58,406 nucleotides of DNA, from IMG/VR virus record IMGVR_UViG_3300044998_000622, positions 1 to 58,406 of that record; one strand, 5' to 3'. Positions 1 through 58,406 of the stretch are shown in pieces. Under the pieces are notes generated by a model that was not told where the DNA came from, searched no databases, and saw only the letters and a program-made list of their open reading frames with translations. The position numbers and the translations under genes are program-made. Position 1 is the first letter of the stretch. The number at the start of each line of letters is the position of its first letter. Source of the stretch: a virus.

Positions 1-144
1 CGCGGCAAGGTCGCACGCCGGCCGTGGACGTCCATCACGGGCGTGACCATCCACCAGACCGCGTGCCAGTTCGGGGTCACACCAGCGCAGGTGCGCGCGG
101 CTGGCGGCGACCGTGACCTCGCGCTCGCTCGCCGAGCGCTCGGC
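1..144. repeat. Terminal redundancy, left copy
   Basis: Positions 1-144 are repeated at 58263-58406 with a single difference (C at 18, A at 58280). The difference falls in the third base of an arginine codon, so the protein is unchanged. The overlap joins the two ends into one open amidase gene, which shows the window is a full circle or circularly permuted phage genome of 58,262 bp. Confidence 0.95.
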
Positions 145-597
145 GTGGCGTGTCATGGCCTCGCCTTCCGCCGCGGCTTCTACGTCCTGGCCAACCCGCT
201 CGACTGGTACGTCTGGCACGGAAACGGGCTCAACGAAGCGGACCTGGGGTTGGAGGTCGAGGGCATCTACCCCGGGCTCCTCGCGCAACCGGTGCGGACG
301 ACGTGGGGCGGCCAACCGACCGAACTGACGGACGAGGTCATCGACGCGGCGCGCGAGTGCCTTCGGCACATGGTGCAAGAGGCCCGCGCATCCGGCGCGC
401 CGCTGCGGTACGTCCACGCGCATCGGCAGTCGTCTGCCACGCGCCGAAGCGACCCAGGAGAGGGCATCTGGCGCCGCCTCGTGCTCGACTTTGCGGTCCC
501 TGTGCTGGGGCTGCAACCACGCCCGGCACGGACATGGGGTGCTGGGCGGCCAATCCCTGTGGCGTGGGACCCCGTTGGTGGGGTTGGAGAGTACTGA
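1..597 (+). CDS. N-acetylmuramoyl-L-alanine amidase (endolysin), 3' part of a gene split by the contig ends
   Basis: This frame is open from base 1 and continues the reading frame that starts at 58182. Joined, the protein is 225 aa. It reads as a family-2 (zinc) amidase that cuts the bond between muramic acid and the stem peptide. Visible motifs, numbered on the joined protein: VTIHQT with a zinc-ligand-like His near residue 45, then a WHGNGLN stretch followed by LGLEVEG, and a C-terminal HAHRQS..RRSDPG stretch that fits the third His and the K/R-x-DPG signature. There is no signal peptide, so export would need a holin; two small membrane proteins lie just downstream. A second amidase-like gene starts two bases after the stop. 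Confidence 0.85.
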   Translation, partial: RGKVARRPWTSITGVTIHQTACQFGVTPAQVRAAGGDRDLALARRALGVACHGLAFRRGFYVLANPLDWYVWHGNGLNEADLGLEVEGIYPGLLAQPVRTTWGGQPTELTDEVIDAARECLRHMVQEARASGAPLRYVHAHRQSSATRRSDPGEGIWRRLVLDFAVPVLGLQPRPARTWGAGRPIPVAWDPVGGVGEY

Positions 598-598
598 G

Positions 599-1333
599 TT
601 GCGCCGAGGGACGCTGCGTTCATGGATCCGCTCGGCGCCGGTCGCGTTCGACGCGTCGTGCCGTGGCGCCCGCAAGCGAACGAAGGCGCCGCGCATGGGG
701 GTCGGCCACTGGACCGGCGGCGAGGCCGGCCGCGATCCGGACGAGCAGGTCGTTCGCGTGATCCGATCGATGAAGTGGAGAACGAACGCGTTGGGTCTTC
801 CGTCTCCGCTCTCGATCCACTTCGTGATTGACTCGGACGGCGTCTGCTGGCAGTGCGCGGACCCCGCGACGGTAGTTGCTCTACACGCCGGTGCCGTGAA
901 CGAGGAGTCGATCGGCATCGAGGTGGTCAATGGTGGCCTGCCGTCTTTTGCCGCGAGCTACCGACCTCGCGATCGCGTTTTCCGCAGGCTGCGCGGGCGA
1001 GCGGTCGAGCAGCTGGCCTTCTTTGGTCGGCAGCTGGAGGCTTACGCGGACCTCTGCGAGGTGCTTTCGTCGGAGTTCGGGATCCCGCGCGTCGTGCCTG
1101 GGATGCCGATTCGAGATGTTCGAGGCCGGCTCGTGAGCGACCGGATCGAGGTCGCGGACCGGATGCTCCCGCCGGAGGCGATCCGCACGTTCTCCGGGTT
1201 CCTGGAGCACCTCCACGTCCACAAGGCGACGCCGGACGGAGGCACCCAGCTCTCGTGGTATCTCTCGGCGATGCGCGGCTACGCGGTCCATGACGTCGAG
1301 CGCGGCATGCCGCGGACGTTGCTCGGCCTGTGA
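599..1333 (+). CDS. Second N-acetylmuramoyl-L-alanine amidase-like protein
   Basis: 244 aa from a TTG at 599, one base after the TGA of the first amidase. A GGAG at 586-589 sits 9 nt upstream, which is why this start is preferred over the upstream ATG at 491 inside the first amidase. Family-2 amidase motifs are visible: GVGHWTGG near residue 37, HFVIDSDGVCWQ, ALHAGAVNEESIGIEVVNGG split around the expected His and Glu, and HLHVHKATPDGG near the C terminus in place of K-x-DPG. It differs strongly from the first amidase, so this is not a recent duplication. It could be a second lytic enzyme, a wall-binding partner, or a helper with altered specificity. Confidence 0.75.
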   Translation: MRRGTLRSWIRSAPVAFDASCRGARKRTKAPRMGVGHWTGGEAGRDPDEQVVRVIRSMKWRTNALGLPSPLSIHFVIDSDGVCWQCADPATVVALHAGAVNEESIGIEVVNGGLPSFAASYRPRDRVFRRLRGRAVEQLAFFGRQLEAYADLCEVLSSEFGIPRVVPGMPIRDVRGRLVSDRIEVADRMLPPEAIRTFSGFLEHLHVHKATPDGGTQLSWYLSAMRGYAVHDVERGMPRTLLGL

Positions 1334-1342
1334 CGGGAGTGT

Positions 1343-1354
1343 CATCATGCCGGC
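1343..1354 (+). promoter_or_regulatory. Possible -10 element of a leaderless promoter
   Basis: CATCAT (1343-1348) lies 6 nt before the ATG at 1355 and there is no Shine-Dalgarno. TTGCTC (1319-1324) stands 18 bp upstream as a possible -35. The arrangement matches a group of SD-less starts elsewhere in this genome. Confidence 0.35.
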
Positions 1355-1624
1355 ATGACCATGCCTCCGACGACCGCGCAAGTGTCAACACGCCTGCTCA
1401 CCATCGAGATCGAGCATCGACAGCTCCGAGAAGAAGTCGATGCGATGAAGACGCTCGCCAGATCGATACTGTTTGCGATCATCTCCGCCAGCGTAGGCGT
1501 GATGGTGACGATCGTCGCAGCTGCAATCTACGTCGGCGGACGACTCCACGCGGTCGAGGATCTCGACAGGCGCGTGACCAGAATTGAGGATCGGCGACAA
1601 GATGAACGGGAGGTGTCGCGATGA
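1355..1624 (+). CDS. Small membrane protein with coiled coil, lysis region
   Basis: 89 aa. An N-terminal helical, charged segment (about residues 10-35, ending in an EHRQLREEVDAMKTLAR stretch) is followed by one hydrophobic segment (about 37-63, rich in I, V, A) and a charged C-terminal tail. The layout recalls XhlA-type or holin-accessory proteins that sit beside endolysins. The start lacks a Shine-Dalgarno and follows a possible -10 hexamer by 6 nt. The stop overlaps the next ATG (ATGA). The lysis role rests on position and topology only. Confidence 0.6.
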   Translation: MTMPPTTAQVSTRLLTIEIEHRQLREEVDAMKTLARSILFAIISASVGVMVTIVAAAIYVGGRLHAVEDLDRRVTRIEDRRQDEREVSR

Positions 1625-1833
1625 GGCGAGAACAGTGGCAGCCCAAGCACACCGTCAACCTCGTGCTCGTTCTCGCGGCGCTGTTGGCCGTGGTCGTGCT
1701 CGCCGTGTGGGCAGACGGCGCCTACGTCCGCGAGATCCTTGCGTTCGTAGGCGGGTTGCTCGTGCCCGGCAGTGCGCTGGGCACGTTGGTCGGGCGTCAT
1801 CGAAGTGAGGACGATGTTCGTCCATGTCAGTGA
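1621..1833 (+). CDS. Holin-like small membrane protein
   Basis: 70 aa with two hydrophobic segments (about residues 13-30 and 36-56), a short linker and a charged C-terminal tail. It overlaps the preceding gene by four bases (ATGA) and has a purine-rich GGGAGGTG upstream. Size, topology and place after two amidases suggest a holin or holin partner that releases the amidases to the wall. No holin family signature can be confirmed by eye. Confidence 0.55.
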   Translation: MRREQWQPKHTVNLVLVLAALLAVVVLAVWADGAYVREILAFVGGLLVPGSALGTLVGRHRSEDDVRPCQ

Positions 1834-2205
1834 CGTCAGCTGAGAGCTGAGCTGAGGACTCCCACGCCGAGGGAGGGAGCCGAGGGAGCGCCCCCCCCTC
1901 CCCCCCAAACGCCGCTAGCGCGTGGTCTGGGGGGCTGGGGAGCTCCTCGGCTCGCTCCGCGGCTCACGCCTCGGTCGGTCGCCTTCGGTCGGCCCACGGC
2001 GCCCTGATGCGCCGCGCGGCCAGGATGGCTGCTGGATGCCCGGCCGGCAACGTCAACGTTCAGCGTCCGTCGGCGCCGGATCGAGCTTGCGGTTTCGCGC
2101 GGAATCGGGCGCTCAGCAGCCGGTAGCAGAAACTTCTTGCGGTCGCTCGGGATGTAAGCCACTGTCCGGAACGCCGCAGGGTGCGGCAGCCAAGGAGAGA
2201 CCCAG
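1834..2205. other. Largest noncoding gap: G/C tracts, likely end of late and start of early transcription
   Basis: No credible gene was found in these 372 bases. A G-rich stretch (GGGAGGG at 1871-1877) is followed by eight C, one T and seven C (1891-1906), then GGGGGG (1929-1934) and GGGG (1937-1940). GGGAGGG can pair with CCCTCCC at 1896-1902, and the C run can pair instead with the later G run, giving alternative hairpins. Short direct repeats of CGGTCGG lie near 1972-1994. The right end holds a promoter candidate and the leader of the first early gene. It separates lysis genes from early genes, so a terminator, control region or replication origin is possible. Confidence 0.5.
2137..2165 (+). 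promoter_or_regulatory. Early promoter candidate
   Basis: TTGCGG (2137-2142) and CACTGT (2160-2165) are 17 bp apart. The -35 is preceded by GCCGGTAGCAGAAAC (2119-2133), the same 15 bases that precede the promoter at 4465. The -10 is weak. Confidence 0.4.
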
Positions 2206-2236
2206 ATGACCCAGACCCAGACCGCTCTTGCCCAGA
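2186..2236 (+). repeat. 51-bp duplicated RBS and gene start, copy 1
   Basis: Bases 2186-2236 are identical to 4518-4568. The block holds the AAGGAG ribosome binding site, the ATG and the first ten codons, so both genes begin MTQTQTALAQ. The rest of the two proteins is unrelated. Confidence 0.95.
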
Positions 2237-3453
2237 CCCAGACCCTCGTGGGGACCCTGAACACGATCGCCGCCCAGCTGGAGGCCGGCGAGATCGGGCC
2301 GAAGGCCGCGCTCGACGCCGCGAACGAGGCGCTCTCCGCGACCGAGTTCACGATCAAGCGGCAGAAGAACGCCGCGGCGCTCGTGAAGCGCCTGCGCGCC
2401 GAGGCCGCCGCCTTGGGCGACACGCTCCCGGCCGCCGCTCCCCCCGCCCCCGCCGAGGACCCGGACAACGAGATCGCCGCGGCCGAGGATCTGCTCGCGG
2501 CGGATCCCGAGTACTGGGTCTGGCTCGATCAGGTCGAGGCGGCCGACCGCGCCGCCTTCGAGCAGGCGGACGCCGAGCGGTTCGAGCGCGGTGTCGGCGG
2601 CGAACCTGGCCCCGTGGCGGCCTCGGGCGCCTCGCAGGCGCCCAAGCCCCCGGCAGAGCCCCCGGCGGGCGCCACGGCGGCGCCTGCGGGCACGACGCCG
2701 CCCTCCGGCAAGGCGGCGCGCCTGGCGGCCCTGCTCGCCGGCGAGAAGCCGCCGGCCCCGGCCCCGAGCGCGCGGGCGCGGACCTCGGTGACCTTCCGCG
2801 AGGTCGGCGGCGAGATTGAGGTCTTCCCGCGGCGCATCGTGCGCCGAGCCCTTGCGGAACTCTCGCCTTTCACGCGAGAGGTCCTCGCGCAGGTCGCGAG
2901 CTCCTACTCGGGCACCGAGGTCCGCGCTGACGATGCCGGGTTCGTGGACGCGGTCCTCGACGCCCTGCACAACAAGCCATGCCCGGCGAGCATCCGGGAG
3001 GCGATCCGGGCCGACCGCGAGCGCGCGGCAAGCGCAGCCAGCCTCGCGGCTCCGAAGGGCGGCGCGCCGCGCAAGGGAGCGCGCCTCGGGGTGATCGTGA
3101 ACGCCCTCCGGACCGGAGCCACGGTGCGTGAGATCTGCGAGATGATGGCGGCGAAGTTCCCGACATACTCGGCGCGCCACGGCGGAGGACCGGCGACCGC
3201 CGACAGCTTCGACGGGTTCGTGCGCGCCGCGATCTCGCATATGGACAAGGGCCTGCACTTCTCGGTCTCTGCCCGCACGAAGGGCAAGATCCTCCGCGGC
3301 AAGAACGAGGCCGGCGTGACGGTCTACCGGATCGATCCCTCGGTGGACCTGGGCGACGTGGTCGCGACGGACGACCGGGAAGTCGTCGTCCTCGCGGACG
3401 CGGCTCTCGTGGCCGAGGCCGCGGCGGGCGACGAGAAGCAGGCGGCGGAGTGA
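2206..3453 (+). CDS. Early protein of unknown function, 415 aa
   Basis: I do not recognise the family. The start ATG is 8 nt after AAGGAGAG. Residues 1-110 look helical and acidic, about 135-195 form an Ala/Pro/Gly-rich linker, and residues about 196-400 look folded, including a basic patch near APKGGAPRKGARLG that could touch nucleic acid. The first ten residues (MTQTQTALAQ) are shared with the AAA ATPase at 4538. It is the first gene of the early block that includes an AAA+ ATPase and a VWA protein, so it may be a partner of that pair. Confidence 0.7.
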   Translation: MTQTQTALAQTQTLVGTLNTIAAQLEAGEIGPKAALDAANEALSATEFTIKRQKNAAALVKRLRAEAAALGDTLPAAAPPAPAEDPDNEIAAAEDLLAADPEYWVWLDQVEAADRAAFEQADAERFERGVGGEPGPVAASGASQAPKPPAEPPAGATAAPAGTTPPSGKAARLAALLAGEKPPAPAPSARARTSVTFREVGGEIEVFPRRIVRRALAELSPFTREVLAQVASSYSGTEVRADDAGFVDAVLDALHNKPCPASIREAIRADRERAASAASLAAPKGGAPRKGARLGVIVNALRTGATVREICEMMAAKFPTYSARHGGGPATADSFDGFVRAAISHMDKGLHFSVSARTKGKILRGKNEAGVTVYRIDPSVDLGDVVATDDREVVVLADAALVAEAAAGDEKQAAE

Positions 3454-3461
3454 GAAACTGG

Positions 3462-3491
3462 TTGCGCGGAACGCGGTAGCAGGTAAAGGAT
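3462..3491 (+). promoter_or_regulatory. Early promoter candidate
   Basis: TTGCGC at 3462-3467 is followed 16-17 bp later by TAAAGGAT (3484-3491). The preceding AGAAAC-N3 matches the promoters at 2137 and 4465. Confidence 0.4.
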
Positions 3492-3528
3492 ACCGGGCCC
3501 GATGGACGGGCAGGCAAGGAGAGTCATC

Positions 3529-4419
3529 ATGGAATCGGTCGAAACCATCAAGAACAGGCACGGGATCGGGGCGGTCGTGTTCTGGGCCCTGCACGACGTG
3601 AGGGTCCGGCGCGCGGACATGCGCGCCACGTTCGAGGCGCAGGGCCTCGGCGCCGCCGTGCAGCGCGATCCATCCCCGAGCGCCTGCCTCACCCGCGCGG
3701 TCTCCCGCGCCGCGGTCGGGCGCCCCGCGGTCCGCTTCGAGCGTGTCCGCGACGACGGCGCGGTCGCGACCGAGGCGCTCTCGGTCCTCGCGACCGACGC
3801 GGCGACCGAGACCGCGACTTACACGCAGATCGGAACGATCTCGGTCGACAAGCAGACCGGGGCCGTCGCGTTCTCGAAGAACGGCGACGACTACGGCGCG
3901 CTCGAAGCGGCCGCGGGCGAGTACCACGAGGCCCGGGAATGGTGCTCGACCGCGGACCTCGGCGCCGCGCTCAAGATCGCGATGTACGGGCGCGCGCGCA
4001 ACCTGCTCCTCGGCGCCGTGAACCTCCGGGGCCAGTCGGGCGGCGTCTACTATGTCCGCGAGTCGCGCATGGGCGCGGTCGAGGCGCTCGCGGCTTGGAT
4101 CGACGCGAGCGGGTTCGGGAAGCTCACGATCCTCCGGATCACGGAGGAGGGCAGCGGCCAGGTTGGCAATGCGGCGCGCAGTACGATCCTGGAGCGGATC
4201 GCCGAGGTGACCAGCGGCCTCGACGAGCTCGTGGAGAAGATCAACGGCGCCAGCGAGGACGAGCTCGACCGGATCCTGGAGCCTACGCTCGCTCGCTTCG
4301 ACCTGATCAGCCAGCAGGTCGATCTCTACGCGGACGTCCTCGGCCTCGCCCGCGAGGAGCTCATCGGCAAGGCGGACCTCGCAAAGAAGGCGATCCTCTC
4401 CCGCTGCGTGGCGGCGTGA
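3529..4419 (+). CDS. Early protein of unknown function upstream of MoxR-like ATPase
   Basis: 296 aa. The ATG at 3529 is chosen because AAGGAG (3516-3521) precedes it at good distance; an ATG at 3502 lacks this. The N-terminal two thirds look like a mixed alpha/beta domain (SVDKQTGAVAFSKNGDDYGAL), the last third is helical (ITSGL..ELVEKIN..EDELDRIL). Its place directly before an AAA+ and VWA pair suggests it works with them. I recall uncharacterised phage proteins of this kind next to MoxR/VWA genes, but cannot confirm a family. Confidence 0.7.
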   Translation: MESVETIKNRHGIGAVVFWALHDVRVRRADMRATFEAQGLGAAVQRDPSPSACLTRAVSRAAVGRPAVRFERVRDDGAVATEALSVLATDAATETATYTQIGTISVDKQTGAVAFSKNGDDYGALEAAAGEYHEAREWCSTADLGAALKIAMYGRARNLLLGAVNLRGQSGGVYYVRESRMGAVEALAAWIDASGFGKLTILRITEEGSGQVGNAARSTILERIAEVTSGLDELVEKINGASEDELDRILEPTLARFDLISQQVDLYADVLGLAREELIGKADLAKKAILSRCVAA

Positions 4420-4464
4420 TGGGCGGCCGCGACCACGACTTCGAATGCCGGTAGCAGAAACCAG

Positions 4465-4494
4465 TTGCACCCCGGACGGTGCGCTGGTACAGAT
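4465..4494 (+). promoter_or_regulatory. Early promoter, best example of its type
   Basis: TTGCAC (4465-4470), 17 bp, TACAGAT (4488-4494). GCCGGTAGCAGAAAC (4447-4461) precedes it, as at 2119-2133. It lies between two coding regions and would give a leader of about 40 nt for the AAA ATPase gene. Confidence 0.6.
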
Positions 4495-4517
4495 CGGGGA
4501 CATGGCGCCACGCAGGC

Positions 4518-4568
4518 GCAGCCAAGGAGAGACCCAGATGACCCAGACCCAGACCGCTCTTGCCCAGA
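4518..4568 (+). repeat. 51-bp duplicated RBS and gene start, copy 2
   Basis: Identical to 2186-2236; carries the AAGGAG site, ATG and first ten codons of the AAA ATPase gene. Confidence 0.95.
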
Positions 4569-5683
4569 TCCTCAACGCCGAGGCCAGCGTGAACGCGCGC
4601 CTCGTGGGCCGCGCCGCGGAGGTCCGCGGCCTCTTCGTCGCGGCGCTCGCCCGCGAGCACGTCCTCCTCCTTGGTCCCCCGGGCACGGGAAAGTCGATGC
4701 TCGCGCGCGCCTTCGCGGAGACGATCTCAGGATGCGCCTACTTCGAGTGGCTCCTCTCGAAGTTCTCGACCCCCGAGGAGCTCTTCGGCCCGATCTCCTT
4801 CTCGGCCTTGAAGGCCGACCGCTTCGCCCGGGTGACGCGCGGCAAGCTTCCCGAGGCGCACGTCGCGTTCCTGGACGAGATCTTCAAGGCCAACAGCGCG
4901 GTCCTGAACACGCTCCTGCCCGTGATCAACGAGCGCGTGTTCCACGACGACGGCGGCACGAAGCGCTGCCCGCTGATGACGACGGTGGCGGCCTCCAACG
5001 AGCTCCCCGAGGGGCCCGAGCTCGGCGCCCTGTGGGACCGGTTCATGGTCCGGTTCTGGATCGGCTACAGCGCGACCCCGGACGACTTTCGCGCGATCCT
5101 CCGCGGCGCGCGCACGCAGCAGGCGCCTGTGATCGCGCTCGACATGAGCGTCTGGACCGAGGCGCAGGCCTCGGTCGACGCCATGCCGGTCACCGATGAG
5201 GTGTTCGACGCCTTGTTCGCCCTCAAGCGGAAGCTCCAGGACGACGGGATCACGATCTCAGACCGACGCTGGGTCAAGGCGACCCGCTTGCTCGCGGCGA
5301 CCGCGTGGCTCGACGGGGCCACCGAGGTCGGGACGGATCACTTCGAGATCCTCGCGGCCTCGCTTTGGAACGAGCCCTCGCAGGCCGGCACCGTGCGGAC
5401 GCACGTGCAGAGCTTCGTGTCGGCCGAGATCGCGACCGCGCAGAAGATCGTGGACGGGATCGGCGAGATCATCGCGAAGCTCCCGGCGCAGCACGACCCG
5501 GCTTTCGACACCAAGATCCTCCCCGCGAACCGCGAACTGAAAAAGGCGATCCTCCGGCTCGACGAGCTCGCGGCGAGCGCGAAGTCGACCTCGGCCAAGG
5601 GCAAGATCATGGCGCTCCGGAACGACGTGGCAGCGCGCGGGCGCGAACTGGTGCAGGCGGCCATGGACGGGCTCAAGAGCTAG
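4538..5683 (+). CDS. MoxR-type AAA+ ATPase
   Basis: 381 aa. Walker A GPPGTGKS begins near residue 46, Walker B AFLDEIFK near 111, and a sensor-1-like Asn in AASNELPEG near 152, so all ATPase elements look intact. The WLLSKFSTPEELFGPIS stretch fits the MoxR/RavA clade. The C-terminal part is helical. MoxR ATPases act with VWA-domain partners as chaperones or metal-insertion/remodelling machines; a 512-aa VWA protein is encoded just downstream. The first ten residues are copied from, or shared with, the gene at 2206. The target in this phage is unknown. Confidence 0.88.
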   Translation: MTQTQTALAQILNAEASVNARLVGRAAEVRGLFVAALAREHVLLLGPPGTGKSMLARAFAETISGCAYFEWLLSKFSTPEELFGPISFSALKADRFARVTRGKLPEAHVAFLDEIFKANSAVLNTLLPVINERVFHDDGGTKRCPLMTTVAASNELPEGPELGALWDRFMVRFWIGYSATPDDFRAILRGARTQQAPVIALDMSVWTEAQASVDAMPVTDEVFDALFALKRKLQDDGITISDRRWVKATRLLAATAWLDGATEVGTDHFEILAASLWNEPSQAGTVRTHVQSFVSAEIATAQKIVDGIGEIIAKLPAQHDPAFDTKILPANRELKKAILRLDELAASAKSTSAKGKIMALRNDVAARGRELVQAAMDGLKS

Positions 5684-5693
5684 TCCCAGGGCT

Positions 5694-5733
5694 TTCCGGG
5701 CGGGAGGCGATTCCTGTTGCCTCCCGCCCGGAA
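5694..5733 (+). terminator. Perfect 15-bp hairpin after the AAA ATPase gene
   Basis: TTCCGGGCGGGAGGC (5694-5708) and GCCTCCCGCCCGGAA (5719-5733) are exact reverse complements with a 10-nt loop. It starts 10 bases after the stop codon. No T run follows, so it may be an attenuator or mRNA end stabiliser rather than a classic terminator. It overlaps a -35 candidate (TTGCCT, 5717-5722). Confidence 0.6.
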
Positions 5734-5746
5734 CCATGCGACAAGA
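5717..5746 (+). promoter_or_regulatory. Early promoter candidate before the VWA gene
   Basis: TTGCCT (5717-5722) with GACAAG/ACAAGA 17-18 bp downstream (5740-5746). The -35 sits inside the right arm of the 15-bp hairpin. Confidence 0.35.
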
Positions 5747-5778
5747 TGAGGGCGCCACCGAGGCGCAGACAAGGAGCG

Positions 5779-7317
5779 ATGATGACGGCGGAAGAGATCA
5801 AGGCGAGCGCGAAGGCGGCGATCCACAAGGCGACGCTGCGGCGCCAGATTGAGAACCTGGAGCAGGGCGCCGACGCGGCGGTCCGGGTTGGCGCCTGGGT
5901 GCGGACGCTGGCCGCCGAGGAGGCGAAGGCCGGCGGCGTGTTCACGGACGCGCTCGACCTCAAGCCCGAGGCGGCGACGTGGGGCTCCCTGGCCCGCGAG
6001 ATCTTCGGGAGCCTCTACGGGCTCGGGACCGAGGCGGTCGAGGCCGAAAAGGCGCCCGAGGGCGCCGGCTGGGTGCGAGAGCTCCTCGGGCAGGCCGAGT
6101 CGCTCCCTGAGTGGCAGGAGCTCCAGGCGCGCGCGGCGGGCGACGCCTGGGCCTCGGGCCTCGCGGCGGCCGGCGCCATGGAGGCGCTCGCCCCGCTGGC
6201 GCAGGACCTCCCGAAGAATGACGCGCAGGAGCTCAAGGAGCAGATCGACGCGCTCCAAGAGCTCATCGCCGAGTCGGGCAAGAGGCCCGGCGCCCGCACG
6301 GCGCGGCGCCTCACGAACCTCCGCAAGGAGCACCAGCGGGCGGTCAAGGACGACGCCAACGCGACGGCGCTGCTCCGCTCGAAAGCGGCTAAGGTCCGCT
6401 CGGTCATGCGCGGCGCGGCTGCGGCGGCGACCGCGGCGATCGACGAGCAGCGCGCGGCCGAGGAGGGGCTGGGGATCGCCCCGGGCCAGAGCCAGGGCCT
6501 CGCGATGCGCGTGCAGGGCGCCACGGCGGCCGCCCGCGAGGTCCTGAGGACGAACACCCAGCTGCGAAAGATCGCGGTCCTGGCGGGGCGGTTCCGGCGC
6601 CGCGCGGCGCAGAAGCAGGCGGAGAAGGCTCGCGGCGGCGCGCACGAGGTGGCCGACGTGACGACGGGCGCCGACCTCGCGCGCCTCCTCCCGAGCGAAG
6701 CGGTTCTGGCCGGCGACGAGGACGGCGAGGCGGTCCTCTTCCGGCGGCTCACCGAGCGCGCCGCCATGAACTACGAGCTTCGCTCGCCGGAGACGAAGAC
6801 CGAGGGGCCGATCGTGATCTGCATCGACGAGAGCGGCTCGATGCGCGGCGAGCGGGACGTCTGGGCGAAGGCCGCCTGCCTTGCGATTCTGGAGATCGCG
6901 GCTCGCCAGAACCGAGCCTTCGCGATCCTGCACTTCGATGACGGAGTCACCCGGACGGACGTGTTCCGCGCCCCGCGCTCGGTGCGCTGGGAGGCGATCG
7001 CCGAGTGTTTGACTTGGTTCTCGGGCGGCGGGACGGACATTTCGGATGCCATGGCGGCGGGGATCGACCTGATCGCGAAGGAGCCCGCGTACCGCAAGGC
7101 GGACCTGGTCGTGATCACGGACGGAGAGGACTACAGCGACTCGATCCGCGACGCGGTGAAAGCGGCGAAGGCCAAAGGGATCTCGACCCACTGGGTTGGG
7201 ATCGACTGCGATGACACCGAGAGCGACTTTGGGCTCGCGACGGTGGCGGTCGTGACGACGGCCGCGATCAAGGGACAGGACGTGAAGGCGATCGACGGCG
7301 TCCTCGGCGCCATCTGA
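5779..7317 (+). CDS. VWA-domain protein, MoxR partner
   Basis: 512 aa (ATG at 5779; a second ATG at 5782 is also possible; AAGGAG at 5771). Residues about 1-330 are helical and Ala/Glu-rich with coiled-coil character. The von Willebrand A domain occupies about 345-512 with an intact metal site: DESGS at 350-354, GGGTDIS near 419, and ITDGED near 447. The pairing with the MoxR ATPase upstream is the standard MoxR/VWA arrangement; in cellular versions (RavA-ViaA, CbbQ-CbbO, NorQ-NorD) the VWA protein brings the substrate. Its substrate here is not visible. Confidence 0.88.
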   Translation: MMTAEEIKASAKAAIHKATLRRQIENLEQGADAAVRVGAWVRTLAAEEAKAGGVFTDALDLKPEAATWGSLAREIFGSLYGLGTEAVEAEKAPEGAGWVRELLGQAESLPEWQELQARAAGDAWASGLAAAGAMEALAPLAQDLPKNDAQELKEQIDALQELIAESGKRPGARTARRLTNLRKEHQRAVKDDANATALLRSKAAKVRSVMRGAAAAATAAIDEQRAAEEGLGIAPGQSQGLAMRVQGATAAAREVLRTNTQLRKIAVLAGRFRRRAAQKQAEKARGGAHEVADVTTGADLARLLPSEAVLAGDEDGEAVLFRRLTERAAMNYELRSPETKTEGPIVICIDESGSMRGERDVWAKAACLAILEIAARQNRAFAILHFDDGVTRTDVFRAPRSVRWEAIAECLTWFSGGGTDISDAMAAGIDLIAKEPAYRKADLVVITDGEDYSDSIRDAVKAAKAKGISTHWVGIDCDDTESDFGLATVAVVTTAAIKGQDVKAIDGVLGAI

Positions 7318-7330
7318 CGGAGGAGGGTCC

Positions 7331-7501
7331 ATGGAGAAGCACTTGGAAGAGCTCGGGGTGATCGCGGTCGTGGGAACGCGGTTCGATCAGGTCTGGACCG
7401 TGTCGATCGCGACGGTGACGACGTGCTGCAAGGGGGGCGGTCCTCGGTTCGAGGACGCGCTTGCCGACGCGCTCGCAAAGCTCGCCGCGAGCTTGTCGTG
7501 A
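7331..7501 (+). CDS. Small protein, 56 aa
   Basis: ATG at 7331 follows GGAGGAGGG with good spacing. The product starts MEKHLEELGVIAVVGTRF and holds a central Cys pair (TTCCKGG). The TGA overlaps the GTG of the nuclease gene (GTGA at 7498-7501), which supports it being translated. No family recognised. Confidence 0.6.
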   Translation: MEKHLEELGVIAVVGTRFDQVWTVSIATVTTCCKGGGPRFEDALADALAKLAASLS

Positions 7502-8643
7502 AGCGGCGCCTCCCGGTCACGACGATCACGGCGTCGGAGCTCACTGCCTGGCGCGCGTGCCCCCACCGGTGGGGCCTGCGCTATGTGGACGGGCTCGTGC
7601 CGAGGGTGGGCGCCAGACCGCTGCGGGTCGGGACGGCCATCCACGCCGGCCTGGCGGCGGCGTACCGGCTGGCGCGGGGTACGCCCGACACGGCTGCCGA
7701 ACGGCGCGTGGCGGCCAAGGTCGCGGCGCGGGAGGCCATCCTCGCGGCGCACCAGGAGGCGATCGCCAGCCTCCAGGTCGAGGAGCTCCTGGACGAGTCG
7801 GATGAGGTGGCGCGCCTGGCGACGTGGGTCTCGGAGCACTTCGTCGACCGCTTCGCCGAGGACTGGGAGCACCTGGACCCGATCGGAATCGAGCTTCCCT
7901 TCGAGCTCCAGCTGCGCGACGTGCTCGGGCGCCGTGTCCCCGGGCTCCAGTTTGCTGGCGTGATGGACCTGCTCGCGTTTGACCGGCGCGTCGGGGACGT
8001 GATCGTGATGGATCACAAGACCACGAGCGGGTCGATCGACGGGCTCGACCGGAAGATCGAGCTCGACCCGCAGATGGCGGGCTACGTCTGGGCCGCCCGG
8101 GAGCTCGCCGCCATGGGCGCGCTGCAGCGCGCGGAGGGCTGGGTCGTGACGCCGGACGCAGTGAGCGGGCGGGTCGCGTTCAACGTCATCAGAAAGGCAA
8201 TCCCGCGCGCGCCGAAGCTGAACAAGGACGGCCGGGTCTCCACGGCGGCGATCGACACCCTGCCGGAGGTGTACGCGGACGCTCTCGACGAGCAGGAGCG
8301 CCGTGGGATCCCAGTGACCGAGGAGCAACGGTCGCTGCTCGATCGCCTCCGGAACAAGGGAGAAAGCTACATCGCAAGGCGCGAGTTCTGGCTCTCCACG
8401 TCGGACGTGGAGCGCTGGCGGACGGAGCTCTTCGTGGAGGCGAGTAGGATCAGGCAAGCGGAACGCGATCCCGCGTGTCGGACGCGGAACCCGCTGGCGT
8501 GTTCGGTGGCATCGGCTCCTGTCTGCGCGTACCGTCAGATCTGCCTCGATCCCGACGCCGCGGAGTTTCGCGAGGGGTTCGAGCGCAGGCCGAGGCGAGA
8601 AGAGGTGGAACGAGCGAAGGCGGAGGTGAGCGATGGATCGTGA
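7498..8643 (+). CDS. PD-(D/E)XK exonuclease, Cas4/RecB-like, with probable Fe-S cluster
   Basis: 381 aa from a GTG that overlaps the previous stop. Nuclease core: GVMDLLAFD near residue 157 and VMDHKTT near 171 give the D...DxK motif; QMAGYVWAARE supplies the following helix (QxxxY). A Cys at position 21 (AWRACPHRW) and a C-terminal group CRTRNPLACS...CAYRQICL match the four-cysteine 4Fe-4S arrangement of Cas4 and AddB nucleases. It sits just before a Sak4-like ATPase and an SSB-like protein, so it probably resects DNA ends for phage recombination. Confidence 0.85.
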   Translation: MKRRLPVTTITASELTAWRACPHRWGLRYVDGLVPRVGARPLRVGTAIHAGLAAAYRLARGTPDTAAERRVAAKVAAREAILAAHQEAIASLQVEELLDESDEVARLATWVSEHFVDRFAEDWEHLDPIGIELPFELQLRDVLGRRVPGLQFAGVMDLLAFDRRVGDVIVMDHKTTSGSIDGLDRKIELDPQMAGYVWAARELAAMGALQRAEGWVVTPDAVSGRVAFNVIRKAIPRAPKLNKDGRVSTAAIDTLPEVYADALDEQERRGIPVTEEQRSLLDRLRNKGESYIARREFWLSTSDVERWRTELFVEASRIRQAERDPACRTRNPLACSVASAPVCAYRQICLDPDAAEFREGFERRPRREEVERAKAEVSDGS

Positions 8644-9013
8644 CGAGATGGCGGCCGAGGCCGCGAAGGCGGCGAACCTTCCTGGCGAGCGAGAGAAAGC
8701 GATCGTGGCGGCCTGGGAGAAGCTCCAGGTCGTCTTGACCTACAAGAAAGAGCAGTCGAAGCGCACGAAAGAGCGGATCGACGGGTGTGTCTCGCGCCTC
8801 CGCGAGGCGGTCGAGATGGGGACGCACGTCGGCGACACGGTCGCGCAGGTCGAGAAGCTCCGCGCGGTCGAGCTCGCGTGGCACGGCCTGGAAGAGGCCA
8901 AGAGCGAGCGCGTCGAGGTCATGAAGGCGTGCAAAGAGAGCGTGGCGGCGGCGGAGAAGACGCTGCGCGAGCTGATCGAGCTCTCGTCGCAGTTGACGTT
9001 GTTCGGGTCCTGA
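8633..9013 (+). CDS. Coiled-coil protein ending in a clamp-binding motif
   Basis: 126 aa, almost wholly helical with heptad-like charge patterns (KKEQSKRTKERIDG, LEEAKSERVEVMK). The last residues are QLTLFGS; QLTLF (120-124) fits the bacterial sliding-clamp binding consensus QL(S/D)LF at an exposed C terminus. It overlaps the nuclease gene by 11 nt and precedes the Sak4-like gene. It may recruit recombination or repair proteins to the host beta clamp, or block the clamp. No family recognised. Confidence 0.75.
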   Translation: MDRDEMAAEAAKAANLPGEREKAIVAAWEKLQVVLTYKKEQSKRTKERIDGCVSRLREAVEMGTHVGDTVAQVEKLRAVELAWHGLEEAKSERVEVMKACKESVAAAEKTLRELIELSSQLTLFGS

Positions 9014-9144
9014 TCGACCCGTGGGGTTCACCGATGGACCCCGACCTCGGCGAGCGCGTGCTGCGCGCCCTTCGAGGTCGTGAGCCATCGACGGCGCACG
9101 ACGATCTCTGGAGTCGGGGGTCGCGTTCAGGTAGCGAGGAAACA

Positions 9145-9978
9145 ATGCTCAGAATCGACGACAGGGCGGACGAGGATCACTTCAAGGCGCTGATCTACGG
9201 GGCTCCTGGCACCGGCAAGACCAGTTTCGGTGTGAGCGCGCCAGATCCGCTCATCTTGCTCTCGGAGAGGCAAGGGATGCGGCACATCCGCGACGCCGCG
9301 AGCCGCATGGGGCGTCCCGTGCCACCTGTGCTCTACATGCAGAGCCTGGAGGACTACCGGTCGGTCATCCGCACGCTGCGCGCGCCGCGCGCAGCGGACG
9401 GGAGCTTCAGGGTCGTCGGCAAGGACGGCGCCGAGATCCTCGCGCTCGACCGGTGGCCGCAGACGATCGTGATCGACTCGCTCACGGATGCATGCCGGCT
9501 CGTGGACGAGGAGGTGAAGCGCGACGCGCCGCCGCAGAAGGCGAGCGACGGTCTCGACAAGGTCACGGAGCGGCACTGGGCCGCTCTCCGGGACCGGTGC
9601 GAGAAGCTCATCCGGGCCTTCCGCGACTCGCCGACGCACGTCGTGTTCCTCGCGCACGTCGACGACCGCTTGCAGGGCGAGGGCGACGAGGCGCAGCGCT
9701 GGGTCGGTCCCTCGCTGATCATGCGCGCGCTGCCGAGCTTCGTAATCGGCGCCGTGAACGTGGCGGCGATCACGACGCGCACGATCGGCAAGCGCGACGA
9801 GACCGACGAGGACGGTGAGCGGAGGATCGAGTATGGGATCGTCACGGTGGGCCCCGGCTTCATGCAATTGAAGCCGCACCGTCCTCTCCGGGACAGAGAA
9901 GTCCCGGACTTCAGCGACTGGATCGCGCGCATTCGGCAGAGCGAGAGCGCGCGAAAGGCTGAAGGCAAGGAGGGGTGA
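9145..9978 (+). CDS. Sak4-like RecA-fold ATPase (single-strand annealing/recombination)
   Basis: 277 aa. Walker A GAPGTGKTS begins near residue 19, and TIVIDSLTDA fits Walker B. THVVFLAHVDDR and the C-terminal FMQLKPHRPL follow the pattern of phage nucleotide-binding proteins of the Sak4/AAA_24 type, which promote annealing with SSB. Start: ATG 9145 with GAGGAA 5-10 nt before it; an in-frame ATG at 9034 would add 37 residues but lacks an SD. The next gene encodes an SSB-like protein. Confidence 0.85.
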   Translation: MLRIDDRADEDHFKALIYGAPGTGKTSFGVSAPDPLILLSERQGMRHIRDAASRMGRPVPPVLYMQSLEDYRSVIRTLRAPRAADGSFRVVGKDGAEILALDRWPQTIVIDSLTDACRLVDEEVKRDAPPQKASDGLDKVTERHWAALRDRCEKLIRAFRDSPTHVVFLAHVDDRLQGEGDEAQRWVGPSLIMRALPSFVIGAVNVAAITTRTIGKRDETDEDGERRIEYGIVTVGPGFMQLKPHRPLRDREVPDFSDWIARIRQSESARKAEGKEG

Positions 9979-9981
9979 GCG

Positions 9982-10551
9982 ATGGCCATCTTCGATCCGA
10001 GCAAGGGCAGAAACGGAGGCACCGAAGGAAGTGCCGCGGAACTTCTCCCTGCAGGGGAGTATCTCGTCGCGATCGTGTGGCTGCAGCTCAGGACCGCACG
10101 ATCCGGCGCGTCGTTCGCACGGGTGAAGGTACAAGTGTGCAACGGTCCCATGGCCGGCAAGTGCTTCTTCACCGCGCTCTCGCTCGACTTGAGCAAGAAC
10201 GGATCCAGGGCGCGGTTGGAGATGCTTTGCCGGAGTGCTGGGATCACGGAGCCATTCGACGTGGACTCGGAGAAGCAAGTCGCGCGGGCGGTCAAGAACC
10301 GCCCGTTCAAGGCGCGCATCGAGCAGAGGGATGAAGTGGATAGGCGAGACGGCACGACGAGACGCGTGAACGAAATCGCGCGGTACGTCGTGAAGCTCAC
10401 TCCCGATGAGCAGCGTGCAGCGGCCAACTGGGTTCTCGATCGCGAGGAGGCCGCGTTATCCGGAGTGACTACGCGCGATGACGACGACAAGTACGATGAC
10501 GACGACGAGTACGCGGTCAGCGCGAGCCAGGACGACGACATCCCCTTCTGA
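9982..10551 (+). CDS. SSB-like single-stranded DNA-binding protein (DUF669-like)
   Basis: 189 aa. Residues about 20-150 look like a beta-rich domain of the DUF669 type (LLPAGEYLVAIVWLQL, FFTALSLD, LCRSAGI). The tail is a run of Asp ending in exactly DDDIPF, the same end as classical SSB proteins, where it recruits partner enzymes. Strong SD (AGGAGG). Neighbours (Sak4-like ATPase and Cas4-like nuclease) fit a phage recombination set in which this protein coats the resected strand. Confidence 0.85.
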   Translation: MAIFDPSKGRNGGTEGSAAELLPAGEYLVAIVWLQLRTARSGASFARVKVQVCNGPMAGKCFFTALSLDLSKNGSRARLEMLCRSAGITEPFDVDSEKQVARAVKNRPFKARIEQRDEVDRRDGTTRRVNEIARYVVKLTPDEQRAAANWVLDREEAALSGVTTRDDDDKYDDDDEYAVSASQDDDIPF

Positions 10552-10554
10552 TCG

Positions 10555-10628
10555 GCGCGAGCGAGGCGCATGTGGCGCCTCGCTCGCGCGCTGCGCTTGA
10601 TCCCAACCGATCAAGCGCAGCGCGCGGG
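10555..10628 (+). other. Two overlapping perfect hairpins after the SSB gene
   Basis: Hairpin 1: 10555-10569 pairs exactly with 10575-10589 (15 bp, loop ATGTG). Hairpin 2: GCGCGCTGCGCTTGATC (10586-10602) pairs with 10609-10625 (17 bp, loop CCAACC), and pairing extends outward at 10585/10626. The arms share 10586-10589, so both cannot form fully at once. There is no T run. This fills most of the 105-bp gap before the next gene. It may be a terminator pair, an RNA switch, or a structured site for DNA priming next to replication genes. Confidence 0.8.
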
Positions 10629-10656
10629 TGAGGCCGCAGGCAAGGAGGCGACTTCC

Positions 10657-10998
10657 ATGGCACGACAGGAGACGTTTGGGTTCGTGGTGGATGCGGAAGG
10701 CTTGGATGCGCCGCAGACCGAGGCGCAGAAGCGAGACCAAGTGCTCGACGCGCTCGCCCGGTTCCGAGCGGAGGTGATCCGGCACGCGCGCGCCGCGGCG
10801 GAGGAGCTCTTCGCGAGGGACGGGTCGGTCACGGCGCCTCGGGTGCTCGCGCTGATGCGGGAGCGCGGACACGGACCGCTCCTCGACTCGGTCGACGCGA
10901 GGTGCGTCGGGGTCGTGTTCCGGTCCGGCTGGACGCGTGTCGGCTGGGAGCCCGAGGGCTCGCACGGGCGCCCCGTGGCGGTCTGGGGGCGGTCGTGA
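10657..10998 (+). CDS. Hypothetical protein, 113 aa
   Basis: ATG follows AAGGAGG with 8-nt spacing. The N-terminal half is helical (EAQKRDQVLDALARFRAEVIRH), followed by VTAPRVLALMRERGHGPLLDSVDARCVGVVF and a WTRVGWEPEGSHGRPVAVWGRS end. The short winged-helix-like pattern and neighbours in the replication block hint at DNA work, but no family is recognised. Stop overlaps the next GTG. Confidence 0.65.
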   Translation: MARQETFGFVVDAEGLDAPQTEAQKRDQVLDALARFRAEVIRHARAAAEELFARDGSVTAPRVLALMRERGHGPLLDSVDARCVGVVFRSGWTRVGWEPEGSHGRPVAVWGRS

Positions 10999-11354
10999 AC
11001 GACGACGAGATCGAGCGCGCCGTGTTCCCAGACGGCTACGACGAGGCCCGGCAGCAGGCGCTCACCATCGCCTCTCTGGCACGAGCGAACGCGGAGCTCG
11101 GCGCGCTCTATGTCGGGCTCGCGCTTCGGCCGAAGGCGAGCCAGCCTGCGGAGGCGAGCCCCGTGGAGGAGAACCGGGAGCCGGAGGTGGAGAAGAACCG
11201 GGAGCCGGAGGTGGAAGCGGAGCTCGACAGCCTCCGCGTGCAGAACCGCGCGCTTGGGGGAGCGCTCCAGAGGATCCGGTCCTGTTGGATGATGGGGGAC
11301 GCCGAGGAGCTCTGTGTGGTTCTCACGAAAGAGTTCGGGGCGAGGGGCAGGTGA
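10995..11354 (+). CDS. Hypothetical protein with short acidic repeat, 119 aa
   Basis: GTG start overlapping the previous stop (GTGA). The middle has a duplicated segment: EENREPEVE followed by KNREPEVE, encoded by a near-exact DNA repeat (11168-11213). The flanking parts are helical (LARANAELGALYVGL; LDSLRVQNRALGGALQRI), likely a coiled coil. Function unknown. The next gene starts on its stop. Confidence 0.6.
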   Translation: MNDDEIERAVFPDGYDEARQQALTIASLARANAELGALYVGLALRPKASQPAEASPVEENREPEVEKNREPEVEAELDSLRVQNRALGGALQRIRSCWMMGDAEELCVVLTKEFGARGR

Positions 11355-11938
11355 CGCCGGAGGTCGCGCTGGCTGCCGAGCTCGTTGCGCTGGCCGACCG
11401 GCTGCTGCGCGGGGTCGCGACGGCCGAGCAGGTCCGAGCTCTCCTGCGCGCCCAGGTGCTGCCTCCTGGGGCGCAGGCCGCCCTGCCGCTCGACGCTGGG
11501 CAGGAAGCGCCCCCTGCGGGGCGGCGCGAGGCTCCTTGGCGCCCCGCGGTCGAGGCCGTGTTCGACTACTGGAGGGCGGCTACCGGGCACGAGCGCGCGA
11601 TGCTCAGCCCGGAGCGCGTGGCGAAGGTTCGGGCGCGGCTGCGGGACGGCTTCACGGTCGAGCAGCTGTGCTCCGCGGTGAACGGCTGCACTTCGAGCGA
11701 GTTTCACTCGAAGGAGGGGCACGACGACCTCACCCTGATCTGCCGGGACGCGAGCCACGTCGAGAAGTTCATGCGGATCGCGGAGGCAAGCGGTGGCTCG
11801 GTGCGCGCCGTGCGAACGAAGTCTCCCTCGGAGATCGAGGGCGAGCGGATCAGGTGCGAGATCAGCAAGGCACGAAAGGAAGGGCGGATCGATGACTACA
11901 ACAGGCTCGTCGCAGACCTCAGAGCGAAGGGTCTTTGA
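11351..11938 (+). CDS. Replication-organiser-like protein (conserved phage C-terminal domain)
   Basis: 195 aa from a GTG overlapping the upstream stop. Residues about 70-145 (AVFDYWRAATG, KVRARLRDGFTVEQLCSAV, DLTLICRDASHVEKFM) follow the pattern of the conserved C-terminal domain of phage replisome organisers and DnaD-like initiators. The N-terminal part is short and helical, without a clear winged helix. The role in recruiting the host replication machinery is inferred. The phage has no polymerase or helicase gene that I could see, so such a loader would be needed. Confidence 0.55.
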   Translation: MTPEVALAAELVALADRLLRGVATAEQVRALLRAQVLPPGAQAALPLDAGQEAPPAGRREAPWRPAVEAVFDYWRAATGHERAMLSPERVAKVRARLRDGFTVEQLCSAVNGCTSSEFHSKEGHDDLTLICRDASHVEKFMRIAEASGGSVRAVRTKSPSEIEGERIRCEISKARKEGRIDDYNRLVADLRAKGL

Positions 11939-12548
11939 CCCCGCGCGGGCCCGAGGCCCATCGGTGCCCGCCGTGGCGGGCGAGCTTTTCAAGCTGGTCG
12001 GCGATCACCTCGCGACGCCGGACAGGAAGCTCACCGTCCGCCTGATGGCGGCGGAGTGGAGCCTGCAGCACGAGGGCGGGCTGCGGCCGCCGAGCTACCC
12101 GGCGCGGCCTCCTGAGCTTCCCTACGGGGACCGAGAGCTCGCGCTGCTGCTTGGCGCCGTCGATCGCATGGGGGAGCGCGCTTCGAAGCAAGACCAGGAG
12201 ATCGCCGCCGTCTTCGGCGAGTGGCGTTACATGGTATGGCAGGCTGAGGCTGAGGCATCGGCGAGGATCGAGTGCCTCTACGAACTCGGGAGGACCTTCT
12301 TGGAGGCGAGCGAGGCGTGTCCTGACGACGAGCACCTCAAGGCTCAGCTGCGGCGCGTGGAGGAGATCGCGCGCGTGGAGTGGGGCTTTGAGCTCCTGCC
12401 GCTGCCGGAGCGCTGCCAGCAGCGCAGGCGCGCGGCACGCCTCGCCGTGCGCGACGACGTCCTTCCCGCGTGGCTCGGGGCCTGCGCGGAGCCGCCGCGA
12501 GAGTCGCGCCTTCGCGACTACGTGGAGCGCGATGACTTCGCCCCGTAG
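11892..12548 (+). CDS. Hypothetical protein, 218 aa
   Basis: ATG at 11892 inside the end of the preceding gene (47-nt overlap), preceded by GGAAGGGCGG. The product is largely helical with conserved-looking Trp and Tyr residues (EWRYMVWQAEAEASARIECLYELGRTF). It lies between the replication-organiser-like gene and RusA, so a replication or recombination role is plausible but not shown. Family not recognised. Confidence 0.6.
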   Translation: MTTTGSSQTSERRVFDPARARGPSVPAVAGELFKLVGDHLATPDRKLTVRLMAAEWSLQHEGGLRPPSYPARPPELPYGDRELALLLGAVDRMGERASKQDQEIAAVFGEWRYMVWQAEAEASARIECLYELGRTFLEASEACPDDEHLKAQLRRVEEIARVEWGFELLPLPERCQQRRRAARLAVRDDVLPAWLGACAEPPRESRLRDYVERDDFAP

Positions 12549-12945
12549 GATCGTGGCGTCGGTGAAGTTCGTCGTCCTCGGGACACCGACCCCGAAGGCG
12601 CGCCCGCGCGCCTTCTACGCGAAGGCGACCGGTCGCCTTCGCGTCGTGACCCCGACCACGACCCGGAAGTACGAGCGCAAGGTCGGCGGCTGCGCGTGGC
12701 TCGCGCTCGTGCTCTCGAAGCAGGTCGGCACCTGGCCGCAGAAGGCGGAGCGCTACGTAGTCGAGCTCGACATCTTCTTGCCCGACGCGAGGACCCGAGA
12801 CTCGGACAACGTCGTGAAGGCGATCATCGACGGGGCGACCGGAGCGCTCTGGGCCGACGACCGGTGGACGATGCCACGGGTGAACACGCTGGAGATCGAC
12901 CGCGAGAATCCGCGCGTGGAGGTGACCGTCCATGCGCTCGTCTAG
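12532..12945 (+). CDS. rusA: RusA-family Holliday junction resolvase
   Basis: 137 aa. N-terminal VLGTPTPKARPR is the typical RusA opening. The acidic cluster DSDNVVKAIIDGATGALWADDRW (starting at residue 90) supplies the catalytic Asp and Lys residues, all present. VEVTVHAL closes the fold. It would cut branched DNA made during phage recombination and packaging. It overlaps the upstream gene by 17 nt; a later in-frame GTG start in VASVKF is possible. Confidence 0.9.
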   Translation: MTSPRRIVASVKFVVLGTPTPKARPRAFYAKATGRLRVVTPTTTRKYERKVGGCAWLALVLSKQVGTWPQKAERYVVELDIFLPDARTRDSDNVVKAIIDGATGALWADDRWTMPRVNTLEIDRENPRVEVTVHALV

Positions 12946-13237
12946 GCATCGGGCGCTGCTTGCGAAGGTCCTGCGGCGGATCTACGCAACAGCGATCGCC
13001 AAGGTCGACCGCAGGGAGCTCCAGCCAACGACCGAAAAGGAACTCGCCGAGCTCGTGTCGAGGGTGATCGGCGACAAGCTGCTGGAGAGGCACCTCGGGG
13101 AGCTCTGCGCGATCGTCGGCGAGGCGGAGAATGAGGCGATCAGCCGCGTACATGTCGCCATGCACGCGACGATTTCCGGGGACCACGACGCGATCGACGA
13201 CGCGGTCATGATCGCGATGAGCCGGGGTGACGAATGA
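12932..13237 (+). CDS. Hypothetical protein, 101 aa
   Basis: Overlaps RusA by 14 nt and the next gene by 4 (ATGA). The sequence is helical, basic at the N terminus (RSSRHRALLAKVLRRIYATAIAKVDRR) and acidic at the C terminus (GDHDAIDDAVMIAMSRGDE). No family recognised; the location suggests DNA metabolism. Confidence 0.6.
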   Translation: MRSSRHRALLAKVLRRIYATAIAKVDRRELQPTTEKELAELVSRVIGDKLLERHLGELCAIVGEAENEAISRVHVAMHATISGDHDAIDDAVMIAMSRGDE

Positions 13238-13827
13238 GCCTGCTGCTGCCGGGCCTGGAGGGGTACGCAAAGCGCGACGAGTCGCTGGGCCAGTGGGACA
13301 CGCACCCCGAGGTCTGCGCGGCGTTCGTCCGGTGGTGCGCGCCGCGCCCTCGGTCGAGCGTGCTGGAGCCGTGCGCGGGGATCGGGAATCTTGCGAGGGC
13401 GTTCGATCGCGAGGGGCACGTCGTCACCGCGATCGAGATCGACCCCGAGAGGGCTGCCGTGAGCGGCGCGCGCGTTGGAGATTTCTTGGCGGAGGCCGCG
13501 CCTCCGCGCCCAAGCTTCGACCTCGCCGCCATGAATCCTCCCTACGAGCGCGACGGCGAGACCCGGTTCATGCAGCGCGGGCTGCTCTTCGCGCCTCGCG
13601 TCTGCGCGATCGTGAGGCTTGTTGCGCTCGCGTCGGAGCGCCGCGCGGATGCCTGGGAGGCCATGATCGTCTCCAGGCTCGCTCACCTGGTGCCGCGCCC
13701 CGTGTTTGCCGGGAGCTCGGGGATGGACGAGATCGTGTTCGTCGAGGTCAAGCCGCGTCGCGGCGCGAAGCCGCTCCGTGAGAGTATTGTTCGGATGGAG
13801 TGGCTCAGATGGAAGGAGCTCGCGTGA
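13234..13827 (+). CDS. N6-adenine DNA methyltransferase-like protein
   Basis: 197 aa. SAM-binding motif LEPCAGIGN at about residues 44-52, an acidic residue in AIEIDPE, and catalytic MNPPY at 100-104. The order (SAM motif before NPPY) fits small phage adenine methylases; no separate target-recognition domain is obvious. No matching restriction gene lies nearby, so it is probably an orphan enzyme that protects phage DNA or marks it. A second methylase is encoded at 42521. Confidence 0.8.
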   Translation: MSLLLPGLEGYAKRDESLGQWDTHPEVCAAFVRWCAPRPRSSVLEPCAGIGNLARAFDREGHVVTAIEIDPERAAVSGARVGDFLAEAAPPRPSFDLAAMNPPYERDGETRFMQRGLLFAPRVCAIVRLVALASERRADAWEAMIVSRLAHLVPRPVFAGSSGMDEIVFVEVKPRRGAKPLRESIVRMEWLRWKELA

Positions 13828-14372
13828 TCGAAGCTGGTCAAGAGGTCGAGGTGAAGCCCTTCCAGGGCGGGGCCTGGGTGCGCGCAACGGTGGCCGGGAC
13901 CGCCACGGGGGCCAAGGGCCCTTGCTACGTCGTGCGGACGGCAAGCGGGGCTCGGTGGACGGTGCCGAGCTCCAGGATCCGACCGCTCAAAGAGGAGACC
14001 GTCTCGTCGGTCCTGCGCGGAGCTCCGAAGCCCGGAAAGGGCGAGGTCCGGGTCGTGGCGACGACCACTAACGGATCTTCCCGGTCCCAGCCGAAGCCGC
14101 AGGGTCCTGCGAGGAGCGAGGCCTACCTCGCCTTCGTGCGGACGAAGCCTTGCGCTTGGTGTCACGCGCCGGGCCCGAGCGATCCGCACCACTGGGGCTC
14201 GCGCGGTGTCGGGCAGAAGACCGACGACTTTCGAACGCTGCCGCTCTGCCGGAAGCACCACGACGAGTTCCACGCACGCGGCATGATCGGCGAGAACAAG
14301 GCGGGGACGATCGAGACGTTTCTGCGGGCGCAGGTCGATCTGCTCGTGGAGTGGTTGAGGCAGCGGCAGTGA
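13824..14372 (+). CDS. HNH-type nuclease-like protein (DUF968-like)
   Basis: 182 aa from a GTG that overlaps the methylase stop and follows GGAAGGAG by 5 nt; earlier in-frame starts at 13800 and 13809 are less well placed. The N-terminal 60 residues look like a small beta domain (VEVKPFQGGAWVRATVAG). The C-terminal half has CAWCHAPG, DPHHWGSRG, K.DDFRTLPLCRKHHDEFHARG: a zinc-bound HNH arrangement as in DUF968 recombination nucleases. It likely acts in recombination together with RusA and the Sak4-like protein. Confidence 0.8.
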   Translation: MIEAGQEVEVKPFQGGAWVRATVAGTATGAKGPCYVVRTASGARWTVPSSRIRPLKEETVSSVLRGAPKPGKGEVRVVATTTNGSSRSQPKPQGPARSEAYLAFVRTKPCAWCHAPGPSDPHHWGSRGVGQKTDDFRTLPLCRKHHDEFHARGMIGENKAGTIETFLRAQVDLLVEWLRQRQ

Positions 14373-14557
14373 CAACGCTGCTGCGGTGCGACGGCTGCGC
14401 GGAGACTAGGGAAGCATCGAAGCTCCCCGCGGGCTGGACCGTGTTCGTGAAGAGCGTGAAGGGCGACGACGGGGAAGAGCTCCGCTACGACGGTCTCGGG
14501 CACTACTGCCCGAGGTGTAACGGCAACGACAAGACCGAGAAGAAGAGGAAGCGATGA
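14369..14557 (+). CDS. Zinc-ribbon-like small protein, 62 aa
   Basis: GTG overlaps the upstream stop. CDGCAET near the N terminus and CPRCNGND near the C terminus give two CxxC knuckles that could bind one zinc. The end is very basic (KTEKKRKR), so nucleic-acid binding is possible. No further identification. Confidence 0.65.
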   Translation: MTTLLRCDGCAETREASKLPAGWTVFVKSVKGDDGEELRYDGLGHYCPRCNGNDKTEKKRKR

Positions 14558-14847
14558 CGACGAAGAAGAAGGCCGAGGCGCCGCTCGTGGAGCGCGGCAT
14601 GGGCGAGATCCGACCGTCTGGACCGAGGCATCACACGATCTGGATCACGAGGGCCGAGTTTGCGGACCTGCGCGAGAAGCAGGCGACGAAGCTCGTGGTC
14701 GCGACGGACGTCATGAGGGACGACACGATCGAGCTCGTCGGGCAGAGCGAGGGCGGCGAGCCGATGGTTCCGCTTGCCGCCGTGGCGGTCGTCGGGACGG
14801 TCCCGCACGCTCACGGCGCGGCGGTCCTCGTGGAAATCATGAAGTGA
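14554..14847 (+). CDS. Hypothetical protein, 97 aa
   Basis: Overlaps its neighbours by four bases at each end. HTIWITRAEFADLREKQATKLVVATD, then a beta-rich end. The HTIWI...F..L..G-like pattern weakly recalls small phage beta-barrel (PUA/ASCH-like) proteins; not confirmed. Confidence 0.6.
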   Translation: MTTKKKAEAPLVERGMGEIRPSGPRHHTIWITRAEFADLREKQATKLVVATDVMRDDTIELVGQSEGGEPMVPLAAVAVVGTVPHAHGAAVLVEIMK

Positions 14848-15293
14848 CCGACGAGACCTACGGCGAGTGGCTTCGGCGCCTGGGCCCCGACTCGCCGGAG
14901 GTCACGGCGTCCGAGCGCGCGAGGCTCATGTGGGAGCGTGCGCGCGACGCCGAGCACGCGGAGCAGATCGGTGCGATCGAAGCGCTTGTCGGCTGCATAG
15001 TGAAGCTTCGCAGGCCGATGCAGACGTTGCTCGGCGCGATGGACGTGCGCGAGCGCCTGCTCCACGTCGGGCCGCACGACCGCGAGACGCGCCTGACGGT
15101 GCCGACGACGGCGAGCTTCGTGATCCGAGCTCGCTTCGGGTCGCGGCTGCTCGGGATCGAATGCGGCACGGGCGAGACGATGCTCCTCCGTCCCGACTGG
15201 CTGCTGGTGGTTTCCGTTGCGGAGCGAGGGTCCGCACGACAGGATGAGGGCGTCGCCGACGACGGCGAGGCAAGGAAAGAGGGCCGACGATGA
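14844..15293 (+). CDS. Hypothetical protein, 149 aa
   Basis: GTG start in a GTGA overlap. Begins MTDETYGEWLRRLGPDSPEVTASERARLMW, a helical region, followed by a beta-rich part (TLRVPTTASFVIRARFG-like) and a charged tail. Ends by ATGA overlap with the next gene. Unknown function. Confidence 0.6.
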   Translation: MTDETYGEWLRRLGPDSPEVTASERARLMWERARDAEHAEQIGAIEALVGCIVKLRRPMQTLLGAMDVRERLLHVGPHDRETRLTVPTTASFVIRARFGSRLLGIECGTGETMLLRPDWLLVVSVAERGSARQDEGVADDGEARKEGRR

Positions 15294-15667
15294 CGACCAG
15301 GAACGGACAAGAGCCGCCGCTGAAGATCGAGCGAGTGAGCGCCAAGATCGCCACGCTCGAACGGCGCCTGGAGTGGCTCGACGAACGGATCGCGCGGTAC
15401 GCGCCCGATCGCGACACAGGGCCGCGGCTCAACTACGACCGCGCCGAGCGCGAGGCGCTCTACGCGGCGGTTCGGGCGCTCAAACTGCTGCGAGCGCAGT
15501 TGGAGCCGGAGACCGACCCGGTGCTCGCCCTCGACGAGCTCGTCTTCGCCACGAAGCTGCTCTTGTCGGACGCGAGCGCGCATGGCTACACGCCGCCGCG
15601 CGACCTGGGCCTCCGGGTGATCGAAGCCTTCAGGCGCGCCGAGAAGCTCCTGTCCGAAGTTGGCTGA
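15290..15667 (+). CDS. Hypothetical coiled-coil protein, 125 aa
   Basis: ATGA overlap with the preceding gene. An N-terminal coiled coil (VSAKIATLERRLEWLDERIARY) is followed by helical segments. The stop overlaps the next ATG by one base (TGATG). Unknown. Confidence 0.6.
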   Translation: MTTRNGQEPPLKIERVSAKIATLERRLEWLDERIARYAPDRDTGPRLNYDRAEREALYAAVRALKLLRAQLEPETDPVLALDELVFATKLLLSDASAHGYTPPRDLGLRVIEAFRRAEKLLSEVG

Positions 15668-16080
15668 TGCTCGTCTATGTCGCGGGCGCGAGCCGGGAGC
15701 TCGGCCGGGTGAGGCGCGTGATGGACCTCCTCCGTGGAGCGGGTCACACGATCGCGGAGGACTGGACCGTGGAGGTCGACAGGCTCGGGACCGTGCCGGC
15801 CGACGCCGATCAGCGCAGGTCCGCCGCGACGCGGGACCTGCGCGCGCTGCTGGAGGCGGACGCCTTCGTGCTCCTGGTTCCGGAGGCCGAGACGAAGGGC
15901 ACCTGGTTCGAGCATGGGTTCTGGACCGGAGCTCACGCCGGGGAGCGCCCTGCGCTCGTGAGCCACGCCACGTTGGAGGCATGGAACCGGAGCCTGGCCT
16001 CCTACATCTTTGTCGACTCCTTCGACGTCGAGTGCTTCGACGCCGAGATCCCGAGGATCCTTCGCGACTTCGGACACTGA
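15667..16080 (+). CDS. Nucleoside 2-deoxyribosyltransferase-like protein
   Basis: 137 aa. The opening MLVYVAGASRELGRVRRVMDLLRGAGHTI and the middle RDLRALLEADAFVLLVPEAETKGTWFEHGFWTG fit the small Rossmann-like deoxyribosyltransferase group: N-terminal strand and helix, D..A.V.L...., then a Glu in the FEHGFW stretch as nucleophile candidate. These enzymes swap or release bases from deoxynucleosides. In phages, relatives act in nucleotide salvage or base modification; which applies here is unknown. Confidence 0.65.
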   Translation: MLVYVAGASRELGRVRRVMDLLRGAGHTIAEDWTVEVDRLGTVPADADQRRSAATRDLRALLEADAFVLLVPEAETKGTWFEHGFWTGAHAGERPALVSHATLEAWNRSLASYIFVDSFDVECFDAEIPRILRDFGH

Positions 16081-16089
16081 ACCGGAGCC

Positions 16090-16118
16090 TCGACGCGGGA
16101 TCCTCTTTGGGTTACAAG
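16090..16118 (+). promoter_or_regulatory. Promoter candidate for the accessory block
   Basis: TCGACG (16090-16095), 17 bp, TACAAG (16113-16118) in the 74-bp gap before 16155. The -10 resembles TACAGAT of the early promoters. Confidence 0.35.
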
Positions 16119-16154
16119 AGACCGGCGCGGAGCCGCCAGAAAAGGAGAGAGACC

Positions 16155-16547
16155 ATGAAGCAGGACCCGAAGCTGATCGCCGCCGCCATGCAGCAGGTCG
16201 AGGAGCACAAGGCGGGCCGGGCGATGAAGGAGATCGCGCTCGCGGTGCAGCGGATGCTCCTCATCGACGGCGAGGACGGCGAGGACGAGGCGCCGCCCGC
16301 CCTGCGTCTGTTTCTGGCCGCAAACGCGGTCGGGTTCGTCGCGCGGGACATGGTGGACAGGGCCAGCCTCGCGATCGAGGAGGGGATCGCCGAGGAGAGC
16401 CGGCGGTCGGCCTTCATGCTGACCGGACTCACGCTGCTCGCGAGATCGATCGCCGACGGCGTAAACTCGGGGCTCAACGGAGACACGCCGCTGGTCGCCA
16501 GCGACGGCGAACTCCCGCCGGTGACCTCGTCCGGGGGTGACGCGTGA
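16155..16547 (+). CDS. Hypothetical helical protein, 130 aa
   Basis: ATG after AAGGAGAG. Helical throughout, with an acidic patch (IDGEDGEDEAPP) near residue 40 and an Ala/Ile/Leu-rich C-terminal helix (SAFMLTGLTLLARSIADGV). Unknown function. GTGA overlap with the next gene. Confidence 0.6.
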   Translation: MKQDPKLIAAAMQQVEEHKAGRAMKEIALAVQRMLLIDGEDGEDEAPPALRLFLAANAVGFVARDMVDRASLAIEEGIAEESRRSAFMLTGLTLLARSIADGVNSGLNGDTPLVASDGELPPVTSSGGDA

Positions 16548-17209
16548 CCAGGATGAGCGCGCAGACGCAGCTTGCGCTGGTGCTCGTAGCGTTCGTGACG
16601 TTCGTGACGGTGCGCGCGTGCGGCGCAGCGGCTCAGGGGCCCGCGCGCATGTCACCAGAGCTCGCGCTCGCGCGGCTCTGCGTGAGCGAGGCGGGCTGGA
16701 CGTGCTGGGAGACGGGGGACGGTCTTGGGATCCACGAGGTCATGCTCCGTGGCTCCGCCCGGACCGGCCTCCGGTATGAGACGTACGCGCGCTCCTACGC
16801 GCGCAGGCTGTTCGGCGCGCGCCCGCACGACCTCCCGCGCCTCCGCTGGGTCGGGCAGATGGAACCGTCAGGCGCGGAGCCTTCGGCGTGGCCGCGCTCG
16901 ATGACGCGCAGGGTCAGAGGCTCCGTGCGCGTCGAGCCGCACGCCCCGTGGAGCGCCTACCGGGCGCGCTGGCTTGCTGTTCTGGCGCGCGCTCGCGAGG
17001 TCATGTCCGAGCTCACGCTGGACGACGTGGACGAATGGGGGGTCTGCGACCGCCCCGTCCACGACTGGGGCGGCTGGATGGACCGGGCTCGCGCGGAGCG
17101 CATCGGCCTAGTCCCGGTGGACTGCGGGTTGTCGGGCGGGAGCACGCGCAACGATTTCTACTGCCGCCCGTCGGTGGACCCAACGTGCGTGGAGGTGGAC
17201 CGTGAGTAA
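16544..17209 (+). CDS. Exported or membrane-anchored protein, possible cell-wall hydrolase-like fold
   Basis: 221 aa. Residues about 8-27 are hydrophobic (ALVLVAFVTFVTV) after a short start, as in a signal anchor or signal peptide. The rest has several Cys (CVSEAGWTCWE, WGVCDRP, VDCG, FYCRPS, PTCVEV), suggesting disulfides outside the cytoplasm. SPELALARLCVSEAGW..GDGLGIHEVML faintly recalls SleB-type or lytic hydrolases (Ala-rich helix with a Glu). Possible wall or entry role; low certainty. It overlaps the next gene by 8 nt. Confidence 0.5.
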   Translation: MTRMSAQTQLALVLVAFVTFVTVRACGAAAQGPARMSPELALARLCVSEAGWTCWETGDGLGIHEVMLRGSARTGLRYETYARSYARRLFGARPHDLPRLRWVGQMEPSGAEPSAWPRSMTRRVRGSVRVEPHAPWSAYRARWLAVLARAREVMSELTLDDVDEWGVCDRPVHDWGGWMDRARAERIGLVPVDCGLSGGSTRNDFYCRPSVDPTCVEVDRE

Positions 17210-17525
17210 CTACGATCGGCGCGGTGTCAGCGAGGGCACTTGGGCCGTCTTCGCGGAGAAAGTCGTGGCGGAGCGCGATGCACTGGCAGAGCGCCTCCGC
17301 GAGAGCGAAGCGAAGCGTAACGCTCTGGTCGTAGACATTCTTGAACACCTGCCGCCCCACATATTCGACGATGACGGACCGGACGACACAGCGTCGGAGC
17401 GCGAAGTGATCGAGTACGCGGGAGATGAGATCCGGCGGCTCCGAGCACGCGCAGAGCGCGCGGAGTCAGAACGTGACGAGGCCCGAGCGCAACTCGTGAC
17501 GCCGCTCAAGTCGAGCGATGAGTGA
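17202..17525 (+). CDS. Coiled-coil protein, paralogue of the 18114 gene
   Basis: 107 aa, GTG start. Contains EGTWAVFAEKVVAERDA, repeated nearly exactly in the product of 18114-18716; the underlying DNA at 17235-17282 is close to 18201-18248. The rest is coiled coil (EIRRLRARAERAESERDEARAQL). Unknown role. Confidence 0.65.
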   Translation: MSNYDRRGVSEGTWAVFAEKVVAERDALAERLRESEAKRNALVVDILEHLPPHIFDDDGPDDTASEREVIEYAGDEIRRLRARAERAESERDEARAQLVTPLKSSDE

Positions 17526-18117
17526 CCTGACTTCTACACTGCGCCAGATGCGCAAGCACGGCGCGATTCTGTCGTGGTTGGGGGCTCGGCGTAATCGCAC
17601 TCTCGATGATCTGTGGGCCGAGTGCCAGCACGGATATTGGATGCTGTGGCTTGCGTCGTGCCTCGGAGTTGATCGTCGTCTGACGGTGCTTGCCGCATGC
17701 GACTGTGCCGAGTCCGTGCTCGTGTACGTCCCGCCGGGCGAAGAGCGGCCGCGACGAGCCATCGAGGTGGCTCGTCGCTGGGTGCGCGGCGAGGCGACTG
17801 TCGACGAGGTGCGCGCTGCCGCCGGGGCAGCGTACGACGCCGCATACGATGTCGAGAGAGCTGCCGCCGCTTACGCGTCGATCGCAGCCCACGAGGCTGC
17901 TGCGGCGATCGAGGCCGCTGAGTGCATGGACGATCCCGCTGAGGCCGCCATGTACGCAGCACAGGCCGCCGCAACAGCGTCGGCCGTCGGGCAAGACGAG
18001 GTGTCCGCTGCCTCCGCAGCGGCAACCGCATCGTTCGCGCGCAGCGCTGACATCGTGCGAGCACACATCGACGCCGCGACGATCGCGTCTGCGCTCGACG
18101 CCGTGGGGAGACTGTGA
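17518..18117 (+). CDS. Imm5-like (putative immunity protein) Ala-rich helical protein
   Basis: 199 aa. The segment LTVLAACDCAESVL...PRRAIEVARRWVRGEATVDEVRAAAGAAYDAAYD followed by repeats of Ala-rich helices (AAAAYASIAAHEAAAAIEAAE, YAAQAAATA) matches the pattern of Imm5-type putative immunity proteins, which are also found in phages without a toxin. No partner toxin is visible next door. Role here unknown; it may be an anti-defence or exclusion factor. GTGA overlap with the next gene. Confidence 0.5.
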   Translation: MSDLTSTLRQMRKHGAILSWLGARRNRTLDDLWAECQHGYWMLWLASCLGVDRRLTVLAACDCAESVLVYVPPGEERPRRAIEVARRWVRGEATVDEVRAAAGAAYDAAYDVERAAAAYASIAAHEAAAAIEAAECMDDPAEAAMYAAQAAATASAVGQDEVSAASAAATASFARSADIVRAHIDAATIASALDAVGRL

Positions 18118-18716
18118 TGACGACGATACCGACTCGATGCCCGTACTGCGACCGTCCCCTCGCGACGCAGGCCGACTACGACACCGCGCGTGTCGTTGAA
18201 GGCACTTGGGCGGTTTTCGCGGAGAAAGTCGTGGCTGAGCGCGACGCGGCGCGCGAAGAGATCGCCGAGCTTCGGCACAAGCTGGCCGGAGAAGCCGCGC
18301 ACATCGCATCGCTGGAAAGTCTGCTGGTCGATGCGACCCGTGAACGTGACGAGGCGCGCGATGCGGCAGTCCAGGCGCAAGCTGCGCTCGTCGAGGCACG
18401 CGCGCAGCTTGCGGCGCTGCGGGATGCTGCCCTTGCCGCGATGCCGTGGATGCTCGTGATCACATACGACCCCGAGGTGACAAGCGCAGGACACGCGGCA
18501 AAGCGCAAACTCGGAGTCGCGCTCTCCGACACCGCGCACGCCGCCGAGGCGCACGATCGCGAGGTCGCGGCGCGGGTGCTGGAGGGGGCCGCTGAGGAGA
18601 TCGAGCGCGCGGCAAGCGGCATTGGCGGCGAGGATCTGACGAGTCTCGAAGCGGCACGCGCCGGGGGGCTGTACGAGTCTGAGGAGATCGTCCGCAGACT
18701 GGTCGCGAAGATCTGA
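18114..18716 (+). CDS. Zinc-knuckle coiled-coil protein, paralogue of the 17202 gene
   Basis: 200 aa (GTG 18114, with an ATG at 18117 as alternative). CPYCDRPLA at the N terminus may bind metal with a partner. VVEGTWAVFAEKVVAERDA repeats the block of the 17202 protein. A long coiled coil follows (residues about 35-105) and a C-terminal domain AREVLEGAAEEIERAA-like. Unknown function. Confidence 0.65.
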   Translation: MMTTIPTRCPYCDRPLATQADYDTARVVEGTWAVFAEKVVAERDAAREEIAELRHKLAGEAAHIASLESLLVDATRERDEARDAAVQAQAALVEARAQLAALRDAALAAMPWMLVITYDPEVTSAGHAAKRKLGVALSDTAHAAEAHDREVAARVLEGAAEEIERAASGIGGEDLTSLEAARAGGLYESEEIVRRLVAKI

Positions 18717-18727
18717 GGAGGTGAGCG

Positions 18728-18751
18728 ATGAGTCAAGGAGATGCGAAGTGA
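18728..18751 (+). CDS. Micro-ORF of 7 codons (MSQGDAK)
   Basis: GAGGAGGTG (18715-18722) is a strong Shine-Dalgarno for the ATG at 18728. The seven-codon frame ends in a TGA that overlaps the GTG of the next gene (GTGA at 18748), the same coupling used by full genes here. It could be a translational leader for the 18748 gene. Confidence 0.4.
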   Translation: MSQGDAK

Positions 18752-18960
18752 CCGCATATCATGAGCAACGCGCCGTGCTGCGCGACAACGATGCGGATGT
18801 GGAGATCGAGGTGCGTGGCGGCGTCGAGTGCGACGATGGCTCGATGGGCTACGAGATCGCCGTCTGTCCTGTCGTGCGCGCAGCGGGTGAGCGGGAGCGC
18901 GTGATGCGCGTGACGGTCGAGACGTGGCGCGCGTGGGTGCGCGCAGTAGGGAGGCTGTGA
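18748..18960 (+). CDS. Hypothetical protein, 70 aa
   Basis: GTG at 18748 is preferred because AAGGAG (18735-18740) lies 7 nt upstream; the in-frame GTG at 18721 lies within the Shine-Dalgarno region of the micro-ORF. Beta-rich: VLRDNDADVEIEVRGGVECDDGSMGYEIAV, then RVMRVTVETWRAWVRAV. Ends TGATG with the next frame. No family. Confidence 0.5.
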   Translation: MTAYHEQRAVLRDNDADVEIEVRGGVECDDGSMGYEIAVCPVVRAAGERERVMRVTVETWRAWVRAVGRL

Positions 18961-19022
18961 TGGCCGCAGACCAGCGCACTCAGTCGTATGTCGCTCGCTG
19001 TGTCGCCGAGGGGGCGGCATGA
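18960..19022 (+). CDS. Micro-ORF of 20 codons
   Basis: Starts at the ATG overlapping the previous TGA (TGATG) and ends at a TGA overlapping the next ATG (ATGA at 19019). The peptide begins MAADQRTQSY and ends VAEGAA. Perfect tiling on both sides argues for translation; function unknown. Confidence 0.4.
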   Translation: MAADQRTQSYVARCVAEGAA

Positions 19023-19675
19023 CTACGGCAGCCGTGACCGCGTCGGCCAGGACGTGGCGCGCGTCCACGGAGGACGCGCGCGAGTTCGCGGCGGTCGTGG
19101 AGGAACGCTCCAGGCAGCGAGCGCTCGGGCACACGGACGACCAGGACATGCCTGACGGCACCGGGGCGGACATCGAACTGCGGGCGCTCGCGCTGGTTCG
19201 CTTCGACGTGCAGTTCGCGGAGCAGACCGGGTCGATGACATGGGCTCATGTCCTGCGCGAGGAGGTCGCGGAGGTGCTCGCGGAGAGCGAGCCGAGCGCG
19301 CTCTACGAGGAGCTCGTGCAGGTCGCCGCTGTGGCGATCCGCTGGGCGAGCGCCCTTCGGCGACGTGGGGAGAGGGCTCACCGTGCGAGATCCTTCGCGG
19401 CGGAGGCGCGCATCGTCACCAGGGCGATGCTCGAAGCTCTCCGCGACGAGCGTCGCGAGGTCACGCTCACGCAGGCGGAAGCGACATACGCGCGCGCCGA
19501 GTGGGCCAAGGTCTGCACGAACGGGCACGGCAAGAGCATCCCGGTCGCGACGCCGGAGGGTCGTGCGCTTCGGTACGCGCGCGTCCTGGCGAGGAAGCGT
19601 GCGGCAAGGGCTCAGGCAGCGTACATGAACGCACGGAAGCAGGCGTTGAAGACGCTAGAGGAGGAGAGCAAGTGA
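19019..19675 (+). CDS. MazG-like NTP pyrophosphohydrolase-related protein
   Basis: 218 aa. VVEERSRQRALGHTDDQDMP, then WAHVLREEVAEVLAESEPSALYEELVQVAAVAIRWASAL reproduces the all-alpha MazG-like pattern with the metal-binding ExxE and the EELVQVAAVA helix. Such enzymes cut nucleoside triphosphates and can lower alarmone or defence nucleotides. The C-terminal third (about 140-218) is an extra basic, helical extension (ARKRAARAQAAYMNARKQ). Confidence 0.7.
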   Translation: MTTAAVTASARTWRASTEDAREFAAVVEERSRQRALGHTDDQDMPDGTGADIELRALALVRFDVQFAEQTGSMTWAHVLREEVAEVLAESEPSALYEELVQVAAVAIRWASALRRRGERAHRARSFAAEARIVTRAMLEALRDERREVTLTQAEATYARAEWAKVCTNGHGKSIPVATPEGRALRYARVLARKRAARAQAAYMNARKQALKTLEEESK

Positions 19676-19977
19676 TCACGGTCTACAAGCACGGGGAGAG
19701 GCAGCGCAAAGCGCGGGACGCTTTCGCGAGGGCGTTCGAGGCGGCGCGCATCAAGTCGGGCATGTCGATGAGGCAGCTTGGCGCCGCGGTCGGCACGAGC
19801 CACCAGGCGATCATGGTCTTCCGGCACCCGGAGAAGGGGCTCCCAAGCCCCGGCCTGACGCGCAAGGCCGCGGCGGCGGTCGGTATGGACGCGGAGCGCG
19901 CCAGGCGGCTTTGGGTCGACGCGAAGGCGGAGGAGGGTCGCGAGCGAGCGGTCCGCCGCGCGGAGGCGGCCTGGTGA
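19672..19977 (+). CDS. XRE-type helix-turn-helix protein
   Basis: 101 aa, GTG in a GTGA overlap. AFEAARIKSGMSMRQLGAAVGTSHQAIMVFRHPEKG, then LTRKAAAAVGM fits a Cro/C1-type HTH. The C terminus is charged. It may regulate phage promoters. With no integrase or opposed repressor/cro pair seen, it is not good evidence for lysogeny. Confidence 0.65.
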   Translation: MITVYKHGERQRKARDAFARAFEAARIKSGMSMRQLGAAVGTSHQAIMVFRHPEKGLPSPGLTRKAAAAVGMDAERARRLWVDAKAEEGRERAVRRAEAAW

Positions 19978-20156
19978 GCGATCAGACGCGAGGCGGGATC
20001 GCCTGGACGGACCCGTACGAGCTCACCGAGCCGTCCGGAGCTCCAGACGACGGCGGGGACATGGTCCCCATGCGACTCCGCGACCGGAAGGGCGGCGACC
20101 CGGACGAGTGGCCAGAGGACCTTCGGGTGCGGCAGTTCCCGGCGGAGGGCAAGTGA
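19974..20156 (+). CDS. Small protein, 60 aa
   Basis: GTGA overlaps at both ends. MRLRDRKGGDPDEWPEDLRV near the end resembles, from memory, the C-terminal tail of Gp37/Gp68-type (DUF5131) phage proteins, but the body of that family is missing, so it may be a remnant. Confidence 0.5.
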   Translation: MSDQTRGGIAWTDPYELTEPSGAPDDGGDMVPMRLRDRKGGDPDEWPEDLRVRQFPAEGK

Positions 20157-20944
20157 CGCCGCGCGCGGTCTTGATCGGCTGGGCCCCCGGTCCCCGCGGC
20201 AGCGACGGCGAGTGTTCGCGCGGGGCCTGGGACGGCTCCACCGGCACGCGCCTCGCCCGCCTCCTGGAGCTCGACCGCGCCGACCTGCCCTCCCGCTTCG
20301 AGCTCGTGAACCTCCTCGACTTGGAGCCCATGGCGGACGCAACGCCCCCCGAGCCGTTCCCCGCACGGGCAGGAGGGGCCTGCGCTGCCCGCCTGGCGCC
20401 GTTCTTGGCCGGCCGCGCGGTCATCCTGGGCGGCGTGCGCGTCGCAGCCGCCTTCGGCCTTCCTGGGCCTCCCTGGGGTCTGTGGAGGGGCACGGACCTG
20501 CTGGGCTACCAGACTGCCGGCTACGCGACGGTGCCGCATCTGTGCGGTCTGACACGCCAGTGGAGCCCAAAGACGGTGGAGGGGCGGCGCCTCCGCGACT
20601 TCGTGGCCGACGTGGCGAGCTCGGCGGACCCGGCGGCAGATGCTAGGCTGGTCCTGGGAATGACCGGTATGACTGGAGAGCGCCCCGATACGATGGTCGG
20701 CTACGCAAGAGCGGCAGAGATCTTGGGGATCTCGGTCGACCATCTCCGCCACCTCGTCCACCGGCGCCAGATCCCGCACTACAGACCGACCCCGAGGACG
20801 GTCCTGTTCCAGGTCGGCGAGCTTCGGCTCCGGATCCTCGCCGGCAGGGTCCGGCAGACGAGCGAAGGAAAGGGCAAGCGATGGAACCGAGAATCGGAGC
20901 GCGGAAGCGCCAGCGGATCGTCGAGCTCCGCCTCGACGCGATGA
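20153..20944 (+). CDS. Uracil-DNA-glycosylase-like domain fused to an excisionase-type HTH
   Basis: 263 aa. Residues 1-165: VLIGWAPGP (first active-site loop type), FELVNLLDLEP, RAVILGGVRVAAAFGL, and TVPHLCGLTRQWS at the place of the C-terminal H-P/C-x-G loop fit the UDG superfamily. Residues about 180-230: VGYARAAEILGISVDHLRHLVHRRQIPHY fits an HTH_17 excisionase-like domain. The last 21 codons run into the terminase small subunit gene. A TAGGCT hexamer (20644-20649) lies 10 nt before an in-frame ATG at 20660, so the HTH could also be made separately. Confidence 0.6.
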   Translation: MTPRAVLIGWAPGPRGSDGECSRGAWDGSTGTRLARLLELDRADLPSRFELVNLLDLEPMADATPPEPFPARAGGACAARLAPFLAGRAVILGGVRVAAAFGLPGPPWGLWRGTDLLGYQTAGYATVPHLCGLTRQWSPKTVEGRRLRDFVADVASSADPAADARLVLGMTGMTGERPDTMVGYARAAEILGISVDHLRHLVHRRQIPHYRPTPRTVLFQVGELRLRILAGRVRQTSEGKGKRWNRESERGSASGSSSSASTR

Positions 20945-21333
20945 GCTACCGGCAGATCGCGGATGAGCTCGGGCTCTCCGAGCCGTCGATCCGCGCCGTC
21001 CTCGCAACCCCCGAGGCCAAAGAGGCCCTGGAGGCCGGCCGCCGGGAGCGCACCGACCGGGTGCGGATGGCCCTGGAGCGGACGGGCCTGTCCGCGGTCC
21101 AGGCGCTCCTCAAGGGGGCGACCGAGGGGCACCAGAGCAAGGTCGCGGTCATGTCCGCGGACTCGATCCTCGACCGGATCGGGATACCCCGGAAGCAGCA
21201 GGTCGAGCAGCAGGTCTCGGGCGGCCTGGCCTTGGACCCGTTCGCCGGTCGCTCGGACGCGGACTGCGAGTTCTACGCGCAGCACGGGCACTGGCCCGAG
21301 GAGGGGCGCCGAACCGAGGACGCCAAGGGCTGA
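20881..21333 (+). CDS. Terminase small subunit (probable)
   Basis: 150 aa. The N-terminal HTH (QRIVELRLDAMSYRQIADELGLSEPSIRAVL) would recognise the packaging site, the central helices (AVQALLKGATEGHQSKVAVMSADSILDRIGI) would oligomerise, and the C-terminal tail would meet the large subunit. SD AAGGAAAGG. Encoded close before the large terminase. Confidence 0.75.
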   Translation: MEPRIGARKRQRIVELRLDAMSYRQIADELGLSEPSIRAVLATPEAKEALEAGRRERTDRVRMALERTGLSAVQALLKGATEGHQSKVAVMSADSILDRIGIPRKQQVEQQVSGGLALDPFAGRSDADCEFYAQHGHWPEEGRRTEDAKG

Positions 21334-21336
21334 GCC

Positions 21337-21579
21337 GTGGGTCGCGGCTCACTACGCGGCCGGCGGTCGAGCGCCCGGTACTGCACCGACAAGCGGCCCT
21401 TCCTGACCCCGGAGGAGGCGGCCGAGGAGCACCCCGGGCAGCGCCCCTACCTGTGCCCGGCCTGCGGCAGCTGGCATCTCACCAGCGAGGTCGTGGGGCT
21501 CGCGCTCCCGAAGAAGCACCCCCGCCACAAAAAGCGCGCCCGCGCCTTCCGTGAGCAGGCGGCGAGGCGCCGATCGTGA
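21337..21579 (+). CDS. Small zinc-finger protein between terminase genes
   Basis: 80 aa, GTG after a 3-nt TGA-GCC-GTG linker. YCTDKRPFLTPEEAAEE, YLCPACGSWHLTSE: one Cys followed by CxxC and His give a likely zinc site, and the C terminus is strongly basic (KKHPRHKKRARAFREQAARRR). Small proteins with this YxCpxCgxWHLT pattern are common beside phage packaging genes; a DNA-binding role is likely. Confidence 0.65.
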   Translation: MGRGSLRGRRSSARYCTDKRPFLTPEEAAEEHPGQRPYLCPACGSWHLTSEVVGLALPKKHPRHKKRARAFREQAARRRS

Positions 21580-23054
21580 GCTCGGCGGAGCTCAGGGCGC
21601 GCGCGAAGCACGCCGCCATCCTCAAGCGGGCCCGCAGGGACCCGTCTGCATTCGTGGAGTATGTCCTCCGCAACGAGGGCGACGGCAGCATCATCCGGAA
21701 CGCGCCCCATCATCTTGCGTGGCAGGACTTCTTGAGCTCGAACCCCTGGGCGGTCGTGTTCGCTCCGGTGGAGCACGGCAAGACCCAGCAGATAGCGATC
21801 GGGCGCGCGCTCTACGAGCTCGGGCGCAACCCGAACGCGCGCCTCGCCCTGATCTCCAACACCAGCCGGCAGGCCGAGAAGCTCCTGGGGGCGATCCGCC
21901 AGCACATAGACGCGAACCCCAGGCTGCGCGAGGTGTTCCCGGCCCTGCGCCGCTCGGACGTGGCCGGCGACCCCTGGCACGGGACCGCGATCACGGTGCA
22001 GCGCGCCACCATCGCCAAGGACCCGAGCATCCAGGCGCTCGGCGTCGGAGGCCCCCTGGTCGGCTCCCGCCTGGACGGCTGCGTCCTCGACGACGTCCTC
22101 GACTTCGAGAACACCAGGACGCACGAGCAGCGCTCGAAGCTGGTGGACTGGTTCGACTCCACGGTGGCGACACGCCTCGTGGACGGCGCCTTTTGCTGGA
22201 TCATCGGCACCCCGTGGCATCCGGAAGACCTGCTGCACGTCATGGCGAAGCGGCCGGGCTACGCGGTCCGGAAGTGGCGGGCGGTCGAGAACCCGGAGGC
22301 CCCGTCGGAGGCCTGGGTGCCGATCTGGCCCGAGCAGTTCTCCGTGGCGCGCCTGCTCCACATCCAGGCCGGTAGCACGGCGCTCAACTTCGCCCGCAAG
22401 TATTTCTGCGAGGTCCGGAGCTCGGAGACCCAGCGGTTCCACCGGGCCTGGTTCGAGGCGGCGGCGGCGAGCGGGAAGCGCTGGGGCCCCTTCCGAACCG
22501 CTCCCCAGAGCCACGGGCAGGCCTGGCCCACCTTCACGGGCGTCGACCTGGGCGTCGGCGAGACCGACGGGCACGACATGACGGTCCTCTTCACGATCGC
22601 CCTGGAGCCCCGGACCCTCCGGCGGGTCGTTCTGGAGATCATGGCGGGCCGCTGGACCGGTCCGGACATTGTGGACCGGATCTTCGACGTTCACCGGCGC
22701 TTCAACAGCATCGTGGTCGTGGAGAGCAACGGAGCTCAGAAGTTCATCGCGCAGTTCGCATCGGGGCGCCAGGTGCCGGTCCGGCCCTTCTTCACGACCG
22801 GGCAGGCCAAGTATGACGAGCACTTCGGGGTCGAGAGCCTGGCGATCGAGCTCAGGAATGGGCAGTGGATCATTCCATCGACCGACGGCTCCCTGGGCGG
22901 CGCCTCGCCCGAGGTCGCGCAGTGGGTCTACGAGGCCGAGCTCTACCACCCAGACTCGCACACGGGAGACCGGCTGATGGCTTCATGGTTCGCCCGGGAG
23001 GCGAGCCGGTCGTTCGGGCCCCGGTTCGGGCGGACGGACGTTCAGGTCAGGTGA
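21576..23054 (+). CDS. terL: Terminase large subunit
   Basis: 492 aa, GTG in a GTGA overlap. Packaging ATPase: Walker A APVEHGKTQ near residues 63-71, Walker B GCVLDDVLD near 167, and IIGTPWHPEDL as the motif III region. Nuclease: GVDLGVG near 322, VVVESNG near 380 and DRLMASWFA near 466 carry the acidic residues of the RNase H-like site. Both activities look intact. It pumps DNA through the portal encoded at 24094 and cuts it. Confidence 0.93.
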   Translation: MSSAELRARAKHAAILKRARRDPSAFVEYVLRNEGDGSIIRNAPHHLAWQDFLSSNPWAVVFAPVEHGKTQQIAIGRALYELGRNPNARLALISNTSRQAEKLLGAIRQHIDANPRLREVFPALRRSDVAGDPWHGTAITVQRATIAKDPSIQALGVGGPLVGSRLDGCVLDDVLDFENTRTHEQRSKLVDWFDSTVATRLVDGAFCWIIGTPWHPEDLLHVMAKRPGYAVRKWRAVENPEAPSEAWVPIWPEQFSVARLLHIQAGSTALNFARKYFCEVRSSETQRFHRAWFEAAAASGKRWGPFRTAPQSHGQAWPTFTGVDLGVGETDGHDMTVLFTIALEPRTLRRVVLEIMAGRWTGPDIVDRIFDVHRRFNSIVVVESNGAQKFIAQFASGRQVPVRPFFTTGQAKYDEHFGVESLAIELRNGQWIIPSTDGSLGGASPEVAQWVYEAELYHPDSHTGDRLMASWFAREASRSFGPRFGRTDVQVR

Positions 23055-23067
23055 TGGACTGGCGCGA

Positions 23068-23096
23068 TGGACTCGGCGCGCAGGTCGCGGTAGGCT
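23068..23096 (+). promoter_or_regulatory. Leaderless-type late promoter
   Basis: TGGACT (23068-23073), 17 bp, TAGGCT (23091-23096), then 6 nt to the ATG at 23103, with no Shine-Dalgarno. This spacing puts the start of transcription at or next to the start codon. Confidence 0.6.
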
Positions 23097-23102
23097 CGCG
23101 CC

Positions 23103-23528
23103 ATGCGATTCCACGCGACGACGGGCCCGATCGCTCCTGGCACGCTCGGCCCCGACCCCGTCGTGGCGCCCGGGACCGTGCCGGACTTCCTCCTCCTGCG
23201 GCTCCCCCAGCGGCGCCCCTTCGGCGACGGCCCGATCGAGTCGGTGCTGCTGACGCTCGACGCGGCGGCCGGCGAGACCGTGACGTTCGAGCTCTGGCTC
23301 CTGGAGGAGTCGACCGAGGCCGCGAACACGGCGGACGATCCGGGCGCTCTGGCGGCGAACCGGAAGTTCTACAGGCTCGCGACCGGCATCGTGCTGACGG
23401 CACACCGGCTGACGCTGGTGCAGCCGTACGCGCCTGCGGTGACGCCGATCCCGGCGGGCGTCTGGTACGTTCGGACGACTGCGGACACCCTGGCCGCGGC
23501 GGGCCGGATTCGTGCGGTGGTGGTCTGA
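23103..23528 (+). CDS. Hypothetical structural-type protein, 141 aa
   Basis: Beta-rich: FLLLRLPQRRPFGDGPIESVLLTLDAAAGETVTFELWLLEE, then GVWYVRTTADTLAAAGRIRAVVV. It resembles small virion decoration or fibre-type modules but no family is recognised. The start lacks an SD and follows a TAGGCT hexamer by 6 nt. The stop overlaps the next ATG (TGATG). Confidence 0.6.
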   Translation: MRFHATTGPIAPGTLGPDPVVAPGTVPDFLLLRLPQRRPFGDGPIESVLLTLDAAAGETVTFELWLLEESTEAANTADDPGALAANRKFYRLATGIVLTAHRLTLVQPYAPAVTPIPAGVWYVRTTADTLAAAGRIRAVVV

Positions 23529-23752
23529 TGCGCCTCTTCGTCCTGATCACAGTGCTCTTCCTGGCCTCCTGCGGAGGCTCCATCTCCGACGCGGCGCGCG
23601 CGCGCTACGCGGAGGAGATCGCCCGATGCATGATGCGCGAGCGTGCCATCGTGGACCGCGAGGGCACGACCGCCGAGCAAGACCGGGCCGACATGGACCT
23701 GGAGCGCGCCCGCTGCGACGCCGCGCTCGACGCGATCGAGGCCGGCCGATGA
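23528..23752 (+). CDS. Small lipoprotein, 74 aa
   Basis: MRLFVLITVLFLASCGGS is a lipoprotein signal with lipobox LASC and the modified Cys at residue 15. Mature part is helical and charged (YAEEIARCMMRERAIVDREG). Possible roles: superinfection exclusion, or an outer-membrane spanin-like part; it sits in the packaging region, not with the lysis genes. Confidence 0.65.
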   Translation: MRLFVLITVLFLASCGGSISDAARARYAEEIARCMMRERAIVDREGTTAEQDRADMDLERARCDAALDAIEAGR

Positions 23753-23762
23753 CCGAGCCGCC

Positions 23763-24089
23763 GTGCGGGACGATCCGGTCCTGTTCGCGGCCTTCCTGGT
23801 GCTACTCGCCCACATCGCCCTGGCCTTCTGCCTGTTGACGGGGGTGGTCGAGGCCACTGCCGAGAGCCTCGACCGAGACCGAAGGAGACCGAAGCCCATG
23901 ACTCCCGAGCAGATCGCGCTGAAAATGGCGGCCGAGTTCCTGGGCGCGCTGCTGGCGGCCGCGCCAAGGCTCTTCGAGATCTTCCGGGCGGCCGGCGGCC
24001 GCGACGGGCTCCTGACGGCGCTCGACGCGACCCTGGCGACCGCCCGATCGAAGGCCGACGCCGACCTGGCGGCGAAGCACGGGGGCTGA
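23763..24089 (+). CDS. Small protein with one membrane segment and possible internal start
   Basis: 108 aa from GTG 23763. Residues about 5-27 are hydrophobic (PVLFAAFLVLLAHIALAFCLL). An in-frame ATG at 23898 is preceded by GAAGGAG (23881-23887) and would give a 63-aa soluble helical protein (MTPEQIALKMAAEFLGALLAAAPRLFEIFRAAGG). Either or both may be made. A rival ATGA start at 23749 in another frame gives only 29 aa. Function unknown. Confidence 0.45.
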   Translation: MRDDPVLFAAFLVLLAHIALAFCLLTGVVEATAESLDRDRRRPKPMTPEQIALKMAAEFLGALLAAAPRLFEIFRAAGGRDGLLTALDATLATARSKADADLAAKHGG

Positions 24090-24093
24090 GCCC

Positions 24094-25731
24094 GTGCAGA
24101 AGGACACCACGACCGAGGACCTGTCCCGCGTTCCGCTGGCGATGCTTGCGGACGGCGACCGCTTCGCGCGGCTCGACCGGCTGGAGAGTTACTACCGCTG
24201 CACTCAGGACGACGGGAAGTCGTACTCGTGGGACGGCTACTTCTCGGGCTACGGGGACAAGGCCGATATCAGCCCCGGCTGGTTCGTTCCCTACCGCCAC
24301 CGGCGCCCGAGCACCCGCTACGACCTCGCCCGGGTCATCGTGGATCGCCTGACCTCGTTCATGTTCGGGACCGACCGGTTCCCCCGGATCTTGGTGCCCG
24401 GGGACAAGGACGCCGAGGACTTCGTCAACGCTCTCGCGGAGGCCTCCCGGTTCGCCTCGAAGGTGGCGCAGGCGCGGACCCTGGGCGGTAGCTGCGGGTC
24501 GGTGGCGATGAGCATCGGCTTCGTCAACGGCTCTCCCCGGGTCGAAGTGCATAATGCGAAGCACACCTTCGTCACCCGGTGGGCCGATCGCGAGGACCTG
24601 CTCGTCGGCTCAGCGGTGAAGGTCTTCGCCTACAAGGCGCGCTCCGTCGAGGACGGCAAGATCAAGGAGCGGGAGTTCTACTCGGTCCGGTTTTGGGACG
24701 AGGACGTGGAGATCGTCTGGGACCCGATCCCCGCCGAGATCGCCCGCACGGGCGCATGGTGGCACCTCCCTCACCGGACGATCCGCCACCAGGCGGGGTT
24801 CTGCCCGATGTTCTGGATCCAGAACCTGCCGGGCCCGGACGGCGACATGGACGGCGAGGCCGACTTCCCCGAGCGGCTCTGCGAGACTTTCGACGAGCTG
24901 AACCAGCTGCTCTCGGCCTCGACGAAGGGCACGAAAGCGAACGTCGACCCGACCCTTGTGGTCCGGATGGACCCGACCCAGAACGACGGCACGCTCAAGC
25001 GGGGCTCGGACAACGTCATCTGGAGCCCGGGAGGCGCCAATTACCTGGAGCTCCAGGGCGCGGCAGCGAACACGGCGATCGCCATGCTGGAGCGCCTCCG
25101 GGCCTACGCCCTCGACATGAGCTCGGTCGTCATCCCGGACCCGGAGAAGCTATCCGGGGCGGCCCAGAGCGCCGCCGCCCTCCGCCTGATGTTCGCCCCG
25201 ATGACCGCGAAGTGCGACCTCCTCCGCGAGCAGTACGGCGAGCTCGCGATCAAGCGGCCCCTCCTGGGGCTGCTCCGCATGGCGCGCGCGCTCCTGAACC
25301 GGGCGCCGACCACGATCATGGGCGAGGACGGCACCGAGTACGAGCTCACGACCTTCGTGCGCCTGCCGCCCAAGGTCATCGAGGACGGCGAGACGGTGCG
25401 CGTCGAGGAGCGCAGGCCGGGCACCTCGGAGCTCCTGGTGCTTCAGTTTCCCGCCTACTTCCCGGCGACCGCCGAGGACCGTGGGAAGGCGGTCGACACG
25501 GCGCAGAAGGCGGCCGGCGGCAAGCCCCTGGTCTCGCAGCGGACCGCCCTGGCCTCGGTGGCCGACCTGTTCGGCGTGCGGGACGTGGACGCCGAGCTCG
25601 ACGCCGTGCATGAGGACGCCGAGCGCGAGGTCCAGCGGGCGGCCGACGTGTTCGCGGCGAACGGGGGCCCCGCGGGCGGCGTGCCGCCAGACTCCGAGGA
25701 GCCGGACGAGCCGGACGAGGACGAGGACTGA
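24094..25731 (+). CDS. Portal protein
   Basis: 545 aa, GTG start. Features seen in portals of the SPP1/phi29-like group: YYRCTQDDGKSYSWDG..., helical wing regions, LDMSSVVIPDPEKLSGAAQSAAALRLMFAPMTAKCDLLREQYG (the long helix region that contacts DNA and terminase), and an acidic C terminus (SEEPDEPDEDED). Position between large terminase and head-morphogenesis gene supports the call. It forms the ring through which DNA enters and leaves the head. Confidence 0.88.
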   Translation: MQKDTTTEDLSRVPLAMLADGDRFARLDRLESYYRCTQDDGKSYSWDGYFSGYGDKADISPGWFVPYRHRRPSTRYDLARVIVDRLTSFMFGTDRFPRILVPGDKDAEDFVNALAEASRFASKVAQARTLGGSCGSVAMSIGFVNGSPRVEVHNAKHTFVTRWADREDLLVGSAVKVFAYKARSVEDGKIKEREFYSVRFWDEDVEIVWDPIPAEIARTGAWWHLPHRTIRHQAGFCPMFWIQNLPGPDGDMDGEADFPERLCETFDELNQLLSASTKGTKANVDPTLVVRMDPTQNDGTLKRGSDNVIWSPGGANYLELQGAAANTAIAMLERLRAYALDMSSVVIPDPEKLSGAAQSAAALRLMFAPMTAKCDLLREQYGELAIKRPLLGLLRMARALLNRAPTTIMGEDGTEYELTTFVRLPPKVIEDGETVRVEERRPGTSELLVLQFPAYFPATAEDRGKAVDTAQKAAGGKPLVSQRTALASVADLFGVRDVDAELDAVHEDAEREVQRAADVFAANGGPAGGVPPDSEEPDEPDEDED

Positions 25732-25734
25732 CCG

Positions 25735-28700
25735 ATGCCTCCGACCGCCGAGGACCGCGCCAGGGCAGCCCGGACGGTCCGAGGGGTCCTGACCTCGGCC
25801 GACCGCGTTCTCGCGCTCCAGACGCCCGCCGGGCGCCTGGCCACCCAGCGGATGCTGGCCGACCTGCAGGCGGCCGACGCCGAGGTCGCGGCTCGCATCC
25901 AGTCGCTCGGTGGCGTTCCCGGCGAGAGGTTCAGTTCCGCGTCCGCCCTGGCGTACCGGGCCCAGATCCAGATCGTCATCGACCGGGTCAAGGGCAGGCT
26001 CGCCGGGCACGTCGAGGCCGCCACGGAGGCCGCCATCGCCGCCTCGCACGGGCAGACGATCGAGCTCCTTGGAGGGCTGGAGTCGGCGTTCTCGGGCGTC
26101 ACCCGGCCGCTCCGGATCGCCCAGGCCGCCGTGATCGACCCGGTACTCGACGGGGTCCGGGCATCGTGCCTGCGCTCGCGGGCGACCAGCGTGGACCGGT
26201 ACGGGACGGCCATGATCGGCGAGTTCGAGAGGCGGATCCGCATGGGTCTACTCACCGGGCGAACCCAAGAGCAGATGATCGACGAGCTCGTCGGGCACGG
26301 GGGTCCGACCGGGACCGTCTCGATGAGCGCGCGAGAAGTGGCTGGCGCCGTCGTGCGGCTGCGTGAGGAGGACATCCCAGAGGGGCTGTTCCGCAGGTAC
26401 AGGTACTGGGCGGAGCGCATCGTCCGCACCGAGACGGCAGCGGCGTACAACGAGGCCCGATTCCGGGGCCTTGCTGCGGCGAAAGAGCAGTTCCCCGACC
26501 TGAAGAAGAAGATCGTCGCTCACTTCGACAACCGGACCGCGCCGGACTCGGTAGCGGTGCATGGTCAGATTCGAGACCTCAACGACTACTTCGTCGACGG
26601 CGCAGGCCGGGTCTACTTGCGGCCCCCTGCGCGCCCGAACGACCGCGAGACCGTGATCCCCTGGCGGGAGTCATGGCCCGAGCTCCCGGACACCCGCCCG
26701 GCGCCCCCTGGAGCCGTGGCGGACGCGCTCCTGGCCTCCGCCTCGCATGGGCAGGAGGTCGAGGAGGGCAAGCGCGCGGAGCTCCTGCGCGCCATCAAGG
26801 CCGAGCGGGACGCGCAGGCGGCCCAGATCCGGGCGTCGCGCAAGGCCGCCCAGGAAGCCGCCGCCGCGGCCCAGGCGCAGGCCGCCGCGGCGGCGAAGGC
26901 GACCGCCGAGGCCCAGGCGCAGGCGGCCAAGCAGGCCGCCGCCGCGGCGAAGAAGGCGGCGACGCTGGCGAAGTACGCCGCCACGTCGGCCGCGAAGAAG
27001 ATCGCGAAGAAGATGGCGGCGGCCACGGCGAAGATCGCGAAGGAGGGCGGCAACGTCGAGGAGGTGCTCGACCAGGCGCTTGCCGCCGCCGAGGCCGACC
27101 CGGAGCTCACGCTTGCGAACCTTCACTGGGAGCTCTTCGGCGTCGAGGCCAACGCTCACAGCAAGAAGAAGCACCTCGCCGGCCTGGCGGCGAACCCGGC
27201 CACGGTCAAGCAGGAGATCCTCGCGCACTACCAGGCGCTCGCGGCTCCCCCTCCGCCCCCTCCACCTCCTCCACCTCCACCTCCGCCGCCCCCGCCACCT
27301 CCACCTCCGCCGCCCCCGCCTCCTCCGCCTTCGGGCACGGGCATCGCTCACCCGCACCTCCCGACCCTCGGAACGCACGAGATCAAGGCGGTGTCCGGGT
27401 TCAACGACATCTATGTCGGGGGAACCAAGGCGGGCTACTTCATGACCGACTCGCCGGGGGTCTACAGCGTCACCCCCCCTGGCTATCTCGGCTGGGCGGC
27501 GGCGAAGTTCACCTCGCCGCAGGCCGCGGCCGAGTACGCCCACCTCGTCTCGAACGCGATCGGGCACGTGAAGGCGACCGGCGTAGTGCCGGCTCCGCCG
27601 ACGGTGCCTGCCTCGCTCCTGTTCACGGCGTCTGGGCCGCCATCAGCTCCGGTCAGCCCTTCCCTGACGCCGATCACGCGCGTCGTCGTCGAGGACCTGG
27701 AGCACGTTCCGCGGCTGCGCGCCTCCCGCCGGCTCCGGCTGTCATCGGGCGAGGCGGTGAGCTCCGACGGGCAGTGGATCGAAAACACGGAGGTCAACTT
27801 TCGGGTCGAGCGCGTCGGCGAGCGCGAGATGACCCGCGTGGCGTTCAAGCTCACCAGGGAGGCCGGCGACGAAGCGTTCCGACGGCTGCAGGCCGAGGCA
27901 GGTGCCAGGACGGCGAAAGCTCACTTCCGGGCGGGCACGTCCACGCACGGCGGCCAAGTGACCAGGAAGAGCCTCGACGAACTCGCCATGTACCAGGACA
28001 CAAGCCAAGGGCACACCTCCCCGCAGCCCGTCCCCGTCGGCGACTACGAGGAGCACGCCCAGATGGTTGAGGTCCGATTCACCGCTCGGAACGGGCGCAC
28101 GGTGCGGGTGAGGCAGTATCGAGACCGGAACGCCGCCCCCTATGTGCGCGACGTGCTGAACGCGGCCCACAACTCGGTCGAGATCTACGTCGACAGCGAC
28201 GACCCCGCCGAGGCGCACGCCGCGTTTGTGGAGGTCACCGAGCGGATCGGCGTGAGCGGCGCGGGCCGGGTGCCGGCTCCGGAGGACCGCGTGCGCCTCC
28301 GCCGGGCCCGGCTCCTGGGCTGGGTGGACCCGGTGCGGTTCGGCGACGCGCTGAACAAGAGGATCGCGAAGGTGGGGCTCGCGCGTGCCGTGGACGAGGT
28401 CTGGGAGGCCAACGCGGACGTCTCCAACGGGCCGCTCCCGACGCTGCGGGAGCTCGACGAGGACACGCGGATCGTCGAGACTGCACCCGGGAGGATCGGG
28501 CCCTTCTCGGCGCGCCTCGCTGCCGCCATGCAGAAGGCCGGCATCACGCACCTCACTCACAACAGCACCTGGACCGACCTGCCGGCGGCGATCGCCGCCG
28601 CGCAGGACGGGATCGCGCTGGCGTCCACGCTGGAGCGATTCAATCGCGGCAACGTCCACGAGCGCGGACTGAGCTCCATGCGCGACCTCACTACCGGAGG

Positions 28701-29049
28701 CTCGGACGGAGTCTTCCTGCGCGTGGCGCGCGGGGTCCCCGCGCGCCCGACGCTGGAGATCGACCCGAGCGAGCTCGGGCGCATGGATATCTGGGGCTTC
28801 CCGACCGACCTCTATGGCAGGGCCGGTGGTGGAGTGGTCAAAGATCGCTGGGGCGCCAGGCAGATCGCCGAGACCATGAACCCGCGCTCGAACAACGAGG
28901 TCATGCTACAGGGCGCGCTCTCAATCGCCGCGGTCCGGCGGGTGCGGTGCAAGACGCCTGCGGCGCGGGACAAAGCGCTCGACGTCTGCCGCAAGCGTGG
29001 AGTGACCGAGATCAACGGGGTTCCCGTGGATCAGTTTTTCTACTATTGA
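25735..29049 (+). CDS. Head morphogenesis protein (Mu F-like) with polyproline spacer and ART-like C-terminal domain
   Basis: 1104 aa. Residues about 1-300: minor head protein of the Mu gpF/SPP1 gp7 type (ERIVRTETAAAYNEARFRG near 228, DNRTAPDSVAVHGQI, VYLRPPARPNDRET). About 342-447: Ala/Lys-rich coiled coil. 505-532: 28 consecutive prolines, encoded in part by two perfect 24-bp repeats (27271-27318). About 545-620: small domain (FNDIYVGGTKAGYF). About 640-930: unknown region. About 936-1104: GITHLTHNSTWTDL, GLSSMRDLTTGGSDGVFLRV and NNEVMLQGALSI with Glu 1055 resemble the ADP-ribosyltransferase fold (DarT/ART-like). The fusion suggests a capsid-borne effector delivered with DNA; activity is not shown. 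Confidence 0.75.
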   Translation: MPPTAEDRARAARTVRGVLTSADRVLALQTPAGRLATQRMLADLQAADAEVAARIQSLGGVPGERFSSASALAYRAQIQIVIDRVKGRLAGHVEAATEAAIAASHGQTIELLGGLESAFSGVTRPLRIAQAAVIDPVLDGVRASCLRSRATSVDRYGTAMIGEFERRIRMGLLTGRTQEQMIDELVGHGGPTGTVSMSAREVAGAVVRLREEDIPEGLFRRYRYWAERIVRTETAAAYNEARFRGLAAAKEQFPDLKKKIVAHFDNRTAPDSVAVHGQIRDLNDYFVDGAGRVYLRPPARPNDRETVIPWRESWPELPDTRPAPPGAVADALLASASHGQEVEEGKRAELLRAIKAERDAQAAQIRASRKAAQEAAAAAQAQAAAAAKATAEAQAQAAKQAAAAAKKAATLAKYAATSAAKKIAKKMAAATAKIAKEGGNVEEVLDQALAAAEADPELTLANLHWELFGVEANAHSKKKHLAGLAANPATVKQEILAHYQALAAPPPPPPPPPPPPPPPPPPPPPPPPPPPPSGTGIAHPHLPTLGTHEIKAVSGFNDIYVGGTKAGYFMTDSPGVYSVTPPGYLGWAAAKFTSPQAAAEYAHLVSNAIGHVKATGVVPAPPTVPASLLFTASGPPSAPVSPSLTPITRVVVEDLEHVPRLRASRRLRLSSGEAVSSDGQWIENTEVNFRVERVGEREMTRVAFKLTREAGDEAFRRLQAEAGARTAKAHFRAGTSTHGGQVTRKSLDELAMYQDTSQGHTSPQPVPVGDYEEHAQMVEVRFTARNGRTVRVRQYRDRNAAPYVRDVLNAAHNSVEIYVDSDDPAEAHAAFVEVTERIGVSGAGRVPAPEDRVRLRRARLLGWVDPVRFGDALNKRIAKVGLARAVDEVWEANADVSNGPLPTLRELDEDTRIVETAPGRIGPFSARLAAAMQKAGITHLTHNSTWTDLPAAIAAAQDGIALASTLERFNRGNVHERGLSSMRDLTTGGSDGVFLRVARGVPARPTLEIDPSELGRMDIWGFPTDLYGRAGGGVVKDRWGARQIAETMNPRSNNEVMLQGALSIAAVRRVRCKTPAARDKALDVCRKRGVTEINGVPVDQFFYY
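27271..27318 (+). repeat. Two 24-bp tandem repeats in the polyproline stretch
   Basis: Codons 513-520 and 521-528 of the head-morphogenesis gene are identical in DNA (27271-27294 and 27295-27318). All code for proline, so slippage here would change spacer length in frame. Confidence 0.9.
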
Positions 29050-29099
29050 CGCTGAACCTTGGGCTCGCGCGCTCGCTGGGCCCGCGCCAGGATGGAGGC

Positions 29100-29492
29100 A
29101 TGGCAATCCATCCCAAGAAGTTCGACTTCGCGGTCGCGGGCGCAGCCTGCATCCTCCGGGTGTCGACCGACACGCCGAACGGCGAGGTCGCGTCTGGGGT
29201 CCGCCTCCACGTCGACAAGGACGACCGCGGCCGGAAGCGGGTGATCGTGATGTTCTTCGGCGCCGACCGGGAACGCGGGCGCGAGATCCGGAAGATCCTG
29301 CGCGACGAGCCCGAGCGCCTCCGCTTCGTTGACTCCCAGGGCGCCCGGGTCGAGTTCACCCCCATCACCATCGCTTGGTGGCGCAAACACGGCCGCGCGT
29401 CCTGCGGCTCGGACTTCGACCCCGGCGGCGACACGGATACGGACCTGCTCAAGCTCCAGAACTACGTGGTTCACGGGGGAGTTCGATGCTGA
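29100..29492 (+). CDS. Hypothetical protein, 130 aa
   Basis: ATG at 29100 with a possible CAGGAT hexamer (29088-29093) 6 nt upstream and no properly spaced SD. Beta-rich start (FDFAVAGAACILRVSTDTPNGEVASGVRLHVDKDDRGRKRVIVMFFG), then helical, then WWRKHGRASCGSDFDPGGDTDTDL. No family recognised. Confidence 0.6.
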   Translation: MAIHPKKFDFAVAGAACILRVSTDTPNGEVASGVRLHVDKDDRGRKRVIVMFFGADRERGREIRKILRDEPERLRFVDSQGARVEFTPITIAWWRKHGRASCGSDFDPGGDTDTDLLKLQNYVVHGGVRC

Positions 29493-29537
29493 TCGAAAGA
29501 ATCGACCGGGCGAGGTAAGCAAAAGAGCTTTTCAGGC

Positions 29538-29565
29538 TTGCAAGGAGGGGAAACCGGATTAGATT
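29538..29565 (+). promoter_or_regulatory. Promoter inside the head region
   Basis: TTGCAA (29538-29543), 16 bp, TAGATT (29560-29565) in the 111-bp gap before 29604. A small hairpin GTTGGC-AGAC-GCCAAC (29572-29587) lies in the leader, followed by AAAAGGAAAG as SD. The stretch is AT-richer than its surroundings. Confidence 0.55.
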
Positions 29566-29603
29566 ACCGGTGTTGGCAGACGCCAACGGAAAAGGAAAGC
29601 GAA

Positions 29604-29819
29604 ATGACCACCATCTCCATGGACGACACGAACACGAACACGGGCACGGTTCACCCTTTCCCCACGACCGATCAGATCACCAAGCTCCGTGCCGAGGCGG
29701 AACTCGCCGGCGACGATGCCCAGGTCGCAGTATGCGACCGGGCACTCGACGGGGTGCCCGCAGCACTCGTCGCGTGCGCCCGCGTGATCGCGCGGGCCGC
29801 TGCAATGCAGGACACCTGA
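29604..29819 (+). CDS. Small protein, 71 aa
   Basis: ATG after AAGGAAAG. Thr/Asn/Asp-rich N terminus (MTTISMDDTNTNTGTVHPFP), then a helical part (QITKLRAEAELAGDD, ALDGVPAALVACARVIARAA). Unknown; served by its own promoter. Confidence 0.6.
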   Translation: MTTISMDDTNTNTGTVHPFPTTDQITKLRAEAELAGDDAQVAVCDRALDGVPAALVACARVIARAAAMQDT

Positions 29820-29877
29820 GCGCAGGCAAGTTCTGAAGGCCCCAGCCTCGTGCATTCCACCCCTGAAAGGAGCCTCC

Positions 29878-30150
29878 ATGTACAACGATCCCATGTACGA
29901 CGAATCCCCCCGATCGATCGGCGAGATCGCTCTCGATCTCGCCGACGTGCTGGAGCGCCGGCACGCCGAGCCGGACCTGCGCGACGAGATCCGGGTGCTG
30001 CTCGCCGAGCTCCGGTACGCTCGCACGGCTGAGCGGTCTCGGCAGCAGGCTCTGGCTGCGGAGGCGTCCAGGGAGAGGGCCCACTGGCGCCGGATAGGAG
30101 AACTCGTGGGCGAGGACCTGCTTGGCGAGACCCCCACTCTCCGCCCATGA
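29878..30150 (+). CDS. Small helical protein, 90 aa
   Basis: ATG after AAAGGAG. Helical and charged (GEIALDLADVLERRHAEPDLRDEIRVLLAELRYARTAERSRQQ spread over residues 15-57). ATGA overlap with the next gene. Unknown. Confidence 0.6.
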   Translation: MYNDPMYDESPRSIGEIALDLADVLERRHAEPDLRDEIRVLLAELRYARTAERSRQQALAAEASRERAHWRRIGELVGEDLLGETPTLRP

Positions 30151-30413
30151 GGCTCCCGATTCTTGCGTGCGATGCCTGCGCTGCCCGGCGCAGGCGCGCT
30201 CGCGTCTGGATCTGGCTGGCGTACCTCGGCGGCAAGGAGATCGACGCGATCCTCTACCACCCGAACCCAGCCGTGCGGTCTCGGGAGGAGGAGGTGGCCG
30301 ACCTTGAAGCGGGCCGAAAGCGCTGCGTCGCGAAGGCGGAAGAGGTCGGCGGCCTTGGGACGGCCGACCGGGACTGGGCGTCCGCCATGGAAGCGTTCTG
30401 GTGGCAGGGCTGA
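30147..30413 (+). CDS. Small protein, 88 aa
   Basis: ATGA overlap with the previous gene. CDACAARRRRARVWIWLAYLGG near the N terminus (CxxC, then basic, then Trp-rich) and a helical C-terminal half. Unknown. Confidence 0.55.
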   Translation: MRLPILACDACAARRRRARVWIWLAYLGGKEIDAILYHPNPAVRSREEEVADLEAGRKRCVAKAEEVGGLGTADRDWASAMEAFWWQG

Positions 30414-30421
30414 CGATCCGC

Positions 30422-30433
30422 TACCCTTCCCTG
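30422..30433 (+). promoter_or_regulatory. Leaderless-type -10 element
   Basis: TACCCT (30422-30427) 6 nt before the ATG at 30434; TGGTGG (30399-30404) at the -35 distance; no SD. Confidence 0.4.
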
Positions 30434-30673
30434 ATGCCGACCCCGAAGCTCCACACGCTCGACCAGATCAACGCGGCGACCACGGCTGCCCTCGTGGAGG
30501 CGCGATCGAAGATCGGCAACGACGTCCCCGTGCAGTCCGAGGCTGCCCGCTTCTACGCGGACGGCCCGCTGCACCTGACGGCGGAGCGTATGCAGTCGGG
30601 AGGCCTCTCCGACGCGCCCCCGGGCGCCCCCAAGGCCACCGACCAGGCCGGCTCGCCCTTCCGCCTGCGCTGA
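30434..30673 (+). CDS. Small protein, 79 aa
   Basis: Begins MPTPKLHTLDQINAATTAALVEARSK; the rest is extended and Pro/Gly-rich (PPGAPKATDQAGSPFRLR). No Shine-Dalgarno; follows TACCCT by 6 nt. Possibly a minor virion protein, from its place among head genes. Confidence 0.55.
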   Translation: MPTPKLHTLDQINAATTAALVEARSKIGNDVPVQSEAARFYADGPLHLTAERMQSGGLSDAPPGAPKATDQAGSPFRLR

Positions 30674-30719
30674 GCTCCGTCGTGGCGTGCGTGGCGACGT
30701 CGGGGCACCGCGGGCGTCC

Positions 30720-30748
30720 TTGCGTGCGAGTGCGCGTTCTGCGACGCT
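30720..30748 (+). promoter_or_regulatory. Leaderless-type promoter
   Basis: TTGCGT (30720-30725), 17 bp, GACGCT (30743-30748), 7 nt to the ATG at 30756; no SD. Confidence 0.5.
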
Positions 30749-30755
30749 TGCTGGC

Positions 30756-30998
30756 ATGGACCGACCCGCGTTTCTGAACAGCCCCGGTGCCGTCAACCCC
30801 ACCGGCGGCGACACGACCCAGGGTCCGCATTCGGACCCGAACTTCGTCCAGGGCGCCGCTCCCGGCGGACCGTGGCCGATCTCCGGCGCCCCGGTGCCGA
30901 TCTCGCAGAGCGGCCTGCCGTTCACCACGAACGGCACGAGCTACTCGCCCGCCAACCCGCCGCTCCCCGGTCCGAACGACGGCCACGGAAAGGTCTGA
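30756..30998 (+). CDS. Small Pro/Gly-rich protein, 80 aa
   Basis: Low-complexity, extended sequence rich in P, G, N, S (MDRPAFLNSPGAVNPTGG, PLPGPNDGHGKV). Likely a flexible virion or linker protein. It precedes the 243-aa structural protein by three bases. Confidence 0.55.
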   Translation: MDRPAFLNSPGAVNPTGGDTTQGPHSDPNFVQGAAPGGPWPISGAPVPISQSGLPFTTNGTSYSPANPPLPGPNDGHGKV

Positions 30999-31001
30999 GT
31001 C

Positions 31002-31733
31002 GTGACCGACTCGCTCACGCTCAAGGGCACGCTGGAGGTCGGCGGCGGCGCGTGCGCGAGCTCGTGCGGCTCCGCGGACCGCAGCTTGCGGTCGCTCGCG
31101 CTGCGATGCTCGACGGGCCAGGTCTTCCAGACCCTCGTCGAGACCGCGGCTCCGATCCGGATCGCGACCGCGGGCGCCGTCGGCGCCTCGTTCGTCGACC
31201 TGGACCTGCTGGGGGACCTCACCTCGATCGAGTTCCTCTACATGCGGTCCGACGCGCCGATCCTCGTGCGGATCGGCGCGGCTGAGCCGGTCCTCACCGG
31301 GAGCGCGGGCACCTTCCCGACCCTCTTCGCGGGCGGCGAGACGCTCAACCTCAACTTCAACGGCGTGGCGGTCTCGGTCGCCTTCTTGGTGACCGACCAG
31401 ACCGCGGTCCAGTGCGCGGCGCGGATCAACGCGGCCTGCGCCCTGGCGGGGCTCGCGACGCCGCGCGCCTCGGTCCTGACGACCGGCCAGATCCAGATCC
31501 TCGGCCTCGGAACCGGCGCCGCCTCGACGCTCGACGTCACGGGCGGCACCGGCGCGGCGACGCTCGGCTTTGCCGGCACCCCCAGCGACACGGGCGAGGG
31601 CGCCGACGTCCCTCTCCACGGGACGCTGCTCATCGAGTTTCCGCAGGCGGGCACGACGAGCCCGCCGCCTCCCTCGCGCGTCCAGGTCTCTGGCGTGGCG
31701 GGGATCCAGATCGTCGCAGCCGGGCGCTCCTAA
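31002..31733 (+). CDS. Structural protein with RINAA-type module, 243 aa
   Basis: GTG start with GGAAAGG upstream. The N terminus has Cys in CASSCGS. Residues about 125-200 (VTDQTAVQCAARINAACAL, TLDVTGGTGAATLGF) repeat a module found in the tail sheath (TDQTAPQVAARINAALGF). It may be a head or head-fibre protein with a carbohydrate- or surface-binding module. No family name is certain. Confidence 0.6.
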   Translation: MTDSLTLKGTLEVGGGACASSCGSADRSLRSLALRCSTGQVFQTLVETAAPIRIATAGAVGASFVDLDLLGDLTSIEFLYMRSDAPILVRIGAAEPVLTGSAGTFPTLFAGGETLNLNFNGVAVSVAFLVTDQTAVQCAARINAACALAGLATPRASVLTTGQIQILGLGTGAASTLDVTGGTGAATLGFAGTPSDTGEGADVPLHGTLLIEFPQAGTTSPPPPSRVQVSGVAGIQIVAAGRS

Positions 31734-31760
31734 CCGGGGCCGACAGAGGAGATCAAGATC

Positions 31761-32396
31761 ATGCGAAGCAACCGAGACGTCCTGAACGAGAGCAACCCGA
31801 ACAAGCTCGCGAGCTCGGCCCAGGCGATCAAGCTGGGCAACGCCCTGGCCTTGATGCCCGCTTTCGTGTCGGGCTCGGTGAGCTCCAACAGGCTCACGCT
31901 CCCGAACGCGCAGAAAGCGCTGGCGGTCCTGTTCGCGTACTCGCGCACGGGCACGCTCACGCAGCAGCTTGTCCCCATCGCCACCGGCGCGACCCCGGCC
32001 ACGGGACAGGTGGGGGTCAGCCCCACCGGCGACATTCTGTTCGCCACCGCGGACGCGGTGACGTCGGCGGACGTCGTCTACCTCCCCGCCGAGGGCGAGA
32101 TCGTGACCGAGACCCTTCCCGTGGTATCGAACGTCGCGACCCCCCTGCAGGGCAAGGAGGCGCTCATCCTGCTCTCGGCCACCGTCACGATCGGCGGCTC
32201 GGTCGGCGCCAAGACCGTCACCTTCCGTGGCGCGGCCGTAGGCGCGGGCCAGGCAGCCGTCACCGACACGGGGACCATCGCGTTCGCCTCGGCGGATGCG
32301 GCGACCCAGGCCACCGTCACCTACATCGCGAAGCCCTCGGCGGGGAGCGCGGCGCGCTCCCTCAAGGACGCGCTCGCGGCGGACGTCGCGCTCTGA
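31761..32396 (+). CDS. Structural protein, 211 aa (possible head decoration)
   Basis: SD AGAGGAG. SNRLTLPNAQKALAVLFAYSRTGTLTQQLVPIATGATPATGQVGVSPTGDILFATADAVTSADV is a beta-rich, Ala/Thr/Val-rich sequence with internal similarity to the later GAAVGAGQAAVTDTGTIAFASADAATQATVTYI. Position just before scaffold and capsid suggests a decoration or head-completion protein. Confidence 0.6.
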   Translation: MRSNRDVLNESNPNKLASSAQAIKLGNALALMPAFVSGSVSSNRLTLPNAQKALAVLFAYSRTGTLTQQLVPIATGATPATGQVGVSPTGDILFATADAVTSADVVYLPAEGEIVTETLPVVSNVATPLQGKEALILLSATVTIGGSVGAKTVTFRGAAVGAGQAAVTDTGTIAFASADAATQATVTYIAKPSAGSAARSLKDALAADVAL

Positions 32397-32544
32397 ATGA
32401 GGGGGAGCACGGAAGAGCCATTCCGCGCTTCCCTCCCGACGTCTGGGAGCGAGGGCACCTGCGGGGCCTGACGCAAGGCGTGACAGCCGGGAGAGACCGG
32501 CACGTCTACGCGGGAACCATCCCGCACGAGAGGAGAGCGAGAGC
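32397..32544. other. 148-bp gap before the scaffold gene
   Basis: No clear gene. It holds a small hairpin GCGGGA-ACCA-TCCCGC (32510-32525) just before the AGAGGAG ribosome site of the scaffold gene. A 24-codon frame from 32398 lacks support. Confidence 0.5.
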
Positions 32545-33228
32545 ATGGACGCCGAAAGCAAGGCCGCCGGTCTCGGCGGCGAGATCAAGCCCACCGTCAC
32601 CCCGCCGACGGCAACGGCTCCGTCGGAGCCGTTCGCGACGTTTCCGACGAAGGAGCTCTTCGACGACCGCGTCGAGCGCGCCACGAAGAGCGCCGTGAAG
32701 AAGGTCCTGGGGGTCGACCTCGAAGACGCAAAGGCCCGCCTCGCGCGTCTGGCCGAGCTCGAAGCGGCCGAAGAAGAGCGGAAGAAGGCCGCGATGACCG
32801 AAGCCGAGCGGAACAAGGCGGAGATCGACAAGCTGCGCGCGGAGGCCGAGGCGGCTCGCGCGGAGGCGGCTCGCGCCATGTCCGAGGCCCAGGCTGCGCG
32901 CGTGTTCGCGAGGCACGGGGTCCGGGATGACGAGTACGGGACCTGGAAGCTCCGCCAGGCCGAAGCGGCGGCGAAGCTCGCCGGGACCGAGTTCTCCGCC
33001 GACGCCTTCGTCGCGGAGCTCCTCAAGGACCCTCGCGAGCGCGTGAAGCTCGGCGTCGACGACGTGGGCACGGCGGCGAAGCAGGCCTCATCTCCGGCGG
33101 CCACGACGCACGGCTCCGGCGCTCAGCCCCAGCCTCCGGCAGCGGGGTCGGTGACGCAGCAAAAGGACGCGATGCAGATGACGCCCGACGAGTTCCGCAG
33201 GCACCTCGCCTCGCTCGGCGTCGGCTGA
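32545..33228 (+). CDS. Capsid scaffolding protein (probable)
   Basis: 227 aa. Central long coiled coil (about residues 55-125: AKARLARLAELEAAEEERKKAAMTEAERNKAE spread with heptads), Pro/Ala-rich N terminus, and a C-terminal basic/helical end (MTPDEFRRHLASLGVG) that could bind coat protein. It lies directly before the major capsid gene. Length and charge fit phage scaffolds. Confidence 0.78.
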   Translation: MDAESKAAGLGGEIKPTVTPPTATAPSEPFATFPTKELFDDRVERATKSAVKKVLGVDLEDAKARLARLAELEAAEEERKKAAMTEAERNKAEIDKLRAEAEAARAEAARAMSEAQAARVFARHGVRDDEYGTWKLRQAEAAAKLAGTEFSADAFVAELLKDPRERVKLGVDDVGTAAKQASSPAATTHGSGAQPQPPAAGSVTQQKDAMQMTPDEFRRHLASLGVG

Positions 33229-33232
33229 GCAA

Positions 33233-33262
33233 TTGCGCGCACCGTCCTCGGCGCGCTAGGGT
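33233..33262 (+). promoter_or_regulatory. Promoter for the major capsid gene
   Basis: TTGCGC (33233-33238), 18 bp, TAGGGT (33257-33262) right after the scaffold stop. The leader to the capsid ATG would be about 110 nt, with GGAGG as SD. A separate promoter would raise capsid expression over scaffold. Confidence 0.55.
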
Positions 33263-33380
33263 TCCACGGCAAGTTCACCCCCGCGCTCTCTACGCGACGA
33301 CGGCGGAAACGGTCGGTACGAGCGGACGGCGGTAGTCGAAAAGCCACAACAGACTCCCACCTCATCGGAGGATCGTCCTC

Positions 33381-34763
33381 ATGTCGATCGCAAATCTCGG
33401 CCTCGCCCCCGGCCTTGTCAACATCATCCAGGACCGGACGCTGATGCGTCAGTTCCACGACGCCCTCTTCCCGCGCCTGCTCTACCGGAGCGAGGCCATG
33501 GCGGAGAAGTGGGACGCCAACATCGGCCAGCGGCAGGTCTTCACTCGCAAGGGCCTCATGGCTGTCGACCTTGCTCCGATCACTCCGGGCTCGGACCCGA
33601 GCATGGGTACCTACCAGACGGAGCAGTGGGAGGTCGAGGCCACGCAGCGCGGCAAGGCGATCGACACTCACATGCCCACCAGCCACGTCGCGCTTGCGCC
33701 GACGTTCCTGGCGGACGTGGTCGTGCTCGGTATGAACGCCGGCCAGACCATGAACCGCTTGCCGCGGAACAAGCTCTTCGCGGCGTACCTCGGCGGCGAG
33801 ACCGTCAACACGGCGGTCGTGGCGGCCGGCGTGTTCGCGGTCCCGGTGGCATCGATCAACGGCTTCACCGAGGTCCTGGCGAACGGGCGCTTGCAGCCCG
33901 TCAGCCCGGCGAACCCGCTCGCGGTGACCTTCACCGGCGGCGAGCCGCCGAACACGGTCGTCGCGGCAGTGCCGAACGACCCGGCGAACCCGCTCGGTCC
34001 CGGCGTGCTCACGCTCGGTGCCGCGACGACCGTCGGCCTCGCGCTCCGGAGCGCGGTCCGTGCGGCGACCCGCTCGCGGATCACCCGCGTCGGCGGCGGC
34101 GCGACGGTGGACTCTCTCGTGGCGAGCTCTGTGCTCACCCTCCAGACCGTGATCGACACGGTGGCGCGCCTTCGATCGAACAACGTGCCTCCGACGTCGG
34201 ATGGCTTCTACCACGTCCACGTCACGCCCGAGGGTGAGGCCGAGCTCTTCGCGGACAATGCCTTCCAGCGACTGTTCCAGTCGCTGCCCGAGAACGCGGT
34301 CTACCGCGACCTGGGCATCGGCCAGCTCGTCGGCTGCCGGTTCTACCGGAACACGGAGAACCCCGACGAAACGAACTCGGGGCCGCTGTCCGACACGTCG
34401 GGTGGCTCCGGCAGCGCGCGCTGCGCGGGCGAGATCGGCGGCGAGGTGGTCAACCAGAGCGGGCTCCCGATCAAGCGTGCGCTCGTGCTCGGCGGCGGTG
34501 CGCTGTACGAGAAGTACATCGACGAGTCGGCCTTCATCACGGAGGCCGGCGTGATGGGCAAGATCGGCGAGTTCTCGGTGGTGAACGGCGGCGTCCAGGT
34601 GATGACGCAGCGGATCCGCTACATCCTCCGCGCCCCACAGGACCGCCTTCAGCAGATCGTCAGCCAGGCCTGGTCCTGGTCGGGCGACTTCGCGGTCCCC
34701 TCGGACGCGCTCATCGGCAACGCCGCGCGGTTCAAGCGCGCCGCGGTCATCGAGCACGCCTGA
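33381..34763 (+). CDS. Major capsid protein
   Basis: 460 aa, SD GGAGG. Pattern LMRQFHDALFPRLLYRSEAMAEKWDANIGQRQVFTRKG at the N terminus, then DGFYHVHVTPEGEAELFADNAFQRLFQS and IGQLVGCRFYRNTENP, resembles the N4 gp56/P22-like branch of HK97-fold coat proteins. Its place after the scaffold gene and its length support the call. A weak hairpin follows the stop. Confidence 0.85.
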   Translation: MSIANLGLAPGLVNIIQDRTLMRQFHDALFPRLLYRSEAMAEKWDANIGQRQVFTRKGLMAVDLAPITPGSDPSMGTYQTEQWEVEATQRGKAIDTHMPTSHVALAPTFLADVVVLGMNAGQTMNRLPRNKLFAAYLGGETVNTAVVAAGVFAVPVASINGFTEVLANGRLQPVSPANPLAVTFTGGEPPNTVVAAVPNDPANPLGPGVLTLGAATTVGLALRSAVRAATRSRITRVGGGATVDSLVASSVLTLQTVIDTVARLRSNNVPPTSDGFYHVHVTPEGEAELFADNAFQRLFQSLPENAVYRDLGIGQLVGCRFYRNTENPDETNSGPLSDTSGGSGSARCAGEIGGEVVNQSGLPIKRALVLGGGALYEKYIDESAFITEAGVMGKIGEFSVVNGGVQVMTQRIRYILRAPQDRLQQIVSQAWSWSGDFAVPSDALIGNAARFKRAAVIEHA

Positions 34764-34784
34764 GCGAAGGCAGCGACTCACGGA

Positions 34785-34816
34785 GGGCTCGGAGCTCAGG
34801 CTTCGGGCCCTTCGTC
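34785..34816 (+). terminator. Weak terminator-like hairpin after the capsid gene
   Basis: GGGCTCG (34785-34791) pairs with CGGGCCC (34804-34810) with one G-T pair, 12-nt loop, followed by TTCGTCTTTCC. It could reduce read-through from the capsid gene. Confidence 0.35.
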
Positions 34817-34833
34817 TTTCCGTCTCGCGCTGC

Positions 34834-34846
34834 TACGCTCGGCGGC
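34834..34846 (+). promoter_or_regulatory. Leaderless-type -10 element
   Basis: TACGCT (34834-34839) 7 nt before the ATG at 34847; TTCGTC (34811-34816) 17 bp upstream; no SD. Confidence 0.5.
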
Positions 34847-35263
34847 ATGTCGAAGAAGAAGCCCCTCGCCGTGCTTGCCGACCCGACTCCCGTCCAGGAT
34901 GCCACCGACGCGCCCCACGCTGGCCCCCAGGCGCCCGGCTCCGCGCCCGAGGCGGCGTCCATGGCGCCCGTGGCCCCGGAGGCGGACGCTGGCCCGCTGG
35001 ACGGCCCCCATGGATCCATGCCCGAGCCCGAGGCGCCCGCGGCTCCGCCGGCCAGCCAGGCGGAGGCCAGCGCACCGGCGGCGACTCCCGCGACCCGCTT
35101 CTACCGGGTCACGAAGGGCGGCCGGGTCTACCTGGACGGGTTCCACGAGATCAAGGTGGGGGTCGTCGTCTCGACGGTCTCGCACGACCTCGCGGCGCTC
35201 GCGGCCCAGGGCATCATGGCGGAGCCCTGTGATGGGCCAGACCCCGTGCCCAAAGAGGACTGA
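34847..35263 (+). CDS. Head-tail region protein with Ala/Pro-rich N terminus, 138 aa
   Basis: Residues 10-80 are Ala/Pro/Gly-rich and likely disordered. Residues about 85-138 form a compact domain: FYRVTKGGRVYLDGFHEIKVGVVVSTVSHDLAALAAQGI. Small proteins of the second kind occur after capsid genes in other phages; function unknown. Confidence 0.6.
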   Translation: MSKKKPLAVLADPTPVQDATDAPHAGPQAPGSAPEAASMAPVAPEADAGPLDGPHGSMPEPEAPAAPPASQAEASAPAATPATRFYRVTKGGRVYLDGFHEIKVGVVVSTVSHDLAALAAQGIMAEPCDGPDPVPKED

Positions 35264-35266
35264 GCC

Positions 35267-35683
35267 GTGGCATTCAGCGACGACGAGAAGACGCAGATCC
35301 GCTACTTCTTGAGCTACCCGTCCTGGGTGGCTCTCGCGCAGTCGATCCAGTTGGGCTACCCGGCGGCGAGCCAGCCCCTCTTCCTCGTCGAGGACGCCTT
35401 CAAGCGGCTGACGCCACAGGGCGAGTACACGGTCCGGCGCGCGCTCTGTGAGTGCCTCGCGATCGAGGCGCAGATGAGCGAGGCCAGGCGCCGGTTCAAG
35501 GCGACGAAGGTCGGCGAGGTCGAGCTCAACCCGCACGAGAGCCGGATGCTCCGGAAGGAGCTCCTGTACTGGGTGACGCGCCTGGCCGATGGGCTCGGCG
35601 TCGTAAGCAACCCCTACTCGCAGATGATGTACCAAGGGATCTCCGGCATGGGGAGCGTCGGCGGGAGGAGCGTCGGGTCGTGA
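35267..35683 (+). CDS. Head-tail connector-like protein, 138 aa
   Basis: GTG after a TGA-GCC linker. Helical: [85 protein letters not shown]. The all-alpha pattern and place fit a head-completion or connector protein. Confidence 0.6.
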
Positions 35684-36972
35684 AGCAGCGGAACCCGCGG
35701 GTCCTGACGCCGAACGACAACCCGGAACTCTTCCCCCCGGACGATCCGAGCGCGACGTTTGCCGAGGGAATGGGCGCGATCGTCGACGACGTGCGCTCGC
35801 TCGTCTCCGACATGGGCCTGCGCCCCTACCGCGTCTTTTCCGTCTTGGTGCGCTGGAGCGGAGGCGAGGTCGGGCGCGGAGAGCCGGTCTCGTTCGAGCG
35901 GGAGTTCGTCCCGACCCCCAAGCTCATCGAGCCCTCGGTCACTTCGGAGCCGCGGTCGGGCGGCCTCGTGGAGCGCGGCTTGGCCACGCTCACCGAGATC
36001 AGCCCGAGGTACACCGAGGACGAGCTACGGGACCTGTTCGGGTGCGACGAGCGGCCGGGGGTCGAGATCTTCGTCGAGGTCCGGGTCGACGCGCGGGACG
36101 GCTCCACCGAGCGGAGGCGGTTTGCCGTCTCCGGGATGCCGTTCCGGGATGCCGACGGCTTTCAGTGGGTCGCGCGCCTCATCCGGCAGGACGGTGGGCG
36201 CCGCCGGGACGGCTCCGTGCGCGTCGTCGGCGAGCTCGACGGGTGCTCCACGGCGCCGGAGGGGTCGGATCCGTGGTCGGAGGCCAACCCCTACGAGACC
36301 GCGCGCGGGCGTCCTGGCCCGCCGGGTCCTCGGGGCATGGCCGGAGAGCCCGGTCCGCAGGGACCGCCGGGGCCCACCGGGCCCGCGGGCCCACCGGGCC
36401 CGCAAGGACCTCAGGGCATCCAAGGGGATCCGGGCGCCACAGGGCCGCCCGGCCCCACCGGGCCCCAGGGTCCGGCCGGCCCGCAGGGCGACCCCGGGCC
36501 CCAGGGTCCGGCCGGCCCGCAGGGCGACCCCGGGCCCCAGGGTCCGGCCGGCCCGCAGGGCGACCCCGGCCCCACCGGGCCCCAGGGTCCGGCCGGGGCC
36601 ACCGGTCCTGCGGGCCCTGGCGTGCCGGTCGGAGGCTCCACTGGACAGTTGCTCGCGAAGACGAGCGGCGTCGACTATGCGACCGCCTGGATCAACCCCT
36701 GGGTCGCCGGCCGAGCGAGCCTTAACTTCGGAGCGCGCGGCACCGTGGCGGTCGTCACGGTGGCGAGCCCCACTGTGACCTCGACCTCTCGCGTCGTGGC
36801 GAGCGTTGCGGCGGTCTCGACGCCAGATCACTCTGCCGACGAGGCGTTCGCCGAGACAATCGAGGTCCGCGTCGGCCCGATCACTCCGGGCGTCGGGTTC
36901 GACATTCGCGGTATCGTCCGTCAGGGACGCGCCTCCGGCGAGTTCTTCGTCGACTGGATCCAGCTCACGTAG
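35680..36972 (+). CDS. Neck-region protein with collagen-like repeat and C-terminal fibre domain
   Basis: 430 aa, GTG overlapping the previous stop. Residues about 1-205 form a mixed domain ([43 protein letters not shown]). About 208-312: more than thirty Gly-X-Y triplets ([16 protein letters not shown]), so a trimeric collagen-like stalk is expected. The C-terminal about 115 residues are beta-rich. The N-terminal domain would hold the neck and the stalk would project, as in whisker or head fibres. Three perfect 36-bp DNA repeats lie in the stalk. Confidence 0.7.
36460..36567 (+). repeat. Three perfect 36-bp tandem repeats in the collagen-like stalk
   Basis: 36460-36495, 36496-36531 and 36532-36567 are identical. 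Each codes twelve residues (four Gly-X-Y triplets), so copy-number change keeps the frame and alters stalk length. Confidence 0.95.
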
Positions 36973-36980
36973 AGGACGTC

Positions 36981-38426
36981 ATGGGACTCGGAATCTTGTT
37001 CGAAAACGGCGGCGACGAGCTCAAGGGGGACCTGGGGTCCGCCCGCGTCGTGCTCTACGGAGCCGACGGCACCCCCGCGGTCGTGGATGATGGGGCGCTC
37101 GTGCCCGCGAAGCGCGGGTTTCCGATCGCCGGCTACCAGGACGCGGTCGCTCGCCCGGTCCGCGTCGGCGCCCTGGGCGGCCTCGGGCTCGCGCGCGTGA
37201 ACGGGCTCCTCTTCTGGGACCCGGTGGACGGAACCGCGGTCAACACGCAGCAGTGGACGCAGACGCTGACGACGATGACGGTGACGCAGGTTGCGCCTGG
37301 AATCGTCACCATGAACGCCGGAAACTCGGTCGCGGCCAACGTCGTCGCGGCACACACGAGCGTCGCGCGCTTCACGAAGCCACGCGAGGGCGTCCTGCGG
37401 GCGAGCTTCCGGATGCGCTTCGACTGGAACGCGACCGGCTCTGTCATCCAGGTCGGGTTCGGCACGGCGACCACGACGGTCGAGCAGCTGGTCGATGGCG
37501 TTTTCCTCCGCGTCACGACCTCCGGAGCCGTCGAGCTCGTGGACGTCATGAGCAGCGCCGACACGGTGGTTGTCTCCACCGGCGTCTCGATAGGATCCGG
37601 CGCGAACCAGATCAGCCCGGATCGCTGGTACGATGTCGATCTGTATTGGCAGGACGACGGCTTCCGCGTGATCGTCTGGTCTGTCGACGGCGGGACCCCG
37701 ACGGAGCCGGTCCTCGACGCGACCCTGAAATACACGGCCACGCAGGCCAGGGCGACCGCGCTGCGCGCGCTTCCGGTCCTGATCCGCGTGCTCAACGTCT
37801 CCGCGCCCGCGACCGCAAACCGCGTCCTCTACTCTGAGGTCGCAGTCATGCAGCAGGAAATCGACGAGGGGCGCACGCTGCCGCAGGCGATGGCGCGCTC
37901 GGGCCGCACGACGCTGTTCAACCCGACGTCAGGCGCGCAGCTGGCGAACTATGCCAACACGGCGGCGCCCGCGAGCGCCACGCTCTCGAACACCGCGGCC
38001 GGCTACACGACCCTCGGCGGTCAGTGGCAGTTCGCCGCGGTCGGTGGAGCCGAGACCGACTACGCCCTCTTCGGCTTCGCCGTGCCGGCCGGAATGACCC
38101 TGCACGTCACCAGGGTCCAGATCGACACCTGGGTCATGGGCGCCGCGATTGCCACGACCCCGACGCTCCTGCAGTGGGGCATCGGCCGCGCCGCCGCGGT
38201 GACCCTGGCTGCCAACAGCTTCCGCAAGGCCATCGGCGCTCAGACGCTCGCGGTCGGCACCCCGGTCGGCGGCATGGCAAACCAGCCCGTGATCTTCACC
38301 TCGGACACCCCGTTCGTCGTGGATTCCGGGCAGACGTTCCACCTCATCTTGAAGATGCCGGTCGCAACCGCGACCCCGTCCTCGATCATCCGCGGGACCG
38401 CGGTCATCGAGGGCTGGCTCGAATGA
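36981..38426 (+). CDS. Fibre-type structural protein with lectin-like domain, 481 aa
   Basis: SD GAGGACG. Residues about 75-290 (WDPVDGTAVNTQQWTQ, RASFRMRFDWN, WYDVDLYWQDDGFRVIVWSVDGG) look like a concanavalin/laminin-G-type beta sandwich. The C-terminal part (LFGFAVPAGMTLHVTRVQIDTW, FHLILKMPVATATPSSIIRGT) looks like a fibre head. A receptor-binding or head-fibre role is likely. Confidence 0.6.
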   Translation: MGLGILFENGGDELKGDLGSARVVLYGADGTPAVVDDGALVPAKRGFPIAGYQDAVARPVRVGALGGLGLARVNGLLFWDPVDGTAVNTQQWTQTLTTMTVTQVAPGIVTMNAGNSVAANVVAAHTSVARFTKPREGVLRASFRMRFDWNATGSVIQVGFGTATTTVEQLVDGVFLRVTTSGAVELVDVMSSADTVVVSTGVSIGSGANQISPDRWYDVDLYWQDDGFRVIVWSVDGGTPTEPVLDATLKYTATQARATALRALPVLIRVLNVSAPATANRVLYSEVAVMQQEIDEGRTLPQAMARSGRTTLFNPTSGAQLANYANTAAPASATLSNTAAGYTTLGGQWQFAAVGGAETDYALFGFAVPAGMTLHVTRVQIDTWVMGAAIATTPTLLQWGIGRAAAVTLAANSFRKAIGAQTLAVGTPVGGMANQPVIFTSDTPFVVDSGQTFHLILKMPVATATPSSIIRGTAVIEGWLE

Positions 38427-38436
38427 CGGCTGCGCG

Positions 38437-38931
38437 GTGACCCGCAACATCACGCTCACGGACTTCGAGAGGCGCGTGACCCGGTTCGTGCCGGAGATCC
38501 GACGCGCCTACGTTCGCGCGCTTCAGAGCGCGGCGCTCAGGTTGAACGGGATCGTCGTCCAGGAGATCGACACGGCGACTCCTCATCCTGCCGTCAGCTC
38601 AGGGGAGCTCCGGGGGAGCGTCGACACGGAGCTCGTCGAGGACGGTGGGATCGTCTCGGTCTCCGCGCCCCACGCGCCGATGATGGAGTACGGGACGAGA
38701 CCGTTCACGCCGCCTCTGGATCCGTTGGTCAGGTGGGTAGTCAGGAAGAAGCTGGCGGGATCGCCAGCTGAGGCGCGTCAGATCGCGCGGGCGATCCAGC
38801 GCAAGATCGCTCGCGACGGGATCGCTCCCCGTGGCTACATGGCGAAGGCGTTCGCCAGGCTGCCGCCGATCCTGCGCGCCGAGATCATCACAGAGCTGTC
38901 GAGGATGGCGGCCAGCTCAGGCTCGCGATAG
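38437..38931 (+). CDS. Neck/tail-completion protein (HK97 gp10-like)
   Basis: 164 aa, GTG start. VRRAYVRALQSAALRLNGIVVQ-like helix, then ELRGSVDTELV, HAPMMEYGTRPFTPPLDPLVRWVVRKKL, and a C-terminal PPILRAEIITEL follow the common gp10-like tail-completion pattern. The TAG stop (38929-38931) is part of the -10 hexamer of the next gene. Confidence 0.7.
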   Translation: MTRNITLTDFERRVTRFVPEIRRAYVRALQSAALRLNGIVVQEIDTATPHPAVSSGELRGSVDTELVEDGGIVSVSAPHAPMMEYGTRPFTPPLDPLVRWVVRKKLAGSPAEARQIARAIQRKIARDGIAPRGYMAKAFARLPPILRAEIITELSRMAASSGSR

Positions 38932-38941
38932 GCTGACGCTG
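38929..38941 (+). promoter_or_regulatory. Leaderless-type -10 element overlapping a stop codon
   Basis: TAGGCT (38929-38934) 7 nt before the GTG at 38942; its TAG is the stop of the upstream gene. TGGCGG lies at the -35 distance (38906-38911). Confidence 0.5.
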
Positions 38942-39679
38942 GTGAGCGAGGACGCCAAGACGCGAACGGGCGCAACCGACGGCGCGCGCGTCGGCGCAGT
39001 GCTCTCCCCGCGCCCCGTCCAGGCCACGGTCCGCCGGCCGTCGGTCGACGGCAGGTCCGCCATGGCGGAGGCTCTGGCGGCCTTCCTGGCGCGCGCGTCG
39101 TTCACGCAGTGGGGCAAGGACGCCCCCGACCGCCCGTTCGCCCTGCGTGGCGTGCTCAGGCAGTGGCCGGACTCGAAGGTCGCGCTCGACACGCCTTGCG
39201 CGTCGATCCTTGACCTTGGTGCCGCGGTCTTCGAGACCTTCGCTCTCGTGCCAGCCCCGCTGGAAGAGACGATCGGGCTTTTCGAGCCCGAAACCGTGCT
39301 CTGGAAGACGGCGGAGCTCGCGTCGACGTTCCAGGTCGACTTTTGGGCTCCGGACGAGCCGACGCGCGAAGCCATCGCGGCCGCCCTCCCGTCTTTGTTC
39401 GCCCCGGGCGAGGATCAGTACGGGCTGCTCGTCCAGGGTCCCGAGACCTACTTCGGGCGCCCGGTGCGTTTGACCCTGGTGGACGCGCAGCGGATGGACA
39501 ACGAGTTCTCGATCTACCCGCGCGAGCGCCGACTGATGGTGCGCGTCCGGGCCGAGGTCGATGAGGTCCACCTTCGCTGTGCTAGGCTCGCGAGCGCGCG
39601 CGTCGCGCTCGCCGAGATCGGCGAGTCGGCGGATACGAGCACCATCGCTGTCACCGAACCCGACTTCGTGCAGGAGTAG
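38942..39679 (+). CDS. Tail terminator-like protein, 245 aa
   Basis: GTG start, no SD. After a 40-residue lead the sequence reads as an alpha/beta domain: MAEALAAFLARASFTQW, TFQVDFWAPDEPTREAIAAALPSLFAP, YGLLVQGPETYFGRPVRLTL, RERRLMVRVRAEVDEV. The order neck protein, this gene, sheath, tube is where the tail terminator is usually found in contractile phages. Assignment by position and fold pattern. Confidence 0.55.
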   Translation: MSEDAKTRTGATDGARVGAVLSPRPVQATVRRPSVDGRSAMAEALAAFLARASFTQWGKDAPDRPFALRGVLRQWPDSKVALDTPCASILDLGAAVFETFALVPAPLEETIGLFEPETVLWKTAELASTFQVDFWAPDEPTREAIAAALPSLFAPGEDQYGLLVQGPETYFGRPVRLTLVDAQRMDNEFSIYPRERRLMVRVRAEVDEVHLRCARLASARVALAEIGESADTSTIAVTEPDFVQE

Positions 39680-39682
39680 ACC

Positions 39683-41932
39683 ATGGCCGGCTTCATCCGC
39701 CGCTTCACGAGTGCCCCATCCATCGAAACCCTCACCGAGATCGAAGCGGTCACGGTCGTCGACCTGCCGCCGCAAGCTCCTGCGGTCGGAGTCGGCACGG
39801 GAGCCGTCATGATCGTCGGCGAGTTCGAGGACGGACCCTTCGCCACGGGCGGGGACGCAAGCTTCTTCGACTCGGCCTACCGCAACCAGGGCCCGCAGGA
39901 GATCTTCGGCTCCGAGGACATGGTCGCCCGGTTCGGTGGCTTTGGATTCACTCACTCGGGGGTCAAGTCGTCGGCCCCGTGCGCGCGCCGCCATCTCTCC
40001 GAGCTTTGGAACGGCAACGGCTTCCTCAAGACGAAGTTCTTGAGCGCGAAGCGGATCATGCTGGCTCGCGTCGACACCTCGGTCGGCGAGGTCGCGTTCT
40101 CGGCGCAGGCCTCGATCGGCGGCACGAAGGGTCCCTACCAGCTGGTCGCTGGCCAACAGATCTCGGTCACGACCGACACGGGCGGTCCGGTGAGCTCCAC
40201 GGCGATCGCGGCCGTCCCCGCGGCGCGCGTCGGCTCTTCCGCGATCGTCTCCACGGGATACCTGGGTGGCGAGCAGATCAGGATCGCAATCGACGCGAAC
40301 CCGGAGGTCACCGTGACCTTCGCCTCCACCGATCAGACCGCGCCGCAAGTCGCGGCGCGGATCAACGCGGCTCTCGGCTTCGCCGCGGCGACGGAATCGC
40401 TCGGGATCCTCACGATCTCTGGCACCGTGGCGGGCACCGCGGGACGGGTCACCTTGTCGGATGTCACTGCCGGCGCGCTCGCGGCTCTGTTCCACACGGC
40501 GGGCACCACGAACGGCACCGGCAACGTCGCGAACGTCAACGCGGTCACGCCGGCCGAGGTGGCGGCGATCATCAACGGAACGGCTGCGCTGACCGCGATC
40601 AACTGCACTTCGGCGCTCGACGGCGCGGGGCGCCTGCAGGTCCGCCGGTCCTCGGGCGGCGGCACGATCTCGATCGCGGCAGGCGCCATGGCGACCGCTC
40701 TTGGGCTGGACCCGGTTGGCACGACGGTCGCGGCGGGAGTTCACCCGGGCGGGTCCATCCCGGCCGGGACGCGCGTCGGGGACGGCTCCTCGACCTGGGT
40801 CACGATGCAGACCCTTTCCGTGCCCGCGGGCACGGCGACCGCGCCCCAGCCCGGCCCGTTCAGCGTCAAGGTCCGGCCGCTGCTCGACGACGGCTCGGCG
40901 GCGGGCGCGCCCGCCGCGTCGGTCACGACCGTCACGGACCAGGCGTCGTGGGCGCTGCTCTCGGTCACGAACCCGCTCGCCCTGAGCGCGGCGAAGAACG
41001 AGGTCCAGATGGACAACGCGTACCTCGCGGCGTTCGACGCAACGCTCGACCCGACGAAGGTCACGAGAGAGGCCAACTACTCGATCAGCGCTCGGCGCTC
41101 GACAGAGGTCGTGCGCCGCGGGCGGCAGAACGCGATCGACGCGAGCTCCGAGGGGCTCTTCGGTCGGAAGTTCATCTCTGGCGCGCCGATCGGTTACACG
41201 CAGAGCCAGGCGATCGCCGACGTCGCGCTGTGGCGCTCGGACCGGTTCCTTGGGTACACCTGGCCCGGGGTGAAGGTCCGGATCCCGGAGATCGCGGAAG
41301 TGGGCGTGGCTGGGGGTCTCGGGTTCACGGCGGACGGTGTGATCACGGTGCGAGCCGACAACCCGCTTGCGGTCATCAACGCGCGCCTCAACCCAGAGGA
41401 GAACCCTGGCCAGCTGACCGAGGGGCTCGTGGACTACGTTCTCGGGATCGAGGACCTCGCGACGCCGCTCCGGATGAGCAACTACATCGCCCTCAAAGCG
41501 GCCGGGATCTGCGCGCCTCGCATGGTCGACTCGCCGAACGGCGGCCAGGTCATGGTGTTCCAGAGCGGCGTCACGACCTCGCTCACCCCGGGTCTCAAGA
41601 CCCAAGCGCGCCGCAAAATGGCGGACTTCATCCAGGACTCGCTCGCGCGGGCGATCCTCCCCTACGTGAAAAAGCTCGGGACGCTCGCGCGGCGCGACGC
41701 GATCCGCGGCATCATCGAGCAGTTCCTCGGCGGTCTGCAGTCCGCGGAAGTCCCGGACAACCAGCGGATCAACAGTTACCTCGTCAACGAGCGGGACGGG
41801 CAGACCGAGACGCTCACGGCGCTCGGGGTTTTCGTCTACATCATCAAGGTCCGCACGCTCTCCTCCATGGACGACATCGTGCTCCAGACCGAGATCGGCG
41901 AGGGCGTGGTCACCATCACCGAACCAGGCTGA
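39683..41932 (+). CDS. Contractile tail sheath protein
   Basis: 749 aa, SD AGGAG. The C-terminal third (NYIALKAAGICAPRMVDSPNGGQVMVFQSGVTTSLTPGLK, MADFIQDSLARAILPYVKKL, INSYLVNERDG, VFVYIIKVRTLSSMDDIVLQTEIGEGVVTI) fits the conserved sheath core that connects to the tube. The middle (about 150-400) is an added surface module with two RINAA-type segments, shared with the 31002 protein. This gene shows the phage has a contractile tail. Confidence 0.9.
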   Translation: MAGFIRRFTSAPSIETLTEIEAVTVVDLPPQAPAVGVGTGAVMIVGEFEDGPFATGGDASFFDSAYRNQGPQEIFGSEDMVARFGGFGFTHSGVKSSAPCARRHLSELWNGNGFLKTKFLSAKRIMLARVDTSVGEVAFSAQASIGGTKGPYQLVAGQQISVTTDTGGPVSSTAIAAVPAARVGSSAIVSTGYLGGEQIRIAIDANPEVTVTFASTDQTAPQVAARINAALGFAAATESLGILTISGTVAGTAGRVTLSDVTAGALAALFHTAGTTNGTGNVANVNAVTPAEVAAIINGTAALTAINCTSALDGAGRLQVRRSSGGGTISIAAGAMATALGLDPVGTTVAAGVHPGGSIPAGTRVGDGSSTWVTMQTLSVPAGTATAPQPGPFSVKVRPLLDDGSAAGAPAASVTTVTDQASWALLSVTNPLALSAAKNEVQMDNAYLAAFDATLDPTKVTREANYSISARRSTEVVRRGRQNAIDASSEGLFGRKFISGAPIGYTQSQAIADVALWRSDRFLGYTWPGVKVRIPEIAEVGVAGGLGFTADGVITVRADNPLAVINARLNPEENPGQLTEGLVDYVLGIEDLATPLRMSNYIALKAAGICAPRMVDSPNGGQVMVFQSGVTTSLTPGLKTQARRKMADFIQDSLARAILPYVKKLGTLARRDAIRGIIEQFLGGLQSAEVPDNQRINSYLVNERDGQTETLTALGVFVYIIKVRTLSSMDDIVLQTEIGEGVVTITEPG

Positions 41933-41967
41933 ACCAGGGGTCGTAGCCCCGCGAACGGAGAGCGAAG

Positions 41968-42414
41968 ATGGCGCAGCGTGTAAAGGGCCAGGAGGTCCGA
42001 ATCACCCTCACGAGCCCGGACGGAACCGAGGACTCGGTCGGTCAGGGCGGCATCTCCTCGGCGGAGATCGAATTCAAGACCGAGGTCCTCTCCGAGGGCT
42101 ACCTCGGCGAGGCCACGGAGCGGAAGGACGACATCTTCCGCGGGGTCTCCGGCCGCCTGGAGTTCCACCTCGACCGGCAGTCCTGGTTCTCGCTGGTCGA
42201 CAAGATCGTCGCGCGCTCCCAGCGTCGCGACGCCACGTCGGGGACCGCGGTCTTCAACGTCATCCTGACGCTCTCCTTCCCGAGCGGCGAGCGGCCTCGG
42301 GTCCTGCTGGAGAACGTGTTCTTCGGCCCGCTCCCGACGCGGATCGGCGGCCGGGACGAGTACGTGACGGCCTCGATCGACTTCGAGTGCTCGGGCGGAC
42401 GGTTCCTGCTCTGA
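41968..42414 (+). CDS. Tail tube protein
   Basis: 148 aa, SD GGAGAG. Beta-rich, small and directly after the sheath: VKGQEVRITLTSPDGTEDSVGQGGISSAEIEFKTEV, FRGVSGRLEFHLDRQSW, EYVTASIDFECSGGRFLL. Length and position match tube proteins of contractile tails. Hairpins follow the stop. Confidence 0.78.
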   Translation: MAQRVKGQEVRITLTSPDGTEDSVGQGGISSAEIEFKTEVLSEGYLGEATERKDDIFRGVSGRLEFHLDRQSWFSLVDKIVARSQRRDATSGTAVFNVILTLSFPSGERPRVLLENVFFGPLPTRIGGRDEYVTASIDFECSGGRFLL

Positions 42415-42449
42415 GCTCCGAGCCCGCGCACGAGGCGCGTGGCAGAACG

Positions 42450-42502
42450 GCGGCGCCGGTGGGAGCACCCTTCCGGCGCCGCGTGCGGCCCCAAGCGGCC
42501 GC
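42450..42502 (+). terminator. Two tandem hairpins after the tail tube gene
   Basis: Hairpin 1: GCGGCGCCGG (42450-42459) pairs with CCGGCGCCGC (42473-42482), with inner GGG/CCC pairing. Hairpin 2: GCGGCC (42485-42490) pairs with GGCCGC (42497-42502). No T run. Likely attenuation or mRNA stabilising structure between tube and methylase genes. Confidence 0.55.
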
Positions 42503-42520
42503 GGAAGAGGCGAGGCAAGC

Positions 42521-43864
42521 ATGGCGACGAAGAGGCGAACGAAGGCCGCGCAGCCGGCGGCTCCGTCCGAGCGGCTACTGCGGTCCCTGGAGGCGCTGCG
42601 GGCGCAGGGGGTCCCGTTCCGGCCGATCTCTGAGCTCCGGAGGCGGACAAACAACCCCCGCGACAACGCGAAAGCGGTCGGAGCGATCGTGGAGTCGCTC
42701 CAGGAGTTCGGCTGGACGACGCCGCTTCTGATGGACGCGGCGGGCGAGGTCGAGGCGGGCGACACGCGGTTCATGGCGGCGGAGCGGCTCGGGCTGGCCG
42801 AGGTCCCGATCCTCCAGACCGACCACGACCCGGAGCTCGCGCGCCGCTACGTCGTGGCGGACAACAGGCTGGGGGAGATCGCTACCTGGGACGGGCTCAA
42901 GCTCGCCGAGATCCTCGACGGGTTCACACCGGATCAGGTCGAGGTGACCGGATTCTCCGTGGAGGAGGTCGAGGCCATGGCGGCGCAGGAGCTCGCCGAG
43001 GCCGAGAAGCGACTGGAGCGATCGGCGCCCGCCTCTGTTGACGAGGCTCTGGCGGACGCCGACGTGCCGCAGCGAGTCGATCGCGGGCAGGTCTGGGAGT
43101 GCGGTCGCCACCTGGTCATCTGTGGCGACGCACGGCGCGTGGCGCCGACAGGCGATCCGTGTGCGATGCTTTTCACCGACCCACCGTACGGCGTGAACTA
43201 CCAGAGCCGAGGCGGCTCGAACAACAGCAGAGGGGCGAAGCACGCGAAGATCAAGAACGATGACATGAGCCCCTCTGAGCTGCGTGTGTTTCTGGAGGAG
43301 GCGTTTCGGGCGGCGCGTGCCTGGCTTGCGCCTGGCGCAACCGCGTACGTGTTCCACGGCGACCAGCGTCCAGGGATCCGTCTCGCATTCGAGGGCGCCT
43401 TCCTCAGCGCAGGATTCGAACTGCTCGGCACCCTTGTCTGGGTGAAGCCGACCGCGACCATGGGATGGCAGGACTACCGCAACGGCTACGAGCCAATCCT
43501 CTACGGAGAGGTGCCAGGCGGCAAGAGGCACAAGGTCTATGACCGCACGCAGTCGACCGTGTGGGACGAGCGCAAGGATGCTGCGTCGGCGTACATGCAC
43601 CCGACGCAGAAGCCGACGAGCCTGGCGATGCGCGCCATGCGAAATTCGACCTCTCCGGGCGACCGGGTGATCGACGTCTTTGGCGGATCGGGCTCGACGC
43701 TGGTGGCTGCTGAGGTCATGAAGCGCAGCGCGGTCTCGATCGAACTGGAGCCGCGGTACTGCGACGTCGCGATCGAGCGGTGGCGCCGGATCTCCGGCGT
43801 CGATCCGAAGCTGGTCGGAATGGCAACGGAGCGCGGCGCCGCTGCGGAAAGGCAAGGTGAGTGA
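42521..43864 (+). CDS. ParB-like domain fused to DNA methyltransferase
   Basis: 447 aa, SD GAGGC. Residues about 30-180: ParB/sulfiredoxin-like domain (RPISELRRRTNNPRDNAKAVGAIVESLQEFGW, VEAGDTRFMAAERLGLAEVPI, VVADNRL). Residues about 185-430: methylase with TDPPYGV at 219-225 and, later, FGGSGSTLVAAE near 387, i.e. the beta-class order (catalytic motif before SAM motif). All motifs intact. It modifies adenine or cytosine N4; which cannot be told. It interrupts the tail gene order between tube and tail chaperone. Confidence 0.85.
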   Translation: MATKRRTKAAQPAAPSERLLRSLEALRAQGVPFRPISELRRRTNNPRDNAKAVGAIVESLQEFGWTTPLLMDAAGEVEAGDTRFMAAERLGLAEVPILQTDHDPELARRYVVADNRLGEIATWDGLKLAEILDGFTPDQVEVTGFSVEEVEAMAAQELAEAEKRLERSAPASVDEALADADVPQRVDRGQVWECGRHLVICGDARRVAPTGDPCAMLFTDPPYGVNYQSRGGSNNSRGAKHAKIKNDDMSPSELRVFLEEAFRAARAWLAPGATAYVFHGDQRPGIRLAFEGAFLSAGFELLGTLVWVKPTATMGWQDYRNGYEPILYGEVPGGKRHKVYDRTQSTVWDERKDAASAYMHPTQKPTSLAMRAMRNSTSPGDRVIDVFGGSGSTLVAAEVMKRSAVSIELEPRYCDVAIERWRRISGVDPKLVGMATERGAAAERQGE

Positions 43865-44349
43865 TGAAGGACGAGAACGACGAGAGGCCTGAGAACCACG
43901 AGCCCGAGGCGCCGGAGCCGCCGAAGTGGAAACGCGACCCCGGGATGCTCAAGCGCGCCTTCGAGCGGAGCACTTCGTCGATCGCGGACGGCAAGCGCAA
44001 GACGATACCCCACCGGAGGCTGACCTTCCGGGTCGATCACACGATCTGCGAGCCGGACGTCTTCGATGACGACTTCGAGCTCACGGTGGAGAGCCTCACG
44101 GCGGCGGCGGAGCTCGAAGCAAGCCGCGCGGCGAAAGGCGACCCGGTCACGATGGCGGTCATGATGGCGCGCCGGTCTGTGTTCGCTCTCAATGGGGTCC
44201 CGATCGACCGCTCGCGCGGCGAGGACGAGTGGCTCTGGAACGTGCTCGGCACGGCAGGCCGGAACCTCGTCATGAGCATGTTCGTCCACGTCGGCACGCC
44301 GGGCGAGGCCGCCATGGGAAAAGCGGCGGGGACGCTCAGGATCCACTGA
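43864..44349 (+). CDS. Tail assembly chaperone, short form
   Basis: 161 aa. ATG 43864 overlaps the methylase stop (TGATG). Charged Pro/Glu-rich N terminus, then a helical domain (TLESLTAAAELEASRAAKG-like region, VFALNGVPIDRSRGEDEWLWNVLGTAGRNLVMSMF). It lies between tube and tape-measure genes, the place of gpG-type chaperones. A G-GGA-AAA slippery site at codons 151-153 leads into the overlapping -1 frame. Confidence 0.75.
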   Translation: MKDENDERPENHEPEAPEPPKWKRDPGMLKRAFERSTSSIADGKRKTIPHRRLTFRVDHTICEPDVFDDDFELTVESLTAAAELEASRAAKGDPVTMAVMMARRSVFALNGVPIDRSRGEDEWLWNVLGTAGRNLVMSMFVHVGTPGEAAMGKAAGTLRIH

Positions 44350-44352
44350 GCG
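44316..44352 (+). promoter_or_regulatory. -1 programmed frameshift signal
   Basis: Slippery heptamer GGGAAAA (44316-44322) in phase G GGA AAA; after a 10-nt spacer, CGCTCAG (44333-44339) pairs with CTGAGCG (44346-44352) around a GATCCA loop. This is the X XXY YYZ plus stem-loop arrangement used in lambda gpG/gpGT (GGGAAAG). Confidence 0.75.
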
Positions 44353-44573
44353 ATCCCTACTTCGCCTGGTGGTCCTGGATCTCGTTCTGGGCTCGCGAGG
44401 ACTGCGAAGACGTCGTGAGGCGGGTCGCGCGGCGCGTGGCGTTCGTGACCCGCTACTCGTCGGTCGGTCTTGAGGAGGCGCTCGGGTGCGAGAGCTCGTT
44501 CCTCCTCGTGTTCATGGATGAGCTCGCGTCGATCGTCCGAGAGGAGACGAAGGCCGGGGGCTCGCGGGAGTGA
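44322..44573 (+). CDS. Tail assembly chaperone, frameshift extension
   Basis: In the -1 frame, 83 aa are open from the slippery site to TGA 44571-44573: SGGDAQDPLSDPYFAWWSWISFW... and a helical end. No start codon precedes the Trp-rich segment, so it is reached only by frameshift, giving a 236-aa fusion with residues 1-153 of the short form. The long form would chaperone the tape measure encoded next. Confidence 0.7.
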   Translation, partial: SGGDAQDPLSDPYFAWWSWISFWAREDCEDVVRRVARRVAFVTRYSSVGLEEALGCESSFLLVFMDELASIVREETKAGGSRE

Positions 44574-44586
44574 TAGGCTCGGGGCC
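44574..44586 (+). promoter_or_regulatory. Leaderless-type -10 element before the tape measure
   Basis: TAGGCT (44574-44579) directly follows the TGA of the chaperone extension; 7 nt to the ATG at 44587; no SD. No good -35 at 17 bp. Confidence 0.45.
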
Positions 44587-46512
44587 ATGGCCGGCGAAAA
44601 CTACAGGGTCGACGCTTCGCTACGTCTGCATGCCGAGGCAGGCGTCCGGTCGGTCCAGCAGTTCTCCTCGCGCCTGGCCGACCTCTCGGCGCGCATCGGT
44701 GGCGCGCAGTCCATGGCGGGCGGTCTGGTGCGGTCGATCGTCGGGCTCGGCGCCAGCTACGTCGGCGTCCAGGCGCTCGTGAGCGCCTTCTCGGGGCTGA
44801 CGCGCGGCGCAGTCGCGTACCAGACGAGCCTGGAGTCGTCGCGGATCGGCCTCGCGTCCGTCATGAGCGCCGTCGAGAGGGTCTCCTTCTCGCAGGCGCA
44901 GAACGAGGCGGGGGAGCTCTTCAATCAGATCCGCGGGGACGCGATCGAGAGCGTCGCCACGAGCCAGGAGCTCTTCGGGATCTTCCAGGGCATCTACGGT
45001 CCGCTCCGCAACGCGGGCCTGGAGCTCCAGGAGATCCGGGACACCACGAGGGACGTCGTGAGCGCCGCCTCGGCGCTCGGGATCGACTTCGAGCAGGCGA
45101 ACCGCGACGTCCAGGCTATGGCGCGAGGGACGGCAGGCGTGGACGTGCGCCTCTTCTCGATGCTGCGCTCGACCGGCGCCATCGCCGAGGACACGGAGGC
45201 GTTCAACGCCCTCTCGATGCCCGAGCGGATCGAGCGAATGCGCTCTGCGCTGGCGCAGTTCTCCGGGGCGGCGAGCGCGTACGGGCAGAGCTTCTCGGGC
45301 GTCGTATCGACGTTCCAGGACATTGTCGAGTCGCTCACGAGCGCCTTCTTCGGGCCCGGGTTCGAGGCGGTCAGATCGTTCCTGAGCGACATGAACGACC
45401 GCCTGATTGCGAACAGATCGGCGCTCGAATCGGGTCTTGCGGCGGCGGGCCAGGCACTCGCCGACCGGATGGAGAGCGCCTTCAACCGGATCAAGCTCGG
45501 CTTCGACTGGCTCGTCGACCACTGGGACCTGGTCGTCTCGCGCGGCCACGCGCTCGTGGCGCGGGTGCGGGAGGCCGTGCCGCAGCTGATGGCGGCCGCG
45601 AAGGTGTGGGCCGGCATCACGCTGGCGCGGGAAGGGCTCTCGATCGGACTGGGGGCGGCCTCTGCGGCCAGCGGCGCGGTCTCCCTGGCGAGCGAGCTCG
45701 GACTTGGCATGGGAGCCGCAGGCGCGGGCACGGCGGCTGTCGCGGGCACGGCGGCTGGCGCGGCTGGCGCGGCTGGCGCGGCTGGCGGCCTTGGTGCGGC
45801 CCTGACGGCCTTGGCCCCGGTCTTCGCTGCTGTGGCCGGCGTGGCGCTCGCGCTTGGCTCAGCTGTTGCGGTCGCGGCGGAGTACTGGGACCAGATCGTG
45901 GACGTGTTCGACACGCTCAACCCGCTCACGTCGGCGATCTGGGCCGACTTTGAGGCGATCGGAGCCGCGCTCTGGGAGGTGTTGCGCCCCTTGATGAGGC
46001 TTGTCGGCGGCGCCGTGCTCTTCGTCTTCGGCGCGGCCCTGATGCTGATCCTCGGGGTCCTGCGAGTGCTTCTGGTGATCGTCCGACACGTCGTCTCCGC
46101 GCTTGCCGCGCTCGCGAACATCTTTGAGGAGTACGTCGTCACGCCGATCCTGGAAGGGCTTCTGGCTCTAGCTCAAGCGGTCGCAGAGTTCACGACGCTC
46201 ATCACGACCGATCAGGTCGGCGCGCTTCGGCGCCGCCTGTCTGGGCGCGACGTGATCGGAGACCCTCTGGCCGAACTTGAGGCGGCCATCGGTCCTCGCG
46301 AGGGAGCTCGGCCCTTCACCTGGAGCGACGCGCCAACCGACCGCCGGCCGGTCCAGCACAACGACTTCCGCGGTTCGAGGATCACGGTGAACCAGGAGTT
46401 CCGGCAAGCCGACCCTGACCGGATCATGCTCTCCATCGTGGAGGACCTGAACCGGCAGGCCGAGGCGCGGATCTCCTCCGGCTTCGCTCCAGCCCTTGCG
46501 AGGACGTCGTGA
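44587..46512 (+). CDS. Tape measure protein
   Basis: 641 aa. Long helical protein with a start LRLHAEAGVRSVQQFSSRLADLSARIGGAQ, an Ala/Gly-rich hydrophobic middle (GMGAAGAGTAAVAGTAAGAAG), several hydrophobic segments (residues about 395-430, 475-510) and a C-terminal part FRGSRITVNQEFRQADPDRIMLSIVEDLNRQAE. At about 0.15 nm per residue a tail near 96 nm is expected. No wall-hydrolase domain seen. It follows the chaperone pair as usual. Confidence 0.85.
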   Translation: MAGENYRVDASLRLHAEAGVRSVQQFSSRLADLSARIGGAQSMAGGLVRSIVGLGASYVGVQALVSAFSGLTRGAVAYQTSLESSRIGLASVMSAVERVSFSQAQNEAGELFNQIRGDAIESVATSQELFGIFQGIYGPLRNAGLELQEIRDTTRDVVSAASALGIDFEQANRDVQAMARGTAGVDVRLFSMLRSTGAIAEDTEAFNALSMPERIERMRSALAQFSGAASAYGQSFSGVVSTFQDIVESLTSAFFGPGFEAVRSFLSDMNDRLIANRSALESGLAAAGQALADRMESAFNRIKLGFDWLVDHWDLVVSRGHALVARVREAVPQLMAAAKVWAGITLAREGLSIGLGAASAASGAVSLASELGLGMGAAGAGTAAVAGTAAGAAGAAGAAGGLGAALTALAPVFAAVAGVALALGSAVAVAAEYWDQIVDVFDTLNPLTSAIWADFEAIGAALWEVLRPLMRLVGGAVLFVFGAALMLILGVLRVLLVIVRHVVSALAALANIFEEYVVTPILEGLLALAQAVAEFTTLITTDQVGALRRRLSGRDVIGDPLAELEAAIGPREGARPFTWSDAPTDRRPVQHNDFRGSRITVNQEFRQADPDRIMLSIVEDLNRQAEARISSGFAPALARTS

Positions 46513-47582
46513 GCGAGGCACCTCGGCTCGTCATTGAGGAGATCGGCGGAAGGCGATCGCTCTCCCTCGGCTCGCGCGCGCTGCCGTACCAGCGGATCAA
46601 CCTGGGCGGCGTCGAGCAGGCGCGGAAGAAAACCCGCTATCCGGGCAACGCGACGCACACGATCCAGGTCCTCGGGCCCGAGTGGGGCGGCACGACCATC
46701 CAAGGCACCTGGAAGGACCGCTTCCTCACCGGGTGCGTCGAGGCCACGGGCTTTTCCTACCTGCAGCCCGGCGGCGTCGTGCGCGCCCGCGATCTCGTGC
46801 GCGCATTCGTGGAGCTTGCGTCGGCGGGAGTTCCGATCCGGGTGCAGTGGGGGGACGAGATCCGCCGAGGCATCATCGCCACGATCACGCCTACCTGGAT
46901 CCGAGCAGAGGACTGCGAGTATCAGATCGAATTCGACTGGATCGGTCGCGACGAGCCGCAGGTCGGCGTCGCGAGCGGCTCGGAGCCGACGCCCGAGGCT
47001 CAGATCCAGGAAGCCGCCGCCGCCGTGGATCAAGCAGCCGACGCGCGGCCTGCCGCCGTGAGCGGCGCCGAGACGGCGCGGCAGCGCGCGACGCAGCGGA
47101 GCAACAGGGAAGCGGTCGGCCAAGTGTTCGACGCGCTGCGTCGCGTGCGGAGCGGCGTGCAGATCGGGGACCAGATCGCCACGGCGGCGACGGCCATGAT
47201 CTCGTCGGCAGCGCTCGCGATCAACGGCAACGCGGACGCCAACTTCGCGCAGACCTCGGACCGGCCCTACACCGAGCAGACGGTCTTCGACGACGTCGTC
47301 TCCGTGCTCGGCGTCGAGGGCTGGCGCCGCACCTACACCAGGACGGAGCAGAGGTTCGGCGCAGTTGCTCTTTCCGTAGCTGGCGAGCAGGTCTCCAACG
47401 TGGCTCCAGGAGCGATCAACGTCGTCACGATTCGCCAGGGCCAGACGCTCCGCGACATCGCGCAGCAGTTCCTTGGTTCATCCGACGCGTGGCAGCAGAT
47501 CGCCGACTTCAACGACCTCCCGAGCTCGACGCCGCCGGTCGGTACGGTCGTGATCGTGCCAGCAGGACGGAAGAGAGCGTGA
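46509..47582 (+). CDS. Baseplate hub-type protein with C-terminal LysM
   Basis: 357 aa, GTGA overlap. N-terminal domain (residues about 1-155; LPYQRINLGGVEQARKKTRYPG, TIQGTWKDRFL) resembles tail-hub/DNA-circularisation type proteins; a helical middle; a LysM at about 305-355 (VTIRQGQTLRDIAQQFLGSSDAWQQIADFNDL..PPVGTVVIVPA) that binds peptidoglycan or other proteins. Fits the LysM-carrying hub proteins of contractile tails. Confidence 0.75.
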   Translation: MSEAPRLVIEEIGGRRSLSLGSRALPYQRINLGGVEQARKKTRYPGNATHTIQVLGPEWGGTTIQGTWKDRFLTGCVEATGFSYLQPGGVVRARDLVRAFVELASAGVPIRVQWGDEIRRGIIATITPTWIRAEDCEYQIEFDWIGRDEPQVGVASGSEPTPEAQIQEAAAAVDQAADARPAAVSGAETARQRATQRSNREAVGQVFDALRRVRSGVQIGDQIATAATAMISSAALAINGNADANFAQTSDRPYTEQTVFDDVVSVLGVEGWRRTYTRTEQRFGAVALSVAGEQVSNVAPGAINVVTIRQGQTLRDIAQQFLGSSDAWQQIADFNDLPSSTPPVGTVVIVPAGRKRA

Positions 47583-49576
47583 CGAACCCGGTCCCGGAGA
47601 TCTTCCGTCCCACGGCTCTCGTGAACCTCCGTCTTCGGATGGAGGAGTTCAACGACGACGGATCGCTGCGCGCGCGACTATCGCCAGCCACAGGGATTCC
47701 TGAGGTCGCGACGACCGATCCGCCGCGACCAGGGTCAGCAACGCGCTCGGTTTCGCGAGAGGCCGCGCTGATGCGCCTTGTGGAGATCGATGACGAGATC
47801 GGTCGGATCGGGCAGCAAAGCCCAGACGCGTGGGCGTCTGACGAGGAGTTCGAAGCGGCTCTGCGCGACCTGTACGCGCAGCGAGACTCCGTCATGAGCG
47901 ATCTTTCCGGTGGAGGCGTGGGTGATCCGCCGCTTTCGATCGACGGTCCAGCTCCGGACGATCGCGTCGCCATCGGCGGGATCGTCCCGATCTCGTTTTC
48001 GATCGAGCGGAACTCGTTGAGGACTGCGGACACAGCGACCGTCACGATCAATCATTCGGACGCGCCGTTCGACCCTCGCCTCATCCGTGCGGCCTCGATC
48101 GAGATCGTGTTCGGAATGGCGCCTCCGTCAAACTGGGAGCGTGGCTCGATGCGTGGGGTCCGCCGGACGGACGGATCGCGGATCTCGCTCCCGGAGCGCG
48201 CGGGCCCAGCGACGACGCGGTTCGTCGGCGTCGTCGACAACTGGGCGGTCAGCTACGACGGTGACGACGGCGACACGATCGAGCTCACCTGTCGAGACCT
48301 CTCCGCGCTGCTGTTCGACGAGCCTCTCCGCCAGGGCACTGGGATCGACCTCTCGCTGCCGATCGACCGGGCGATCTCCGCGTTCCTCGACGGCTACCCG
48401 TCGACGCGCGGCACGCGCGTCGTCTGGGCTGGGTCGGGCGAGGCGCCGACGGTCGGCAGCGCAACCCCGGCGCGGGTGACGGGCACGCGCGGCGGCCGCC
48501 AGAGGCAAGTCCGGTCCGGCGACCAGCGGATGAACCTGTGGGACCACGTCACCGAGGTCTGCGCGCGCGCTGGGCTTGTGCCGATCTTCGTGGACTACGA
48601 GCTCAGGATCGTGAACCCGCGCACGTTCTACGCCTCGGGCAGCCGCGCTCGGCGGATGGTCTACGGGCGGAACCTCCTGCACCTGGAGTTCACGCGGAAG
48701 ATCGGCGGCGTGCAGGTCCCGACCATCGAAGTCCGCAGCTACGACCCGACGATCGGGCGAACCCGGTGGGCCCGCTACCCCGTCGCGGAAGGGCAGCCGG
48801 CCTCGGGGATCATCGGCGTCTCGGACCCGCCGCGGCCTGGTCGGCCGAACGTCCCGCTTGTGTCCGGGCACAACCCGACGGAGCGGATCGCGACCTACCT
48901 CGTGGACGCCGTGAGCGATCCCGCGACCCTCCAAGGGGTCGCGCGAAGCGTGTTCGAACAGGTCGGGCGCCAGGAGATCGAGGGCAACTGCGAGACCGAC
49001 AGCCCCTACACGGTCGACTCGCTCGCCGACGATCCGGACCTCCTGAACGTCGACAGCGGATCGGCGATCGAGCTCCTGGTGACGCGGGCTGTCCACACCT
49101 CCACGGTCGCCGAGGGCCTCTCCGCGACGGAGATCGCGGACCTCACCCGCGAGGCGCGCGTCGACTACCTGGAGCGGCTGGGCTGGACCCGGCGCGTGGC
49201 GGAGAGGTTCGCGGAGCTCCAGGAGAGCACTGCGTTCCAGACGATCTTCCGGGTCCAGAACGCTCGGATCAGCTTCTCAAACACGGATGGGCTCCGGATC
49301 GCGATCGACTTCGTCAACTACATCACGGCGCGCGACGAGAGCCGCTCCGACCGTCAGGCCGACCAGGAGCTCGGGCCTGGCCCGAGCGCAGAGGAGCAGG
49401 AGCTCCGGACGCGGACCGACGAGCCTGCGCGAGCGTACCAGGCCGCGCTGCAGGACCGCGAGGCGCTCACGACGCAGCGCGCTGCTGGCGCCGTGACCGA
49501 GCAGGAGTACCAGGAACGGGTCGCGGATCTCGACGAGGTCGTAGCGGCTCGCCGCCGCTCCGCGGACGAGGTGTGA
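47579..49576 (+). CDS. Baseplate hub protein (gp27/late-control-like)
   Basis: 665 aa, GTGA overlap. Beta-rich domains (VPISFSIERNSLRTADTATVTINHSDAPFDPRL; TIELTCRDLSALLFDEPL) in the style of gpD/gp27 hubs, then FQTIFRVQNARISF and a long C-terminal helical region (EEQELRTRTDEPARAYQAALQDREAL). Located between LysM hub and spike gene. Longer than typical hubs. Confidence 0.7.
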   Translation: MTNPVPEIFRPTALVNLRLRMEEFNDDGSLRARLSPATGIPEVATTDPPRPGSATRSVSREAALMRLVEIDDEIGRIGQQSPDAWASDEEFEAALRDLYAQRDSVMSDLSGGGVGDPPLSIDGPAPDDRVAIGGIVPISFSIERNSLRTADTATVTINHSDAPFDPRLIRAASIEIVFGMAPPSNWERGSMRGVRRTDGSRISLPERAGPATTRFVGVVDNWAVSYDGDDGDTIELTCRDLSALLFDEPLRQGTGIDLSLPIDRAISAFLDGYPSTRGTRVVWAGSGEAPTVGSATPARVTGTRGGRQRQVRSGDQRMNLWDHVTEVCARAGLVPIFVDYELRIVNPRTFYASGSRARRMVYGRNLLHLEFTRKIGGVQVPTIEVRSYDPTIGRTRWARYPVAEGQPASGIIGVSDPPRPGRPNVPLVSGHNPTERIATYLVDAVSDPATLQGVARSVFEQVGRQEIEGNCETDSPYTVDSLADDPDLLNVDSGSAIELLVTRAVHTSTVAEGLSATEIADLTREARVDYLERLGWTRRVAERFAELQESTAFQTIFRVQNARISFSNTDGLRIAIDFVNYITARDESRSDRQADQELGPGPSAEEQELRTRTDEPARAYQAALQDREALTTQRAAGAVTEQEYQERVADLDEVVAARRRSADEV

Positions 49577-49577
49577 C

Positions 49578-50324
49578 GTGGCAACTGGGTCGAGGATCCG
49601 CAGGCGCATCGACGTCAACCGGGTTCGCGAAGCCATGGCGGCCCCCGGGGCGGACCCGCGGTCGTGGGTCCTGCTTGCGCGCGTGGACGACGCGGACGAC
49701 GCGATCCGCTGGGACGACCGGCTCGGATGGCTCGTGGACGTGACGATCACCGGCGGAGAGCTCGATGGCGAGGGTCCGCTTGCATGCCGAGTCCTGTCTC
49801 CATTTGGTGCACCGGGCGGCGGCGCGTTCTGCCCAGTGGTCCGGGGCCAGCCCGTGGCGATCCTGATCGCCTTCGGGAACCCGAACGCGGGCGGCGCTGT
49901 GATCGTAGGATGCCTCTTCGCCGACCAGGACGCCCAGGTGCCGACCGAGATCGTCGGCGAGACGATCGACGCGGCGCTCGCAAAGTCGGCGTTCCTTCTG
50001 CGGACCGACAAGAACTACCTCGCCCAGGTCGGCGACCGGTGGCACGCGAAGGCCTCGGACACGGCCACGCTGGAGGCCCCGAACCTGCGGCTCGCCGACG
50101 CCGACGCAGGCCAGAGCTTCGTCCGGGGCGACGAGCAAAAGGACGCCCTCGTGAACGTACTGGACGCACTCGACGTCTACCTGAACGCCGTGCAGTCGAT
50201 CATGACGGCAGCGCCATTCCCGAAGCCTGGGCTCTCCGTCGCCTACGGCGCCTGGCAAGCCTCCTTGGCCGCCGCCAAGACCGCCCTGGCGTCCGCGCTG
50301 AGCTCGAAGATCAAGGGCTCCTGA
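49578..50324 (+). CDS. Baseplate spike/OB-fold protein (gpV/gp5-like)
   Basis: 248 aa, GTG start. An OB-like region at about 40-120 (WLVDVTITGGELDGEGPLACRVLSPFGAPGGGAFCPVVRGQPVAILIAFGNPNAGGAVIVGCL spread over the domain) followed by a repetitive end. The position fits the central spike that punctures the outer membrane. No lysozyme domain. Confidence 0.7.
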   Translation: MATGSRIRRRIDVNRVREAMAAPGADPRSWVLLARVDDADDAIRWDDRLGWLVDVTITGGELDGEGPLACRVLSPFGAPGGGAFCPVVRGQPVAILIAFGNPNAGGAVIVGCLFADQDAQVPTEIVGETIDAALAKSAFLLRTDKNYLAQVGDRWHAKASDTATLEAPNLRLADADAGQSFVRGDEQKDALVNVLDALDVYLNAVQSIMTAAPFPKPGLSVAYGAWQASLAAAKTALASALSSKIKGS

Positions 50325-50356
50325 GCGCGGCGCAGGCGCCGACGACGGGCCTGCGG

Positions 50357-50369
50357 TAGACTCGCGCCG
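50357..50369 (+). promoter_or_regulatory. Leaderless-type -10 element
   Basis: TAGACT (50357-50362) 7 nt before the ATG at 50370; no SD. No convincing -35. Confidence 0.45.
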
Positions 50370-52073
50370 ATGGCAGCGAACATGCTCATCGACCAGGCCG
50401 GGCTTCCGGCAGGATCTCCCGGGCAAGCCCGCACCGACGGCCTCGCGACCGGGGCCCTGGTCACCCTTACCTCGACGGGCGGCGGCTCGACGCACCGGTT
50501 TCGCTTGCTCTGGGTGCCACCAGAGGACACCACTGCGGTGGGAAGCCTCACGCAGACCGGACCGACGACGTGGACATTCTCGCCGGATGTTGGCGTCTAC
50601 GGCACCTACCGCATCGAGCTGATCGTAGACGAGGGGCTGTCCACCGAGTCACGCCAGGTGCGCGCGTTCGTCATCCGCACGCCCGGCCAAGGGCTCATCA
50701 TCCCTGCGGCCAACGAGACGGCGGACCCCACCACCAACCTCGCGAACGTCGGCCCGGCCGCGGTCCAGCGGTCGGAGCAGAACGAGCCCTTCGGCCCGTT
50801 CACCGGGGGTTCAGCGTGGGGCTGGTGGAGGGCCTTCCGTGACCTCGTGATGGTCGCGGACGCAGGCGGTAGCGGTGGCACGCTGCAAGCTGCGTACGAC
50901 GGCGGTCAGACCATCGACCAATCCGCATCTGCCGCAACCATCGCAATCACCGCGGGCACGTCCACCGCGGTCGTCATGTCGCTCGCGCGCAGCACACCCG
51001 GCAGCGCGAACGTCCTGGAAGTCACCCGCGCCCCCACGATGTCGCTGCAAGCCGGGGACGGCATCGCGGTCACGATGGGAGCGAATGCGATCGGCCGCGG
51101 AATCGCCGTCGAGCACAGCGGTAGCGGCGCTGCCGTGACAGCTTCGGCGGACGGCACCGGCAACTCTGCGACCTTCACGACTTCGGGTGCGCTCGGATTC
51201 GGTGTCAGCGTCGAAATGACTGACACCGCCAACGCAAACGACGCTCTGGCTGTGCAGCACGTCGGAGAGGGTCGTGCGATTGCAGCGACTGCGGTAGGTG
51301 TGCAGTCACCGGTTGCTGCGCTCATCTCTACCGGAGCCGACGAGTTGATAGAAACGCAGCTTCGGTGCGTCGACTCGGAGGGTGATGCAACCCTCGTCGT
51401 CTCGAACGACACGGTGGAGATCGGGACTTCGACCGCGCCCATTCCGCTCGTGGCGCACGCCTGGGCCGCCTTCAACGGGGAGGTCACCAACGGAGTCGAT
51501 CACACCAGCAACATCCGACGCACTTACGCCGGGTACACGACGCCGGCGGTCGTGACGACGCTCTCGCAGAACAACCAAGGTCAGCTTCTGTGGCGCGCTG
51601 GCACTCGGACTGCTGATTCGACGATCGCAGACCTGGCGCACCGTGCCGGGTCGGACGGGGTAGAGGTCCTGCTGACCAAAGGTGGTCGCGTCAACGCCGA
51701 ATGCACGCTCGTCGAGTGGCCCATCGTCAACGGGCAAACGATCTCTCCCGGTGATGCGGTGGCGGTCACCAGCGGTGGGCGCGTGCGCCGCGCACAAGCT
51801 GGCAACAACGCGCATCCAGGCTTCATCGGAATCTGCCTCGTCGGCGGCACCGGTGATGCTGGCGGCAACGTCTACGCGCTCGTGGCCACGAGCGGAACCG
51901 TGCGCGCCATGGCGGGCCTCACGGCGGGCAGCCCGGTCTTCCTCTCGACCTCGTCTCCCGGCGCTGTGCAGATGACGGTGCCAACGGGTGCGGGCAATCT
52001 GTCGTTGCAGATCGGCTACGCGCTTGACGCAACGACCATGGTCATCCACGTCGAAGGGAGGGTCGTGCTGTGA
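50370..52073 (+). CDS. Tail fibre or baseplate appendage protein, 567 aa
   Basis: N-terminal Ig-like part (ALVTLTSTGGGSTHRFRLLWVPPEDTT, GVYGTYRIELIVDEG), then a WGWWRAFRDLV segment that often marks the joint to a fibre shaft, then beta-repeat-like Thr/Ala/Gly-rich shaft, and a C-terminal head (VALVATSGTVRAMAGLTAGSPVFLSTSSPGAVQ). The codons are less GC-biased than the neighbours. Host-range role likely. Confidence 0.65.
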   Translation: MAANMLIDQAGLPAGSPGQARTDGLATGALVTLTSTGGGSTHRFRLLWVPPEDTTAVGSLTQTGPTTWTFSPDVGVYGTYRIELIVDEGLSTESRQVRAFVIRTPGQGLIIPAANETADPTTNLANVGPAAVQRSEQNEPFGPFTGGSAWGWWRAFRDLVMVADAGGSGGTLQAAYDGGQTIDQSASAATIAITAGTSTAVVMSLARSTPGSANVLEVTRAPTMSLQAGDGIAVTMGANAIGRGIAVEHSGSGAAVTASADGTGNSATFTTSGALGFGVSVEMTDTANANDALAVQHVGEGRAIAATAVGVQSPVAALISTGADELIETQLRCVDSEGDATLVVSNDTVEIGTSTAPIPLVAHAWAAFNGEVTNGVDHTSNIRRTYAGYTTPAVVTTLSQNNQGQLLWRAGTRTADSTIADLAHRAGSDGVEVLLTKGGRVNAECTLVEWPIVNGQTISPGDAVAVTSGGRVRRAQAGNNAHPGFIGICLVGGTGDAGGNVYALVATSGTVRAMAGLTAGSPVFLSTSSPGAVQMTVPTGAGNLSLQIGYALDATTMVIHVEGRVVL

Positions 52074-52447
52074 GTACATCGAGAGCCATCTTCCGCGACC
52101 CGAGCACGGGTCAAGCGTCGCTAGTCGGTGCGGTGCGCGTCTTCACCATCTCGACGACTTCCGAGACGGCGTATCCCGGAGACGAAGATTGCATCATCGC
52201 GGCCGACACGACGACCGGTGCTCAACAGCACAAGCTGCCGAGTCCCTCCAATCGCGCCGGTCGCCAGTACCTCATCTGTGAAGTGAAGCCGACGCAGGGA
52301 AACACCATCCTGCTCAAGCGGGCAGGGTCAGAGAAGATCAATGGCGTGGCCGCGGACGTCACGCTACCGGGTAGCGGCAGCGGCTCGTCCTCGTACGGGC
52401 GGTGGCATGTCTGGACCAATGGCACCGACTGGTTCCTGAGCACCTGA
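52070..52447 (+). CDS. Small fibre-associated protein, 125 aa
   Basis: GTGA overlap with the fibre gene. Beta-rich: VFTISTTSETAYPGDEDCIIAADTTTG, RAGRQYLICEVKPTQGNTILLKRAGSEKING, GRWHVWTNGTDWFLST. A head domain or trimer tip protein is likely from sequence style and place. Confidence 0.55.
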   Translation: MSTSRAIFRDPSTGQASLVGAVRVFTISTTSETAYPGDEDCIIAADTTTGAQQHKLPSPSNRAGRQYLICEVKPTQGNTILLKRAGSEKINGVAADVTLPGSGSGSSSYGRWHVWTNGTDWFLST

Positions 52448-52449
52448 CC

Positions 52450-53031
52450 ATGCTTCTTCTCGGCTCCATCCCATCGACGTGGACACCGAACAAGCTGCCG
52501 TCGTTGTTTTTCTACGACGACAACCAGAGATCGGCTCCATGGGATTCGGGTGTCAGTTCCGAGAACTTGTCGGAACTGACGACAATGGCGTGGGTCCGAC
52601 CTGATTCGGTCACTGGGTACCGTGGAACCGTCATCGGTCGCGGTGCGTCCGGCGCAGAGCACTGGCGTTACGATCAAAACGCCACCGTCTTTCGTGGCAT
52701 CGAGAACGGTGCCAACTTCGGACAGCGCGGGACAGCCGACGCCGGCGTATGGATTCATTGCGCGTTCCGGTACTGGGGCGCGGGCACCAACAACGCGACC
52801 CGACTTCGCGTGTGGATCGACGGCGTGGAGCAGACGCCGACGTACATCGGCACGATGCCAGCATCGCTCACGTCCCGCAGCGGAAACTGGTGGGTTGGCC
52901 GGATGACGGATGGGAGCAACGCGTACCAGTTCGGCTCAAACGGCCGCATCTCGCAGGCCATCGTGTGTGGTGCAGCACTCTCGCCAGAGGACATTCAGCG
53001 GGCCTACCACTACACGAACGCGAGGAAGTGA
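52450..53031 (+). CDS. LamG/concanavalin-like tail protein, 193 aa
   Basis: ELTTMAWVRPDSVTGYRGTVIGRG, WIHCAFRYWGAGTNNATRLRVWIDGVEQTPTYIGTMP, NWWVGRMTDGSNAYQFGSNGRISQAIVCGAALSPEDIQRAY follow the LamG_3-type lectin pattern. A carbohydrate-binding protein in the fibre region, likely for host adsorption. Confidence 0.72.
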   Translation: MLLLGSIPSTWTPNKLPSLFFYDDNQRSAPWDSGVSSENLSELTTMAWVRPDSVTGYRGTVIGRGASGAEHWRYDQNATVFRGIENGANFGQRGTADAGVWIHCAFRYWGAGTNNATRLRVWIDGVEQTPTYIGTMPASLTSRSGNWWVGRMTDGSNAYQFGSNGRISQAIVCGAALSPEDIQRAYHYTNARK

Positions 53032-53033
53032 AC

Positions 53034-53339
53034 GTGCTCGACAAGATCGAATCCATCATCGCGAAGCTGCCCTCCGCGCAGTCGTACGCCGTCGAAGACG
53101 ACCGCAGCGAGGGCGTGATGCTGGGCAAGCGTGTCATCGTCGCGGTCAAGACGCCGCGTGCGCTCGTTCGTGCGAGCGCGGCGGACGAGGCGGACTGGTG
53201 GTCGAGCTACGTGCGCCCGTTGCGTGATGACGTGCTCGCGCGCATGTCGGACCGCGCATCGCGGTCCGACAACGTCTTCGTGACGGTGCGCGAGGACGGC
53301 GCGATGGAGTTCTACATCACGGATGGCGTGTCCACGTGA
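53034..53339 (+). CDS. Hypothetical protein in fibre region, 101 aa
   Basis: GTG after AGGAAG. Begins VLDKIESIIAKLPSAQSYAVEDDRSEGVML; RALVRASAADEADWWSSYVRPLRDDVL, FVTVREDGAMEFYITDG. Possibly a fibre assembly helper. No family recognised. GTGA overlap with the next gene. Confidence 0.5.
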   Translation: MLDKIESIIAKLPSAQSYAVEDDRSEGVMLGKRVIVAVKTPRALVRASAADEADWWSSYVRPLRDDVLARMSDRASRSDNVFVTVREDGAMEFYITDGVST

Positions 53340-54184
53340 CCGGGGTTCTTCCATGCGGCGGAGCGTTCGGTTCGGGCGGGGTTGGGGCGTCTCCGTTTGG
53401 CTCCGGGTCCACGCTTGCGCTTGCGAGCGCCGTGCAGTCCGCCATGAACGCGATCGACGTCACCTTCACGGTGCCGGTGAGGGCTCGCGATCGCGCGGAC
53501 GTGCGCGACGCTCTCTTCATAGGCAACTGGTCGCTCGTCGCGACGGCGCCGCTCCCGATCGCCGCTCCGCTGGTGCAGTTTGTGGAGCGGATCGATGCGC
53601 TGACGGTGAGGGTCCTCTTCGACTTCGAGCTCGACCCGGGCACGACCTACCTGGTCGTCCTCGACCAACAAACGACGGACGTCTACGGGCTCCCGCTCTC
53701 CTCGTGCGCAAGCCTCTCGGTCGGCCCCGCGTTCTCTCGCTTCGCGACGGCGACTGGAGCGGCGCTCCAAGGCGCGGTCGACGTGTCGAACCCGTTCGTC
53801 TCTCAGGACTCCCCGCTCGGCAAGGAGGGACCGCTCGGGACGTACTCGGCGACGTCCACGGGCGACCTCGCGAACGAGAGCGGACGCGCTTACCTCCGCA
53901 AGCGTGTCCTGCGTCGCGCGACCTCGGTCGAGGGGTCGTTCTTTCACCTCCCCGGCTACGGCTTCGGCGTGCCTCTCAAGACCCGGACCCGAGCCGACTT
54001 CCTGCGCTCGATCCAGAGCAAAGCGCGAGCGCAGATTCTCCTGGAGCCTGACGTCGCTGAGTGCGAGGTCGTGGCATCCCTGGTCGGCGGCTCGACGTTC
54101 GCCGTACGGCTCGCGATCCGCGTGAGCGACCGCTCTGGTATCGTGACGGACCTCGAAGCCGTCGTCTCCGCCCGCGCATCGTGA
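53336..54184 (+). CDS. Baseplate wedge protein with gp25-like C-terminal domain
   Basis: 282 aa. N-terminal part: Ig/fibronectin-like beta domain (IDVTFTVPVRARDRADVRDALFIGNW, GTTYLVVLDQQTTDVYG). C-terminal about 90 residues: SFFHLPGYGFGVPLKTRTRADFLRSIQSKARAQILLEPDVAECEV matches the gp25/GPW pattern, which starts sheath polymerisation. Followed by the baseplate J-like gene as in many contractile systems. Confidence 0.75.
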   Translation: MTGVLPCGGAFGSGGVGASPFGSGSTLALASAVQSAMNAIDVTFTVPVRARDRADVRDALFIGNWSLVATAPLPIAAPLVQFVERIDALTVRVLFDFELDPGTTYLVVLDQQTTDVYGLPLSSCASLSVGPAFSRFATATGAALQGAVDVSNPFVSQDSPLGKEGPLGTYSATSTGDLANESGRAYLRKRVLRRATSVEGSFFHLPGYGFGVPLKTRTRADFLRSIQSKARAQILLEPDVAECEVVASLVGGSTFAVRLAIRVSDRSGIVTDLEAVVSARAS

Positions 54185-54190
54185 GGACTC

Positions 54191-55315
54191 ATGCCCGACC
54201 TGCCCACCAGAGCGACCTACTTCCAGATCGGCGAGACCGAGGTGATCACGCGCTCGGCGGGCAAGCCACCGGGTCAAGCGATGACCGTGGAGGCCGTCCG
54301 CACCGACGGCTCGGACGCGAATCTCATCATGGCGTCCGCCTCCGGCATGGCCGACGAGGTCACGAGGCAGCTGGCCCTGCGGGTCGGCGCGCTCTTCTTG
54401 GACGGAGCCAAGGGCACGGATCTCGACCGGCTCGTGGCCGATCGTTGGAGTCCTTCGATCGTCCGCAAGGAGGCGTCTCCGGCCGTGGGCGAGGTCGTGT
54501 TCTTCCGGGTCTCCGGGCCTCTCCCAGCAATCACGATTCCCGCCACGACGCGCCTCCGGACGGCCACGGGGATCGAGTTCGTGACGACGGCCACCGTGAC
54601 CTTCGCTGCGGGCGCCGTGGGCCCCGTGACGGCGCCCGTCCGCGCCCTGCTCGCGGGCCCTGCTGGCAACGTCGCTGCGGCGACGGTGAACGCGCTCGTG
54701 ACCCAAGGGATCGACCCAGGCCTGGTGGTGTCGAACCCGGAGCCGATGACCGGCGGCGACGCGCGAGAGACGGACGCCCGGCTGCGAGAGCGGGCACGCG
54801 CGTTCTGGCTTGCTGCCAGACGCGGAACGCTGTCGGCGATTGAGTTCGGTGCGCTGACGGTGGCTGGCGTGAGGCAGGCATCGGCGATCGAGCTCACGGA
54901 CGCATCGGGACTGCCTGACGGTCGGGTCCAGCTGTTCATCGCGGACGCGCTTGGTCAGGCGAACGCGGCGCTCGTCGCGGCGGTCCTCGCCGCGCTCGTC
55001 GAGTACCGGGCGGCCGGCGTCGTGGTTCAGGTCATCGGGGCGACGCCGATCTACCAGCGTGTCCGGTTTCGCCTTCGGTTTGAGGCCGGCGTCGACACAA
55101 CCCGTGCCTTCGACCTCGTGCGCGCGGCGACGATCGCGCGCGTGAACGGTCTTCGCCCTCGCGCCACGCTGCCGGTCTCGATGCTCTTCGAGGCGGCGAG
55201 ATCGGTTCCTGGCGTGATCGTCTTGGACGACGCGATCCTGGAGCCGATCGGCGACGTGGTGCCGTCTGGCAGCGAAGTAATCAGGACCAGAGCAGACCTC
55301 ATCACGGCGGAGTGA
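54191..55315 (+). CDS. Baseplate J-like protein (first)
   Basis: 374 aa, SD GAGGA. LDRLVADRW, PLPAITIPATTRLRTATGIEFVTTATVTFAAGAVGPVTAPVRALLAGPAGNVAAATVNAL, PMTGGDARETDARLRERARAFW, GVVVQVIGATPIYQRV: the classic order of Mu gp47/P2 gpJ-type proteins that form the baseplate wedge. Intact length. Confidence 0.88.
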   Translation: MPDLPTRATYFQIGETEVITRSAGKPPGQAMTVEAVRTDGSDANLIMASASGMADEVTRQLALRVGALFLDGAKGTDLDRLVADRWSPSIVRKEASPAVGEVVFFRVSGPLPAITIPATTRLRTATGIEFVTTATVTFAAGAVGPVTAPVRALLAGPAGNVAAATVNALVTQGIDPGLVVSNPEPMTGGDARETDARLRERARAFWLAARRGTLSAIEFGALTVAGVRQASAIELTDASGLPDGRVQLFIADALGQANAALVAAVLAALVEYRAAGVVVQVIGATPIYQRVRFRLRFEAGVDTTRAFDLVRAATIARVNGLRPRATLPVSMLFEAARSVPGVIVLDDAILEPIGDVVPSGSEVIRTRADLITAE

Positions 55316-55318
55316 GCC

Positions 55319-55501
55319 TTGAAGACGTACAGCGAGCTTCGAGAGGGTCTGTTGCTCTGCGCGGCGTGCGGGCACGAGTGGCGCGGCCAGTGGGCGATGG
55401 TCTGCGGCCGACCCGACGTGAAGTGCCCGCGCTGCGGGCTTCGTGAGGGCGACCCCGTCGAGTTTGCCCGCAAGGCGCCTCGCGGCACCTGGAGCTCGTG
55501 A
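55319..55501 (+). CDS. Zinc-ribbon small protein, 60 aa
   Basis: TTG start after CGGAGTGAGCC. CAACGHEW and CPRCGLRE make two CxxC knuckles, so one zinc is expected. It lies between two J-like baseplate genes. The next ATG overlaps its stop (TGATG). Virion or regulatory role unknown. Confidence 0.6.
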   Translation: MKTYSELREGLLLCAACGHEWRGQWAMVCGRPDVKCPRCGLREGDPVEFARKAPRGTWSS

Positions 55502-56778
55502 TGTTCGCCCCCTGGTCGAAGGATCAGTTCCTGGACCTCTGGAGGTCGTTCTTCCCGGACGGCTTCGTGGTTCCGATCGAGGAGGAGAATGGAGGCTTCG
55601 GCCTGCTCCCCTTCGCGGCGCAGGCGGCGATCTTCGCGCGCCTCAGTGAGGCGCTCAACGTGACGACGCAGGCGTACTACCTGCGCGACCATTCGAGCAA
55701 GACTGGAGACTTCGCCAGAGGCGAGGCCAGGGCGACTGGCGAGCTGGTCATTCGTCGTACGGGATACGCAGGTGGTGATGTCACTGTCACAAAGGGGACC
55801 GAGTTCGTCAGCGACGTCGTGACTTCGATTGGTGTGCTCGATGGCGAGCGGTTTCGCGCAACCAGCGATGTCACGATGACGGCCGGGTCACTTGGGCCAG
55901 TGACGGTTCCCGTCGAGGCTGTGCGTCCGGGATGGCAGGGCAATGTGCCCGCGGGGTCGATCACGCGGTTTGCGGTGCGCGGCCGCGCATCGATACCGCT
56001 CCCGTCTGTCACGAGCGCAACCGACATCGTGGACAGCGGTGTTCCCGACCGCTTCACGCTGTCGATGATTGGCCAGTACGCCAGGATCGTTGGCGGGGCA
56101 AACGGAGGCCCCGTGGCGCGTCGCATCGTTGACGTCATCCCTGGGGCTGATGTGTCGACTGCAAAATTCGATGCAGCATTCGTCTTTCCGGACTCTCCGT
56201 CGCGCATCGACGTGTTGGAGTTTGCGGATCTCGGCCTGACGGTCGATCAGCCATCGGCGATGACCGGCGGACGGCACGGGTGGCTCGATGCCATCGGTGC
56301 GGATCGAGGTGTGGGTCGTGCGCCGGGCGAGTCGGACGACGCGTACCGCCTTCGGATCGGCTCGCTCGACGACACCATCAGCCCAGCGGCCATCATGCGG
56401 ATTCTGACCCGCATACTTGACCCGCTTGGCATACCGTGGCGTCTCAAAGAGACGCGCGACCCGAGCGGACTCATCGGGACGGTCTGGGACTGGCACGCCT
56501 TCGACTACGGGACCATCTCGGATGGCGTGGTGTTCGCTCCTCCGACACGGTTTTTCGTCGTGTGCGTTGGTGCGTCCAGCTTGGGGGACTTCGGGTTCCC
56601 GTTCGACGCGCCTTTCGTTCCGCCTCCGCCAATGAGCTCGGGGAACGCATGGGACGTTGGCTTTGTGGACGGCTACCCCGTGGAGTACTATGCGGCCATC
56701 GCCGCTCTGTGGTCTGCCATTGACAGAGCCAGGGCGGCCGGTATCGGATGGTTGCTTGTGCGCGACACAAGTCTGTGA
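55501..56778 (+). CDS. Second baseplate J-like protein
   Basis: 425 aa (ATG 55501; GTG 55498 is an alternative). KGTEFVSDVVTSIGVLDGERFRATSDVTMTAGSLGPVTVPVEAVRPGWQGNVPAGSI is the same beta-domain pattern as in the first J-like protein, followed by PSAMTGGRHGWLDAIGADRGVGRAPGESDDAYRLRI, like the PEP.TGG...ET/DD..R.R motif. The C-terminal domain differs (FDAPFVPPPPMSS). A paralogous wedge component or fibre attachment protein. Confidence 0.75.
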   Translation: MFAPWSKDQFLDLWRSFFPDGFVVPIEEENGGFGLLPFAAQAAIFARLSEALNVTTQAYYLRDHSSKTGDFARGEARATGELVIRRTGYAGGDVTVTKGTEFVSDVVTSIGVLDGERFRATSDVTMTAGSLGPVTVPVEAVRPGWQGNVPAGSITRFAVRGRASIPLPSVTSATDIVDSGVPDRFTLSMIGQYARIVGGANGGPVARRIVDVIPGADVSTAKFDAAFVFPDSPSRIDVLEFADLGLTVDQPSAMTGGRHGWLDAIGADRGVGRAPGESDDAYRLRIGSLDDTISPAAIMRILTRILDPLGIPWRLKETRDPSGLIGTVWDWHAFDYGTISDGVVFAPPTRFFVVCVGASSLGDFGFPFDAPFVPPPPMSSGNAWDVGFVDGYPVEYYAAIAALWSAIDRARAAGIGWLLVRDTSL

Positions 56779-56784
56779 GGAATC

Positions 56785-58185
56785 ATGTCTGGGATCGACA
56801 ACGAGGTGTTCAACAACCTGGAGCGCGCCGTCTCGGCCGATCTCAACGACATGCAGTCGTTGGTGGCTCGCTTCATCTCCGAGATGGCACGGTACGGGCT
56901 GGCGTCGCGGACCATCGGCTGGCCAACTTCGGAGTTCCAGGGACCGGTCGTCCTCGGCGGTCTGACCGTCATCCCGAGCGGGACCAACGTGGCCGTGGAG
57001 CCAGGCATGATGGCGCAGCTTTCCGCCACGCTCGCGCCTACGCCCGGTCCGCTCGACAGCCCGTACCGTCTCAGCCGTCTGGCGACCCCGACGGTCGTCA
57101 CGATGCCCTCGCCCGGTACGACGACGTACTACTTGATCGAGGCGCAGATGGTCGAGGTCACGACCGTCACCACGCTGCGCGATGTCTGGACGCCGCCGGC
57201 CGGTCCGTTTGCCCCCGCTTCGGTTCCGAAGCAGCGCGAGCGCCGGATCCAGTTCCAGGTGATCGCTGGCAACGCAAACGCTCCAGAGCCGAGCGGTGGC
57301 GACTGGGTGCCCATCGCCATCGTCCGCCGACCCGGCGGCGGAGGGCCTGTGCTCGCGTCGGACATCATCGACGTGAGGCCACTCGCAGGGCCGCGCTACC
57401 AACCAGTTGTCTGCGCGGAGACTTGCTTCGTGCGAACGTCGGTCGTGTTCCCTGCCATCAACACGGCAACCGTGCGGGCGTCTTTCTCTGGTCCCGTGGG
57501 ACAGATGGCATACGTGGGTCAGACCGTGGACCTGAGCGCCACGTCGGTCCGAAGCCCATCCACTACGCTTGCGGCGGATCAGCCGTACTACCTGTACCTC
57601 GCACCGTGGTCTTTGTCCCGTCTGCCTGTGCGGCAGCAAGGGTCGGTGCTCTATGAAGGCGTGCTCGTGCTCTCGCACATCCCGCCGACCAGTAGCGGCA
57701 CGAACAGCGCTGCGCTGACCCTGCCGCCACCGTTTGGTGCGACTCAAGTCTCACTTGGGAATGCGTACTACGTCGCCACGGTCATCCGCGACTCGGGCAA
57801 CACCGGGTGGGTGGGAATGGTGAAGCGAGGAAACGAAGTCGTCATCGCCGAGAGCTACTCCAGCGCTCTCGGCACTACGTTCGCCCCTCCGGTGGTCGGC
57901 GACAATCCAGTTCCTCCGGTCGCCACGTTCGTGCCGCCAACAGCGCGAACGGTGCGGATGCGGACTCGATGGATCGGAGCAGCTTCGTCTCCCACGACGG
58001 TGAACGTGCGGTATCAGGCGCCGGGGACGTCAGACGACCTCACGCTGTCCACGATGGACGACAGCATCAGGCAGACGGAAGTCGTGGACGTCCCGTACAC
58101 CGGTACCGGCGGACTCGACATGACCGTCTCGGCGGCGAACGCCGGGACGACAGCGAGCGCAAAGGTCATCGGGTGGCGCGAATGA
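56785..58185 (+). CDS. Tail fibre-type protein, 466 aa
   Basis: SD GAGGA. The N-terminal part (MSGIDNEVFNNLERAVSADLNDMQSLVARFISEMARYGL, then VVLGGLTVIPSGTNVAVEPGMM) is the type found in baseplate-linked fibre or wedge adaptor proteins. The rest is beta-rich with Thr/Pro/Val. The C-terminal domain ends TVSAANAGTTASAKVIGWRE. ATGA overlap with the endolysin. Confidence 0.65.
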   Translation: MSGIDNEVFNNLERAVSADLNDMQSLVARFISEMARYGLASRTIGWPTSEFQGPVVLGGLTVIPSGTNVAVEPGMMAQLSATLAPTPGPLDSPYRLSRLATPTVVTMPSPGTTTYYLIEAQMVEVTTVTTLRDVWTPPAGPFAPASVPKQRERRIQFQVIAGNANAPEPSGGDWVPIAIVRRPGGGGPVLASDIIDVRPLAGPRYQPVVCAETCFVRTSVVFPAINTATVRASFSGPVGQMAYVGQTVDLSATSVRSPSTTLAADQPYYLYLAPWSLSRLPVRQQGSVLYEGVLVLSHIPPTSSGTNSAALTLPPPFGATQVSLGNAYYVATVIRDSGNTGWVGMVKRGNEVVIAESYSSALGTTFAPPVVGDNPVPPVATFVPPTARTVRMRTRWIGAASSPTTVNVRYQAPGTSDDLTLSTMDDSIRQTEVVDVPYTGTGGLDMTVSAANAGTTASAKVIGWRE

Positions 58186-58406
58186 CCCTCCCCTGCTGCT
58201 ACGACCTGCGCCACGAACAGCCCGACCCACCGGCGCTGCCAAAGACCAAACACAAGATCGTGCGCGGCAAGGTCGCACGACGGCCGTGGACGTCCATCAC
58301 GGGCGTGACCATCCACCAGACCGCGTGCCAGTTCGGGGTCACACCAGCGCAGGTGCGCGCGGCTGGCGGCGACCGTGACCTCGCGCTCGCTCGCCGAGCG
58401 CTCGGC
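58182..58406 (+). CDS. N-acetylmuramoyl-L-alanine amidase (endolysin), 5' part
   Basis: ATG 58182 overlaps the previous TGA. The first 75 codons, MTLPCCYDLRHEQPDPPALPKTKHKI..., run to the end of the window and continue at 145-597 to give the 225-aa amidase. The last 144 bases duplicate 1-144. Confidence 0.9.
   Translation, partial: MTLPCCYDLRHEQPDPPALPKTKHKIVRGKVARRPWTSITGVTIHQTACQFGVTPAQVRAAGGDRDLALARRALG
58263..58406. repeat. Terminal redundancy, right copy
   Basis: Matches 1-144 with one synonymous difference (A at 58280 against C at 18). Confidence 0.95.

What the first reader, a model, noticed from the sequence alone, without database searches (positions are those of the whole stretch)
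2206..7317. Early operon built around a MoxR AAA+ ATPase and a VWA protein
Four large genes (two unknown, MoxR, VWA) take up about 9% of the genome in the early position, each with its own promoter-like block. MoxR/VWA pairs remodel or activate protein complexes in cells; a phage-encoded set suggests takeover or maturation of a host or phage complex. The two unknown proteins may be the adaptor and substrate.
Basis: partly seen in the sequence, partly recalled or inferred. Interest (0 to 1): 0.6.

Follow-up and report, generated by a model that had tools for sequence, protein, structure and literature searches.

The report
Phage MoxR–VWA–DUF6744 remodelling module
This uncultured phage carries neighbouring genes for an ATP-driven protein-remodelling machine (a MoxR ATPase and its VWA partner) plus a third protein of unknown function (DUF6744), and the same three-gene set recurs in dozens of very different phages and mobile elements, which makes DUF6744 the best candidate for the machine's dedicated client or adaptor.

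Summary
The operon is real: four intact genes at 2206-7317. MoxR is a RavA/bpMoxR-type AAA+ ATPase with complete motifs. The VWA protein has an intact MIDAS site and a NorD-like C-terminal half. The 296-aa 'unknown' is a divergent member of Pfam DUF6744 (leave-one-out HMM 171.6 bits, E 2.7e-50). I ran it, and linkage holds for three of the four genes: of 56 distinct viral MoxR loci, 53 carry VWA and 42 carry DUF6744 nearby, nearly always on the same strand. The set also occurs in bacterial and archaeal contigs. The 415-aa protein has no detectable relative and is not part of the conserved set. MoxR-VWA pairs in phages are already published; I found no paper that mentions DUF6744. In the window's own clade the triad is followed by exonuclease, Sak4 and SSB genes, which favours a role at the recombination or replication machinery. 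Codon usage as adapted as the major capsid gene's leaves virion assembly open. 'Early' and 'promoter-like blocks' are not established, although three genes share an upstream motif and two share a 51-nt leader. Best reading: a MoxR-VWA ternary system with a new third component; target unknown.

The parts
2206..3453 (+). gene A, 415-aa protein of unknown function; not part of the conserved module
   Evidence: ORF with SD AAGGAG; no Pfam, PHROG, PADLOC or PDB sequence match; no relative in phages, IMG/VR or the fetched loci
3529..4419 (+). gene B, 296-aa DUF6744-family protein, third component of the module
   Evidence: Pfam DUF6744 sub-threshold alone (E 0.0034); leave-one-out family HMM 171.6 bits, E 2.7e-50, shuffled best E 2.7; AlphaFold2 model pLDDT 93.9
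4538..5683 (+). MoxR AAA+ ATPase, RavA/bpMoxR type, 381 aa, without room for a RavA-like C-terminal region
   Evidence: PF20030 1.5e-53, PF17868 lid; phrog_19600 3e-78; RavA 3nbx E 4e-56 over aa 12-314; Walker A/B, sensor and arginine residues conserved
5779..7317 (+). VWA protein, about 512 aa: variable helical N-terminal half, conserved pre-VWA segment, VWA domain with intact MIDAS (start 5779 or 5782)
   Evidence: VWA_2 and VWA_CoxE; phrog_24053; MIDAS residues invariant or nearly so in 46 phage homologues; model matches NorD VWA 9qh8 over residues 223-503, Z 16.7, 210 aligned
2128..2140 (+). AGAAACNNNTTGC element upstream of gene A
   Evidence: exact match; post hoc motif
3453..3465 (+). 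AGAAACNNNTTGC element upstream of gene B
   Evidence: exact match; post hoc motif
4456..4468 (+). AGAAACNNNTTGC element upstream of moxR
   Evidence: exact match; post hoc motif
2186..2236 (+). duplicated leader copy 1 (SD plus first codons, MTQTQTALAQ)
   Evidence: 51 nt identical to 4518-4568
4518..4568 (+). duplicated leader copy 2, in front of and within the start of moxR
5694..5733 (+). perfect 15-bp stem, 10-nt loop hairpin between moxR and vwa; no U tract after it
   Evidence: MFE -53 kcal/mol for 5684-5785, z -4.28; sequence
7498..8643 (+). PD-(D/E)XK exonuclease, follows the module in the window's clade
   Evidence: PF12705 2e-24, phrog_1218 4e-36; same order in relatives
9142..9978 (+). 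Sak4-like recombinase/annealing protein (exact start not determined)
   Evidence: phrog_124 6e-21; same order in relatives
9982..10551 (+). ssDNA-binding protein (DUF669)
   Evidence: PF05037 1e-8, phrog_378 3e-8

Best explanation
A phage-encoded MoxR-VWA ternary remodelling system whose dedicated third component is the DUF6744 protein. Proposed working: MoxR forms an ATP-driven hexamer; the VWA protein docks its conserved pre-VWA/VWA half in the ring, as NorD does in NorQ, and presents its variable helical N-terminal half and MIDAS face; DUF6744 is the client that is remodelled, or the adaptor that brings the client. In this phage clade the likeliest ultimate target is the phage's recombination/replication apparatus (exonuclease-Sak4-SSB) encoded just downstream. 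Shown: gene content, intact motifs, family membership, conserved linkage, confident folds. Inferred: hexamer, finger-in-pore docking, DUF6744 contact, and the target.
For: MoxR and VWA families with intact catalytic and MIDAS residues. VWA model matches NorD of the NorQ-NorD complex over 210 residues; finger-in-pore docking is described for NorQD and presumed general by its authors (PMC13036017). DUF6744 sits near MoxR in 42 of 56 distinct viral MoxR loci, VWA in 53. In 30 contigs of at least 40 kb where DUF6744 was found in the fetched flank, the fetched part averages 21% of the contig, and 39 of 40 DUF6744 genes are on the MoxR strand; among 13 viral contigs searched whole because the flank had none, one more DUF6744 turned up. 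The set spans a Moorella phage, 35 of 80 bacterial/archaeal MoxR loci and, dispersed and with a different AAA/VWA, haloarchaeal virus HVTV-1. DUF6744-MoxR-VWA-PDDEXK-Sak4-SSB order in close relatives. Recognised flanking genes are mostly DNA metabolism.
Against: No physical interaction was tested. A 10-member phage subclade without DUF6744 exists, and DUF6744 occurs in L070 and L072 without this MoxR type, so the three are not strictly obligate. The recombination link is clear only in the window's clade and in part of the bacterial loci. Most flanking genes have no known function. Codon adaptation equal to capsid genes fits virion assembly at least as well.
Confidence: 0.6

Rival explanations
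1. Virion-assembly chaperone: the MoxR-VWA pair remodels or matures a structural (tail/baseplate) complex, with DUF6744 as an assembly factor.
For: Proposed for jumbo-phage MoxR-vWA pairs, citing the two-tailed archaeal virus system (PMC7824862). Module genes have capsid-like codon adaptation and strong SDs (Mann-Whitney p 0.002). Tail-like genes lie upstream in some relatives (my reading of the sequences), and baseplate genes lie at the far end of this record.
Against: Only one terminase and no capsid or tail family among the listed flanking matches (each list shows the 25 commonest families only). The set occurs in bacterial loci beside Rad52, ParB, SSB or DnaN-like genes.
Confidence: 0.3
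2. Conflict system: the module blocks a host defence or excludes rival phages, as in bacterial MoxR-vWA ternary conflict systems.
For: bpMoxR family name and the ternary conflict systems described with other third components. Some Paenibacillus-type loci sit beside DUF4258 and GmrSD-like genes.
Against: No effector domain found in the four proteins; PADLOC gives only P-loop-level matches to MoxR. The third component differs from VMAP, iSTAND, FtsH and beta-propeller.
Confidence: 0.25
3. Metal-cofactor chaperone for a phage metalloenzyme such as ribonucleotide reductase, as NorQD and CoxDE act on metalloenzymes.
For: MoxR-VWA pairs often serve metalloenzymes (NorQD, CoxDE). DUF6744 lies near ribonucleotide reductase in MTATph1 and HVTV-1, and near a weak NRDD and a radical SAM match in L070.
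Against: Only three such cases; no such gene recognised in this window among the proteins scanned.
Confidence: 0.1
4. Accidental acquisition of a host ravA-viaA-like pair with no dedicated partner.
For: RavA is the closest solved structure; several database 'phage' hits are really host ravA-viaA.
Against: The window's MoxR clusters with other IMG/VR loci, not with the RavA group, and linkage to DUF6744 is kept at low sequence identity.
Confidence: 0.03

Closest known systems
RavA-ViaA (Escherichia coli)
   Same: MoxR AAA+ core and lid align over about 300 residues; adjacent VWA partner of the same kind
   Different: Phage MoxR is 381 aa against about 500 for the RavA chains, so RavA beyond residue about 324 is not matched; separate branch in the tree; extra DUF6744 gene
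NorQ-NorD and CbbQ-CbbO activases
   Same: VWA protein's conserved half matches NorD VWA (9qh8) over 210 residues, Z 16.7, rmsd 3.8
   Different: No nitric oxide reductase or Rubisco gene recognised here; the linked conserved gene is DUF6744
MoxR-vWA ternary conflict systems (VMAP, iSTAND, FtsH, beta-propeller; Kaur et al. 2020, PMC7159879)
   Same: MoxR plus vWA plus a defining third protein
   Different: Third protein is DUF6744; the module is in phages and mobile-looking loci; no effector domains detected
MoxR-vWA pairs of jumbo phages, 0305phi8-36, Hardycor1/HVTV-1, and Acidianus two-tailed virus; MoxR of cyanophage S-CREM1
   Same: Virus-encoded MoxR or AAA protein, mostly with a vWA or second-subunit partner
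   Different: In the passages read no DUF6744 partner is noted; the jumbo-phage vWA is fused to a metallopeptidase, which was not found here

Membership tests
MoxR AAA+ ATPases (bpMoxR/RavA type) | P-loop, Walker B, sensor 1, arginine finger and AAA lid | tested here: met
   PF20030, PF07728 and PF17868 above cut-offs; motif residues invariant in alignment
RavA | RavA C-terminal region beyond the AAA lid (about residues 325-500) | tested here: not met
   sequence match ends at RavA residue 324 and phage residue 314 of 381; only about 67 residues remain
RavA | phylogenetic position inside the RavA branch | tested here: not met
   RavA-like rows form a separate 100%-supported branch; window groups with L012-L016 and L044 at SH-aLRT 94 (quick tree)
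VWA partner of MoxR (CoxE/ViaA/NorD type) | VWA domain with MIDAS D-x-S-x-S, T, D | tested here: met
   D349, S351, S353, D447 invariant, T418 nearly so, in 46 sequences
VWA partner of MoxR (CoxE/ViaA/NorD type) | finger inserted in the MoxR pore | tested here: inconclusive
   conserved pre-VWA segment matches the NorD VWA chain structurally; no complex was modelled
Pfam DUF6744 | significant match to the family profile | tested here: met
   Pfam's own profile alone 16.8 bits against cut-off 27, so not met by that profile; leave-one-out HMM of linked relatives 171.6 bits; relatives L001, L003 and HVTV1_25 pass Pfam's cut-off
MoxR-vWA ternary conflict system | one of the known third components (VMAP, iSTAND, FtsH, beta-propeller) and effector domains | tested here: not met
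   third gene is DUF6744; no such domains among Pfam matches
Jumbo-phage MoxR-vWA | metallopeptidase fused to the vWA N-terminus | tested here: not met
   no peptidase family match in the VWA protein; N-terminal half is helical in the model

The most novel reading that the evidence does not exclude
DUF6744-MoxR-VWA is a distinct, widespread ternary remodelling system of tailed phages and mobile elements of bacteria and archaea, with DUF6744 (no convincing match found among solved folds) as its dedicated client or adaptor, acting on the phage DNA recombination/replication machinery.
Probability: 0.3. Interest if true: 0.75.

Novelty: new variant of a known kind. Interest (0 to 1): 0.55.

Why it matters
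MoxR-VWA machines are common but few have a known client. A third gene that stays with the pair across very divergent phages is a ready-made candidate, turning an unknown Pfam family and an unexplained phage ATPase into one testable complex.

Tried and rejected
Gene A searches: nothing in Pfam, PHROGs, PADLOC, PDB sequences, phages, IMG/VR or relatives. Single-sequence IMG/VR scans with VWA and gene B found nothing. Campylobacter A11a/A18a and some Salmonella/Escherichia 'phage' records were rejected as evidence: L004 shows ravA-viaA flanked by what read as host genes. A conserved MoxR-VWA intergenic hairpin was sought in relatives and not found as a common element. Ribonucleotide-reductase link: only three cases. 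No close DNA relative in the phage collection.

Full report
What is there. The four ORFs are intact and correctly placed. Starts behind AAGGAG Shine-Dalgarno sequences are 2206, 3529, 4538 and 5779 or 5782. Gene A (415 aa) has no family match. Gene B (296 aa) matches Pfam DUF6744 below cut-off. Gene C is a MoxR AAA+ ATPase (PF20030 1.5e-53, PHROG 19600 3e-78). Gene D is a VWA protein. The rest of the record is a tailed phage with terminase, portal, head, tape-measure and baseplate genes. Directly downstream lie a PD-(D/E)XK exonuclease, a Sak4-like protein and an SSB.

Anatomy of the proteins. MoxR aligns to RavA over residues 12-314 and then stops; about 67 residues remain. Its P-loop, Walker B, sensor and arginine residues are kept. 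The VWA protein keeps a full MIDAS across 46 phage homologues. Its model (pLDDT 84) has a helical N-terminal half and a VWA domain, and matches NorD of the NorQ-NorD complex over 210 residues (Z 16.7, rmsd 3.8). Many other VWA proteins score as well or better over the VWA domain alone; NorD is singled out because the match reaches into the segment before the domain. Gene B's model is confident (pLDDT 93.9, pTM 0.87). It has no convincing match to a solved structure but matches predicted phage proteins, including one of haloarchaeal virus HVTV-1 that Pfam confirms as DUF6744.

Linkage test. A three-sequence MoxR alignment found 58 IMG/VR loci. HMMs built from the first three loci were run on all ORFs of the fetched loci. 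With near-copies and non-phage-looking records removed, 42 of 56 viral MoxR loci have DUF6744 and 53 have VWA. A leave-one-out HMM finds gene B at 171.6 bits; shuffled ORFs give nothing better than E 2.7. An HMM from only two sequences already finds 52 ORFs at E<1e-3, gene B among them at 9e-7. The commonest order is DUF6744-MoxR-VWA (25 of 61 loci), and 12 more have DUF6744 after VWA. In the 30 contigs of at least 40 kb that have it in the flank, the fetched part averages 21% of the contig. That calculation assumes random placement, which phage genomes with functional clustering do not obey, and applies only to loci where it was found; among the 15 records without it that were searched whole, one more turned up.

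Spread. Moorella phage MTATph1 has the triad with a strong DUF6744 match (206.6 bits). Thirty-five of 80 bacterial and archaeal MoxR loci have DUF6744 nearby, among them Myxococcota, Bacillota and an Archaeoglobales contig. Some flanks carry integrase, Rad52, ParB, SSB, DnaN-like or restriction-like genes (names are partly my reading of sequences). Whether these are prophages, other mobile elements or resident operons was not settled. A quick maximum-likelihood MoxR tree puts the window with L012-L016 and L044 (SH-aLRT 94) and RavA-like sequences on a separate branch; deeper forks are weak.

What it may act on. In the window's clade the module is followed by exonuclease, Sak4 and SSB in the same order in most members (L012 has DUF6744 after the exonuclease). 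Among 149 flanking ORFs of viral loci the recognised families are mostly DNA metabolism, with one terminase (only the top 25 families are listed). Against a purely early, replicative role, the four genes have codon adaptation of 0.71-0.77, like the capsid and portal genes and above the recombination genes (rank test p 0.002). The reference set was chosen by me from structural genes, and relatives show the effect only weakly. The target therefore stays open: recombination/replication about 0.4, virion assembly 0.3, conflict 0.25 in my estimate. These are rival targets of the same machine and so overlap with the confidence given for the ternary module itself.

Regulation. No sigma-70-like promoter was found. 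Genes A, B and MoxR share AGAAACNNNTTGC 60-80 nt upstream, and A and MoxR share 51 identical nt over SD and first codons, a recent duplication by inference. A perfect 15-bp hairpin before VWA lacks a U tract; a role in setting the MoxR:VWA ratio is a guess.

Known or new. Phage and archaeal-virus MoxR-vWA pairs are published (PMC7824862, PMC7911831, PMC2147016; MoxR alone PMC9964418), and ternary MoxR-vWA systems with other third components are published (PMC7159879). No open-access paper in the library names DUF6744; subscription papers were not searchable. I class it as a new variant of a known kind.

Noticed in passing
L034, L040, L046, L048, L049, L052: Viral-contig MoxR-VWA loci without DUF6744 form a subclade; six of the scanned flanking ORFs of the viral set match reverse transcriptase. 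I assume, without mapping each match, that they belong to this group; it may be a diversity-generating retroelement context.
   Followed up: partly
window 5694-5733: Perfect 15-bp stem hairpin between moxR and vwa without a U tract.
   Followed up: partly
window 2186-2236 and 4518-4568: 51-nt identical block covering SD and first codons of two unrelated genes (gene A and moxR).
   Followed up: partly
L003 4816-8290 (MTATph1); L154 5957-10966 (HVTV-1); L070 5902-7819: DUF6744 genes near ribonucleotide reductase genes (weak NRDD match in L070).
   Followed up: partly
L004 (Campylobacter phage A11a record): Record deposited as phage appears to hold host DNA with ravA-viaA beside Kup- and AsnA-like ORFs (read from sequence).
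   Followed up: partly
L089, L102, L112, L117 and other Paenibacillus-type loci: DUF4258 proteins and GmrSD_N-like proteins recur next to the DUF6744-MoxR-VWA set.
   Followed up: no
window 42521-43864: Protein with ParB-like and DNA methyltransferase PHROG matches placed among head and tail genes.
   Followed up: no
window 33381-34763: Major head protein's nearest named relatives are Streptomyces phage Kromp (36%) and Komagataeibacter phages phiKX1/2 (32%).
   Followed up: no
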